Below, one piece after another: positions 1 through 52,225 of a stretch of DNA of 52,225 nt (its first letter is position 1; every line of letters begins with the position of its first letter). Below the pieces are notes generated by a model. That model saw nothing but the letters and a program-made list of their open reading frames with translations. It did no database searches and had not been told where the DNA came from. A program made the position numbers and the translations under genes. The stretch lies in contig NZ_CAKMAA020000033.1 in the NCBI RefSeq assembly GCF_924101635.2, positions 1 to 52,225 on the forward strand, written 5' to 3'. This DNA comes from Candidatus Nitrotoga sp. HW29 (GTDB lineage Bacteria > Pseudomonadota > Gammaproteobacteria > Burkholderiales > Gallionellaceae).

Positions 1-236
1 GCAGCTCGCCACCTAAATTCGCTTACAAAAGTTGCACTTCAGAGTTGAATCCGCCACTGATAAAGCCGGCGACCAAAACTCTTAATGTAACAAGAACGAA
101 AAATACGGTTCACTGATGTCATCAGAAGTGATTAAGAATTTATATAACTTAAGTTACACTTTTATCAAATCTGGATTTGCAGATATATGAGTACGGTATC
201 ATCCCACCTTAACAATACTTTATTAAAGGAGTCTTC

Positions 237-1004
237 ATGTTAACAAAAAAATACTGCGTAACTGGACAATGGCTACCAGCGTTAATCGCCAGCGTTGGTT
301 TGACATGGGGAATTAACGGATATACCTCGCCTCAATGGGATAATTTGCAAGCTGTAAACGAGAGTTACCAACAGGCGGTTAACAGTCCAATACGGACCAC
401 TGATGACAAACGTTCTGATGCAACGCGCAAACCGGTAGAATTCCTGCAGTTCACCCAAGTACGGCCAGGTATGCTGGTACTGGATATTGCAGCAGGCGGA
501 GGAAATACCTCACAGCTACTCGCGCTGGTAGTTGGGAGCAAAGGTACCGTATGGGCGCAAGGAGACCAACAACGGCCAGCGCTCGTCAAACGATTGGAGA
601 ATCATCCCCAGTCCAATATTATTCCGATAATAAGCTCTTTCGAAGATCCGATACCCGATGACACACCCAAATTGGATTTAATTACCATCATCCTGAACTA
701 CCATGATATCGCCTATAAACCTGTTGACCGTACCAAACTAACCCAACGACTGTTTAATGCATTAAAGCCGGGTGGACATCTCGTTGTAATTGATCACTCA
801 GCCAAGCCGGGGAGTGGAATCTCAGCAGCAAAATCACTTCATCGTATTGACGAAAAGGTCGTGGGTGAAGAGTTTCTGAAAGCCGGTTTTCAGCTGGAAG
901 AAGAAAGTAGCTTTCTACACAATCCGTCCGACCCTCGTGACCAAGCTTTCTTCAACATGAAAATCCCTTCAGACAAATTCGCCTTGCGCTTCGTCAAGCC
1001 TTGA
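237..1004 (+). CDS. Exported SAM-dependent methyltransferase, tandem copy 1
   Basis: A 255-aa class I methyltransferase-like protein. The N-terminus has a basic start and a hydrophobic stretch (about residues 10-28), consistent with a signal peptide or anchor, which is unusual for this fold. The SAM-binding motif I lies at residues 81-96 (VLDIAAGGGN...), and a later acidic-strand/KPGG segment (about 178-190, ending in VVIDHS) fits the methyltransferase core. A good ribosome-binding site (AAAGGAG) precedes the ATG. It resembles the COG4798 'predicted methyltransferase' group; the substrate is unknown. A clear paralogue follows directly (1153-1941), sharing the DKR.DA.RKPVEFLQFT block, motif I and the NPSDPR..A.FNM and F.LRFVKP-type C-terminus, so the pair arose by tandem duplication. 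The export prediction and the function are inferences. Confidence 0.82.
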   Translation: MLTKKYCVTGQWLPALIASVGLTWGINGYTSPQWDNLQAVNESYQQAVNSPIRTTDDKRSDATRKPVEFLQFTQVRPGMLVLDIAAGGGNTSQLLALVVGSKGTVWAQGDQQRPALVKRLENHPQSNIIPIISSFEDPIPDDTPKLDLITIILNYHDIAYKPVDRTKLTQRLFNALKPGGHLVVIDHSAKPGSGISAAKSLHRIDEKVVGEEFLKAGFQLEEESSFLHNPSDPRDQAFFNMKIPSDKFALRFVKP

Positions 1005-1029
1005 TACATAAAAATATTTATTGACGTGC

Positions 1030-1063
1030 ACGCTAACCTCTGCACATGTTTGGACGTTAGCGT
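1030..1063. repeat. Inverted repeat between the two methyltransferase genes
   Basis: Perfect 8-bp arms ACGCTAAC and GTTAGCGT are separated by 18 nt, shortly after the stop of copy 1. A second 8-bp inverted repeat (AAAATATC / GATATTTT, 1119-1143) sits just before copy 2. Neither has the U-tract of a strong intrinsic terminator. They may be RNA-processing or weak attenuation structures, or chance. Confidence 0.35.
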
Positions 1064-1152
1064 TTGATTGGTGCCTATCACAAACAAGCCCCAATAAATA
1101 TGATGGCTGTATCTGCTAAAAATATCTTCAGTCTTGATATTTTCGAAAAGAT

Positions 1153-1941
1153 TTGGTTGTGATTCCACAATACTACTTAAGTAGCCGATGTATCCTGATA
1201 CTAATCGCCACCGTTGGTTTTATATGCCGGGAATTAGCATGGGGAATAACTGGATATGCCGCGCCTGAATTAAACAACTCGCAAACACTATCCGCACTTT
1301 ACAAACAAGCAGCTACCAACCCCATTCGAACTAATGAAGACAAGCGTGCTGATGCTTCACGCAAGCCGGTTGAATTCCTGCAGTTCACCCGCGTGCAACC
1401 CGGCATGCAAGTACTGGATATCGCAACTGGTAACGGGTACACAGCACAGCTGCTAGCGCTGGTTGTTGGGAACACCGGAAAAATATGGGCACAAGGAGAT
1501 CAACAAAGGCCGGCTTTCATCAAACAATTGACCGATCACCCTCAACTAAACATTGTGCCGGTGATACGTCCTTCCGAAGATCCCGTACCCAAGAATGTGT
1601 CAGGACTAGATTTGATTACCAATATTATGAATTATCACAACAGTTCATACCTGTCGGTTACCCGTCGAATCAAATTAAACCAGCGATTATTCAAAGCACT
1701 GAAATCTGGCGGATACCTCATTGTGATCGACCACTCCACCCAAGCGGGCACTGATATTGTCTCGGCAAAGAGGCTCCATCGTATTAACCAGGCTATCGTT
1801 TTAGAAGAAATTCAAAAAGCCGGTTTTCGACTTGAGCAAGAAAATAACTTTCTTCGCAATCCTTCCGACCCTCGCAATCAAGCTTATTTCAATATGGAAA
1901 TACCGACCGACAAATTCGCATTTCGCTTCGTCAAACCTTAA
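1153..1941 (+). CDS. Exported SAM-dependent methyltransferase, tandem copy 2
   Basis: Paralogue of the preceding gene (262 aa). Motif I (about residues 87-102, VLDIATGNGYTAQ) is closer to the classical glycine-rich loop than in copy 1. A hydrophobic N-terminal segment (about residues 11-25) again suggests export or membrane anchoring, here with an extra ICREL-like insertion relative to copy 1. The start is weakly supported: TTG at 1153 and GTG at 1159 are the only early in-frame candidates, and neither has a good ribosome-binding site. The N-terminus may therefore be altered, or expression may depend on copy 1. A strong hairpin follows the stop. The substrate is unknown. Confidence 0.78.
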   Translation: MVVIPQYYLSSRCILILIATVGFICRELAWGITGYAAPELNNSQTLSALYKQAATNPIRTNEDKRADASRKPVEFLQFTRVQPGMQVLDIATGNGYTAQLLALVVGNTGKIWAQGDQQRPAFIKQLTDHPQLNIVPVIRPSEDPVPKNVSGLDLITNIMNYHNSSYLSVTRRIKLNQRLFKALKSGGYLIVIDHSTQAGTDIVSAKRLHRINQAIVLEEIQKAGFRLEQENNFLRNPSDPRNQAYFNMEIPTDKFAFRFVKP

Positions 1942-1952
1942 TGAATGGGGTA

Positions 1953-1984
1953 GGGATCATTGTCCTGAATAACACAATGATCCC
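1953..1984. terminator. Hairpin terminator after the methyltransferase pair
   Basis: A perfect 11-bp inverted repeat (GGGATCATTGT / ACAATGATCCC) with a 10-nt loop begins 11 nt after the stop codon of copy 2. It is followed by a short T-containing stretch (TTATCT). The stem is strong but the U-tract is poor. Confidence 0.6.
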
Positions 1985-2109
1985 TTATCTCCAGTCATAT
2001 CTAAAAAACAGACCATTTCTAAATCGAAAGCTACCGAGGTGAGTACGCTTTATCGTGCTTTCTAATGTTGTAACGACAAACCAGCTTTAATGCGCGTTTC
2101 CTCGAGCAA

Positions 2110-2715
2110 TTACTTCAACCCTTCCGCCTTAAGCGCCGCTTGCACTGCGGGACGAGCAGCTACACGAGCCACATATTTTTTAAGCTCTGGCCAAGCCGAC
2201 ATGTCGAACTTCAAAATATCAGACCAACGCAATACAGTGAACAGATAAGCATCCGCCACCGTAAATGTTTCGCCCATCACCCAGGTCTTACCTTCGAGGT
2301 GTTTGGAGAGAAAATCCATGCGCTTGCCGAGGGTTTCAACCACCACCGCCCGCCATTCCGCTGGCAGTTGTGGTTTGAACATCGCCCCCATCCCCTTGTG
2401 AAGCTCAGAAGTGATGAAGTTAAGCATTTCTTGCAAGCGGTAGCGCTCCATCGTGCCGTTCGCGGGAGCTAGTTTTTTTTCGGGGACGAGATCGGCCAGG
2501 TACTGAATAATGGCAGGGCCTTCTGTGAGCAACTCCCCGTTGTCGAGCAACAGCGCAGGCACATAGCCTTTAGGATTATGCGTCCAGTAATCCGCCCCGT
2601 TTTCCTCATGCTTAGTAGCGAGGTTCACCTTCACCAGTTCGAAAGGAAGCTGCAATTCTCGCAGGGTAATATGAGGAGAAAGAGAGCAGGCAGCGGGTGA
2701 ATAAAAAAGCTTCAT
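2110..2715 (-). CDS. gstA: Glutathione S-transferase
   Basis: A 201-aa cytosolic glutathione transferase of the bacterial beta-class type. The thioredoxin-like N-terminal domain (about residues 1-80) begins MKLFYSPAACSLSPH. Cys10 is the residue that forms the mixed disulfide with glutathione in beta-class enzymes. It also shows the cis-proline segment (KGYVPAL) and the EGPAIIQYLAD glutathione-binding stretch. The all-helical C-terminal domain contains the conserved FTVADAYLF motif. A good Shine-Dalgarno (AGGAG) lies just before the ATG. The gene is alone on its strand. The likely role is conjugation or reduction of electrophiles and peroxides; the specific substrate is unknown. Confidence 0.93.
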   Translation of the reverse strand: MKLFYSPAACSLSPHITLRELQLPFELVKVNLATKHEENGADYWTHNPKGYVPALLLDNGELLTEGPAIIQYLADLVPEKKLAPANGTMERYRLQEMLNFITSELHKGMGAMFKPQLPAEWRAVVVETLGKRMDFLSKHLEGKTWVMGETFTVADAYLFTVLRWSDILKFDMSAWPELKKYVARVAARPAVQAALKAEGLK

Positions 2716-2805
2716 AAAAATTCTCCTGATGTATCGTTAAGTTGATTGATTTCGAAGCAGGTAAACAGCCTCACCCACAGCCACTTACCAAATTAACCGG
2801 TTTTT

Positions 2806-2811
2806 ATTATA
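2806..2811 (-). promoter_or_regulatory. Candidate -10 box for the glutathione transferase gene
   Basis: A perfect TATAAT on the minus strand about 90 nt upstream of the start codon. No convincing -35 hexamer sits at 16-18 bp, so only the -10 is supported. Confidence 0.35.
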
Positions 2812-2954
2812 CATTCATTAAAAACGCTCAGTTTTGGACATGCAGTCTTCATTTTTGTGCCATCCAAATGGTGGCGCAACTGAAATTTAAATAAAAACTT
2901 TTGCGGCCTGATATTAAAATCTGACTACCACCTTAGAACAAAAAGAGCAATCCG

Positions 2955-3086
2955 ATGACTAACCTATCTGTCAACACAGATAACTTGCAAGCTACGGTAG
3001 CAGGTTATCTCCCTGCAACCGATATACCTCAAACGTTAGGCTGCATTAGCAACATCAGCACCAAAATTAAGCGTAATCCGGAATGA
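2955..3086 (+). CDS. Possible small protein (43 aa)
   Basis: An ATG-to-TGA frame of 43 codons begins MTNLSVNTDN and ends KIKRNPE. It lies 21 nt upstream of the small lipoprotein gene on the same strand. The ribosome-binding site is weak (AAAGAGCAA). I recognise no family and the composition is unremarkable. It may be a real short gene co-transcribed with the lipoprotein, or chance. Apart from this frame, 2716-3107 holds only the candidate -10 box of the glutathione transferase gene. Confidence 0.25.
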   Translation: MTNLSVNTDNLQATVAGYLPATDIPQTLGCISNISTKIKRNPE

Positions 3087-3107
3087 ACATGAAAGGAATG
3101 AAATTCC

Positions 3108-3314
3108 ATGAAACTGCAGACGCTCTTTACCGTTTTGCTGACTAGCACATTAACCGCAGCTTGTTCTTCAGAACAGCTTTACGCTACCGGCCGTAATGCC
3201 CAAAGATCAGAATGCATCAAGCTTCCCGACACGCAAGAACGCGATCGTTGCCTCAAAGACGCGGACCTCTCCTATGACATGTACCAACGTGAAGTTGAAG
3301 GTGTAAGCAAATGA
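3108..3314 (+). CDS. Small lipoprotein, unknown function
   Basis: A 68-aa protein with a lipoprotein signal peptide: MK, a hydrophobic stretch, then lipobox LTAAC with Cys19 as the lipidation site. The mature part (about 50 aa) is polar, with two further cysteines in a C.KLPD....RC spacing that could form a disulfide in the periplasm. GAAAGGA precedes the ATG. Small conserved lipoproteins of this layout are common in proteobacteria. I cannot assign a function. Confidence 0.72.
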   Translation: MKLQTLFTVLLTSTLTAACSSEQLYATGRNAQRSECIKLPDTQERDRCLKDADLSYDMYQREVEGVSK

Positions 3315-3400
3315 ACAACGACTCGGGCCACCACCGGTCTAACATTGCGTTGCGCGTGAAATTAAAAGATCTGTCATTGGCACGCAACACACCATATAAC

Positions 3401-4063
3401 TTAATCGATCAATTCGATTGCCAGATTATCCGCCCACAGCGTTCCCCCATCTTCCAGCATGACACCGGCTATCAGTGAATTGGCAGAAGACGGAATTTTA
3501 AGTTCGATAGCATAATGCTTCCAGTCTTGCGTGCCTTTCACTCGATCATTTTGCATGAGATTCCAAGCGAGAATTTGGCCACTTCCGTCATCTGCACGAA
3601 GGACGAGTGCGCCACCAGCTCCGCTGATATCCACGCCTCTAAGCGAGCCAGAAAGTCTGACTGTCTTGTTGTGCCATGAGGGATGAACACCAATTGATTG
3701 CTGGAGTAAACCATAAGGCTCGGAGCCATGACGCCTGATCCGTGCACTAGCCGGAATGGAAAGCGCATTTTCCGAATCGGCCACAAAAGTATAGGAATTG
3801 CCTGAACCATGCTCAATTCCTGCCCAAGCACTCATCTTGCCTAGCTTGTCAGGATTGAACGAAGGATTTTGTAAGCTGATTACCGCATTAGGAACCGGGC
3901 GTCTGGCCTGACGGCGTGCAAGTATAGATGGCAGGGCAGCAGGAGCGGCTACTTGCGCCTCAGCAGATGTGACGGGTGCTGACGGAGTATCTGCGCTAAT
4001 AGCATAGTTTGTAAAACCGGCAAGCAGAAGTACAACCCACAAAGGGAATATTGAGTTAGGCAT
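3401..4063 (-). CDS. Exported protein with carbohydrate-binding-like C-terminal domain
   Basis: A 220-aa protein. A signal peptide (residues 1-24, cleavage near AISA-D) is followed by an alanine/proline-rich linker (about 25-60) and a beta-rich domain (about 62-220). The end of the domain (GGTLWADNLAIELID) is typical of jelly-roll or galactose-binding-like modules often found at the C-termini of proteobacterial exported proteins. There is no catalytic motif and no recognisable ribosome-binding site. The neighbours are unrelated. Ligand binding in the periplasm or outside the cell is inferred from fold resemblance only. Confidence 0.65.
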   Translation of the reverse strand: MPNSIFPLWVVLLLAGFTNYAISADTPSAPVTSAEAQVAAPAALPSILARRQARRPVPNAVISLQNPSFNPDKLGKMSAWAGIEHGSGNSYTFVADSENALSIPASARIRRHGSEPYGLLQQSIGVHPSWHNKTVRLSGSLRGVDISGAGGALVLRADDGSGQILAWNLMQNDRVKGTQDWKHYAIELKIPSSANSLIAGVMLEDGGTLWADNLAIELID

Positions 4064-4169
4064 AAATTTACAATTAGTAATATGGTGCGTAATTATAGAT
4101 TGTGAGCAATTCTCATGTAATAACTATTTAAAATAACAAAAAAATGAATAACAAAAAACTTGCGGATGA

Positions 4170-4430
4170 ATGGAAGTGACATTGACACTTAAACAAGTGT
4201 ATTTGCATGAGCACTTGGAGAAATTAATGGAACAACGAACTGCTGCGCTTACCGAAGAGATTATCGAGCGCAAGCAGACATACAAACGGGTGATATGCCT
4301 CAACCGCGTGTACGCGATACTGAGCAGCATCAATACGACTATTATCCGCGTCCATGATAGGCAAGAATTATTTGATGAAGCCTGTCATATCACAGCAAAA
4401 CACTGCCAATTTCGCAGAAAATTTAAATGA
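4170..4430 (+). pseudogene. Remnant of a GAF-domain sensor (diguanylate cyclase/phosphodiesterase type)
   Basis: An 86-codon frame. Residues about 15-36 form a charged helix of the kind linking PAS/HAMP regions (ending ..EEIIERKQ). Residues about 40-80 contain the start of a GAF domain as seen in beta- and gammaproteobacterial GGDEF/EAL proteins (LNRVYAILSSIN, then DRQELFDEAC). Right after this the frame ends in unrelated residues and a stop, with no GAF core, GGDEF or EAL sequence downstream before the oppositely oriented gene at 4487. I read it as a truncated, decayed gene. An intact small protein is unlikely. Confidence 0.6.
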
Positions 4431-4486
4431 AATTCAACTTAGTGGAAAGTAAGTACAGAACTAATTCCAATAAACAATTTGTAACG

Positions 4487-5398
4487 TTAACCTCCAACCT
4501 GCTGGCGCTTATACTCCTTACGTTTCATATCTAAATACTCGTTCTGCTCCAACTCATGTAGCTGAAGTGGATAGCGTTCGGTGGACGCAAACCAATCCCG
4601 CAGGCGTTTTTCGAGTTGTTGCTGAGGAGGCGTGGATAAAGCGCCAAGATAAGCATTCATTGCCAAAAAATAGCGCATGGTATTGCGTTCTAGTGCTCCC
4701 CGTATACCGCTGACATAGAGGGGCTTGCCGTCAGGCAGTTTTTTAATAACGGTAAATCCCACTTTGTCGCTTCCCAAAGTTTTTAGATAAGCCTGCATTG
4801 CAAGCTTTGCGGTAAAGCCATAGGCATACGAATAGGATAGATGGATAAATGTTCCGCCATCTTTTAGCGGAATTGCTTCCAGCATGATGCGATAATTTTT
4901 AGTGCCGAATGGACCTGTATCTGCGTCCAGAAAAATCTGGAAGTAATCGGGTGATATGGAATCAACTCGATATTTAAACTCCATGCGGGGGGCAATATTC
5001 AGCGCCTGCTCATTTTTTCTGCCGATATGTACCGTGAGATTACTGCCCGGTTTGTCACCCGATTCGCGACAGTATTTGACATTCAGATGCAGAATCAAGA
5101 TGTCGCACCAATGAGTTGCTCCCTGAAGCGCTGTGCTCACCGTTTCAAACGAATAATCCATGAGTGCATAGATGTCACCCTTTAAGTCCGTTGAAGTCTG
5201 ACTGGAATCCAGATTAAGCGGTAATTGAAATTGGTTGTGGCTCAGTGTATCCCGCAATGCCAGGTACTTTGCACGGAGAGATGCTGTTGAATTCGTGTCA
5301 GAAATATCGGCATGGACGATCCCTGAATTTGTACTTATAAAGCAAGTGAGAACAAGATGTATCACCCACCACAACCCCGTTTTTAACCTTCCTCTCAT
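4487..5398 (-). CDS. Exported protein of unknown function
   Basis: A 303-aa protein with an N-terminal hydrophobic segment (about residues 8-30, ending near HADIS) that fits a signal peptide. The mature part is mixed alpha/beta with several conserved-looking aromatic stretches (FIHLSYSYAYG, RYFLAMNAYLGAL) and a charged C-terminal tail rich in Lys, Arg and Gln. Two cysteines (in HWCDILILHLNVKYC) could pair. It lies 24 nt downstream of glnD on the same strand and may share its transcript. I do not recognise the family; a lipid-binding START-like fold is possible but unproven. Confidence 0.62.
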   Translation of the reverse strand: MRGRLKTGLWWVIHLVLTCFISTNSGIVHADISDTNSTASLRAKYLALRDTLSHNQFQLPLNLDSSQTSTDLKGDIYALMDYSFETVSTALQGATHWCDILILHLNVKYCRESGDKPGSNLTVHIGRKNEQALNIAPRMEFKYRVDSISPDYFQIFLDADTGPFGTKNYRIMLEAIPLKDGGTFIHLSYSYAYGFTAKLAMQAYLKTLGSDKVGFTVIKKLPDGKPLYVSGIRGALERNTMRYFLAMNAYLGALSTPPQQQLEKRLRDWFASTERYPLQLHELEQNEYLDMKRKEYKRQQVGG

Positions 5399-5422
5399 GT
5401 TACATAACTCTCTATATCACTT

Positions 5423-7960
5423 TTAAGAAATCTGTCGTAACAGTTCTTCGCGTAACGCTGTGATTGTCTGCGGTTGAATTAACGCCGCACTGGCTATATG
5501 GAAAATATCCTCCGCACGTGCGCCAAGCGTATTAATTTTAGCGCTACGTATTACTATGCCATGCCGCGCCAGCACATATGCGATACGCGCCAACAAACCG
5601 GGACGGTCACCGGCAATAATGGAAAGCAGATAATTGCCTTTATCATCCGACGTTATATTGACTTCGGATGCGATGGGGAAATGTTTAAGCTGGCGGGATA
5701 TTCTGGCAAATTTTGGTACAGAAGGCTCATCGGCGGTGGCTATCTCGCGTGATAGCTCATACTCTATGTAATTCATCACATCACGATATGCTGGCTTGCT
5801 ATTGCCTGCATCCATTGCCAGAAAGCTATCCAGCGCATAACCATGTTGGGTAGTGTGAATCTTCGCTTCCATAATGTTGTAGTTCAACCGCTCGAAAAAA
5901 CTACAGATACGCGCAAAAATGTAAGGCTGATCGGGACTATAAACCATCAACTGAATGCCTTCCCCGAGGGGGCTTAAGCGCGTCTTGACGATGGCTATGT
6001 TGCTATTGACTTGATGTGCCAACAGGCGAGTGTGCCAGGCAATTTCTTGCGGTTCGTGGCGCAAAAAATACTCCGGATCCAGTTGTGCCCACAATGTTTC
6101 GTGTACTTCAGAATCAATCGCATACAAGCTTAGTATTTCAAGTGTACGGGTGCGAACTTCACCAATCTGATCGGCAATTTTACCGTCAACCATATAGCGG
6201 CGTGTTGCCCAGAACAAATCTTCGAGTAACTTCCCCTTCCAGGCATTCCATACTTTTGGGCTGGTGCCACGAATATCGGCTACAGTGAGCAGGTACAACG
6301 CTACCAAATAACGATCATTTTTTACTTTTGCAGCGAAGGCCGCAATCACATCCTGGTCGGACAGATCTTGTTTTTGTGCGGTGGTAGACATGGTTAGATG
6401 ATGCTCGACCAGCCATACCACCAGCTCAGTATCTTCTTGCGTCAATCCGTGTTGTTTGCAGAAACGCACAGCGTCCGCACATCCCAATATTGAATGGTCA
6501 CCGCCACGCCCCTTGGCAATATCGTGAAACAGCCCGGCGATATACAACATTTCGACACGCGCGAAATCCTTGATCAACTTGTTACACAGCGGGTATTCAT
6601 GCGCGTGTTCTGCCAAGGTTAGACGGCGCAGATTGCGCACCACCATCAGGATGTGCTCATCTACCGTATAAACATGAAAAAGATCGTGCTGCATTTGCCC
6701 GACGATACGACCAAACGCAGGTAGGTAGCGACCCAGGATGTCATTTTGATTCATGCGTCGCAGGGCATGGGTAAGGCCGTGCGGCTGGCGCAGGATGGCC
6801 ATAAACAGTGCGCGATTGTGTGGATCGCGTCGGAATGCAGCGTCTATCTTGTAACGTGCCCGCCACAGAGCACGTAACGTGGGAGCAGAAAATCCACTCA
6901 GATGCGGATGCTGTTCCAGTAACAGGAAACTCTCCATAATGGCAGATGGTTCGCGTTCGAACAGGGCTTCATCGCGTGCTTCGAGCAAATCATCACGCGT
7001 TATAAAGCGGGCATTTAGCGGATTTATTGTGCTCGCTTCAGGGAACAGGTGGGTATGCAAGTTTTGCAATAGCACATCATTAAGTTGCAGTACCGCTTGT
7101 TTAGTGCGGTAGTAGCGCTGCATCATGTGTTCGCTGGCACGGCGTGCACCTGTAGCAGCGATGTGCATTTGTTTTGCCAATTCGGTTTGGTAATCGAATA
7201 GCAGGCGATCTTCACGCCGCCTGGCCAAATAATGCAAGCGAATGCGCAGGTTTTGCAGCAGGGCTTCGTGACGCGCGATGGCACGCGCTTCAGGCTCGGT
7301 AATCATGCCTGCCTTGGCCAGCTCGCGCCAAGTGTCGCCCAAATTACAGGCACGGCTAATCCATAGCACAGTTTGTAAATCGCGCAGGCCACCGGGGCTT
7401 TCTTTCAAGTGGGGCTCCAGGTTGTAGTCCGCGTCTATGAAGCGAGCATGGCGCCGCTGTTGTTCATGTTGCTTGGCAAGATAGAAAGCACGATGATCAA
7501 GGTGTTGCGTCAACGTACTGACCATTTCCTCAAACAGTTGGGGTGCACCGATAATTAAACGTGCTTCTAATAGATTGGTCTGTACCGTAATATCGACCGA
7601 TTCTTCTACGCATTGTGCAACGGTACGAATACTGTGGCCAACTTCCAGACCGATGTCCCACAGCAGGCCAACCAGTTCCTGCAAATGTTGTTGCAATACC
7701 GGATCCGGTTCCTCCGGCAACAGGATCAGCAGGTCAATGTCAGACTTGGGATATAACTCGCTACGCCCATAACCGCCCACACCCACGAGTGCTAAATTTG
7801 GCGGCATGACAAGCAGTTGCCATACCGCGCGTAAATGCGCATCTACCAGCTTGGCGTGGGCACGCAGCAGACGGGCTGGCTGCGCGTGACGCTCATAATC
7901 CTGTTGCAGAAATAACCGTGCAGCACACAAGCTCTGGCGAATTTCAGTGGCGCTTCGCAC
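5423..7960 (-). CDS. glnD: Bifunctional PII uridylyltransferase/uridylyl-removing enzyme
   Basis: An 845-aa protein, usual length. It senses glutamine and uridylylates or deuridylylates PII (GlnB/GlnK), so controlling glutamine synthetase and NtrBC. The nucleotidyltransferase motif is at residues 62-76 (GGYGRSELYPKSDID), followed by the helical GlnD domain. The HD domain has LFHD at 477-480 and GGDHS after it, and two C-terminal ACT domains (about 665-740 and 775-845) bind glutamine. It starts at GTG (7960), only 3 nt after the map stop codon, so map and glnD are translationally close. This map-glnD order is common in betaproteobacteria. Confidence 0.97.
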   Translation of the reverse strand: MRSATEIRQSLCAARLFLQQDYERHAQPARLLRAHAKLVDAHLRAVWQLLVMPPNLALVGVGGYGRSELYPKSDIDLLILLPEEPDPVLQQHLQELVGLLWDIGLEVGHSIRTVAQCVEESVDITVQTNLLEARLIIGAPQLFEEMVSTLTQHLDHRAFYLAKQHEQQRRHARFIDADYNLEPHLKESPGGLRDLQTVLWISRACNLGDTWRELAKAGMITEPEARAIARHEALLQNLRIRLHYLARRREDRLLFDYQTELAKQMHIAATGARRASEHMMQRYYRTKQAVLQLNDVLLQNLHTHLFPEASTINPLNARFITRDDLLEARDEALFEREPSAIMESFLLLEQHPHLSGFSAPTLRALWRARYKIDAAFRRDPHNRALFMAILRQPHGLTHALRRMNQNDILGRYLPAFGRIVGQMQHDLFHVYTVDEHILMVVRNLRRLTLAEHAHEYPLCNKLIKDFARVEMLYIAGLFHDIAKGRGGDHSILGCADAVRFCKQHGLTQEDTELVVWLVEHHLTMSTTAQKQDLSDQDVIAAFAAKVKNDRYLVALYLLTVADIRGTSPKVWNAWKGKLLEDLFWATRRYMVDGKIADQIGEVRTRTLEILSLYAIDSEVHETLWAQLDPEYFLRHEPQEIAWHTRLLAHQVNSNIAIVKTRLSPLGEGIQLMVYSPDQPYIFARICSFFERLNYNIMEAKIHTTQHGYALDSFLAMDAGNSKPAYRDVMNYIEYELSREIATADEPSVPKFARISRQLKHFPIASEVNITSDDKGNYLLSIIAGDRPGLLARIAYVLARHGIVIRSAKINTLGARAEDIFHIASAALIQPQTITALREELLRQIS

Positions 7961-7963
7961 GGC

Positions 7964-8758
7964 TTATAAAGGTGGCGGAAGCGGAGATCCGGCAGAAACA
8001 GTCAGCACTTCAAAGCCGGACTCGGTTACCAGAATAGTGTGTTCCCACTGAGCCGACAAACTGTGATCCTTGGTCACGATGGTCCAGCCATCACCGAGTT
8101 GAGTGATGCCCGCCTTGCCTGCGTTAATCATCGGCTCAATGGTAAAGGTCATGCCCGCTTCGAGTTTCAATCCACTTTTAGGCTTACCGTAGTGCAACAC
8201 CTGTGGCTCTTCATGAAATACCCTACCGATACCGTGGCCGCAGAATTCACGTACCACGCTGTAACCCAGCACTTCAACGAAGCTCTGGATGGCGTAACCA
8301 ATATCGCCCAAATATGCGCCGGGTTTGACTACACGAATACCTCGCCACATCGCCTGGTAAGTAATTTCACACAACCGTTTTGCCTGGATGGATGTTTCAC
8401 CAACATGGAACATGCGGCTGGTATCACCGTGATAGGCCTCTTTAATAGTGGTGACATCAACGTTTAGGATGTCACCATTTTTGAGTTTTTTTTCACCCGG
8501 TACGCCATGGCATACCTGATGATTGATTGAGGTACAAATGGATTTTGGATAGGGCGTATGTCCTGGCGGCGCGTAATTGAGCGGCGCAGGAATGGTTTGT
8601 TGAATATTCACCATGTAATCATGGCAAAGACGATCAATTTCACCAGTAGTAATGCCAGCTTGTATAAAGGGGGTGATGTAGTCCAGCACTTCGCTAGCCA
8701 AACGGCCTGCGACACGCATTTTTTCAATTTCCTGAGGGTTCTTGATACTGACGGGCAT
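7964..8758 (-). CDS. map: Type I methionine aminopeptidase
   Basis: A 264-aa enzyme that removes the N-terminal methionine from nascent proteins. All five metal ligands of the pita-bread fold are present: Asp101, Asp112, His175, Glu208 and Glu239. The catalytic His84 (in NHQVCHG) is also seen. It lacks the N-terminal extension of type I eukaryotic forms. It lies just upstream of glnD. The rpsB-tsf genes that often neighbour map in other proteobacteria are absent here; a helicase gene on the same strand lies upstream, separated by a terminator. Confidence 0.97.
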   Translation of the reverse strand: MPVSIKNPQEIEKMRVAGRLASEVLDYITPFIQAGITTGEIDRLCHDYMVNIQQTIPAPLNYAPPGHTPYPKSICTSINHQVCHGVPGEKKLKNGDILNVDVTTIKEAYHGDTSRMFHVGETSIQAKRLCEITYQAMWRGIRVVKPGAYLGDIGYAIQSFVEVLGYSVVREFCGHGIGRVFHEEPQVLHYGKPKSGLKLEAGMTFTIEPMINAGKAGITQLGDGWTIVTKDHSLSAQWEHTILVTESGFEVLTVSAGSPLPPPL

Positions 8759-8841
8759 AGGTTACTTAAATTTAAGAATTAACAGTGACAAGCATAGTGG
8801 ATAGCGACTGTCAGCACAACAGTACGATTAACAACAGAAAT

Positions 8842-8870
8842 AAAAAAGGCACGCCTAGGCATGCCTTTTT
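8842..8870 (-). terminator. Intrinsic terminator of the first rhlE-like gene
   Basis: A GGCATGCC/GGCGTGCC stem (one G-U pair in the minus-strand RNA) flanked by A5 and T6 runs, 24 nt after the helicase stop codon. It separates the helicase from map-glnD. Confidence 0.8.
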
Positions 8871-8893
8871 ACTTTTAGCGGAGCCGTTAATGT

Positions 8894-10306
8894 TTAACGG
8901 TTACCGCTGTTATGGCCACGTCCGGAGAAACTGCTTGCCGAACGACGTTCCTGGCCAACAGAGTTCGTGTTACCGGTATTTCCATTACGACGAGGTGCAT
9001 TGTCACCAAAACGATTATGCGATTGACCCTCTCGTCGAACACCGTCAGGATGGGCATGACGACTGTCAGGAGAAGTATGACGCCCGAATCCGCCGGGCTT
9101 TCCACGTGTGCTGTAAGGGTGTGAGCGCGGTTTGAATTTGGGTTCCAGACCGGCAACGATATGAGCGGTTATGCTCTGCCCGGTGTAACGTTCGATCTTA
9201 TGCAGGTTTCCGGCATCGCGATTGGATGCAAACGATACTGCAATACCGGAAGATCCGGCGCGACCGGTACGGCCGATACGGTGCACATAATCTTCGGCGG
9301 CCTTAGGCAGGTCGAAATTGATCACGTGAGAAATACCCGGAACGTCGATGCCACGTGCAGCCACGTCAGTCGCCACCAGGATACGCACTTGACCACGGCG
9401 CAAGTTAACCAAAGTGCGGTTGCGTTCGCGCTGGTTCATATCACCATGTAGCGCGGCGGCAGAGTGTCCTTGGGACAACAATTTGTCAGCCAAAGCATCA
9501 GCATCGCGCTTGGTAGCGGTGAATACCAATGCTTGGTTCAAGTCCGTATCACGCAATAAGTGATCCAGCAAACGGCCCTTGTGTGCCATGTCGTCCACAT
9601 ACATTAAGCGTTGTTCGATGTTTTCGTGACGTGCCTGCGTAGCTGCAACACTTATGCGCTTTGGATTCGTAAGCAACCGTTTTGCCAGGTTGCCAATTAC
9701 GCCATCCAGTGTAGCGGAGAATAGCAACGTTTGGCGTGTGGTGGGGGTAGCTGCAGCGATACGCTCCACGTCATCAATAAAACCCATATCCAGCATGCGG
9801 TCGGCTTCGTCCAGCACCAACATTTCGAGACGCGAAAAATCAATACGGCCTCGCTCGATATGATCAATCAAACGGCCCGGAGTAGCCACCAAAATATCTA
9901 CCGGACTGGATAGCAGTTTGTTTTGTAGCGGATAGGGCATGCCACCAAGAATACTCACGACTTTCAGGCGCATGTTCTTGCCGTATTTAGCGGCAGCATC
10001 TGAAACCTGTTGCGCCAATTCACGCGTCGGTGTCAGCACCAGCACACGCGGACCCTTGCTACGTACGGCAGCAGGTTCGGCAATACGATGTAGCGCCGGC
10101 AGTATAAAAGCAGCCGTTTTGCCGGTACCCGTCTGGGCAGAGGCCATCAGATCGTGACCCGCCATCACTTCGGGAATGGCTCCGGCCTGAATCGGCGAGG
10201 GTACGGTATAACCGGATTCTTCTACAGCACTAAGGATTAAGGGATTCAATCCCAGAGAGGCAAAGGTAATAACTTTAATAGGTGTAGCTGTGTTTTCAAT
10301 AGACAC
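8894..10306 (-). CDS. rhlE: DEAD-box ATP-dependent RNA helicase, RhlE type (copy 1)
   Basis: A 470-aa helicase. Two RecA-like domains carry the Q motif (PSPIQ, about 36-40), Walker A AQTGTGKT (57-64), the DEAD box in VLDEADRML (about 165), SAT (about 198) and HRIGRTGR (about 345). After residue 390 a basic Gly/Arg/Asn/Ser-rich tail of about 80 aa follows, typical of RhlE and probably RNA-binding. The start is GTG at 10306, supported by AAGGA 6 nt upstream. Likely role: remodelling rRNA or mRNA structure during ribosome assembly or cold adaptation. A second RhlE-type gene is at 24485. The long hairpin-rich leader suggests post-transcriptional control. Confidence 0.93.
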   Translation of the reverse strand: MSIENTATPIKVITFASLGLNPLILSAVEESGYTVPSPIQAGAIPEVMAGHDLMASAQTGTGKTAAFILPALHRIAEPAAVRSKGPRVLVLTPTRELAQQVSDAAAKYGKNMRLKVVSILGGMPYPLQNKLLSSPVDILVATPGRLIDHIERGRIDFSRLEMLVLDEADRMLDMGFIDDVERIAAATPTTRQTLLFSATLDGVIGNLAKRLLTNPKRISVAATQARHENIEQRLMYVDDMAHKGRLLDHLLRDTDLNQALVFTATKRDADALADKLLSQGHSAAALHGDMNQRERNRTLVNLRRGQVRILVATDVAARGIDVPGISHVINFDLPKAAEDYVHRIGRTGRAGSSGIAVSFASNRDAGNLHKIERYTGQSITAHIVAGLEPKFKPRSHPYSTRGKPGGFGRHTSPDSRHAHPDGVRREGQSHNRFGDNAPRRNGNTGNTNSVGQERRSASSFSGRGHNSGNR

Positions 10307-10498
10307 GATTGTTCCTTAAATTAATTAATGATTAAATCAAAGCGCATGCGTGGCTAAAGCCACACAATAAAATTCAGTAGGGAGATCTAAAGACTCTACC
10401 AGCGCAAAACATCGTCGCTAACCGGTAAAAGCAAGACGCGTCAGAGACGCCAGAGGTCAGAAAACGATGAGCCAACACTGCACGAATATCGCAGTGAG
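10307..10498 (-). promoter_or_regulatory. Long structured 5' leader of rhlE copy 1
   Basis: The predicted start of transcription lies about 190 nt upstream of the start codon. The leader contains several inverted repeats: CACTGC/GCAGTG (10476-10496) at the very 5' end, GCGTC/GACGC (about 10437-10455), and GTGGCT/AGCCAC about 45 nt before the start codon. Long structured leaders are known for cold-induced helicase mRNAs. That this one is regulatory is inference. Confidence 0.5.
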
Positions 10499-10504
10499 AG
10501 CCGC

Positions 10505-10533
10505 ATTATACACAACTGAGCAACAATAGCCAA
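10505..10533 (-). promoter_or_regulatory. Sigma-70 promoter of rhlE copy 1
   Basis: Minus-strand TATAAT (10505-10510) with TTGGCT (10528-10533) at exactly 17 bp spacing. It points to a transcript starting near 10498. Confidence 0.7.
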
Positions 10534-10636
10534 AAAATAAATCCGGACATGCCTTGGTAGCTGAAGATATAGACTGCGATAATTTTTATTCAAAATAGTA
10601 ATTTGGAATGAATTGTAATGTTTAGAGGTGTCCTTA

Positions 10637-10645
10637 TGCTAGAAT
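10637..10645 (+). promoter_or_regulatory. Extended -10 promoter of typA
   Basis: TGCTAGAAT matches an extended -10 element (TG-n-TAGAAT), giving a leader of about 26 nt before the typA ATG. There is no clear -35, as expected for an extended -10. Confidence 0.5.
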
Positions 10646-10677
10646 GCGCGCCCTTTATCTAGCTTAGGTCGTAAAAC

Positions 10678-12483
10678 ATGTCGCGCGCACTCCGTAATAT
10701 CGCCATCATTGCCCACGTTGATCATGGCAAAACCACCATGGTGGACAAGCTGCTCTCCCAGACGGCCACTTTCGCCGCACACCAGCATATCGCTGAACGC
10801 GTAATGGACAGTAACGATCTCGAGAAGGAACGAGGCATCACCATTCTGGCAAAAAACTGCGCCGTGGAATATGAAGGTGTACATATCAACATCGTGGACA
10901 CACCGGGACACGCCGACTTTGGGGGCGAGGTGGAACGCGTTCTATCGATGGTGGACGGCGTGTTATTACTGGTAGATGCGGTGGAAGGCCCCATGCCGCA
11001 AACCCGCTTTGTTACGCGCAAAGCGCTAGCACTGGGTTTGCGTCCTATCGTAGTCATTAACAAGGTGGATCGTCCCGGCGCACGACCAGAATGGGTAGTG
11101 GATCATACTTTCGACTTGTTCGATAAGCTTGGCGCATCCGACGAACAAATGGATTTTCCGATAGTCTACGCCTCAGCGTTGAATGGTTACGCGACATTGG
11201 ATTTGGCGAATCCGAGCAAAGATATGCGCCCGTTATTTGATACCGTGTTAAAGCATGTACCGGCGCCGGTTGGCGATATGGACGGGCCGCTGCAATTCCA
11301 AATTTCCGCGCTGGATTATTCCAGCTTTGTTGGACGCATCGGTGTAGGGCGCGTTTCGCGGGGGCGAATTAAGCCAGGTCAAGAAGTTATGGTACTGAAT
11401 GGCGATAAAGCGCCGAAGAAAGCACGGGTCAATCAAGTGCTGGGCTTCCGTGGTATCGAACGGGTACAAATGGAAGAAGCGGGGGTTGGCGACATCATTC
11501 TGGTCAACGGTATCGAAGATATCGGTATTGGCATTACCTTGGCTGATATTAACCAGCCGGAAGCTTTACCCATGCCCAAGGTGGATGAGCCTACTCTGAC
11601 GATGACCTTCCAAGTGAACAGCTCTCCCTTGGCAGGACAAGAAGGCAAGTTCGTCACTAGCCGCCAGATTCGAGATCGTTTGACTAAAGAACTGCTCGTC
11701 AATGTCGCATTGCGCGTGGAAGATACAGGAGAGACGGATTCTTTCCTGGTGTCAGGACGGGGTGAATTGCACTTGACTATTCTGTTGGAGAATATGCGTC
11801 GGGAAGGCTTTGAATTGGCGGTATCCAAACCGCGCGTAGTGTTTCGTGAAGTTAACGGTGAGAAATGTGAGCCGTATGAAATGCTCTCTATAGACGTTGA
11901 AGAAACAAACCAAGGTGCAGTCATGGAAGAACTGGGGCGGCGGCGCGGCGATTTACAGGATATGCAGCCGGATGGAAGAGGCCGCGTACGTTTGGAGTAT
12001 CGTATTCCGGCACGCAGCCTGATCGGTTTCCAAGGTGATTTTATGACCATGACCCGTGGCACCGGACTTATCTCGCATGTATTCGACGACTACGGCCCGG
12101 TCAAGCCGGATATGCCGGGTCGTCATAATGGCGTGCTAATTTCTCAAGATAATGGTGAAGCCGTGGCCTATGCCTTATGGAAATTGGAAGATCGTGGCCG
12201 CATGTTTGTCAGCCCCGGCGATAAATTGTATGAAGGCATGGTCATCGGCATACACAGTCGCGATAACGACCTTGTGGTTAACCCGATCAAAGGCAAGCAA
12301 CTGACTAATGTACGCTCTTCCGGCACGGATGAAGCGGTGCGCTTGACCACACCAATTCAGCTGACGCTGGAGTCTGCTGTTGAGTTTATTGACGACGACG
12401 AACTGGTGGAAATCACTCCGCTGTCCATACGCGTGCGTAAGCGTCATCTTACTGAACAAGACCGCAAACGGGCTTCCCGCTAG
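10678..12483 (+). CDS. typA: Ribosome-associated GTPase TypA/BipA
   Basis: A 601-aa translational GTPase of usual length, related to EF-G and LepA. It associates with ribosomes and is needed for 50S assembly and growth under stress or cold. The G1 motif AHVDHGKTT is at residues 12-20. The GITI switch I region, DTPGH (G3) and NKVD (G4) follow, then the beta-barrel domain, the EF-G-like domains III and V, and the BipA-specific C-terminal domain (about 480-601). It is divergent from rhlE copy 1, which makes both genes of this intergenic region ribosome/cold related. A strong terminator follows. Confidence 0.97.
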
Positions 12484-12509
12484 GTAAATATTGCTTTCAA
12501 TGTTAAACA

Positions 12510-12535
12510 AAAAGGGGCGTAAATGCCCCTTTTTT
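12510..12535 (+). terminator. Intrinsic terminator of typA
   Basis: AAAAGGGGC / GCCCCTTTTTT hairpin with a 6-nt loop, starting 27 nt after the stop codon. Symmetric A and T runs would let it act in both directions. Confidence 0.88.
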
Positions 12536-12540
12536 ACGTA

Positions 12541-12876
12541 GACATTTGATTATCCTCGCCAAGACTTAAGCATTGCCGATGAAAAATCCAGCGTCACTTA
12601 AAAAATATACCCGTTAAACGGAACCTCTTAATTGGCATTCAACTATCAGCGGGTGGTTTTCACTTGACTGAGTTCGCTTTGAGCTGGGATAGAGAACAAC
12701 AAATTGAGTGTTGTAACGGCTTTGGAGGCGGAGCCAAACGTATGATTAACCGAGACAATTCCTGCTCTGAGTCACGCTAGACGGGCGATAACGTATGGAT
12801 ATTTTCTTCAAAGAGAAGACGATATAAAGAGTTTTATCAAAACAATCTACACACGCATGGCCAAGACGTGCCTACC
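12541..12876. other. Intergenic stretch between typA and the trypsin-TPR gene
   Basis: About 340 bases with no convincing coding frame, promoter or repeat on either strand. A TTTGG...CCAAA inverted repeat near 12720-12740 is the only visible structure. It probably includes the 3' untranslated region of the minus-strand protease gene. Confidence 0.4.
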
Positions 12877-14088
12877 TTACTTCGCAAAAGGCAAAATAAA
12901 AATATTGGAATACGCGGTCGCTATTTGCAAGTCAAGTTTGCGTAGGGTTTGATAAATCTCCAGCACTTTGTCCTGCTGACCGGAACGGGAATAGGCCTCG
13001 CCCAAGTTATACCAGACACTGGCTTTTTCCGGTTCGATACGAACTGCCTCTCGAAAGGCGGAAATCGCTTGCTCGTATTGTTTAAAGTTACCGTAAGCAA
13101 TACCCAAGTTATTCCAGGCAGAGGCATATTCTGCATCAATGCGTAGTGCCTCCCGATAGGCCTGAATTGCTTGTTCATACTGTTTGATATTGTTGTGAAT
13201 ATTGCCCAGATTGTTCCACGCATCGGCATATTCGGGCTGAATGCGCAGCGCACTGCGATAGGCTTTAATTGCCTGCTCATATTGTTTGAGATTTTTGTGG
13301 GCAATGCCCAAGCTAAACCAAGCGTCCGCGCTTACCGGTTCGGTTTTAACCCACTGCTGCGAAAGCCTCAACATGCCTTGCCAGTCTTTTTTGTGCTCCA
13401 GCGCAACCACGCGGTTAAGCCAGGCCAGCCCACTTTTTTTCGCTGCCACCGGAGCGCCCTGAGCACGTTTTGGCAGCTCCCCTATCCAGTCTACGGGCAA
13501 AGCAAAGTTAAGATTTTGTCCCTCCGCGTGATAAAACGTGGTGATACCAATTAATTGGCCTTGGTCATCGAATAACCCCCCACCGCTGGAACCGAGAGAA
13601 ATTGCGGCGGAGGTCTGGATATAGTCAGAACCTTCATGCGGACGCAAACTGGAGATCAGTCCTTCACTCAAGGTCAACTCCAGGTCTTCCGGTGCGCCAA
13701 TGGCATAGACACGCTGGCCCACTTTAAGCTTTTTGGCTGTGCCCAGAAGAACGGGCGGAGCCTGTAAATCCGGTACATTTAACTGGCACAGATCGCGGCT
13801 AGGGTCTGAATATTGCATAGTGGCAGAAAATGTTTTGCCGGATTGTCGTACTTGCCGGCTTTTACCTCTTTTCGCAACATGACAATTAGTTATCACCTGG
13901 CCGGAGCCTATCACCACGCCACTGCCCTGCCCTATGAATTCATCCTTCGAATCGAAGATGTCCACCACCACCACAGAAGGCGACGCTTGTTCAAAAATTT
14001 GCTCCGGTGTTTTGGCTACCGCAAGCGAAGAAAACAAAGCAAGTATGAAACCGGCAGCCCGCACTGGGTAAAAATATTGGAATCTCAT
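12877..14088 (-). CDS. Exported trypsin-like serine protease fused to TPR repeats
   Basis: A 403-aa protein. The signal peptide is about residues 1-25 (cleavage near AVA-K). The S1C/HtrA-like protease domain (about 30-205) has a complete triad: His70 (NCHV), Asp99 (SRDL) and Ser168 (GSSGG). In place of the PDZ domain of HtrA/DegP it carries about four tetratricopeptide repeats (about 232-385; recurrent ADAWNNLGN..., QYEQAI.AYR.ALRI). The TPR array probably binds a partner or substrate in the periplasm. GAGGA precedes the ATG. It sits downstream of ftsX on the same strand after a long gap, so it is probably transcribed separately. The substrate is unknown. Confidence 0.85.
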   Translation of the reverse strand: MRFQYFYPVRAAGFILALFSSLAVAKTPEQIFEQASPSVVVVDIFDSKDEFIGQGSGVVIGSGQVITNCHVAKRGKSRQVRQSGKTFSATMQYSDPSRDLCQLNVPDLQAPPVLLGTAKKLKVGQRVYAIGAPEDLELTLSEGLISSLRPHEGSDYIQTSAAISLGSSGGGLFDDQGQLIGITTFYHAEGQNLNFALPVDWIGELPKRAQGAPVAAKKSGLAWLNRVVALEHKKDWQGMLRLSQQWVKTEPVSADAWFSLGIAHKNLKQYEQAIKAYRSALRIQPEYADAWNNLGNIHNNIKQYEQAIQAYREALRIDAEYASAWNNLGIAYGNFKQYEQAISAFREAVRIEPEKASVWYNLGEAYSRSGQQDKVLEIYQTLRKLDLQIATAYSNIFILPFAK

Positions 14089-14436
14089 GATTTCCTCATT
14101 TTAATTTCTAGACAATGCCATCCATAGACATTGGGGTCAGTGAGAGCAGTTTGTTTACTTATCACGAACTAAGTTTCATCCTTGACATTTTTTGTACCAC
14201 ACAAATATTTAATATGTTATTGAATTTACGTCCACTCTGAATGAAAAACCAATCCAAAATTCTTTGCAAGCACCGACTCATCCTGCGACATTTCACTTGA
14301 GATTGAAAGACACCGTATTAATTTAATACCCAACAAGTCTATCAACGATAACACAATCGAAGCAGTCATAATCTTTGGTTAAAAATCATACTTTTCACAA
14401 ATACGTTTTGTTAAGTACAAAACATATAGAGCCCTC
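14089..14436. other. Intergenic stretch between ftsX and the trypsin-TPR gene
   Basis: About 350 AT-rich bases without a credible gene. It holds an inverted repeat GTTTTGT/ACAAAAC (14405-14423) just after ftsX and presumably the protease promoter. A plus-strand TTGACA (about 14183) with AT-rich sequence 17-18 bp on looks promoter-like but faces no gene. Confidence 0.4.
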
Positions 14437-15345
14437 TTAACGAGGTTCAATTTTCCATAAATGCTGGGCGACGGACAACCAGGCACCCAACCAGCCAAGG
14501 TAGGCTGAAAACAATATCAACGTAAAACTCTCGCCCACCGAAGGTAAATGTAGCGTAAAGCTGCTGACATACAAATGCGTCAATTCGGAGAGGCTGTTAT
14601 TGAGCAAATATAAACTGATGGTAATAATAAGCCACGCTGCACCAGCACCTAACAGCCCCTGTAGAAGACCGAAATATAGAAAGGGGCGACGAATGAAGGC
14701 ATTGGTGGCACCGATCAGTTTGGACACTTCGATTTCCTCGCGCTGGGTGAGAATTTGCAACCGGATCGTGTTGAAAGTAATGGCGACCAGCGCAAAGCTG
14801 AGCAGTATGGTGAGCATAAGTACGGCCAATAAGCCGAATTTGAGCATTGCGTTCAGCTTGTGTGCCCAAGCCGAATCCAGTTGCACATGTTCAAGTTTAG
14901 GCCATTTTTGCAACTCATCGCGCAACGCTTCCAGCGCTTGCGCATCCGATACTTTTGGATAAATAACGTACGCATCCGGCAACGGGTTTTGTGTCAGACC
15001 GCCGATTACGTCGGTCAGTCCCGTAGTCTGTTTTAGTTGCTCCAGCGCTTGGTCTCGCGGCACAAACTTTACCTGGTTGATAGCAGCATGTTGCTTTAAT
15101 TGTTTGCCAATCTGGGCGACCTCGTCCTTACTGGCATCCATATTCAAGAATATACTGATTTGAGGTGACCCAACAGCCTGTTCGGCCAGATTTTGTACGC
15201 TTTTAAGCAATAAATACACGCCTGCGGGCAAGCTGAGGGCGATTCCAATAACTAGAATATTTAGCAGACTGGACAAGGGTGTGGTAAAAAACCGGCGCAA
15301 GGTGAACAGCAACACGTGAGCATGCGATACCAACCAGCTTTTCAT
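14437..15345 (-). CDS. ftsX: Cell division protein FtsX (ABC transporter-like membrane subunit)
   Basis: An inner-membrane partner of FtsE that activates septal peptidoglycan hydrolysis through periplasmic factors such as EnvC. Four membrane segments are visible: one near residues 28-50 and three in the C-terminal half (about 170-300). They flank a periplasmic domain (about 55-165). I chose the ATG at 15345 (302 aa) over the GTG at 15351: its ATGA overlaps the ftsE stop codon and GGGGAG lies about 7 nt upstream. It is the last gene of ftsY-ftsE-ftsX. rpoH, which follows ftsX in many proteobacteria, is not here. Confidence 0.95.
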   Translation of the reverse strand: MKSWLVSHAHVLLFTLRRFFTTPLSSLLNILVIGIALSLPAGVYLLLKSVQNLAEQAVGSPQISIFLNMDASKDEVAQIGKQLKQHAAINQVKFVPRDQALEQLKQTTGLTDVIGGLTQNPLPDAYVIYPKVSDAQALEALRDELQKWPKLEHVQLDSAWAHKLNAMLKFGLLAVLMLTILLSFALVAITFNTIRLQILTQREEIEVSKLIGATNAFIRRPFLYFGLLQGLLGAGAAWLIITISLYLLNNSLSELTHLYVSSFTLHLPSVGESFTLILFSAYLGWLGAWLSVAQHLWKIEPR

Positions 15346-15995
15346 GGGCACAACTCCCCTTTTTTTAGGGCCAGCACACGTCCCTTGAACCGGCGCAAAA
15401 TACTTTCATCATGAGAGGAAATGAGCAGTGTGACGCCAACCTGATGGAACGATTTGAAAATACCCATAATATCACTGGCATAGTCTGCATCCAGATTACC
15501 GGTCGGTTCGTCTGCCAGCAGGATGGAAGGGCGGTTAACTATGGCGCGGGCTATGCACAAACGTTGTTGTTCACCGCCGGACAACCCAATCGGGTTATTT
15601 TTTTCACGCTTGAGCAAGCCCACCTTGTCTAGCGCTGCTCGCACCCGTTTGGCACTTTCGCGATGGTCGAAGCCGCAAATTCGCAGTGGCAGCATTACGT
15701 TGTCGAACACGCTACGGTCGAATAATATTTTATGATCCTGGAAAATTAAGCCAAGATTACGGCGCAAGTAAGGCAATGCGCCGCTTTGAATCGAACTGAC
15801 GTTCTGTCCTTTGACTACAATGCTGCCAGCGCTGGGGTGTTCAATGGCGGCGATAAGCTTGAGCAAAGTGCTCTTGCCTGCGCCGGAATGGCCGGTAAGA
15901 AATATCATTTCACCTTCGGCGACCTCAAAACTAACATTTTTCAGTGCTTCATAACCTCCGGGGTAACGCTTACATATTTGATTGAACTGAATCAT
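15342..15995 (-). CDS. ftsE: Cell division ATP-binding protein FtsE
   Basis: A 217-aa ABC ATPase that powers the FtsEX complex at the division septum. Walker A GHSGAGKST is at residues 35-43, the signature is LSGGEQQR (about 138-145), and Walker B ILLADEPTGNLD follows, then the switch histidine (SSHD). Its ATG overlaps the ftsY stop and its own stop overlaps the ftsX start (ATGA in both cases), so the three genes are tightly coupled. Confidence 0.97.
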   Translation of the reverse strand: MIQFNQICKRYPGGYEALKNVSFEVAEGEMIFLTGHSGAGKSTLLKLIAAIEHPSAGSIVVKGQNVSSIQSGALPYLRRNLGLIFQDHKILFDRSVFDNVMLPLRICGFDHRESAKRVRAALDKVGLLKREKNNPIGLSGGEQQRLCIARAIVNRPSILLADEPTGNLDADYASDIMGIFKSFHQVGVTLLISSHDESILRRFKGRVLALKKGELCP

Positions 15996-16966
15996 TCATC
16001 CAGCCCCAGAAGTGCCGTGACAAAGTCTTCCGCTACAAATGGACGCAGGTCATCCAGCCCTTCTCCCACGCCAATAAAGCGCAAGGGAATGGGATGCGCC
16101 TTGGCAATGGCGGCAATGACACCGCCTTTGGCAGTGCCATCCAGCTTGGTCAGTACCAATCCGGTTACAGCCAGCGCATCGTCAAATGCCTTGACTTGGC
16201 TTAACGCGTTTTGCCCGGTATTTGCATCCAATACCAACAGCACTTCATGCGGCGCACCGGGTAGCGCCTTGGCGATAACGCGCTTGACCTTTTTAATTTC
16301 TTCCATCAAATGGATCTGGGTAGACAGTCGTCCGGCAGTATCGGCCAGTACTATGTCGATTTTACGTGCCTGGGCTGCTTGCACCGCATCAAAAATCACC
16401 GCCGCAGCATCGCCGCTTTGCTGGGCGATAACGGTAACATTGTTGCGCGCACCCCATTCCATCAACTGCTCACGCGCAGCGGCACGAAAAGTATCACCCG
16501 CGGCCAGCAGTACTGACTTGCCTTGCCCTTGAAAATACTTTGCCAGCTTGCCAATGGAGGTTGTTTTACCCGCGCCATTTACGCCGGCCAGCATAATAAC
16601 GCAAGGGTTATGTAAATCAGTTTCCAAAGGTTGAGCCAGTGGCTTGAGCAGTTTGATCAGGTCGTGCGCCAACGCCTCCTTTAGCTGAATTGCTTCAGTG
16701 AGTCGCTGCGCTTTGACTTGTCGGCGCAATTCGGCCAACAAGAAACGGGTTGCATCCATTCCGACATCTGCGGTGATGAGGATCGTTTCCAGTTCCTCAT
16801 ACAACTCGTCATCGATCTTGCCGCCACGGCTAAACAAATCGGACATTTGATCGGCCGTGCGCGCCAGCCCGCTCTTAAGTCGGCTGATCCAGCCACTTTT
16901 TTTAGGTGTATCTTCAACCGGATTGGACTTACCTTCTATTGGATTTTTTTTTAGGAAGCCGAACAT
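15992..16966 (-). CDS. ftsY: Signal recognition particle receptor FtsY
   Basis: The SRP receptor GTPase that docks SRP-ribosome complexes at the inner membrane for co-translational insertion. The frame is open back to 17047, but the family fit favours the ATG at 16966 (324 aa, beginning MFGFLKK). The N-terminal acidic A region is short, as in many betaproteobacteria. The NG domain shows GVNGAGKTTS (G1), DTAGR (G3), TKLDGTAKGG (G4) and the GVGEG closing motif. The gene is first in ftsY-ftsE-ftsX and divergent from the M16 peptidase pair. Confidence 0.95.
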   Translation of the reverse strand: MFGFLKKNPIEGKSNPVEDTPKKSGWISRLKSGLARTADQMSDLFSRGGKIDDELYEELETILITADVGMDATRFLLAELRRQVKAQRLTEAIQLKEALAHDLIKLLKPLAQPLETDLHNPCVIMLAGVNGAGKTTSIGKLAKYFQGQGKSVLLAAGDTFRAAAREQLMEWGARNNVTVIAQQSGDAAAVIFDAVQAAQARKIDIVLADTAGRLSTQIHLMEEIKKVKRVIAKALPGAPHEVLLVLDANTGQNALSQVKAFDDALAVTGLVLTKLDGTAKGGVIAAIAKAHPIPLRFIGVGEGLDDLRPFVAEDFVTALLGLDE

Positions 16967-17086
16967 TTTAAGGGAGTTTTGGGAGGTGGCAGAAAAGTAG
17001 CTAAATAGCGCATAATACACATCAGTTGTGGCGGCTTTTGCCGTCACCGTTATTCTATTCTGATTGAGTTGTTTTGGGCTAAAAAA

Positions 17087-18472
17087 ATGCGTATACCCCT
17101 ATTAAAATATCTGCTGACTATTGCTGTTTTATGGCCTGCGATGCTTTTATTCACTATTAAAGCGCAAGCGGCAGTATTCGAGAAGACGCTCGACAATGGC
17201 CTTAAGGTCATTGTCAAAGAAGACCACCGTGCCCCCGTTATAGTTCAACAAGTATGGTATCGCGCCGGCAGCATGGATGAAAATATTGGCGTCACCGGTA
17301 TCGCACATGTGCTGGAACACATGATGTTCAAGGGCACCAAAAATGTACCGGTTGGGCAGTTTTCCAAACGTATATCTGCTGCGGGTGGACGCGAAAATGC
17401 CTTTACCAGTAACGATTACACTGCCTATTTCCAGCAGCTGCACAAATCCAAGTTACCGCTTGCCATGCAACTCGAATCCGATCGTATGCGCAACTTGTAT
17501 CTAACCGAAGCTGAATTCAGCAAAGAAATTAAAGTCGTTATGGAAGAGCGGCGCATGCGCACGGATGATGAGCCGCGCGCGCTGATGAATGAAAAATTGA
17601 TGGCTGCGGCCTTCCAGGAACATCCTTACCGGGCTCCGGTAATTGGCTGGATGAACGATTTGCAGACACTTTCCGTAAATGATGCCAAGACATGGTATAA
17701 AAATTGGTACGTGCCCAATAATGCGACATTAGTCGTGGCAGGAGATGTCAAAGCGAGCGAAGTGTTTGCATTGGCGCAACGTTTCTACGGCAGAATTCCC
17801 GCGCGTAGTTTGCCTGCGCGCAAGCAATTTAACGAGCCGCCACAGTTAGGCGTGAAGCGCATTGTAGTAAAAGCGCCGGCACAGCTGCCACAGCTGGTAA
17901 TGGCCTATCATGCCCCCTCATTACGCGACCCGGAGAAAGATTGGCAGCCCTATGCCTTGCAGATACTGGCTGGCATTCTCGATGGCAATGCTTCGGCGCG
18001 CTTGAATAAAATACTCGTGCGGGAAAAACAATTGGCCAGCAATGCGGGGGCTGAGTATGACGCGACCTCACGCGGGCCAAGCCTGTTCATGCTTGAGGGC
18101 ACCCCGAGCGAAGGCAAGAGTGTGACAGATATAGAAGAGGGTTTGCGCGAACAAATAGCCATTCTGAAACGAGACGGCGTGAGTGAAGACGAACTTAAGC
18201 GTGTAAAGGCACAAGTAACTGCCAGTGAAGTATACAAACTCGATTCGCTATTTTATCAGGCAATGCAGATTGGGCAGATGGAAAGTATCGGGCTGTCATA
18301 CAAGGCCATCCCTTTAATTCTGAAAAAATTGCAGGCGGTAACGGCACAGCAGGTACAAGATGTGGCACGAGAATTTCTGCAGGACGACCAGTTGACCATT
18401 GCCGTGCTTGAGCCACAGCCACTTTCCGGCAAGCCAAAACAAATGAATAAAGGGGCATTACATGCACACTAA
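17087..18472 (+). CDS. M16 zinc metallopeptidase, catalytic member of a pair
   Basis: A 461-aa exported M16B peptidase. The ATG at 17087 gives a good signal peptide (residues 1-28, ending KAQA-A); an upstream in-frame TTG at 17069 adds only six residues. The inverted zinc motif HVLEH (His74, Glu77, His78) is intact, with the distal Glu expected in the following helix. Two M16 homology halves span the protein. The next gene overlaps by 11 nt and encodes a partner without the zinc motif, a common active/inactive pairing in bacteria (compare mitochondrial processing peptidase). It probably degrades peptides in the periplasm; the substrate is unknown. Confidence 0.93.
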   Translation: MRIPLLKYLLTIAVLWPAMLLFTIKAQAAVFEKTLDNGLKVIVKEDHRAPVIVQQVWYRAGSMDENIGVTGIAHVLEHMMFKGTKNVPVGQFSKRISAAGGRENAFTSNDYTAYFQQLHKSKLPLAMQLESDRMRNLYLTEAEFSKEIKVVMEERRMRTDDEPRALMNEKLMAAAFQEHPYRAPVIGWMNDLQTLSVNDAKTWYKNWYVPNNATLVVAGDVKASEVFALAQRFYGRIPARSLPARKQFNEPPQLGVKRIVVKAPAQLPQLVMAYHAPSLRDPEKDWQPYALQILAGILDGNASARLNKILVREKQLASNAGAEYDATSRGPSLFMLEGTPSEGKSVTDIEEGLREQIAILKRDGVSEDELKRVKAQVTASEVYKLDSLFYQAMQIGQMESIGLSYKAIPLILKKLQAVTAQQVQDVAREFLQDDQLTIAVLEPQPLSGKPKQMNKGALHAH

Positions 18473-19798
18473 ATTACTTGCCGCTGCCGTGTTATTTCTA
18501 GCCGGCATCGCCTCTGCACTCGCCACACCCCATATCCAGCATTGGACATCGCCGAGCGGCGCGCGTGTATATTTTGTGGAAAACCATGATCTGCCCATGC
18601 TGGATTTAACTGTAACTTTTGCCGCTGGCAGTAGCTTTGATGTGGCCGAAAAATCCGGATTGGCAGGGCTGACCCATAGAACACTGGATCTGGGCGCAGA
18701 AGGTTTGAGCGAGGACGACATCGCACGCAATCTGGCCGATATTGGTGCACAATTTGGAAAAAATTTCGATGCGGATCGGGCCGGAATAAGTTTGCGCACA
18801 TTGAGCAGTACTACAGAACGCGTTCAGGCACTGAATATTCTGGCACGTGTGCTGCAACATCCGCTGTTCCAAGAAGACATGTTGGCACGAGAAAAAACGC
18901 GCTTGATCGCTGGGTTAAAAGAAGACGAAACCAAGCCGGAAAGGATTGCCGAAAAAGCTTTCAGCAAGGCAGTATTCGGTACCCATCCTTATGGTTTGCC
19001 GTCGTCGGGTGAAGTCTCCACCGTAGAAAATATTCAGCGCACCGACATTGAAGCATTTTATCGTGCCCATTATTTGGCCAAAACTGCCGTGGTGGCCATT
19101 ATGGGCGATGTAACACGTGTCGAAGCTGAAGCTATCGCGCAAAATCTTACCGCGCAATTACCGCAAGGCATTGAAGCGGTGCAGGTTGCGCCGGTGGCCA
19201 TGCAAATTAAAGCGAGTGAGCAGCGCATAATACATCCGGCTACGCAAAGTCATATTTTGATGGGCGCACCCGGTTTGGCACGTAAAGACCCCGACTATTT
19301 TGCTCTTTATGTGGGCAACCACATCCTCGGTGGCGGCGGATTTGTATCCCGCCTGATGCACGAAATCCGTGAAAAGCGCGGCCTTGCCTACAGTGTATAT
19401 AGTTATTTTATACCGATGAAGCTGCCCGGCGCGTATCAGATCGGATTACAAACCAAAAAAAATCAAGCCGATGAAGCGCTGCAACTGGTGCGCGCTACGC
19501 TACGCGAATTTATTGTTAAAGGGGTGACGAAAAAAGAATTACAGGCATCCAAGCAAAATATCATTGGCGGTTTTCCGTTGCGTATCGATAGCAACAAAAA
19601 AATCGTTGACTACTTGAGTGTCATTGGATTTTATGAATTACCTTTGACCTATCTTGATGATTTTGTCGGAAACGTTGATAAAGTCACCATCGCGCAAATT
19701 CGCGCAGCCTTTGAACGGCGTGTGAATCCGGACGCGATGGCCACCGTGATAGTCGGTGCGCCGGAAACCCAAAAACCGGGTAACGCGGGAGCCCTGCA

Positions 19799-19802
<4 letters not shown>
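18462..19802 (+). CDS. M16-family peptidase homologue, non-catalytic partner
   Basis: A 446-aa exported protein (signal peptide about residues 1-21, cleavage near ALA-T). At the place of the zinc motif it reads GLAGLTHRTLDLG, so HxxEH is lost and zinc catalysis is not expected. The C-terminal half keeps the Arg/Tyr substrate-binding region (EKRGLAYSVYSYF) that non-catalytic M16 subunits provide in heterodimers. The ATG lies inside the last codons of the upstream gene, with AAAGGGG as ribosome-binding site. The stop codon overlaps the proposed start of rsmD. Confidence 0.92.
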
Positions 19803-21094
<1,292 letters not shown>

Positions 21095-21123
21095 CAAGCG
21101 GTGATTATTTAGCCGGAATGCTA

Positions 21124-21147
21124 ATGGGTCTGGATAAAATGACCCAT
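21124..21147 (+). terminator. Hairpin after the ferredoxin gene
   Basis: ATGGGTC/GACCCAT with a 10-nt loop. An outer GCGGTG (from 21100) and CACCGC pair flanks it, and a T5 run follows 9 nt later. A plausible end of the M16-rsmD-coaD-fdx transcript. Confidence 0.5.
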
Positions 21148-21296
21148 CACCGCAATTCGTTTTTCCCCTTCTCTATCATTAGTAAAAATTACCCTGCACT
21201 GATGGTGTTCATTAATTACCGGACAATTGGTACCGTGCTATATTGACTTGGTGGTGGCTCATTATTCACCTAACACGGACACCACTGAGCGCCTTA

Positions 21297-22211
21297 TCAA
21301 ATCTTAAAGGGCTGTTGCTTCAAAAAACGCGCCGCCGGACCCAACGTAAATAGATTAGGTGTCTGCTCGGCGGGCAGCAAAGTCTTAATAGCAGCATGGA
21401 ATTTAGCATAATTGCCGCTGAAAGAGCCGTTGTTCCACACCTTTAACAGCTGCTCGGTAAATGCGCCATTATGGTCACCATCCATGGATGTCTGATTGTC
21501 CTGGCAGCCAGAGATTAAAATTACCGCCGGCTTGAATTTTTTCGCTATCGCAGTGAGCCGCGGACTCACGGCCAATTGAGCTAGCACACTATCCGGATCC
21601 GGTAACGAAGCTTTGCCAGCGGCTTTAGCCACGTCTTGTTGCAGCTTGTCGTAAAACGCTTGATGCTCGCGATAGGTGCGCATACCCACGGCAAGCGGCA
21701 TCATCTTTGAGCGCCCGACCATCGACCAGATCATGCCGGGCTGCGGCGGTGCAGCACGTGTTACGGTACCGCTATGGCAACTGTCGGAAAACACAAGCAC
21801 GCGTACCCCTGTTGCAAATTGGCTTAATTCAAAATACAACTCGTCGTCAATAAGTTGTCCGTCGTACAGGCACCAAGTCTCGTCTTGTTTATCCTCTTCT
21901 TCTCCAGTGACATCAGGAATTTGGCCGCCATGACCGGAATAGGTGAGAAAAAACAAGTCACCGGCTACCAATTGCTTGGCGGCACTCCGCATGGCAGCCA
22001 ACATATTGGCGCGCGTGCCCTTCTTGGTCAGCAACAAAGTAGATTTCATACCACACGATTTGGCAATCGCTGCCATGTCCTTGGCATCGAACTCACAGGC
22101 ATTGAGCTCGCCGCTCCAGCCACCATATGCATTAGCGCTCACAGCATTCAGGCCGATGTGTAACGACATTGCCTTGGCTTTGATTGTGGGTAATTTGGCT
22201 TTTTTTTCCAT
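21297..22211 (-). CDS. Caspase-like cysteine peptidase (peptidase C14 family, orthocaspase type)
   Basis: A 304-aa protein with a caspase-hemoglobinase fold. The catalytic dyad is His94 (YSGHGG) and Cys145 (DSCHSG), and the acidic stretch between ([16 protein letters not shown]) matches the metacaspase substrate loop. There is no signal peptide and no N- or C-terminal effector domain, so it is a single-domain cytoplasmic form. The start is supported by GAGGAG 7-8 nt before the ATG. Bacterial orthocaspases usually cut after Arg/Lys and are linked to stress responses or abortive infection; the role here is unknown. It is divergent from the mutarotase gene across a promoter with a perfect palindrome. 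Confidence 0.88.
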
Positions 22212-22279
22212 TCTGATCTCCTCGGTTGATGTGCGGCAGAATTTTGCTACGTGAGATAAAGGGGTCGAGGTGCAATTAC

Positions 22280-22314
22280 ATTATAGTTTTAGCTGTTTGG
22301 CAAATTTGCCAAAC
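22280..22314. promoter_or_regulatory. Promoter and 20-bp palindromic operator candidate
   Basis: A perfect palindrome GTTTGGCAAATTTGCCAAAC occupies 22295-22314. Ten bases away lies a minus-strand TATAAT (22280-22285) about 70 nt upstream of the caspase-like start. The palindrome covers the spacer/-35 region, the usual place for a repressor or activator. The binding protein is unknown. Confidence 0.55.
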
Positions 22315-22453
22315 GTATTGTTATTGGGTTCAGCCCGCATATACATCCGATGCTAAACATTAGGCGATCATATCGCTTGGCGTAGATAGGCGCGTAATTT
22401 CTATCGAATAATTGTTGTATGATTCGCCGTAGATAAAGTAAAAGGATTAAAAA

Positions 22454-23371
22454 ATGAGCCAGCCAGATGTAACCACGCTTAACCAGAAATTCGCTATTCC
22501 CGGACAACTTGAATTTACCGAGGACGTGAGCGGTTTAATTATTGTGCGCATTGCCAATAAGCAAGCACAAGCCACTATTGCATTACAGGGTGCGCATGTC
22601 ATGACCTTTGAGCCTGTAGGCGAAAAACCGGTCATTTGGCTTAGCCCCGCAGCCAAATTAATACGCGGCAAATCCATTCGTGGCGGCGTGCCAGTTTGTT
22701 GGCCATGGTTCGGTGCTCATGCAACCGACAGTACCTTTCCAGCCCATGGGTTTGCCCGTACCGTTTCCTGGCAAGTTGTGGCCAGCGAAGCATTGTCGGA
22801 TGGCAGCACGCGCATCACCTTTGAATTGCCACAGAATTCAATTCCTGTTGCGCAATGGCCGCATGCTTGTCGGGTGCGGAACATCGTTACGATCGGCAAG
22901 GAAATGACCGTAGAACTGATTACTGAAAATACGGGCCAAACGACGTTTGAAATTGGCGAAGCGTTGCATACTTATTTCGCTATCAGCGATGTGGATAAAA
23001 TTCGCATCTCCGGTTTGGAAGGGTGCACTTATCTTGACAAGGTGGGTGATTGGCAACGCAAAATACAAGCGGGCGCAATTACGATAGCCGCTGAAGTAGA
23101 CCGCCTCTATGTGAATACCGACTCAGATTGTCTGATTAATGACAGTGGCTACAAGCGCGGTATTCGTATTGCCAAGCGCGGCAGTCTTTCCACCGTAGTG
23201 TGGAACCCATGGATAGAAAAGGCCGCGAAAATGGGCGATTTTGGCAGCGACACCGGCTATCGCGGCATGGTCTGCGTGGAAAGCGCGAATGCAGCGGAAA
23301 ACGTCGTTAAAGTTGCGGCGGGTGCAATCCATTCGTTGCATGTAGTCTATAGTATTGAGAAAACGCAATAG
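22454..23371 (+). CDS. D-hexose-6-phosphate mutarotase (YeaD/aldose-1-epimerase family)
   Basis: A 305-aa beta-sandwich enzyme interconverting alpha and beta anomers of glucose-6-phosphate and related sugars. Family features include RGGVPVCWPWFG, the PAHGFAR histidine, EALHTYF with a second histidine, and a C-terminal VVWNPW...MGDFG segment where the catalytic Glu/Asp region lies. AAGGA precedes the ATG. It is divergent from the caspase-like gene. Confidence 0.92.
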   Translation: MSQPDVTTLNQKFAIPGQLEFTEDVSGLIIVRIANKQAQATIALQGAHVMTFEPVGEKPVIWLSPAAKLIRGKSIRGGVPVCWPWFGAHATDSTFPAHGFARTVSWQVVASEALSDGSTRITFELPQNSIPVAQWPHACRVRNIVTIGKEMTVELITENTGQTTFEIGEALHTYFAISDVDKIRISGLEGCTYLDKVGDWQRKIQAGAITIAAEVDRLYVNTDSDCLINDSGYKRGIRIAKRGSLSTVVWNPWIEKAAKMGDFGSDTGYRGMVCVESANAAENVVKVAAGAIHSLHVVYSIEKTQ

Positions 23372-23482
23372 TCAAGATGCTGTGATGGAATGAAATGTTG
23401 GAATGTTACAGCTGACCCATTACTCTGTAATGCCCTGTAACGACAATATGTCTACTGTCTATCTGAATGCCTATCTGAACTA

Positions 23483-24322
23483 ATGAGACCTTACTCAATT
23501 TGCTATGTTGATGAGAGCATTCAGGCTGATCTTGGTGTTGTCTGTTCGGCATTTGTATTTGTCGAGCAAGATGTCGATGAAGCGATTCGAAAGATCCTTG
23601 TGAATGCAGGGTTCAACCCTGAGATAACAGAATACAAAAGTAGCACGAGAATGGCTGGTAATTCTGGTATGCAGCAAGTCCGTGAAGGACTCATGAGCAT
23701 TGCTTCTCGATCCACAAAGATCGCTGTATTCTTCGGCCCATTTGAACGTTCTCGACTTGGGCGACAGACTCTGCAAGCCTTACAATCGATTATTGTACGT
23801 AATGGTTTTGACCCTGCAGGGCTTGTAGTACATTTCGATAAAGAAATATTCAGAACCAATGCTGCGGCTGAACGGTTATTGGGTTGTTTTACTGCATTGA
23901 GAGGATGCGAAATTCACGGTTCAGAAGACTCAAAACTTTGTCGTGGCATTCAGCTGGCAGATGCAGTAGCTCACAGCTTTGGTCAAATTATAAAGGCGGC
24001 AATGAATAGAGAAGAAAAACAGATCGACATTGGCAGGCCTAATACAGGATACGACGAAGGTACTATGGCGCCCCTGTCTTGGGAATTGTTAATGACTTTA
24101 AGGTACGCGTTGCTTACAAGACCTACTGCTTCTGATGCTTCCAACTATGATCCCGCAACTGATCCAGTTTTGCCTGGACCGAACATTGATGATCAAATAA
24201 AAGTTGGTCAGCATCCATTATTTCTGGGTTGGGGCGTTCAGGTTGCTCCAGAGTCTAGTGCTGAACTAATTAATGCCGTTCAGTGTCGTTTAGCTCGTCT
24301 ATGGTTAGGCTGTATATATTGA
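23483..24322 (+). CDS. DUF3800-like protein
   Basis: A 279-aa protein beginning with YVDES (about residues 8-12), the first acidic motif of the DUF3800/RNase H-like group. A late motif follows (SKLCRGIQLADAVAH, about 150-165) that matches the IQ.ADxxA signature. The spaced acidic residues suggest a metal-dependent nuclease-like fold, but activity is not established. DUF3800 genes often sit in mobile or defence-associated positions. Here the gene is alone between housekeeping genes, without a visible ribosome-binding site. A 9-bp direct repeat (CTATCTGAA, 23459-23467 and 23471-23479) lies just before the ATG. Acquisition by transfer is possible. Confidence 0.7.
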   Translation: MRPYSICYVDESIQADLGVVCSAFVFVEQDVDEAIRKILVNAGFNPEITEYKSSTRMAGNSGMQQVREGLMSIASRSTKIAVFFGPFERSRLGRQTLQALQSIIVRNGFDPAGLVVHFDKEIFRTNAAAERLLGCFTALRGCEIHGSEDSKLCRGIQLADAVAHSFGQIIKAAMNREEKQIDIGRPNTGYDEGTMAPLSWELLMTLRYALLTRPTASDASNYDPATDPVLPGPNIDDQIKVGQHPLFLGWGVQVAPESSAELINAVQCRLARLWLGCIY

Positions 24323-24484
24323 GATAAAATCAATCCAGTAACGCAATTGATTTCTGTTACAATTTAACGCATGGTATTAGTTCCTAGTCTTCTTGCCATT
24401 CTGAACTGGTTTTAAAAATCCATCTATCTGCCTAAGACTGGCGCCATCAACGGCGACAGGCCGATTTTTTTCTAGGAATACTTT

Positions 24485-25816
24485 ATGACTTTCTCAGCCC
24501 TCGGTTTATCCGATGAAATCGTCCGTGCCATTACCGAGCGTGGTTACACTGAACCAACGCCCATTCAGGCGCAGGCTATCCCGGTTGTACTATCCGGTGG
24601 CGACCTGCTGGCGGGTGCGCAGACTGGCACGGGCAAAACTGCTGGTTTCACCTTGCCTATCCTGCAACGTCTTACTGCTTCCGCCAAACCTGCAACCGGT
24701 AAGGCACCGATACGCGCGTTAGTTCTTATCCCGACGCGCGAACTTGCCGCACAGGTAGAAGAAAGCGTGCGCGATTATGGTAAATACCTGAAACTTACTT
24801 CGATGACCATGATTGGGGGCGTTAACATTAATCCACAAATACAGCGCTTAAAAAGCCGTGTGGATATTTTGGTTGCCACACCGGGCCGCTTGCTTGACCA
24901 CTTGCAGCAGAAAACGCTGGATCTATCGCATATAGAAATTCTTGTGCTGGATGAAGCCGACCGCATGCTGGACATGGGCTTCATTCGCGACATCAAAAAA
25001 ATCCTGGCTATATTGCCCAGGCAGCGGCAAAACCTGCTGTTTTCCGCTACCTTCTCCGACGAGATCAAGAGTCTGGCCGATGGGCTACTCAATAAACCGG
25101 TGATGATAGAAGTGGCGCGCCGCAACGCGACTGCAGAGCTGATCACGCAAAAAATTTACCCGGTGGATCGCGAAAGAAAGCGTGAGTTGCTCATCCATCT
25201 TATCAAGGAATATAACTGGCATCAGGTGCTGGTGTTTACACGCACCAAGCATGGTGCCAACAAATTAGCCGAGCAACTCAACAAGGACGATATTCCCGCA
25301 CTGGCCATCCATGGTAATAAAAGCCAGGCGGCGCGCACCCGCGCATTGGCGGAATTTAAATCCGGCAAACTGCAGGTACTAGTGGCAACTGACATTGCTG
25401 CGCGTGGCATCGACATTATTGAATTGCCGCACGTGGTCAACTTTGAGATGCCCCATGTGTCGGAAGATTATGTCCACCGCATTGGACGCACCGGTCGCGC
25501 AGGCAGCGAAGGCGAGGCGAGTTCTCTGGTATGTATTGATGAACATAAGCTGCTGTGGGACATTGAGCGACTGACCAAGCGCGAAATTCCGGTTGTGCAA
25601 ATACCCGGCTTCGAGCCGGATCCCCGCATCAAGGCAGAGCCTATTTTAAACGGTCAGAATCGCGGTCAAGGTGGGGATCGTAAGCAAGGGCAAGGTCGAA
25701 ATCGTACTCGGGCAGCGCCGCGTGCAGGTGGTGATCAACGCCGCACCAGTGCTACTACTGGTAAACCTGTTGCCCGCAAACCGGTAATACACCGTTCCGG
25801 TGGCTACAATCGCTAA
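24485..25816 (+). CDS. rhlE: DEAD-box ATP-dependent RNA helicase, RhlE type (copy 2)
   Basis: A 443-aa helicase with PTPIQ (about 24-28), AQTGTGKT (about 45-52), [19 protein letters not shown] and [10 protein letters not shown], then a basic Arg/Gly/Gln-rich C-terminal tail (about 385-443). AGGAA precedes the ATG. It is closer to canonical RhlE than copy 1 and starts a plus-strand run with DUF1415 and srkA. The 160-base region upstream contains a possible -10 (TACAAT, near 24358), which would give a leader of more than 100 nt. Confidence 0.93.
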
Positions 25817-25831
25817 ACATGTTTTACTAAA

Positions 25832-26407
25832 ATGAATATTACAACAAATGAAAAAATCATCGCTGCGACCAAACTGTGGTTGGAGCGGGCTGTCATTGGG
25901 CTCAATCTATGCCCATTCGCCAAAGCCGTGCACGTGAAAAATCAGATACGCTATGTGGTGAGCTTTGCGGCCACACATGAAGATTTGCTCAGAGACCTCA
26001 TGCAAGAGTTGGAAGTGTTGGCCGAAACGCCAGCAACCCATATCGACACAACCTTGCTTATTCATCCCTATGTGCTCACTGACTTTATCGAATACAACGA
26101 TTTTCTCGATGTAGCCGATGCGGCACTGGAAGACATGGATTTGGAAGGGTTGTTGCAAGTGGCCAGCTTTCACCCGCAGTATCAGTTTGCCGGGACACAG
26201 CCTGACGATATCGAAAACTACACCAACCGGTCGCCATATCCCATGCTGCATTTGCTGCGCGAAGCGAGTGTCGTGCAGGCGGTGTCTGCTTTCCCTGAGT
26301 CCGAGAAAATATTCGACAAGAACATTGAAACACTGCGCCGTTTAGGTCATGCAGGCTGGGATGATTTGGGACTGATTAAAGTCAGCTCTCCCCCGGAAAA
26401 TGAATGA
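25832..26407 (+). CDS. DUF1415 family protein
   Basis: A 191-aa cytoplasmic protein with the family signatures: W.ERAVIGLNLCPFAK near the N-terminus (conserved Cys-Pro-Phe) and FHPQYQFAG.....DIENYTNRSPYPMLHLLRE in the second half. The function of the family is not established. It starts 16 nt after the helicase and overlaps srkA by ATGA, so the three are probably co-transcribed. Confidence 0.88.
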   Translation: MNITTNEKIIAATKLWLERAVIGLNLCPFAKAVHVKNQIRYVVSFAATHEDLLRDLMQELEVLAETPATHIDTTLLIHPYVLTDFIEYNDFLDVADAALEDMDLEGLLQVASFHPQYQFAGTQPDDIENYTNRSPYPMLHLLREASVVQAVSAFPESEKIFDKNIETLRRLGHAGWDDLGLIKVSSPPENE

Positions 26408-27411
26408 CTGCGCAAAGAGCTGTAACAGTGACATCACCAACTTTTTCTCTACTTACTCCCGATTGCGTCATAAACGCGTTGGACAGTTTGGGCTGCCACA
26501 GCGATGGCCGCCTGCTAGCACTTAACAGCTATGAAAACCGCGTCTATCAGATAGGTATGGAAGACAGCTCACCGCTGGTAGCCAAATTTTATCGGCCGGA
26601 GCGCTGGACGAATGCGGCCATACTCGAAGAACACACTTTCGTGCAAGAGTTAATCGAGCGCGAAATTCCGGTAGTACCTGCTTTGGTGCTGGGAGGCAAA
26701 ACGCTGCACACCTTCGAAGGATTTCGCTTCGCCGTTTTTCCCAAGCACGGCGGACGCGCGCCCGAGCTTGAAGATCGCAACACACTGGAATGGATGGGGC
26801 GCTTTCTTGGGCGCATCCACGCCATTGGTGCGCTCAAACCGTTCCAGCATCGTCCTACACTGGATATAGCAAGTTTCGGTGTTGAGCCACTTGATTTTTT
26901 ACTGTCAAATAATTTTATCCCAGTTGATCTTGATGCGGCCTATCGCAGCGTCGCAGAGCAGGCACTGACTGGCGTGCGTCATTGCTTTGGGCGTGCTGGC
27001 AGCAATGTAAGGGCGCTACGTCTGCATGGCGATTGTCATGCAGGTAATATATTGTGGACGGACGACGGTCCGCACTTCGTTGATTTTGACGATAGCCGCA
27101 TGGGGCCTGCTGTGCAGGACTTGTGGATGTTGTTATCGGGCGAGCGTGCCGACATGGCACGGCAGTTGAATGACGTGCTGGCAGGATATGAAGACTTTTA
27201 CGATTTTGATTCATGTGAATTGCATCTGGTCGAAGCTCTGCGTACCTTGCGCCTGATCCATTATTCCGCTTGGCTGGCCCAGCGATGGGACGATCCAGCC
27301 TTCAAGCAAGCCTTCCCGTGGTTTAACACACAACGTTATTGGCAAGATCGCATTCTGGAATTGCGCGAGCAGATCGCGCTGATGGATGAACCGCCGCTAT
27401 GGCCGGTTTAA
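26404..27411 (+). CDS. srkA: Stress response kinase SrkA (YihE/RdoA)
   Basis: A 335-aa aminoglycoside-phosphotransferase-fold Ser/Thr kinase, known in E. coli to counter stress-induced, MazF-linked cell death and envelope stress. The ATP-binding lysine lies in LVAKFYRPERW, the catalytic Brenner motif is LHGDCHAGNILW (about residues 203-214), and the metal-binding HFVDFDDSR follows. Length is usual. The ATG overlaps the stop of the DUF1415 gene. Confidence 0.93.
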   Translation: MTAQRAVTVTSPTFSLLTPDCVINALDSLGCHSDGRLLALNSYENRVYQIGMEDSSPLVAKFYRPERWTNAAILEEHTFVQELIEREIPVVPALVLGGKTLHTFEGFRFAVFPKHGGRAPELEDRNTLEWMGRFLGRIHAIGALKPFQHRPTLDIASFGVEPLDFLLSNNFIPVDLDAAYRSVAEQALTGVRHCFGRAGSNVRALRLHGDCHAGNILWTDDGPHFVDFDDSRMGPAVQDLWMLLSGERADMARQLNDVLAGYEDFYDFDSCELHLVEALRTLRLIHYSAWLAQRWDDPAFKQAFPWFNTQRYWQDRILELREQIALMDEPPLWPV

Positions 27412-27414
27412 TTG

Positions 27415-27813
27415 ATGGGCTCAGATATGCAAACTCGTTGCGCTTGCGATAGCAATAAAAATTTCACAGACTGTTGTGGGCGTTATATCAGGTGCAACAT
27501 GCCTGCCCCCAGCGCTGAAGCATTGATGCGTTCCCGCTATGTCGCTTACACATTGGAATGCGAGGATTACATACTGGCAACTTGGCATCCCTCTACACGC
27601 CCCGCCCCGCAGGATGCGGCTGATAAAGTTAAGACAAAGTGGCTAGGGCTGGCGGTGAAACGCCATGAGTACAATCTTCAGGAACCGAACCGCGCCGTAG
27701 TGGAGTTTGTGGCGCGCTACAAAATAGGGGGGCGTGCATATCGACTGCACGAAGTGAGTCGCTTCGTGCGCGAGGACGACCTATGGTTTTATGTGGATGG
27801 AGACATACTCTAA
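27415..27813 (+). CDS. YchJ-like SEC-C zinc-binding protein (UPF0225)
   Basis: A protein of about 130 aa. The SEC-C zinc motif (CACDSNKNFTDCC) is near the N-terminus, followed by the PSAEALMRSRYVAY segment and a cystatin/NTF2-like domain (WLGL.V.....EF.ARY..GG.A..LHE.SRF) that define UPF0225. The start is uncertain: ATG at 27415 or 27427, or TTG at 27412, all directly after the srkA stop. Function unknown. Confidence 0.88.
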   Translation: MGSDMQTRCACDSNKNFTDCCGRYIRCNMPAPSAEALMRSRYVAYTLECEDYILATWHPSTRPAPQDAADKVKTKWLGLAVKRHEYNLQEPNRAVVEFVARYKIGGRAYRLHEVSRFVREDDLWFYVDGDIL

Positions 27814-27887
27814 GTTAGACTTAGCAGCCTAATAGTCCTTAAACTTGCTTACTTTTTGCAATACCTATTTTCGCGAGAACATTCATC

Positions 27888-29543
27888 ATGGCAACAGATT
27901 CTGTAACACAGCCTGCACTACAGGCAATTGACCCACCCGCACCTGTCTCGCGTGATTTAATCACGCGAGAAGTGGCGCGCCGTCGCACCTTCGGCATTAT
28001 TTCTCACCCGGATGCGGGCAAAACCACGCTGACCGAAAAATTACTGCTATTTTCCGGCGCGATTCAATTGGCAGGTACAGTGAAGGCACGCAAGAGTGGT
28101 CGCCATGCAACGTCCGACTGGATGGACATCGAAAAACAACGCGGCATCTCTGTAGCCAGCTCGGTGATGCAGTTCGAATATCGTAACCATGTCGTCAATC
28201 TGCTCGATACTCCCGGCCATCAGGATTTTTCCGAAGACACCTACCGCGTACTCACCGCCGTAGATTCCGCGCTTATGGTTATTGACGCGGCCAAGGGCGT
28301 GGAAACACAAACCATCAAATTGCTCAACGTGTGCCGGATGCGCAACACACCCATCATAACTTTCATCAACAAGATGGACCGTGAAACACGCGATCCGGTG
28401 GAATTGCTGGATGAGGTTGAATCGGTCCTTAATATCCAGTGCGCACCGGTGACTTGGCCGTTGGGGATGGGTAAGACTTTTCGTGGCGTCTATCACTTAT
28501 TGCGCGATGAAATTCTACTTTTCGCGGCAGGCGAAGAACGCGCCGATCAGGATTTTGAAGTAGTTAAAGGCATCGATAACCCGCGCCTTGTTGAAATGTT
28601 TCCATTGGAAATAAGCCAGCTTAAAGCAGAAGTTGAACTACTCCATGGCGCTTCTCATCCTTTTGACCTGGCCGCGTTTCTGGCCGGTACGCAAACTCCC
28701 GTCTTCTTCGGCTCTGCTATCAACAACTTCGGCGTGCGCGAAATTCTTAATGCCCTGCTGGATTGGGCGCCGGCACCGCGTGCACGCGATGCCACTGTAC
28801 GGGTGGTTACACCTAACGAGACACCTTTTACCGGCTTCGTGTTCAAGATACAGGCCAACATGGACGCGAATCATCGTGATCGCATCGCCTTTTTGCGCGT
28901 TTGCTCCGGGCACTTTGAACGCGGCATGAAAATCAAGCACCTGCGTATTAACCGCGAAATTCGTGTTTCCAACGTGGTCACCTTCATGGCCTCCAGCCGT
29001 GAGCAGGTAGAAGAAGCCTACGCCGGTGACATCATCGGCCTCCCCAACCACGGCAACATGCAGATCGGTGACAGTTTTTCCGAAGGCGAGTTATTACAGT
29101 TCACCGGCATTCCTTATTTCGCACCAGACTTCTTTCGCTCCGTGCGCATCCGAAACCCGATCAAGGTCAAGCAGCTGCATAAAGGCTTGCAGCAGCTGGG
29201 TGAAGAGGGCGCGGTGCAAGTATTCAAGCCAGTGAATGGGGGAGATCTAATTCTGGGCGCGGTCGGCGTACTGCAGTTTGATGTGGTGGCCAGCCGCTTG
29301 ATGGGCGAGTACGGCGTAGATGCTGTATTCGATGGTACCAATACCACGAGCGCGCGCTGGGTTACTTGTGACGACAAAAAAATGCTCGCCGATTTTGAAA
29401 AGGCCTTATCGCACAACGTCGCCTACGATGCCGCCAACAACATGGCCTATCTCGCACCGAACAGCGTCAACCTCAAACTTACCCAGGAACGCTGGCCGAA
29501 AGTAATTTTCCACACCACGCGCGAACACGCGGTGAAGCTGTAG
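27888..29543 (+). CDS. prfC: Peptide chain release factor 3
   Basis: A 551-aa translational GTPase that recycles RF1/RF2 after peptide release. G1 is PDAGKTT (residues 41-47), with DTPGH (G3) and NKMDR (G4), then the RF3-specific domain II and III (about 300-540). The N-terminal 25 residues before the G domain are slightly longer than in E. coli. Downstream come an S4 RNA-binding protein and ArfB, making a small translation-termination/rescue cluster. Confidence 0.97.
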
Positions 29544-29568
29544 TTTATTTTCTTCCATAAAGACTTCC

Positions 29569-29784
29569 ATGCAACAATTTGAATTCAAGCTTAATGGCGA
29601 ATTTATCGAGCTCAACCAACTGCTAAAAATGGTTGGTGTGTGCGATAGCGGCGGAGCGGGCAAGGCACTGGTCGCTGAAGGTGTGGTATCAGTAGACGGG
29701 CACGTGGAATTGCGCAAAACCTGCAAAATACGGGCAGGATCGATGGTAACCCTGGGTGACGTGCGCATCACGGTGCTTGCATAA
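29569..29784 (+). CDS. S4-domain RNA-binding protein, YbcJ type
   Basis: A 71-aa single S4 domain: LNQLLKMVGVCDSGGAGKALVAEGVVSVDG.VE.RK matches the YbcJ/RqcP-like core, with Gly and basic residues in the RNA-facing loop. It lies between prfC and arfB with short spacing. A ribosome-related role is inferred from the fold and the neighbours. Confidence 0.88.
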   Translation: MQQFEFKLNGEFIELNQLLKMVGVCDSGGAGKALVAEGVVSVDGHVELRKTCKIRAGSMVTLGDVRITVLA

Positions 29785-29788
29785 TTTC

Positions 29789-30202
29789 ATGCTGTATATC
29801 TCCCACAACGTTACCATTGCTGATCATGAGATCGAGTTAACCGCCGTGCGTGCGCAGGGAGCGGGCGGACAGAACGTCAACAAGGTTTCCAGCGCCGTGC
29901 ATCTACGTTTCGACATCAATACCTCCTCGTTGCCGGAGGCATTTAAAGCACGCCTCCTTGAACTGCATGATCACCGCATCACCAAAGACGGCATGGTAAT
30001 CATCAAGGCGCAGGAATTTCGCAGTCAGGAAATGAATCGGGGTGAGGCATTGCGACGCTTGAAAGAGTTGGTGCAGCGTATCGCGGTGTTGCCCACCGTC
30101 CGTCGCGCAACAAAACCTACGCACAGTTCGCAGAGAAAACGTATGGACAGCAAGGCCAAGCATGGTGCAATTAAAAGTATGCGTGGCCGAGTGGTGGAAT
30201 AA
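29789..30202 (+). CDS. arfB: Alternative ribosome-rescue factor B (peptidyl-tRNA hydrolase ArfB)
   Basis: It releases peptides from ribosomes stalled on non-stop mRNA. I chose the ATG at 29789 (137 aa) because MLYISHNVTI matches the family start; the frame is open back to 29756 inside the upstream gene. GGQ is at residues 26-28 (QGAGGQNVNK). The Lys/Arg-rich C-terminal tail (about 105-137), which enters the empty mRNA channel, is present. It begins 4 nt after the S4 gene. Confidence 0.94.
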   Translation: MLYISHNVTIADHEIELTAVRAQGAGGQNVNKVSSAVHLRFDINTSSLPEAFKARLLELHDHRITKDGMVIIKAQEFRSQEMNRGEALRRLKELVQRIAVLPTVRRATKPTHSSQRKRMDSKAKHGAIKSMRGRVVE

Positions 30203-30246
30203 CTTGGCAGGAGCCTACTTCTGCACGAGACAGATTCAGGAGCTAT

Positions 30247-30804
30247 ATGGCTATTAAAGCAACCATCTTCAAGGCCAATCTGCAAATCGCGGACATGGAG
30301 CGTCACTATTACCAGGATCACGCGCTTACTCTTGCACGGCATCCTTCTGAAACAGACGAGCGCATGATGGTGCGGCTGTTGGCCTTTGCGTTGCATGCCC
30401 ATGAATATCTGGAGTTCGGCCAGGGGATGACCGCTGATGATGAGGCGGATTTGTGGCGGAAAGATTTAACGGGTGCGATTGAGTTGTGGATAGACGTCGG
30501 GCTTCCCGACGAAAAACTAATACGCAAAGCCTGCGGCCGCTCTAATCAGGTGATTGTTTACACCTATGGCGGCCGCGTCGCAGATATGTGGTTCGCACAA
30601 AACAGCAGTCAATTCGAACGGCTCAAGAATTTGAGCGTGATTAACCTGCCAATGGAAAATACGCGCGCCATCACCAAGTTGGCTCAACGCAATATGCAAT
30701 TGCAATGCACCATTCAGGATGGGCAGGTATGGTTGAGCGATGGGAATGACAGTGCGCAGGTAGAACGGATGCTGCTAAAAGTGCCGTCCATTCATGAGTA
30801 TTGA
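30247..30804 (+). CDS. yaeQ: YaeQ family protein
   Basis: A 185-aa protein with the YaeQ fold and signatures (MAIKATIFKANLQIADMERHYY, RHPSETDERMMVRLLAFAL, LWIDVGLPDEK). The family has a PD-(D/E)XK nuclease-like core and is linked genetically to RfaH-type effects in E. coli, but no activity is firmly established. AGGAG precedes the ATG. It is the last gene of the plus-strand run. Confidence 0.93.
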   Translation: MAIKATIFKANLQIADMERHYYQDHALTLARHPSETDERMMVRLLAFALHAHEYLEFGQGMTADDEADLWRKDLTGAIELWIDVGLPDEKLIRKACGRSNQVIVYTYGGRVADMWFAQNSSQFERLKNLSVINLPMENTRAITKLAQRNMQLQCTIQDGQVWLSDGNDSAQVERMLLKVPSIHEY

Positions 30805-30825
30805 ATACCGCTGATCGGTGTTTAT

Positions 30826-30855
30826 GTTTTTGCCTCGCATACGCGGGGCAAAAAC
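30826..30855. repeat. Inverted repeat between convergent genes
   Basis: GTTTTTGCCTCGC and GCGGGGCAAAAAC (one G-U) with a 4-nt loop. Each strand reads T-run first and A-run last, the reverse of an intrinsic terminator, yet it lies where the yaeQ and 30893-31780 transcripts converge. Confidence 0.5.
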
Positions 30856-30892
30856 AATGGCAATCTTTAAGGTTTAAAACACGTTTTGAAAG

Positions 30893-31780
30893 CTAAAAAG
30901 ATAACCGCGTAATTTCTTTTGTACCCTCCTTGCCTTCAACTGTGTATGCAAATGTAGCGCTTGAATAGCTATGGAAGCTAAATGTTCCAGTCCCAACCGG
31001 CGTTACTACAAGCTGGCCAGGGTCGTATGTTACACCCAGGTAAGTACCTGTCGTCTTGTAAATTGGGCCCGTATAAACCGTAGAGCTTAGCCATTGTCCC
31101 GGCTGGAGCGTATACCACGTAGGCTGGCCCGCTTGATCATACACAAACCATACGGCAAATATTCGATCACTGGGGTGTTGCATGATACTGAAACCCATCC
31201 CGGATTCCTGCGGGTTCCACCAGTGATCCGTATAGTCAACGAAGGGAAACACTCCGGTTTTAGTAGCGTTATTATTGGTAACGGTAAATTGTGCCGAACC
31301 AATCTGAATTTCTTGGGGGGTGATACCCGTATTTGATATATTTTTGCGAAAAATATCGACACTGAACACCCCTGATGGAAATTGTCCCAATTTGATATCA
31401 ACATCTCTATATGAGGTAAGAGGCGGCACACCGAAATCTATACAGCTCTCTGGTGCTCTAATATCTACTCTAATAGCCGTGCCTATTTGTTGAACTTGAG
31501 TAACGACAACCTCCTGTCCACATGTATAGTAATCATGTATTCTGGTCACGACTGACTCAAGATTCATTGGATTGGCTGGATGTATTGTTACATTTTCTGC
31601 TTTAGCCGTTGTCAGCACTCCGAAAATCATTCCGATCAAGAGTGCTCTCTTAGCAAATGAGAAATTCCTTAACCGAAAATCGTCTATGACGTTTCCAATG
31701 TATACAAATAAACGTTTTGCATCCTTTTTTAAAAAACAAAATGCCGTATTCATAATTTTTTCATGTCTGATTTTCATCAT
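30893..31780 (-). CDS. Exported protein with Trp/Gly-rich C-terminal domain
   Basis: A protein of about 295 aa. AAAAGGGG lies 3-6 nt before an ATG-ATG pair (31780/31777), which I prefer to the TTG at 31801. A hydrophobic signal segment (about ALLIGMIFGVLTTAKA) is preceded by an unusually long, charged N-region of about 40 residues. The mature part has a beta-rich domain, then HWWNPQESGMGFSIMQH and a following AVWFVYD..GQPTWYTLQPG. This module recurs in secreted proteins of beta- and gammaproteobacteria, often with proteases. It lies 24 nt after the subtilase stop, same strand, so the two are probably one operon. The module's function is unknown. Confidence 0.7.
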   Translation of the reverse strand: MMKIRHEKIMNTAFCFLKKDAKRLFVYIGNVIDDFRLRNFSFAKRALLIGMIFGVLTTAKAENVTIHPANPMNLESVVTRIHDYYTCGQEVVVTQVQQIGTAIRVDIRAPESCIDFGVPPLTSYRDVDIKLGQFPSGVFSVDIFRKNISNTGITPQEIQIGSAQFTVTNNNATKTGVFPFVDYTDHWWNPQESGMGFSIMQHPSDRIFAVWFVYDQAGQPTWYTLQPGQWLSSTVYTGPIYKTTGTYLGVTYDPGQLVVTPVGTGTFSFHSYSSATFAYTVEGKEGTKEITRLSF

Positions 31781-31803
31781 AAGCCCCTTTTCTATTCCCA
31801 AGA

Positions 31804-33939
31804 TTAATATGTTGTTGGACGGCTGCCATTATTCAGGTAGACATAGCCCAGCGTCACCAAATTTTGGGTATATCCTTGGTTCGCCATGATAGTTTGTTGC
31901 TGTTGCGGGAACAGAGCGTAGTCGTCCCGGGTTGGGTTATATGCGCGCATCAACGGAGTTGCATTGGCAGGCTTACCCAAACTGGTCGGGTATATGTAAC
32001 CCTCAATACCATCAAGCTTGTAATAGGCCGACCCAATATAGCTTTGCGCCTCTGCCAAGCTCGCTGTATAAAAATGGCTTACGTGCTTAGGATTGGTTCC
32101 GCACACAGAAACACCAGGATCACCGCATTTCCAGCTTAACCTATACAGCGGTTTCAATTCTACGGTGGTGCTAAATGGATTGGCATGGGTCGTAAATACC
32201 CACACTTCCGCAAGCGGGCTGGTCCAGCTGACGAGCTGGGGGGCCGCAAATAGAGGATACTCTGCCACCGTTGTTCCATATGGAACGTACTGTGTTGCGG
32301 CCAGCGAAGAGGGTACCGGGGGCAACCAAGCAGTGAGGGCGGCACGCGCCATTTGCGGTACTACGGTATAGAAATGATCTGCCGCTACGCTACTGTAGTG
32401 ACTAAAGAGCGGCGTTAATCGGTTTGTCGTTGCCAGCACATTATTGACCGCCGTTGCCGCATTCGGCACGCCATAACCACGCATCATATTCGGGGAAGCG
32501 GCATTGTCGCCCGAGCTCAATAACGCACTGGTGATCTGGCTTGCACTTAACAGTGGATTTACGGTACGCAACAGCCCGACAATACCCGTGATATGGGGGG
32601 TCGCCATGGATGTTCCGGTGCATGTGCCATAATTTGGCCCTCTTGAATGTCCATTTGAAGCACTGGTTCCACAGCGAGCGACTGAACTCCAATTTTTCCC
32701 ATAATACATTGAGGATAGTACATCCCGGCCGGGAGTAAGGATACCGCGAGTTTCCATTCCTGGGCCGGTACTTGACCCTTGAAAACCTTCCTTTGGCACC
32801 TCTTCAGTCCAAAGATTTCCCCGTGTGCCAGAATTTGCCTGGATCGCACCAACAGCGATTGTGTAAGGGCTTACCGCTGGAAAATCGAGGGTTGTTCCAA
32901 GCCCGTATCCACTTCCACCCACGCGCTTATCACTGTTACCAGCGGCAGCAACAACGATTACCTCTCTGGTTGAAGCATGTTTAAGTGCAAGACAATAAGC
33001 ATGATTAACATTTAGAGCACAATTGAGGTCCCCACCCCCTAAGCTTAGATTGATCGCTTGAGCACCTGATTTAACAGCCCAATTAATAGCATTGGGGATA
33101 TCAATTGTGTCATCCAGACCAGCTCCAACCCGCCTTATGTTTGCCACCATCAGGGTGCAGTACCAGCAAACACCCGCTCCTCCTGTTGGTGACGGATTAG
33201 GATAACCTGAAGCCACACCAGATCGAGTTGTTGCAGCGGCTATAATCCCGGCGGTGTGTGTACCATGCCCGGCACCACCTCCGAAGAGTTCTGGGTGTTC
33301 ATCAACATCGGCACCTCCCGCCACATTGAACGTAAATTGTGAGCGCCATGATTGTGCCAAATCCTCATGTACTGGAATGCCCGGTACCCTACCGCTCTGA
33401 ATGCCGCTATCCAAATGGGCAATATAAGCCGTCCCACGGACAGTGTTCCAGGCAGCCTGTAGATTTAACGGATTGTTGATACCCCATTGGTAATTTGGTG
33501 CCGTTGTGGCTACTGGATACAGTGGATCGGAAGGGGCAACTGAAAATTCACTGAAAGTACTTTCTTGGACAAAAAGCACACCAAGGTCATTTTTCAAGAT
33601 TGCTTTAGCCGCCATGGTGCTAGCGGTATCTGGATATTCAAGAACGACGTAGCGATGGAGTAATTCTTCCGGGTCGTCATCTGGCAGGGTGGCGCGGTAG
33701 TCATCCGGCAAGCGGTGGGTGAGTAGTAAACTGACTCGTGACGGATGGGAAAATCGTCGGCTGTGGTCCGCTGAGGCAGATTGTGGATTTTTAAATTCCT
33801 GCTCCAGATCCTCAGCTTTAAGGGATAGGATATCGCCTTTGTTGTAATTCAACAAAACGGCAAGTTTGCGTACTTCAGGTGTAGTGGCTTCTTTGTCCGC
33901 TAGGGCGTTGTTACTGAAGAGCGTGAAGCCAGTAAGCAT
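31804..33939 (-). CDS. Secreted subtilisin-like protease (S8) with disrupted translation start
   Basis: A 711-aa subtilase. A propeptide-like region (about 15-140) is followed by the catalytic domain with Asp177 (HLDSG), His225 (GHGTHTAG), oxyanion Asn335 (AAGNS) and Ser444 (GTSMATPH). The C-terminal region (about 515-711) has repeats of the DUF5648 type (HFYT.......A), a likely surface-binding module. The frame begins MLTGFTLF..NNALA, only half a signal peptide. A strong GGAGGAG and ATG at 33986 open a 15-codon frame that ends in TAATG at this start. Removing one copy of the adjacent 8-bp tandem repeat fuses both into a complete signal peptide. The gene is therefore switched off, phase-variable, or translated by reinitiation. 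Confidence 0.85.
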   Translation of the reverse strand: MLTGFTLFSNNALADKEATTPEVRKLAVLLNYNKGDILSLKAEDLEQEFKNPQSASADHSRRFSHPSRVSLLLTHRLPDDYRATLPDDDPEELLHRYVVLEYPDTASTMAAKAILKNDLGVLFVQESTFSEFSVAPSDPLYPVATTAPNYQWGINNPLNLQAAWNTVRGTAYIAHLDSGIQSGRVPGIPVHEDLAQSWRSQFTFNVAGGADVDEHPELFGGGAGHGTHTAGIIAAATTRSGVASGYPNPSPTGGAGVCWYCTLMVANIRRVGAGLDDTIDIPNAINWAVKSGAQAINLSLGGGDLNCALNVNHAYCLALKHASTREVIVVAAAGNSDKRVGGSGYGLGTTLDFPAVSPYTIAVGAIQANSGTRGNLWTEEVPKEGFQGSSTGPGMETRGILTPGRDVLSSMYYGKNWSSVARCGTSASNGHSRGPNYGTCTGTSMATPHITGIVGLLRTVNPLLSASQITSALLSSGDNAASPNMMRGYGVPNAATAVNNVLATTNRLTPLFSHYSSVAADHFYTVVPQMARAALTAWLPPVPSSLAATQYVPYGTTVAEYPLFAAPQLVSWTSPLAEVWVFTTHANPFSTTVELKPLYRLSWKCGDPGVSVCGTNPKHVSHFYTASLAEAQSYIGSAYYKLDGIEGYIYPTSLGKPANATPLMRAYNPTRDDYALFPQQQQTIMANQGYTQNLVTLGYVYLNNGSRPTTY

Positions 33940-33986
33940 TAGTAAGACCGTAAGACCGTATTCCAGTGTGACCGTTGCGTGTTCAT
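33939..33986 (-). CDS. 15-codon leader frame created by the 8-bp duplication
   Basis: The ATG at 33986 lies 5 nt after GGAGGAG. The frame MNTQRSHWNTVLRSY ends at TAA, whose last A is the first base of the subtilase ATG. It is probably the original signal-peptide start now out of frame; it may act as a coupling leader. Confidence 0.5.
   Translation of the reverse strand: MNTQRSHWNTVLRSY
33944..33959. repeat. 8-bp tandem duplication in the subtilase signal-peptide codons
   Basis: Two adjacent copies of AAGACCGT (ACGGTCTT on the coding strand). One copy restores the reading frame between the strong start at 33986 and the subtilase body. Confidence 0.85.
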
Positions 33987-34093
33987 CGTGTCTCCTCCTG
34001 TCGGTTTAAAAGTTCGCCAGTGTGATGGCCGCACCACAAACTACGAACAGGCCCGACCATACGCCGGTTATGCGTATCAAGCAATAGAGTCGG

Positions 34094-34171
34094 TTAAGGC
34101 TACGCTGAATAATCACGCATATTCCGTAATTAGAATCTCAGAAATGCGGGGCTTATTCAGCGTAGCCTTAA
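34094..34171. mobile_element. MITE-like element with 15-bp terminal inverted repeats and TTAA ends
   Basis: A perfect 19-bp inverted repeat TTAAGGCTACGCTGAATAA (34094-34112) and its complement (34153-34171), separated by 40 nt with no coding capacity. The outer TTAA on each side could be a target-site duplication. The GGCT...TGAATAA end resembles termini of IS5-group elements. The right arm supplies the last four codons and the stop of the gene at 34157-34906. Confidence 0.6.
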
Positions 34172-34906
34172 TTTCAAGCGCTGGCGCCACAACACGGTAC
34201 CTGCCCAACTCAGTGCGACAAGCATAACCAGACCACCAAACGAATGCGCCAGTGTGCCCCAGTGCTGGGCATTGGGCCGTTGACCAACGCTATCCAGTAA
34301 ATATATCCAATCGTGCGGACCGTCTTCACCGACGCTTCCGCCAAGCAAAATTAATTGTGGTCGCAGCGCATCATAAATGTAGGGTGCAAGATCTATCAAG
34401 CTGGCACTTGTCCACCATAGCCCGATCGCGGCACCAAAATTGTCACGATTTTTCCAGATAAAAGCGATAGCAATCCCGCCGGGTAATATCAGCTGGAACA
34501 GGCTGCCGCCGAGAATGGTGAGCCACTGACCAAAAGGCATAAACAACACGTGCCCGGCCTCGTGGATGGGAAGCAGGATATTGTGCATGAAGGAACCACC
34601 TATCTCACCGCTACGATAATCGTAAGCAAACAGTTTCCAGCTCCACCACGTCAGAAGTACGAGCACCAAGCAACGCCCATAAAAAGATAGCTCATCCATC
34701 TGTTCCTTGGGTTTGAGAAAATTCTCCGTACATTTGCGCCAGCTACAAGTGCTCGTGTCCGGGTCGGCATCATAGGTCACGGGTACTTCTGTCATTGATT
34801 GCCACTTAAAAAAATAAATGCCGCAGGCAGGGCATGCGGCATTACTCGGTAAAGATTGCGGAAATTTGTATCCGCACTTGGGGCAATCAGTGTAGGTATC
34901 AGGCAT
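34157..34906 (-). CDS. Zinc-ribbon membrane protein with HEAGH metalloprotease-like motif
   Basis: A 249-aa protein. The N-terminal zinc ribbon has CPKCG (Cys8, Cys11) and CPACG (Cys25, Cys28). About four membrane segments follow (near 78-95, 105-130, 137-152 and 225-243). HEAGH (His115-His119) sits at the start of the second, as in intramembrane M50-type proteases. A canonical downstream Asp motif is not obvious; candidates are SLIDLAP and the GEDGPHDW loop. The C-terminal LRLR and stop come from the inserted element, so the original end may be altered. It lies upstream of the subtilase on the same strand. Site-2-type proteolysis is an inference. Confidence 0.72.
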   Translation of the reverse strand: MPDTYTDCPKCGYKFPQSLPSNAACPACGIYFFKWQSMTEVPVTYDADPDTSTCSWRKCTENFLKPKEQMDELSFYGRCLVLVLLTWWSWKLFAYDYRSGEIGGSFMHNILLPIHEAGHVLFMPFGQWLTILGGSLFQLILPGGIAIAFIWKNRDNFGAAIGLWWTSASLIDLAPYIYDALRPQLILLGGSVGEDGPHDWIYLLDSVGQRPNAQHWGTLAHSFGGLVMLVALSWAGTVLWRQRLKLRLR

Positions 34907-34958
34907 TACTCTCGCGCTTTACCGACAAGCCAGCCACCAAAAACCACACTGTACTAAT

Positions 34959-35111
34959 TTAGGTGGCCGAGCTTTCATCGTTGGCGGGATCGGATTGGTC
35001 TGAAGAAGACGGGGCTTTATCTTCTAATTTACGCTGCTTTTTTTCTTCTTTCTTTTTTTTCTTGGCTAATTCTTTTTGACGCTTTTCGAATTGAAAATTA
35101 GGTTGTACCAA
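34959..35111 (-). CDS. Lysine-rich small protein (50 aa)
   Basis: A TTG-started frame with AAAGG 7 nt upstream. It begins MVQPNFQFEKRQKELAKKKK, continues as a Lys/Glu/Arg-rich helix to about residue 32 and ends in an acidic/Ser-rich tail. The NFQFEKRQ.ELAKK..KEEK layout recurs in small conserved betaproteobacterial proteins of unknown function. No ATG alternative exists, since an in-frame stop precedes it. The rest of the stretch 34907-35293 holds nothing I recognise. Confidence 0.65.
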   Translation of the reverse strand: MVQPNFQFEKRQKELAKKKKKEEKKQRKLEDKAPSSSDQSDPANDESSAT

Positions 35112-35293
35112 TTTATCGCCTTTATTATTAGGATTTATTTAAATGCCCGATTTGCAGTCGCTATTCTCACACATTTACACTTAAGCATGGGGAGTGCTTT
35201 TGGAGACTGATTCAAACCGCGAAAATTTGATCTGCGGGCTGGCAATAAATGTTTTGTGGGGCTTGCCAAACCACCACGGTCAAAGACAATCTC

Positions 35294-36307
<1,014 letters not shown>

Positions 36308-36488
36308 TCAATAAAGCACCCCGCAGCAAGCTACAGAGCATCAATTGCGCTTTTCAATCCACCAACGTTCGCTCCAAGGAGCGGAGAATTGAACCCGTAG
36401 AGATTAACCTTAAGCAGCATGAAAGGTATCATATTCAAAAAATATGAAAACACACAGCATAAGTACCTCTGACGCCTGCTCCCGTTAC

Positions 36489-38909
36489 TCAACGCAAATG
36501 CTTGCGTCCTTCCTTCGGATGTTCCTGCATCTGGCAGGCACGGCGATAGGCCAGTAGGGTTTTTTGAACGTAGCCCAACACGCTGTCGGAAGGATAATGC
36601 CCCATTCCATTCGCAATACCGAACGGCAAACCGGTAAGCAACTCTATGCCTTCACTCGCATGCTCTGCGGTGTAAATATGAAATAAACCTTTAGCGACGG
36701 CCTCGATCACCCTGTGTTCCAACATCAGATTCCGGCTGTTACAATGCGGAATCAGCACGCCTTGACTGCCGTCCAAGCCGGCCGTTTCGCAGACACGGAA
36801 ATAGCCTTCTATTTTTTCGTTAATTCCACCCACCGGCAACACTTCCCCGTACTGATTAACCGCACCGGTAACCGCGATACCTTGCTTGAGAGGCAAATCC
36901 GACAAGGATGAAAGTAAAACGTAAAGCTCGGCACAGGAAGCAGAATCACCCTCTACCCCGTAATAGTCCTGTTCAAACACAATGGAAGCATTAAGCGCGA
37001 GCGGTGCAATGTGGGCAAATAAGGCAGACAGATAGTTCTGCAAAATGAACACGCCCTTATCGTGAATTGGCCCGGACATTTCCACCTCGCGTCCAATATT
37101 GAGCAAACCATCTTCACCGGCAAAGGTACGCGCCGTGATTCGTATCGGGAAGCCAAAACGATAATCTCCCAAATCTATTTGGGAAAGACCGTTGAGCTGC
37201 CCTACTTTCTCACCATGCACTGTAATCAGCACATCGCCTTCGGCAATGGATTCCTGCAAACGCTGAGCGGGATAATCGTGACGAAAAATATGCGCCTGGA
37301 GTGCAGCTTCTACATCCGCTGCCTCAACTAAAAGACCGGCACGAGCGCGGCAGAGCGCAGCACTTTCCATTACCAGCGCTTCAGTACGGGCGAAGATCGC
37401 GCTTTGGCGAGATTGATCATCCGCTTCTCGATGGGATTCCTCCAACAAACGCGCTACAGCGGCGGCGGAAAAATGCGGCAACCCCATCTCCTGACAAGTA
37501 TGGGCGATAAAAATTGACGAAGCACGACGAGTTTCAGCGCTGGATAAAAAGCTTTCGGCAAAATCGACTTTCACCCGAAAACGACGGGAAAACTCCGGAT
37601 CCTCTTCCTGTAACTCATAATACTGTTCGCGCGAACCAATCAGAATGATCTTAACTGCAACCTTCACCGCCTCGGGTTCAAGAGAAACGGCGGCAATCGG
37701 GGTAAGCGCTGCACCCGGCTCTTCGATTTGCAGCTTGCCACTACGCAACAAGCGCCGCAGCTTCCCCCACACCATATCATCGGCCAGCAAATCGCGTAGA
37801 TGCAGCATGAGGAAACCTCCGTGCGCTTTGTGCAGGCTCCCGGCGCGGATGCGGGTAAAATCAGTTACCAGTACATCGCTCCCGGTCTGATATTCAATGC
37901 TGCCAAACAGTGAACGGTATGATGGGTTATCTTCGACGATTACCGGCGCACCGCTCAGGCCATCATTATCCACCACCAAATTAATCCGATAACGGGATAA
38001 TACTTTACTCAATACCTCCTGCCGACTTTCCTCATCCGGATCAGAAATCTTAAACTGCTCAAGATGGTCGAGTACGTCCTGCATTACCTGCTCCAGATAG
38101 GCACTAAGCTTGACGTCATCTTTGATCTCTTGCTTCAATCCGTCCCTGATTTCCTGTAATTCATGATTCAACAACGGCTTCACGGCTTGGTACTGCAAGG
38201 CCGCCAAAGCATCGTTCATAGCTCGTTCCAGCGGCCGGGTTTTCTCAAAATAGCTGGTAATCTTCACACGCAATTCCTGCTCAGCCTGTTCTATTTCAGC
38301 CCGGTGTTCTTTCGGCAATACAAGCACTTCATCTTCAGTAGGTGCACACCTTTCTTTATCCAGTAAAGTGAAAACCATGTGCCCTGCTTCACGTTGAATG
38401 GCAAACTTGCGGGCTTCGGCAAATGCCTCGAGTTCGGCGTAGCTCTTACTTTCTTCTTCCTTGTAGATTTTTACAATGCGCTCGCTTTCGGCTTTGAAAT
38501 CCTGCCCCTCCAGACATTGCGATATTTCTGTCTGCAGGGATCCTGTCATCCGCACCATGAGTTGGCACAGCAGGCGTCCCTGCCCGGCAGGCAAATGCAG
38601 CGCCTGCGGTCTTTCCGGCGCCTCAAAATTATGCAAATAACATAAGTCGGGCGGCACCGCTTTATTTGCAGCGGCCACCTGCATCGCTTGCCTGAGTAAC
38701 GAAGTGCGGCCACTGCCGACTTCACCCAATACAAACAGGTTATAGCCGGACTGATCCATTCCAAGACCAAAGCGGGTGGCCATTTCCGCGCGCTCCTGCC
38801 CAATCCAGAGTAGTGGATACGTCAGCAATTCTGAAGTATCAGAAAACCCAAGCGAATCGGGATCAATATTAATGCGCAGGTCGGCGGGAGTCAGATTTGG
38901 GGTCGGCAT
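36489..38909 (-). CDS. Lon-like ATP-dependent protease (LonB/YcbZ-type, S16)
   Basis: An 806-aa protein. The N-terminal AAA module has a modified Walker A GEVGSGRTS (residues 62-70, Arg in place of Lys, normal for this subgroup). A long helical insertion follows (about 130-300, rich in Glu/Gln/Lys), then the second AAA part with FTRIRAGSLHKAHGGFLML. The C-terminal S16 domain carries the Ser-Lys dyad: Ser in GDSASCAELYVLLSS and Lys in GGINEKIEGYF. It lacks the Lon N-terminal substrate domain. No membrane segment is evident. Role in protein quality control inferred. Confidence 0.92.
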   Translation of the reverse strand: MPTPNLTPADLRINIDPDSLGFSDTSELLTYPLLWIGQERAEMATRFGLGMDQSGYNLFVLGEVGSGRTSLLRQAMQVAAANKAVPPDLCYLHNFEAPERPQALHLPAGQGRLLCQLMVRMTGSLQTEISQCLEGQDFKAESERIVKIYKEEESKSYAELEAFAEARKFAIQREAGHMVFTLLDKERCAPTEDEVLVLPKEHRAEIEQAEQELRVKITSYFEKTRPLERAMNDALAALQYQAVKPLLNHELQEIRDGLKQEIKDDVKLSAYLEQVMQDVLDHLEQFKISDPDEESRQEVLSKVLSRYRINLVVDNDGLSGAPVIVEDNPSYRSLFGSIEYQTGSDVLVTDFTRIRAGSLHKAHGGFLMLHLRDLLADDMVWGKLRRLLRSGKLQIEEPGAALTPIAAVSLEPEAVKVAVKIILIGSREQYYELQEEDPEFSRRFRVKVDFAESFLSSAETRRASSIFIAHTCQEMGLPHFSAAAVARLLEESHREADDQSRQSAIFARTEALVMESAALCRARAGLLVEAADVEAALQAHIFRHDYPAQRLQESIAEGDVLITVHGEKVGQLNGLSQIDLGDYRFGFPIRITARTFAGEDGLLNIGREVEMSGPIHDKGVFILQNYLSALFAHIAPLALNASIVFEQDYYGVEGDSASCAELYVLLSSLSDLPLKQGIAVTGAVNQYGEVLPVGGINEKIEGYFRVCETAGLDGSQGVLIPHCNSRNLMLEHRVIEAVAKGLFHIYTAEHASEGIELLTGLPFGIANGMGHYPSDSVLGYVQKTLLAYRRACQMQEHPKEGRKHLR

Positions 38910-39301
38910 TTTTTAACCACAGCGTTACACAGGATTTCCGAATTGTAACCATTAATCCGGATCACATTACTGCTGCGTCAAGACAGATAGACTTCTGAGG
39001 ATTCGCGCAGCATTACTAACGTGGCCAATTTAATCGCCATGCTCACCGAATTTTTCCAGTTTGGCTTGCCATCTCATGTATCACGTAACGAATACGTAAC
39101 CGGAACGCTGCTACTTCGAACCAAGAAAGATATGTCAATATACTGAGCACTACGCCAATTGGCTTGGTACGCAAAAGCTGGCAGTATCATTCTTGGTGCT
39201 CTAGCAAATTAAGGCAAGCTCGTAATCCAATCAGCGCGCGTTTGCGCCAACGTACCCCCAACTTGTTGCTAGCCTGTGCCCCAAATATATTGGATTTAGC
39301 C
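38910..39301. other. Divergent intergenic region
   Basis: About 390 bases between the Lon-like gene and the HD-GYP gene, presumably holding both promoters. A plus-strand frame of about 45 codons ending near 39146 has no ribosome-binding site and no recognisable homology. Nothing else is visible. Confidence 0.4.
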
Positions 39302-40546
39302 ATGATCACTTTCAAACGCAAAGTCGCACTCAAGATTACGATGGTATCGCTAGCGCTTGCCAGTATTGCCAGCCCTCTGGCTTGGTACATATCGCATCTA
39401 AATGCCGAGAAGGCCATCGTCGCTTTTGCCATGGAAGAATCACACCGTGTACTCATGCACCGACGCAACTCACATGGGATAAGCATGGATGCCGAAAAAA
39501 CCGCCACCACCTTGACAGGGGGATTATTCGAGATTGCAGAAATCTACGATTCAAATGGAGTCAAATTGGCCAAGGCCATGACTACCGAGGGGCAGCTACT
39601 TGAGCAGGAAATCCACCACCATCACACACCACCAAGCTATCACGCCTCCCTGTATGAAAGCTTTAATTTGTCCGAGAATCGTTGGGTCTTGCAAGTGTTT
39701 ACGCCCTTACGAGAGGAAAATGGAAACCTGGCGGGCTACTTCGAAGGGACTCGCCTTGTCCCCGTGTGGCAAAAAAAACAGATTCTGGTGGATTCCCTTA
39801 CGGCCGCTTTGATGGTGGGTTTGGCATCTTTACTCTGCGGGGCTGTGCTATTCCCCGTCGTGATTCGTCTCTCCTCCGAAAATCAACGCAAAGCTCAAGA
39901 ATTGCTTGAATCACATATTTCAATGATGGAAGCACTGGGATGTGCGATTGCCAAACGTGATTCGACTACAGGCGCGCACAACTATCGTGTGGCATGGGCC
40001 TCCTCCATCCTGGCCGAGACCCTCGGGATTAAGGGAGGCAGGATGCAAGCATTGATTGCCGGCAGTTTTTTACACGATACCGGAAAGATCGGGATTCCCG
40101 ATGCGATCCTGCTCAAGCCCGCTAAGCTGACAGCGGATGAAATGAAAATAATGCGCACTCACGTTACAATCGGCGAAGAAATCATCACCGGCAGTGGCTG
40201 GCTGGATGGCGCCAGAGAGGTGGTAGCTGGTCACCATGAAAAGTGGGACGGCTCGGGGTATCCACGGGGACTAGCCGGTGAAGCCATCCCTTTCCTTGCA
40301 CGCATATTTGCCATAGTTGATGTGTTTGATGCCCTGTGTTCAAAACGTCCCTACAAAAACCCGCTCCCGCTAAACGAGGTGATGGATATCCTTCAAAAAG
40401 GATCGGGCATTCACTTTGACCCAAAATTACTCACAGTATTCTCAAACATTGCCAGTAAAGTTTACAAAACGACCGTTCACGCATCTGAAGCAGAAATGAG
40501 AGCCCTTATGAAAAAAATGGTGCAGCGACATTTTGGCAACTATTGA
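39302..40546 (+). CDS. Membrane-anchored HD-GYP domain protein (cyclic-di-GMP phosphodiesterase type)
   Basis: The frame is open from 39164, but the ATG at 39302 (414 aa) gives a clean first membrane helix (about residues 9-31). A sensor-like region of about 130 aa follows, a second helix is at about 163-190, and then the cytoplasmic HD-GYP domain (about 205-395). Key motifs are HDTGKIGIPD (His258, Asp259), HHEKWDGSGYP (His311, His312, Gly319-Tyr320-Pro321) and VDVFDAL. These fit a two-metal phosphodiesterase hydrolysing cyclic-di-GMP. The periplasmic region probably binds a signal. It is monocistronic. Confidence 0.88.
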   Translation: MITFKRKVALKITMVSLALASIASPLAWYISHLNAEKAIVAFAMEESHRVLMHRRNSHGISMDAEKTATTLTGGLFEIAEIYDSNGVKLAKAMTTEGQLLEQEIHHHHTPPSYHASLYESFNLSENRWVLQVFTPLREENGNLAGYFEGTRLVPVWQKKQILVDSLTAALMVGLASLLCGAVLFPVVIRLSSENQRKAQELLESHISMMEALGCAIAKRDSTTGAHNYRVAWASSILAETLGIKGGRMQALIAGSFLHDTGKIGIPDAILLKPAKLTADEMKIMRTHVTIGEEIITGSGWLDGAREVVAGHHEKWDGSGYPRGLAGEAIPFLARIFAIVDVFDALCSKRPYKNPLPLNEVMDILQKGSGIHFDPKLLTVFSNIASKVYKTTVHASEAEMRALMKKMVQRHFGNY

Positions 40547-41008
40547 TCCGGCACAAATTATTCGTGCGGTATATATAAATAACTTGCTTGCGTCGTTCAT
40601 GCTGTAATACTCGCGACTACTTGCGGGCATCTTCAACTAACAAGTGCTGAACAGTGGCGAGCTATGGACAGGGATCTGATCACATGAGACAGTTCAACGA
40701 CCGCGTTAAGGGGAGATCGAATGCCATTTCGGAATACACTACATTGACGGTACGCCACGCAATGCGAAAACTTGAAGGAGGCCAAAATAAAATATAATGC
40801 TAGCAGCGCCCCATTCTTTCCTGGCAATAACTGATGCATCAGGGACAGCAAGCGATGAATTTTTAATAGATGCATTTAATCATGGAGCGGAAACCCTTCA
40901 ATAAGTGCAAAAGGCTATCTGAAAGTCGGCGAACTGTAAGAGCACAATTAATACCCAGTCACTTGCGGCGGGTGCTTTGTTTTTTCCCATCTAATCTTTG
41001 GAGTTGTC
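40547..41008. other. Intergenic stretch with two short overlapping frames
   Basis: About 460 bases. Two short plus-strand frames overlap at TAATG: 40684-40797 (37 aa, MRQFNDRVKG...) and 40797-40904 (35 aa). An AGGAGG lies 15 nt before the second, too far to be convincing. Neither resembles a known protein. Just before djlA a weak ACCC/GGGT structure with a T-run (near 40950-40985) may end an upstream transcript. Confidence 0.35.
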
Positions 41009-41791
41009 TTGTTTAAACTAATTGGTGCCTTAATAGGTTTTTATTTTTGGGGTTTTTTCGGGGCCTTTATTGGTTATCTATTAGGAAGCTTTATTGATCG
41101 TTATCAAGCTTATGGTATGGGCGGAGTTAACCCGCTTAGCCAATCCCAGCGTCAATCAGTATTTCTTGAAACTGTTTTTATTTCAATGGGTAAACTGGCT
41201 AAAGCAGATGGGCATATCTCACAAGATGAAATTGATCATGTTGAACAGTTCATTCAAAAACTGGGAATGTCCACTGAGCATAGGCAACAGGCCATCTCCC
41301 TATTTAAGCAAGGAGCCGATGCAAATTTTGATATTAAACCAACCTTAAATAAATTTATTGCCATTTGTGGCAATACGAATGACTTAAAGCAAATGTTACT
41401 GGTCTATCTTATTGTCATGGCTTTATCTGATGGGCATATTCATTCAGATGAAGAAATAATGCTCAAAGACATTGCTCGACATTTTGGTTATGACGAGACT
41501 GCATTTAAGCGAATGCTGGATATGGTTTTAAACCAGTCGCACTTTGCCGGGGGACAAACATCTTCTACCACCAGTTTGGATGGTGCCTATAAAGCGCTGG
41601 GAGTAAGCAAAGAAAGTAGCGACCAAGAAATCAAACGCGCTTACCGCAAGTTAATGAGCCAATATCACCCTGACAAATTAATGGGCCAGGGTGTTCCTGA
41701 AGACATGATCGCTGTGGCAACTAAGCAAGCACAGGAAATACAGATTGCTTACAACTTGATTATTACGAGTCGAAAGAAAACGGGAACGTAA
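41009..41791 (+). CDS. djlA: DnaJ-like membrane co-chaperone (DjlA type)
   Basis: A 260-aa protein. An N-terminal glycine-rich hydrophobic segment (residues 4-28) anchors it in the inner membrane. A TerB-like helical domain (about 50-175, with the acidic ADGHISQDE and SDGHIHSDEE repeats) is followed by a C-terminal J domain (about 190-258) with His220-Pro221-Asp222, which stimulates DnaK ATPase. The start is TTG at 41009, supported by GGAG 6 nt upstream. The base composition looks more AT-rich than the neighbours, which may hint at a different history. Confidence 0.92.
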   Translation: MFKLIGALIGFYFWGFFGAFIGYLLGSFIDRYQAYGMGGVNPLSQSQRQSVFLETVFISMGKLAKADGHISQDEIDHVEQFIQKLGMSTEHRQQAISLFKQGADANFDIKPTLNKFIAICGNTNDLKQMLLVYLIVMALSDGHIHSDEEIMLKDIARHFGYDETAFKRMLDMVLNQSHFAGGQTSSTTSLDGAYKALGVSKESSDQEIKRAYRKLMSQYHPDKLMGQGVPEDMIAVATKQAQEIQIAYNLIITSRKKTGT

Positions 41792-41884
41792 ATAGTTCTA
41801 TGTAAACAATCGTATGATACTTAGTAAATCCATAACTAAACATGCCATTCGCTGTTTGAAATATCATTCCTGCTCCAGTGCTCT

Positions 41885-42406
41885 TTATTCTTTCCTACCA
41901 TAAGTAACGAAATGATATTCCAATGCCTGTGGAGTTTTCTGGCTGCATTGCTCGCGCGCTAATTCCTGCCATAATTTTTTATCGAATTCCGGAAAGTAAG
42001 TATCGCCTGCTATGTCTTGCATGATTTCAGTGAGGTAGATCGTACCCACTAACGACATGGCCAATGCGTAAAGCTCAGCGCCACCGACAATAAAAATTTC
42101 ATCATCCCCCGCACAAGCGCTGATCGCATCTTCCAGCGAGTACGCCATGATGCAGCCTTCAATTTTTAATGCTTGATTGCGTGTAACCACCACGGTAGTG
42201 CGACCAGGCAGAAGCTTACCGATAGAATCAAAAGTTTTTCGCCCCATAATAAGATGGTGTCCCATGGTGAGCGATTTAAAGCGCTTAAGATCCGCCGGGA
42301 TATGCCAAGGTAACCTGTTATTAAGCCCAATGGTACGATTACGGGCCATCGCAACAATGACTGCCACCCTGCCCTTCCCCGTTTTTTCCCTTTGTTCGTT
42401 CATCAT
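41885..42406 (-). CDS. folA: Dihydrofolate reductase
   Basis: A 173-aa NADPH-dependent enzyme regenerating tetrahydrofolate. [15 protein letters not shown] contains the catalytic acid Asp39; [16 protein letters not shown] and [12 protein letters not shown] are cofactor and fold signatures. Its ATG overlaps the thyA stop (ATGA), so thymidylate synthesis and recycling of its dihydrofolate product are co-expressed. Confidence 0.97.
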
Positions 42407-43197
42407 ACCGCCACGGTAGCCTTGATCGCCGGATACGGGTCATATCCTTCCAAGCTAAAATCCTCAAACCTGAAGTCAAATATATTTTTCACATCGCGAT
42501 TAATATGCATGATCGGAAGGGGCCGCGGCTCGCGCGACAGTTGCAGCTCAGCCTGTTCCAGATGGTTGAGGTACAGATGTGCATCCCCAAACGTATGCAC
42601 AAAATCGCCTGGTTTCAAACCGCATACTTGTGCCAGCATCATGGTGAGCAGCGCGTAGGATGCGATATTAAACGGCACACCCAGAAAAATATCCGCGCTG
42701 CGCTGATACAACTGGCAAGAAAGCTTGCCATCCGACACATAGAACTGAAACATGACATGACAAGGCGCTAACGCCATTTGATCCAGCTCTCCTACATTCC
42801 AGGCAGAAACGATCAAACGGCGTGAATCAGGATTGCATTTAATCTGTTCTATAACAGTTGAAATCTGGTCAATGGTATGACCATCCCTTACTGCCCATGA
42901 GCGCCACTGTTTGCCATACACCGGGCCAAGATTGCCATCTTCATCCGCCCATTCATCCCAGATTCGGACACCATTTTCCTTAAGATAATGGATATTGGTA
43001 TCACCCTGCAAAAACCATAGCAATTCATGAATGATGGATTTTAAGTGGCATTTTTTGGTGGTGACCAGCGGAAAGCCATGTTCCAGATTAAAGCGCATTT
43101 GATAGCCAAAGATACTGATCGTTCCGATGCCGGTACGATCGCTCTTTTTTGTGCCATGATTGAGCACGTGTTTCAATAAATATAAATACTGGCGCAT
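42403..43197 (-). CDS. thyA: Thymidylate synthase
   Basis: A 264-aa enzyme converting dUMP to dTMP with methylene-tetrahydrofolate. The nucleophile is Cys146 in [18 protein letters not shown] (phosphate-binding Arg21), SRRL and the FNIASYALL and DAHLYLNH motifs are all present. Length identical to E. coli ThyA. It is followed directly by folA and divergent from the M17 aminopeptidase. Confidence 0.98.
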
Positions 43198-43266
43198 AGA
43201 GATTCAGGGAATAGGTGGTGACTGTTTGTATAATGCCAGACAATACAAAAATTAATCGAGGAACAA

Positions 43267-44718
43267 ATGCTAGCACAACTTACACTTTCCCTGACACCAC
43301 CCAAAAATCTGACGAACCAACATTTTCTGGTACTGCTACCCAAGACCAAAACACTCCCCCAAGACTTACCACATAGTGACTTACTCAAGACAGTGTTAGC
43401 GCGACGCAGCCTCAGAATAGATGAGCTGTCTAACACGCCGCTCTCTGCTAATGCAGCTAATGGCGCGTTAATAGTTTGGGCGATGCTGGATTTTTCCAAG
43501 GACGCTTTCACCATCCAGACCCAAGTGCGCAAAGCCATGCAATTGCTTCTGGCAGAAAAGCCCAAAAGCATTGCCATTATAGTGCTGGGTGATCCTGCGC
43601 AACGCAAGCTGGCCGCAGAACTGGCTGTGTATGCTGCATGGGTAAATAGTGTCCTATTGCCGGAACATAAGAAAAAAGACGAACGTAAACCGCTGCGTAA
43701 AATTGAACTAGTTGGGTTTGCCGACAAGCAAACATTTGTATCACTCAAGGCGCAGGCCGAAGGCAATTTCTTATGCCGCGAACTGACTATGCTTCCACCT
43801 AACGAGCTGACTCCCGCTCTATACCGGGCGCGAGTAAAAATACTCGCACAGCAGCATGGCTGGAAGCATACTGAGTTTGATCTTAAAAAACTGCGCAAGC
43901 TAGGCGCGGGCGCTTTTGTGGCCGTGGCACAAGGCAGCGCAGACGAAGATGCCGCCATCGTACATCTGCGCTACACTCATCCAAAAGCCAAGCAAACTAT
44001 CGGGCTGGTAGGCAAGGGAATTTGCTTTGATACCGGCGGGCACAACCTGAAACCAGCCCGTTATATGCACGGCATGCACGAGGACATGAACGGGTCGGCC
44101 GTAGCACTCGGCATTTTGCTTGCCGCGTCACAGTGTAAACTGGTGGTGAATATCGATTGCTGGCTGGCAATCGCACAAAACCACATCAGTCCCAAAGCGT
44201 ATAAGCAAAACGATATCGTGACTGCACTAAACGGCACCACCATCGAAATTATCCACACCGACGCCGAAGGACGTATGGTATTAGCCGATACACTCACGCT
44301 GGCGGCACGTGCCAAACCAGATTTGATCATTGACTTCGCTACCCTGACTGGCAGCATGGCCGTGGCCTTAGGCGCGCGCTACAGCGGCGTGCTCGGTAAC
44401 CGAGATGCACTGTTGCAGCGTGCAGTCAGCGCAGGCAAGCAAAGCGGAGAACGCCTGTGCGCCTTCCCGCTGGATGACGACTATGAAGCGGCGCTGGATT
44501 CAAAAGTAGCAGACATCAAGCAATGTACACTGGACGGCGAGGCCGATCACATTCTGGCAACTCGATTCCTAAAGCGTTTTGTCGAGGACACGCCCTGGTT
44601 GCATATTGATCTATCCTCGAGCCGCTGCGAAGGAGGGCTAGGCATCGTAGCAAGCGAAGTGACAGGATTTGGTGTGGCATGGGGGCTACGAATGCTACAG
44701 GACTCGCTCCCAGCCTAG
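43267..44718 (+). CDS. M17 leucyl aminopeptidase family protein
   Basis: A 483-aa cytosolic metallo-aminopeptidase. The two-metal site and catalytic residues are intact: Lys250 and Asp255 (VGKGICFDTGG), Lys262 (LKP), Asp273, and Asp332, Glu334 and Arg336 (TDAEGR). The N-terminal domain is divergent, and the metal-site loop reads MHGMHEDMNGSA where PepA has MKYDMGGAA. It is thus closer to the PepA-like second subgroup than to classical PepA. GAGGA precedes the ATG. Role in peptide turnover. Confidence 0.92.
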   Translation: MLAQLTLSLTPPKNLTNQHFLVLLPKTKTLPQDLPHSDLLKTVLARRSLRIDELSNTPLSANAANGALIVWAMLDFSKDAFTIQTQVRKAMQLLLAEKPKSIAIIVLGDPAQRKLAAELAVYAAWVNSVLLPEHKKKDERKPLRKIELVGFADKQTFVSLKAQAEGNFLCRELTMLPPNELTPALYRARVKILAQQHGWKHTEFDLKKLRKLGAGAFVAVAQGSADEDAAIVHLRYTHPKAKQTIGLVGKGICFDTGGHNLKPARYMHGMHEDMNGSAVALGILLAASQCKLVVNIDCWLAIAQNHISPKAYKQNDIVTALNGTTIEIIHTDAEGRMVLADTLTLAARAKPDLIIDFATLTGSMAVALGARYSGVLGNRDALLQRAVSAGKQSGERLCAFPLDDDYEAALDSKVADIKQCTLDGEADHILATRFLKRFVEDTPWLHIDLSSSRCEGGLGIVASEVTGFGVAWGLRMLQDSLPA

Positions 44719-44940
44719 ATAACAGCAGACAGTACAGCGGGGCATACGCCTCATGTAGAGCAAAGGGAGTAGTTAATCCAGCGCTGTATAACGTGTAGCC
44801 AACATACATTCCGACCTTACTCATCACCCACTGCTTTGAAGTCGATTTTCCCCAATTCTGTCTTGTGACAATGCTCTTGTCGTTTCTCTAGCCGAACTCC
44901 CGCGTACATAACAAGCCATGTACGGTACTATAGACAAAAT

Positions 44941-44972
44941 AAAAAACCCGGCATTTTCATGCCGGGTTTTTT
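44941..44972 (-). terminator. Intrinsic terminator of cspA
   Basis: AAAAAACCCGGCAT / ATGCCGGGTTTTTT with a 4-nt loop, 18 nt after the cspA stop codon. Fully symmetric, so it can also stop plus-strand transcripts. The stretch 44719-44940 holds no gene I recognise. Confidence 0.93.
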
Positions 44973-44990
44973 AAACTAATCAAGAACCGA

Positions 44991-45194
44991 TTAAGGAGCC
45001 TGAATATTGGATGCTTGCTTACCTTTAGGACCTTGCGTAACGTCAAAGGTAACTTTTTGACCTTCTTGAAGAGACTTGAAACCGCTCATGTTAATTGCTG
45101 AAAAATGTGCAAACAAATCTTCGCTTCCATCATCGGGAGTAACAAATCCAAAGCCTTTTGCGTCGTTAAACCATTTTACTGTACCAGTTGCCAT
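44991..45194 (-). CDS. cspA: Cold-shock protein, CspA family
   Basis: A 67-aa single cold-shock domain RNA chaperone. RNP1 is KGFGFV (residues 13-18) and RNP2 is LFAHFS (27-32). The frame is open further upstream, but the ATG at 45194 matches the family start ([10 protein letters not shown]) and has AAGGA 9 nt upstream. The gene has its own strong promoter, a leader of about 107 nt and a strong terminator, so it is a monocistronic unit typical of csp genes. Confidence 0.97.
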
Positions 45195-45302
45195 GTGAAT
45201 TACTTCCTTAACTAAAAACGGGGAACCCCCCCGCGAAACTATTTGAATCGAAGATTGCACATGGAAAAAACCAGTATCGCAAAAACTTTGAATCAAACAC
45301 CA
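45195..45302 (-). promoter_or_regulatory. 5' leader of cspA with terminator-like hairpin
   Basis: About 107 nt from the predicted transcript start to the ATG. Near its 3' end, CGGGG...CCCCG followed by T5 (45214-45233) resembles an intrinsic terminator or sequestering hairpin just before the ribosome-binding site. Leaders of csp mRNAs are known thermosensors; the mechanism here is inferred. Confidence 0.55.
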
Positions 45303-45308
45303 GTTAAC

Positions 45309-45337
45309 CTTATACACTTATTAAAGAATACTGTCAA
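45309..45337 (-). promoter_or_regulatory. Sigma-70 promoter of cspA
   Basis: TTGACA (45332-45337), exactly 17 bp, then TATAAG (45309-45314) on the minus strand. The strongest promoter match in the window. Confidence 0.85.
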
Positions 45338-45568
45338 GGCAATTCTTGGAACACCTACAATTCATACATATACCCCCACATTGCGAACAAATATTACACC
45401 GAATTCCTGTCCCAACAAGCTTATAGCAATAACTGCCATAAACAAATTTTGTCTAGTCAAAACGGAGCTCATGAATTCTCGCCTTCAAATTCGGCAACAT
45501 AATTGATCATTACTCCTCATGCAAAATTATAAACACGACTACTCTAATTCAGATTTTTACTTACGTCT

Positions 45569-45763
45569 TTGCTGATTAAACTACGCGAACACTTGCCTGG
45601 TAAATCACTCAATCCTCTCAATCTTCCTACGCACCACAACATTGTCCAAGTATCATTTCTTGCTTGGATTAACTTAGGAGCAGATGGCTTGTCTTCTTGC
45701 TATATACCTGAAAAAACCTTCCCAAATCCGACAAGCGAAGATTTTCGGAGCAATATATTCTGA
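45569..45763 (+). pseudogene. N-terminal remnant of an APC-family permease
   Basis: A 64-codon frame. LIKLREHLPGKSLNPLN, then QVSFLAWINLGADGLSS and a CYIPEKTF that resembles CYGPEEAF, follow the conserved N-terminus of APC-superfamily amino-acid permeases. Homology stops at about residue 50. No transmembrane continuation exists before slyD on the other strand. The Gly-to-Ile and Glu-to-Lys changes in the signature also indicate decay. The rest of 45340-45776 holds no gene. Confidence 0.6.
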
Positions 45764-45776
45764 AAGAATGCAGCAT

Positions 45777-46262
45777 TTAATGATGATGCCCACCTTCGCC
45801 ATGTGTATGACCATGCTCTAGCTCTTCGGCAGTAGCGGCACGTACATTGGTAACAACACCTACAAAATTTAGCGTTTTGCCAGCAAGCGGATGATTACCA
45901 TCTACGGTCACTTCGGTATCGGTCACATCCACAACAGTATAGAGCGAATAATCGTCATCATCGCCGTTTTCCACGCCTCCCTCGAATTGCATGCCAATGG
46001 TAATTTCATCCGGGAACAAATTGCGCGGCTCAACGTGCACCAAATCGTGCTCATACTCTCCAAACGCATCGTCCGGTTCCATCGTAACTTTAAGTTCAGC
46101 ACCTACGTCCTTACCTTGTAACGCCTCTTCCACAATTGGAAATATTCCGTCATAACCACCATGCAGGTAGCTAATAGGATCTTCTGTTTTTTCCAACAGA
46201 CTGCCATTTGCATCAAATAATTCATAGCGCAACGATACAACGGTGTTTTTTGCAATTTTCAT
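45777..46262 (-). CDS. slyD: FKBP-type peptidyl-prolyl isomerase, SlyD type
   Basis: A 161-aa cytosolic prolyl isomerase/chaperone. The FKBP domain is split by the insert-in-flap chaperone domain (about 68-125; DDAFGEYEHDLVHVEPRNLF), followed by NHPLAGKTLNF. The short His-rich C-terminal tail (HGHTHGEGGHHH) can bind Ni or Zn. AAGGAG precedes the ATG. Confidence 0.94.
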   Translation of the reverse strand: MKIAKNTVVSLRYELFDANGSLLEKTEDPISYLHGGYDGIFPIVEEALQGKDVGAELKVTMEPDDAFGEYEHDLVHVEPRNLFPDEITIGMQFEGGVENGDDDDYSLYTVVDVTDTEVTVDGNHPLAGKTLNFVGVVTNVRAATAEELEHGHTHGEGGHHH

Positions 46263-46739
46263 TTCAACTCCTTAAATATCAGATTGAGAATTTCATCGGC
46301 ATGGCCGTGTGCTTAAAACACTAAGCTAAAGCATGAAGTAACTTACCTTGTTTGTCGATCACAACAATGGAACGTTGAATTGAGATTTTTTATGTTTATC
46401 ACCTCTATATTTCTTCGTCCATCTCTCCATAAGGCACATCGCATTTTATGCAAATTTTTAGATTCTGCGTCTAAAAAATCAGGACAAATAGATCATAGTA
46501 CTTATCGCGCAAGTCGACATGACTCAAGCATTCCTCATGACGATTCGCCTTTACTATCAACTGATACACCAATCTCATTACGCGTGCCAGTTAACAAATA
46601 TCATACGAATATATGCATTCGATGATAAAACGAATATGATCAATCCAGCACGACAAATTGTACTGTGAATGCAAATTGAATCTAGTTTCATGCGGACTAA
46701 AATATTGTCGTGTGAGTGAGTACAGATATAATATTAATT
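46263..46739. other. Intergenic region between slyD and roxA
   Basis: About 475 AT-rich bases. It holds the possible peroxiredoxin remnant (46321-46389), a small GTGT/ACAC hairpin near 46300-46320, and a TATAAT at 46731-46736. That TATAAT is so close to the roxA start that it would imply a later start or a near-leaderless mRNA. The plus-strand frame 46380-46625 has no recognisable features. Confidence 0.4.
46321..46389 (-). pseudogene. Possible C-terminal remnant of a peroxiredoxin
   Basis: Minus-strand codons read KISIQRSIVVIDKQGKLLHA and end at a stop two codons later. RS.VVIDKQGK is the strand that follows the active-site domain in AhpC/Bcp peroxiredoxins. The frame is closed by a stop directly upstream, so at most a fragment survives. 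Short match, low certainty. Confidence 0.3.
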
Positions 46740-47882
46740 ATGACAATAAATTCCACCATGCTTGATGGATTAACGACAGAGGCGTTTTTACGCGATTACT
46801 GGCAAAAAAAACCCTTACTCATTCGCCAAGCATTCTCGCAATTCAATGGATTGCTTGATCAATCACAGTTATTTGCCTTGGCTTGCACTGAGGATGTGCA
46901 ATCACGCCTCGTGATCCAACGCCACGGCCAGTGGCAAGTGCAACATGGCCCATTTAAAGCAAATACATTCAATAGCTTAGCAAAAAATACATGGACGGTG
47001 CTGGTACAAGGCGTAAATCAGCACCTGCCAGACGCAGCCACGCTATTAAAGAATTTCAGCTTCATACCTCATGCGCGCTTGGATGATCTGATGGTGAGCT
47101 ATGCCCCCAAAGGCGGGGGCGTAGGCGCACATTTCGATTCTTATGATGTATTTCTTTTGCAGGGCTCGGGCCATCGTCGCTGGCAAATTTCTGCACAAGA
47201 GGATCATACACTGGTAGAAGGTGCTCCATTGAGGATCTTGAAACACTTCCACATGGAACAGGAATGGGTGCTAGCACCAGGCGATATGCTCTATTTGCCA
47301 CCACATTATGCTCATAACGGCATTGCCGAGAGCGATTGCATGACATATTCCATTGGATTCCGCACCCCAACCTATCAAGAGTTGGCGGAACAGTTTCTGG
47401 TGTACCAGCAGGATCGGGTTTGCTTGGACGGCATGTATGTGGATCCGAATCTAAAAGTTCAACGCCATCCTTCAGAAATTAGTACAGATATGCTAAATCA
47501 AGTAACGCAGATCATCCGCCGAATAAAATGGACTAAGCACGACATTACCAATTTTCTCGGTAGCTATCTCAGTGACCCTAAACCGCATATATTTTTTGAT
47601 CCACCAACGAAACCACTACGTCGTGATCGCTTCAAACGGGCAATACAAAACTACGGCGTGGCGATGACCCTAAAAACGCAAATGTTGTGCCATAACGGCA
47701 TGGTGTTTATCAATGGTATGGCTCACACCGTCAATAAATACGATTATCGAAAATTACGCTCTCTCGCCGATGCGCGCCAGCTCGATTCCGCTGTAGGCCT
47801 GTCGCAGGAAGCATTTGAATTGCTTTATCTATGGTATACAGATGGCTATATTGTACCTATTGTTAAACAAGTGAATAAATAA
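46740..47882 (+). CDS. roxA: Ribosomal protein arginine hydroxylase, JmjC/cupin (RoxA/YcfD)
   Basis: A 380-aa 2-oxoglutarate/Fe(II) oxygenase. E. coli YcfD hydroxylates an arginine of ribosomal protein L16. Iron ligands are His131 and Asp133 (AHFDSYDVF) and His192 (YAHNG). The N-terminal DYWQKKPLLIRQAF and the C-terminal winged-helix region (about 290-380) match the family. The start is uncertain: GTG 46716, ATG 46740 and ATG 46758 are in frame and none has a good ribosome-binding site. I chose 46740. Confidence 0.92.
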   Translation: MTINSTMLDGLTTEAFLRDYWQKKPLLIRQAFSQFNGLLDQSQLFALACTEDVQSRLVIQRHGQWQVQHGPFKANTFNSLAKNTWTVLVQGVNQHLPDAATLLKNFSFIPHARLDDLMVSYAPKGGGVGAHFDSYDVFLLQGSGHRRWQISAQEDHTLVEGAPLRILKHFHMEQEWVLAPGDMLYLPPHYAHNGIAESDCMTYSIGFRTPTYQELAEQFLVYQQDRVCLDGMYVDPNLKVQRHPSEISTDMLNQVTQIIRRIKWTKHDITNFLGSYLSDPKPHIFFDPPTKPLRRDRFKRAIQNYGVAMTLKTQMLCHNGMVFINGMAHTVNKYDYRKLRSLADARQLDSAVGLSQEAFELLYLWYTDGYIVPIVKQVNK

Positions 47883-48064
47883 ACTTATTTTTAGAGCAAA
47901 TCGAATAAGCTGGCATCAATTCTAACGTGACTCACAATACCCTACTCTACCTCTACCAACCGCTTGTGAATTACACTTCGTATCTCTCAAGCCTTGCTTC
48001 GATAAAATGCGAATTAACGGTCTCTAATATCAAAGCTCCGTCACGACCTTGAATTTGAAAAAAT

Positions 48065-48134
48065 CATGATTACTATCATTATTTGCTAGAATTATTCTAT
48101 ATGTTGGTATAGAATACCATGTCTTCGCTATAAT
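48065..48134 (+). promoter_or_regulatory. Promoter region of the alanine-rich lipoprotein gene
   Basis: TATAAT at 48129-48134 lies inside CGCTA/TAGCG. Upstream are a perfect GGTAT-AGA-ATACC inverted repeat (48106-48118), overlapping the -35 zone, and an AT-rich CATGATTACTATCATTAT (48065-48082) that loosely resembles a Fur box. No consensus -35. The rest of 47883-48201 holds nothing I recognise. Confidence 0.45.
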
Positions 48135-48201
48135 CTAGCGTTGTAGTGGACTGAAATTCCCCAGTTTTGTATGTAAATTTAATTATTGTGAAGGAAAGTA
48201 A

Positions 48202-48480
48202 ATGAAACGTTTTGCTCTAGTTGCTGCCCTGTTGGCATTGTCTTTGACTGCTTGTGGCGAAAAGCCTAAGGAACACGCAGCAGAAACTCCAGTTGTTGTA
48301 GCACCTGCACCCGAACCTGCTGCCGCTACTGTTGATGCTGCTGCTACTGCCGCTGGTAGTGCTGCTGAAGCTGCTGGCAGTGCTGCTGAAGCCGCTGGTG
48401 CTGCTGCCACTGCGGCCGGAACTGCTGCTGACGCTGCTCATGGCGCCGCTGACGCTGCTAAAGATGCAATGAAGAAGTAA
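48202..48480 (+). CDS. Alanine-rich repeat lipoprotein
   Basis: A 92-aa protein. A lipoprotein signal peptide with lipobox LTAC (Cys18) is followed by a Pro/Val-rich linker, then from about residue 42 a low-complexity helix built on AAGSAAEAAGSAAEAAG-type repeats ending in DAAKDAMKK. About half of the residues are alanine. Such helices may lie on a membrane or pack as coiled coils, but the function is unknown. AAGGA precedes the ATG, and its own promoter and strong terminator suggest high expression as a single gene. Confidence 0.75.
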   Translation: MKRFALVAALLALSLTACGEKPKEHAAETPVVVAPAPEPAAATVDAAATAAGSAAEAAGSAAEAAGAAATAAGTAADAAHGAADAAKDAMKK

Positions 48481-48498
48481 TTTCTTTTTTTGAAAAAT

Positions 48499-48525
48499 AA
48501 AAAGCCGATTTCAAATCGGCTTTTT
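48499..48525. terminator. Bidirectional intrinsic terminator
   Basis: AAAAAGCCGATTT / AAATCGGCTTTTT around a 1-3 nt loop, between the convergent lipoprotein and MBL hydrolase genes. Followed by more T residues on the plus strand. Confidence 0.92.
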
Positions 48526-48542
48526 ATTTTTGTAGACTATCT

Positions 48543-49310
48543 TTATACGATTTTTCGCCAGGCTAGTCCTTCGCCTTGCCCGGCCACTGCAATCCATTCT
48601 GGATTGCAGTTAAGTGCTTTACTCAACGCATATACCGCCAGTTCAGGCGTGTTATTTTTACGACTTAGATGTGCAGCCACAATATGCTGTAAACGGCTAC
48701 AATCCAACCGTGCCAACAATGCTGCCGCATCCGCATTACTCAGATGGCCAAATCGCCCACCAACACGTTGCTTAAGACTTATGGGGTAATCACTGTTGGC
48801 CAATAGGGCAGTATCATGGTTGCACTCCAATACTAACGCATCACAACCACTTAACATCGCCTCAATATGAGGGGTAGAGCAACCAATATCGGTCAACACC
48901 CCCAGCCGTTTTGCACCATCACTGAACGTATACTGTGCTGGCTCAACCGCATCATGTGGCACAGGAAAAGGCTGCACCAACAATCCATTGATAGTGAAGG
49001 GACAGTGAGAGTCAATCTTTGTTAGCTTGGGTACACTACTGAACAACTTACTTTGCGCATGGAATGTGCCGTGCGTTAGCCATATCGGAATCGAATATTT
49101 ACGTGCTAACCGCGCCACCCCGGCAATATGATCACTATGTTCATGTGTCACCACAATACCGTTAAGGCAATCGGGGGTTAGACCAAGACGCGCCAGACGC
49201 ATACAAGTATCAGATAGGGTAAAACCACAATCCATTAATACAATGGTTTTACCAGCTTGCACCACCAATGCGTTACCTTCGCTGCCGCTACCAAGTGAAG
49301 CAAAACGCAT
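48543..49310 (-). CDS. MBL-fold metallohydrolase, YycJ/WalJ-like
   Basis: A 255-aa beta-lactamase-fold hydrolase. The metal motif is THEHSDHIAG (His56, His58, Asp60, His61), with the later His in PVPHDA, Asp in VLTDIG and His in AAHLSRKNN. GSGSEGNA near the N-terminus is typical of the YycJ subgroup, proposed to act on nucleic acids. The ATG at 49310 is preferred to the TTG at 49313. It follows bamC by 17 nt in the dapA-bamC-MBL order known from other betaproteobacteria. Confidence 0.9.
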   Translation of the reverse strand: MRFASLGSGSEGNALVVQAGKTIVLMDCGFTLSDTCMRLARLGLTPDCLNGIVVTHEHSDHIAGVARLARKYSIPIWLTHGTFHAQSKLFSSVPKLTKIDSHCPFTINGLLVQPFPVPHDAVEPAQYTFSDGAKRLGVLTDIGCSTPHIEAMLSGCDALVLECNHDTALLANSDYPISLKQRVGGRFGHLSNADAAALLARLDCSRLQHIVAAHLSRKNNTPELAVYALSKALNCNPEWIAVAGQGEGLAWRKIV

Positions 49311-49327
49311 CAATTAAGATCCAAGTG

Positions 49328-50461
49328 CTACTTGATCAACTGTTTATACAGTAGATCGGTCATACGCTGCGTGACTTGGTCTTTACCAGCACCTTGGTTG
49401 AGAACACTAACTTCACAGCCAGCGTTATTCTCACGCACAGTCACCTGATAACGTGTAGCTCCTTCAATCGAATCTTTAGTAGATTTTTGGTCGTCATCAT
49501 TACGCCAGAACATTAAATTATTGACCCAGCTTTTTTTCTTCGCCATATCCTTACCCGGATTCACAAAGTATACACCGCTAACCCTATCCTTATCCTTCAC
49601 CTCGATGCCTGCCTGATCTAACGCCAGCCCTATCTTGCGCCAGCTTTTGTCAAATGGCTCGTTCAATATAATAATTTTATTACCGTTGATCTCCTGTAGC
49701 TTCGGTACGGTAACCATCTCTTGCGACTTAGGAGTTTGCCCGACCTGAACCTGATTTTCAGTGCCACCCAATTTAATCATTAACAACTGCAACATACTGG
49801 CTTCCAGCTCGGGATCATTCGGGCGCGGCCTCCATTTGTAACCGTTCTTATCCACATCCAACGCTTCTTCCATACCACGATGACTGATATAAATCTCCGA
49901 ACTGTTGCCATCCTTGCTACGCTCCAAGCGAGTACGATACATATCCTGCTCGCCCGATGAATGAAGCTTATCGAATACCTTACCAAGCATTTTACTCAAA
50001 CCGCTTTGCTGAATTTTAGCGCGCCTCTCTGTCCAGTCTGTTTCGATAAGACCCGCCGCAGGATTGTCTAATTTGATGATAAAACCTTGTTCCTGCCAGA
50101 ATTCTTTAACCAGTGGCCACACCTTTTCCACTTTTTCTCCCACGACTAACCAACGCTGCGTACCGTTACGTTCTAAATGTACATTTTTTATTTCTGGTAA
50201 AACAGTGGTATCAGCACCAATTTGCGCTACTTGACCTCCCTTGGCAAAATCAGAAAAATTTGTCACGATCTCACCATCACTGCCTGGTATCGTATGTTGA
50301 TTTTTAATTGCAGGAGTAGTCAGGTCAGGTGGAATTTCTAGCGCGGGAGTCTTGGTTGCAGCAGATTTATAATCAACACGCTTGTTTTCAATGCCAATGG
50401 CACTGCATCCGGCCAAAATTAATAATGCAAAAAATAATACAGTTAAATATAATACTTTCAT
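49328..50461 (-). CDS. bamC: Outer membrane protein assembly factor BamC
   Basis: A 377-aa lipoprotein of the BAM complex. The signal peptide ends in lipobox LAGC. An unstructured N-terminal segment that contacts BamD (ALEIPPDLTTP) follows, then two helix-grip domains (about 90-220 and 245-375). The length is typical. It lies downstream of dapA on the same strand, as in many proteobacteria. Confidence 0.93.
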   Translation of the reverse strand: MKVLYLTVLFFALLILAGCSAIGIENKRVDYKSAATKTPALEIPPDLTTPAIKNQHTIPGSDGEIVTNFSDFAKGGQVAQIGADTTVLPEIKNVHLERNGTQRWLVVGEKVEKVWPLVKEFWQEQGFIIKLDNPAAGLIETDWTERRAKIQQSGLSKMLGKVFDKLHSSGEQDMYRTRLERSKDGNSSEIYISHRGMEEALDVDKNGYKWRPRPNDPELEASMLQLLMIKLGGTENQVQVGQTPKSQEMVTVPKLQEINGNKIIILNEPFDKSWRKIGLALDQAGIEVKDKDRVSGVYFVNPGKDMAKKKSWVNNLMFWRNDDDQKSTKDSIEGATRYQVTVRENNAGCEVSVLNQGAGKDQVTQRMTDLLYKQLIK

Positions 50462-50619
50462 GCCGCCCCTGAAATTTTTACCTTATATTCAATTAGTTGA
50501 ATATAAAACAATTAATAAATGCAATGACATTTCAGATACACAGTAGCAATCAGAGCCCGCGTTCTGTCATTTCTTCCATCATAACGAAAAAATCATACTG
50601 GTAATTGATCTGAATTAGA

Positions 50620-51498
50620 CTAATTGATCACTCCAGCCTGGCGCATCGCATCCTCAACTAGATCTTGAGAAGCTAAAGATAATGGTGTAAGTGGTAGACG
50701 CAGCACATTTTTCATTTTCCCCATAGACGACACAGCCCATTTTACCGGTATAGGATTGGCCTCAATAAACAAGTAGCGGTGCAATCCAAGCAAGCGAAAA
50801 TTGATCTCACGCGCCTTGACTACTTCACCGTTCAAGGCCGCTAAACACATCTCATGCATTAACTTGGGCGCCACGTTGGCGGTAACAGAAATCGTGCCAT
50901 GTGCGCCCAGCAGTATTAATGCTAATGCACTCGCATCATCACCACTGTATACCGCGAAATCTTTGGGTGCCCGCTGTAATAGATCACTCCCGCGCTCAAT
51001 ATCACCGCTCGCATCTTTTATACCAACAATATTGGGAATTTGTGCCAAGCGCAGCACAATATCATTATGTATGCCCACACAAGTGCGTCCTGGCACGTTA
51101 TAGAGGATATGCGGCATATCTACCGCCTCGGCAATAGCTTTGAAGTGCAAATATAAGCCTTCTTGTGTTGGCTTGTTGTAATACGGCACCACTGTCAGCG
51201 AAGCATCTGCACCTGCTTTCTTTGAGAAATCTGCCAATTCGATCGCTTCTTTAGTTGAATTCGCGCCAGTTCCTGCAATCACTGGAATGCGCCCAGCCGC
51301 GTGCTCTACTGCCACCTGAATCAACGACTCATGTTCAGTTAAATCCACCGTAGGAGATTCCCCTGTAGTGCCGACCACTACGATACCATCGGTACCCTGC
51401 AGAATATGAAAATCAATAAGCGCGCGAAATGCAGTTAAATCCAGACTACCGTCCTCGTGCATTGGAGTCACAATTGCAACAATACTGCCCTTAATCAT
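50620..51498 (-). CDS. dapA: 4-hydroxy-tetrahydrodipicolinate synthase
   Basis: A class I aldolase-type enzyme condensing pyruvate with aspartate semialdehyde, the first committed step of diaminopimelate/lysine synthesis. The Schiff-base residue is Lys161 (GIKDASGD), with Tyr133 and Arg138 (ILYNVPGRT), Thr44-Thr45 and Tyr107, at the same numbers as in E. coli. I chose the ATG at 51498 (292 aa, family length) over the TTG at 51510. A minus-strand TATAAT at 51531-51536 may be its -10 box. Confidence 0.97.
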
Positions 51499-51546
51499 GA
51501 TATTTGACAATTCTTAAATTAAATCAATAAATTATAATATTTATTC

Positions 51547-51999
51547 TCAGTGAACACCGAACAATTCAACATCAAAAATCAATGCTGCATTTGGTGGAAT
51601 AGCACTTCCTGCCCCTCGCGCACCGTAACCCAAATCAGCGGGAATAATGAGCGTGCGTTGACCGCCGACTTTCATACCAGCGATACCTTGATCCCAACCT
51701 TTAATTACACGCCCTTCGCCTAATGGAAAAGAAAAATGTGCACCACGATCACGGGAACTATCAAATTTTGTACCTTTATTATTTGGCATAGTCGCATTGT
51801 AAAGCCAACCTGTGTAGTGCACGTCAACCGTTTTACCTGCCACGGCCTCTTTACCATCGCCAACTTTCTGATCTATTTTAATAAGTTTTGTAACAACAGT
51901 CGTCACATTATCGGCCGCAGAAAATGCGTTCTGGGTCGGCAAAATCATAGGTATAAAAAACATGCCAGAAAATAATAATTTTTTAATTTTATGCATCAT
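51547..51999 (-). CDS. Exported FKBP-type peptidyl-prolyl isomerase
   Basis: A protein of about 150 aa. A signal peptide (about 1-28, cleavage near AFSA-A) precedes a single FKBP domain: VDVHYTGWLYN, KFDSSRDRG, FPLGEGRVIKGWDQGIAGMKVGG, IPADLGYGARG and IPPNAALIFDVEL are all canonical, so it should be an active periplasmic isomerase. GGAGG precedes an ATG-ATG pair (51999/51996). It lies just upstream of dapA on the same strand. Confidence 0.92.
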   Translation of the reverse strand: MMHKIKKLLFSGMFFIPMILPTQNAFSAADNVTTVVTKLIKIDQKVGDGKEAVAGKTVDVHYTGWLYNATMPNNKGTKFDSSRDRGAHFSFPLGEGRVIKGWDQGIAGMKVGGQRTLIIPADLGYGARGAGSAIPPNAALIFDVELFGVH

Positions 52000-52119
52000 C
52001 AAACCTCCGTAATAAAGTTAAGCGAGCGATAGTACCATTAATTAGAAAACATCTAGCAGCCTGTCAGACTACAGCCACCTAAAAAAAGACTACCATCACC
52101 ATAAAAAAATACTAAACAA

Positions 52120-52205
52120 CCACCGGCTAAAGCCGGTGGGTTTGAATTACGGACTGAAAATCCGGATACGCGCCGCAAGCGTTATGCAAGCGGGCAAGAA
52201 CGGCG
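52120..52205. repeat. Three consecutive hairpins at the right edge
   Basis: CCACCGGC/GCCGGTGG with a 4-nt loop (52120-52139), CGGA/TCCG (52150-52164) and CGCCG/CGGCG (52171-52205). Their grouping and position before an ATG recall subterminal hairpins of IS200/IS605-type ends, but this is from memory of the pattern only. Confidence 0.4.
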
Positions 52206-52209
52206 AGGC

Positions 52210-52225
52210 ATGATCAAGAATCGTG
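52210..52225 (+). CDS. Possible start of a TnpB-type gene, cut by the window end
   Basis: Only MIKNR can be read. Many TnpB proteins of IS605-group elements begin MI(R/K)N(K/R), and hairpins of the kind found at their ends lie just upstream. Five residues cannot prove it. Confidence 0.25.

Follow-up and report, generated by a model that had tools for sequence, protein, structure and literature searches.

In the 52,225-nt stretch of DNA analysed here (referred to as the window), the gene for an exported subtilase begins out of frame, and on balance we think that export of this protease was stopped by a recent change that put its slippage-prone start out of frame, as one of several losses of the gene within the genus. 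A net gain of 8 nt between a leader ATG and a tandem repeat pair would cause the ribosome to stop after 15 codons, and the exported protease would then not be made, or would be made only in traces by reinitiation at an overlapping ATG. As 8-nt near-copies are abundant at the start, slippage or template switching is a plausible cause, and the protease would have been lost repeatedly in the genus with its partner gene kept. We favour this reading because of direct observations made besides the anatomy of the start: the gene is intact and in frame in a relative (G008), start lengths change by +8 and -8 nt, other copies of the gene carry lesions, and the partner frame is open in all seven complete copies. 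From these we infer the cause of the change, the loss of expression and its irreversibility. The first-pass annotation of this DNA had offered three readings, and its recent inactivation is the one best supported by the in-frame G008 and by the recurrent loss in relatives.

The subtilase frame lies on the minus strand (31804..33939), encodes 711 aa from an internal ATG and contains no internal stop. Its product belongs to Peptidase_S8 (PF00082, residues 172-490, 120.9 bits against a curated cut-off of 21.8), with a DUF5648 match at residues 616-694, and a phmmer search against solved structures returned subtilisins (best E 3e-13). HLDSG, GHGTHTAG and GTSMATPH are visible in the translation; D-S-G, H-G-T-H and G-T-S-M are what we take to be the Asp-His-Ser catalytic motifs of subtilases. 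The genome to which the window belongs (2.99 Mb, 96 contigs, the window being C33) has two more Peptidase_S8 genes, both as open frames, and a search for plasmid relatives gave no match. Nitrotoga is a genus of free-living nitrite oxidisers (PMC8415719); in the portion of that article available to us, the words 'protease' and 'peptidase' do not occur.

Upstream of the 711-aa frame, on the minus strand, a Shine-Dalgarno-like GGAGGAG (33992..33998) can be read directly. It precedes a leader frame of 15 codons, MNTQRSHWNTVLRSY (33939..33986; ATG at 33986-33984, TAA at 33941-33939), which is the start of a signal peptide placed out of frame. The leader TAA and the ATG of the 711-aa frame (33939-33937) share one base, the A at 33939, giving a UAAUG overlap. 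Within the leader lies the tandem pair ACGGTCTT ACGGTCTT (33944..33959, with copies at 33959-33952 and 33951-33944), and immediately before it the segment ACACTGGAAT (33960..33969), which occurs in the window only and stands opposite two bases of G008 in the MAFFT alignment, a net difference of +8 nt. The first-pass annotation had described the ribosome-binding motif, the ATG at 33986, the 15 codons, the TAATG and the two copies of ACGGTCTT correctly to the base, and its arithmetic holds as well: with 8 nt fewer the two frames become one, as the 50 nt of the window and the 42 nt of the in-frame G008 illustrate.

We searched for the gene in 19 genomes of Candidatus Nitrotoga, the genus of the window. 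It is present along its full length in three of them, namely the window's own genome, G007 (Candidatus Nitrotoga sp. SPKER, 95% identical and the sole match in the named genome collection) and G008, while four others of the 19 yielded remnants or weak subtilase matches. Outside these, the next best match among 149 genomes is 43% identical (G089). From the leader ATG to the first common downstream codon (CTT), the count is 50 nt for the window, 42 for G008 and 34 for G007; measured against G008, the window has gained 8 nt and G007 has lost 8 nt at the same place. Only G008 is in frame. Its GGAGGAG and ATG, located at the equivalent place, begin a full-length protein with an intact signal peptide, MNMQRSHGLTVLLILTGFTLFSNNALA; the ribosome-binding site of G007 at that place reads GGAGGCG. 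Relative to this intact copy the window carries a disrupting lesion (net +8 nt), as a pseudogene does. Fourteen other genes of the window were compared with the same relatives: 12 match the G007 stretch and 12 the G008 stretch, some partially, and no stop falls within the matched stretches.

The 8-bp duplication itself had been proposed by the first-pass annotation as the change that splits the frame, a proposal that we set aside, as the in-frame G008 also has both copies, and so does G007. With the ACGGTCTT pair identical across all three genomes, the simplest view is that it is not the lesion; to judge from the alignment, the duplication is most simply regarded as ancestral, and the change that broke the window's frame would lie just upstream of the pair. 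MAFFT places the 8-nt gap there, opposite 33967-33960, a placement that is uncertain beside a near-repeat. The annotation had conceded that its view would fail if all relatives carried two copies and lacked the longer frame: two copies are indeed found in both relatives, and the longer frame is absent from G007 but present in G008. As to the origin of the segment, TCACACTGG, which is part of ACACTGGAAT, recurs 54 nt upstream (repeat D2), and template switching from that upstream copy is possible. Duplication of a unit followed by divergence of the older one is possible too, and would need more changes. Programmed frameshifting is not supported, since the offsets of the window (50 nt) and of G007 (34 nt) need shifts in different directions; no slippery heptamer of the form X XXY YYZ was seen by eye in the start region.

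A reversible switch of protease export by gain and loss of an 8-nt unit, also put forward in the first-pass annotation, appears to us rather unlikely; under it, the window and G007 would be OFF and G008 ON. The start region does have the layout of a phase-variable locus, with tandem units of 8 nt, a length not divisible by 3, lying between start codon and coding frame. The period-8 match at the tandem pair, 11 bases over 19 nt, is the sole period-8 run of at least 11 in the 52-kb window, the mean in 30 first-order Markov simulations of the window being 0.0 for this period and 0.2 for all periods from 5 to 20. The ACGGTCTT repeat is therefore above chance locally, yet it is short and has two copies. 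Total length varies in exact 8-nt steps (34, 42 and 50 nt) among three species, each represented by one genome; G008 carries an additional near-unit, ACGGTCTC, and G007 resembles G008 with one unit removed. The perfect pair, on the other hand, is invariant in all three genomes having the gene, the alignment puts the window's additional 8 nt upstream of it, and ACTGGAAT agrees with ACGGTCTT at 4 of 8 positions when compared by eye, a poor match for a repeat unit. Only two perfect units exist, G007 has an additional stop, and the 16-nt pair, with up to one mismatch allowed, has no further occurrence in the 19 genomes of the genus.

The closest precedent for such a switch is autB of Neisseria meningitidis. 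According to the part of the source available to us (PMC5118866), its signal-sequence DNA contains AAGC repeats, 2 to 10 units among isolates; the gene is out of phase in most strains, in-phase strains express it, and some copies are further disrupted. The window resembles this system in having a short tandem repeat in signal-sequence DNA, an out-of-frame gene and further lesions in some copies. It differs in that two perfect units are present, that three species with one genome each are compared, and that the product is a subtilase and not an autotransporter. The reversible switch, if true, would mean that a nitrite-oxidising bacterium turns an exported enzyme on and off through repeat-based phase variation; a search of one open-licence library found no paper containing both 'phase variation' and 'nitrite-oxidizing'.

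The pattern of substitutions bears on both loss and switching. Between the window's own gene and that of G007, 94 synonymous and 43 non-synonymous changes were counted over 709 codons (dS 0.207, dN 0.027, ratio 0.13), which is not the relaxed selection of a pseudogene, although a very recent loss would look alike. With G008 as outgroup, the ratio of synonymous to non-synonymous codon changes is 32:8 on the own branch and 34:6 on that of G007, counts which omit gapped codons and codons differing in all three genomes and serve as supporting evidence only. Assuming a background ratio of 0.11, the probability of observing at most 8 non-synonymous changes on the own branch is 0.012 if 10% of that branch had been neutral and 0.064 if 5% had been. 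Taking into account the ratio of 0.13 and these probabilities, the loss must be recent, or else the gene is still used at times. Speaking against loss, a long-dead gene should decay, yet the 711-aa frame shows no second lesion and keeps its catalytic motifs. Both branches look constrained, and a coding frame under purifying selection despite being off fits a reversible switch too; so do length steps of exactly 8 nt, up in one species and down in another.

The outgroup itself is uneven. Counted per 100 alignment columns, G008 and the window are 88-98% identical from the leader to about 33500 and 71-88% identical from there on. G008 is strongly diverged in the later part of the subtilase (31804-33500) and in the partner gene, with flanks that are better conserved, a pattern that suggests allele replacement. 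Because G008 has the more divergent allele from about 33500 on, it is an imperfect outgroup.

We consider unlikely that the leader is translated in order to allow a restart at UAAUG, which would yield a low level of protease, perhaps without export. This third reading of the first-pass annotation draws on the UAAUG overlap, on the strong ribosome-binding site of the leader and on the fact that stop-start coupling is a known process. The window resembles termination-reinitiation systems in the overlap of leader and main frame. Such systems normally couple two real genes, whereas here the leader is the subtilase gene's own start, put out of place. Nor is the overlap conserved: in the alignment the internal ATG occurs in the window only, being ATC in G007 and ATA in G008, the leader ends elsewhere in G007, and G008 has no separate leader frame. 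Comparative support for a reinitiation leader is thus absent. The product of the internal ATG, MLTGFTLFSNNALA, is by its sequence a poor signal peptide, without positive charge ahead of the core, with most of the hydrophobic core missing, and with a best 7-residue Kyte-Doolittle mean of 1.63, where the signal peptide of G008 reaches 3.31. No SD-like motif was seen by eye close before 33939. In the part of a study of Haloferax volcanii available to us, loss of the SD motif never abolished stop-start coupling and reduced its efficiency by about 20 to 80% in six of seven gene pairs (PMC6728339).

The reading that we prefer, recent loss of protease export, is in keeping with the state of the other subtilase copies in the genus. 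In G007, the copy on contig C17 has, besides the shifted start, a TAA replacing Tyr413, upstream of the catalytic serine. In a paralogue on contig C24 of the same genome, a near-tandem insertion of 7 nt immediately following the catalytic serine motif splits the gene (L031, about 2885); this copy has a different signal peptide, in which no repeat was seen by eye. At a second locus, found on contig C56 of the window's own genome, at 1.53 Mb in G008 and on contig C6 in G001, about 40 C-terminal subtilase codons are left, with stops. Since the flanks are co-linear at the three places, three independent losses were rejected and the remnants were counted as what is most simply one ancestral event. 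Altogether, a complete partner gene stands at seven places, and at one of these (G008, 2.68 Mb) the subtilase is intact; the remaining six comprise the start-only break of the window, the two breaks of G007 C17, the split copy of G007 C24 and three remnants. The set resembles frameshift pseudogenes of secreted proteases in having a 5' indel, further lesions in a relative and a near-complete deletion at another locus, and is unlike them in that the rest of the window's frame is still open and constrained.

The partner gene lies directly downstream on the minus strand (30893..31780) and encodes 295 aa from its ATG, a putative exported protein with an N-terminus that by eye is signal-peptide-like. 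It has a variable middle and a conserved C-terminal part. No match was found in Pfam or NCBIfam, and a structure model with a mean pLDDT of 49.3 is too poor to use. We searched for the partner in 120 genomes of the family, including the 19 of the genus, and its frame is open in seven of seven complete genus copies, a count that leaves out a partial copy in G003 and matches to the C-terminal domain alone. Pairwise dN/dS ranges over 0.20-0.39 for the whole gene, 0.21-0.72 for the variable middle and 0.04-0.16 for the C-terminal part. Identity between the window's own genome and G007 is lowest in the partner middle, 63-70% between 31578 and 31382, compared with 87-100% in the subtilase. If the subtilase has simply been lost, the event is an ordinary frameshift, which an annotation of the 711-aa frame as an intact protease would hide; more telling is the repeated loss of the protease next to a partner that stays under constraint. 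The partner may have a role of its own, or it may protect against the protease. That it is a protease inhibitor or protective factor, kept wherever the protease is off or lost under a low-rate ON/OFF export switch working in 8-nt steps, seems to us quite improbable. In our judgement these comparisons give more weight to the segment adjoining the repeat than to the repeat itself, and favour recurrent loss, with the partner retained, over a switch.

Two further features of the partner concern its relatives elsewhere. When the copies on contig C56 of the own genome and on G007 C17 are compared, the variable middle (dS 0.12) is much closer than the C-terminal part (dS 0.42), a contrast that suggests recombination between loci. 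Several Nitrotoga genomes also have the C-terminal domain (30896-31264) within larger open frames, of which G006 C1:774495-779386 is one, and in some of these frames it is present as two tandem copies.

An error of sequencing or assembly in the window, which comes from a 96-contig draft (G007 being labelled a MAG), is highly improbable, as sequencing reads are much longer than the 16-nt repeat and a simple miscount of a unit or a homopolymer would not produce the window-specific segment.

Changes in repeat number may also act through transcription. In the part of the source available to us, pil1 of Streptococcus gallolyticus has GCAGA repeats, 22 in the strain described, and they act through a transcription terminator (PMC3894217). 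The likeness to the window would be a repeat number that sets how long a short leader frame in front of a gene is. Unlike pil1, the window has no terminator-like site between 33900 and 34300 and its leader RNA fold is ordinary (z 0.52), so that an attenuator of this type was rejected. A sigma-70-like site was not found between 33900 and 34300 either. Homology to G007 and G008 ends at 34096, some 110 nt upstream of the leader ATG, and because other sequence is present from there on, the promoter may also differ between the window and its relatives. The window has at this place a palindromic repeat element (34094..34171, likewise some 110 bp ahead of that ATG). Related copies occur in 6 of the 19 genus genomes, the window's own included, with up to nine matches in G015; the element looks like a small non-coding mobile repeat. 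G008 instead has about 800 nt there, including a 214-nt yaeQ-like fragment. This fragment (L056:9097-9310) is a duplicate of part of yaeQ, 95% identical to the yaeQ of the window.
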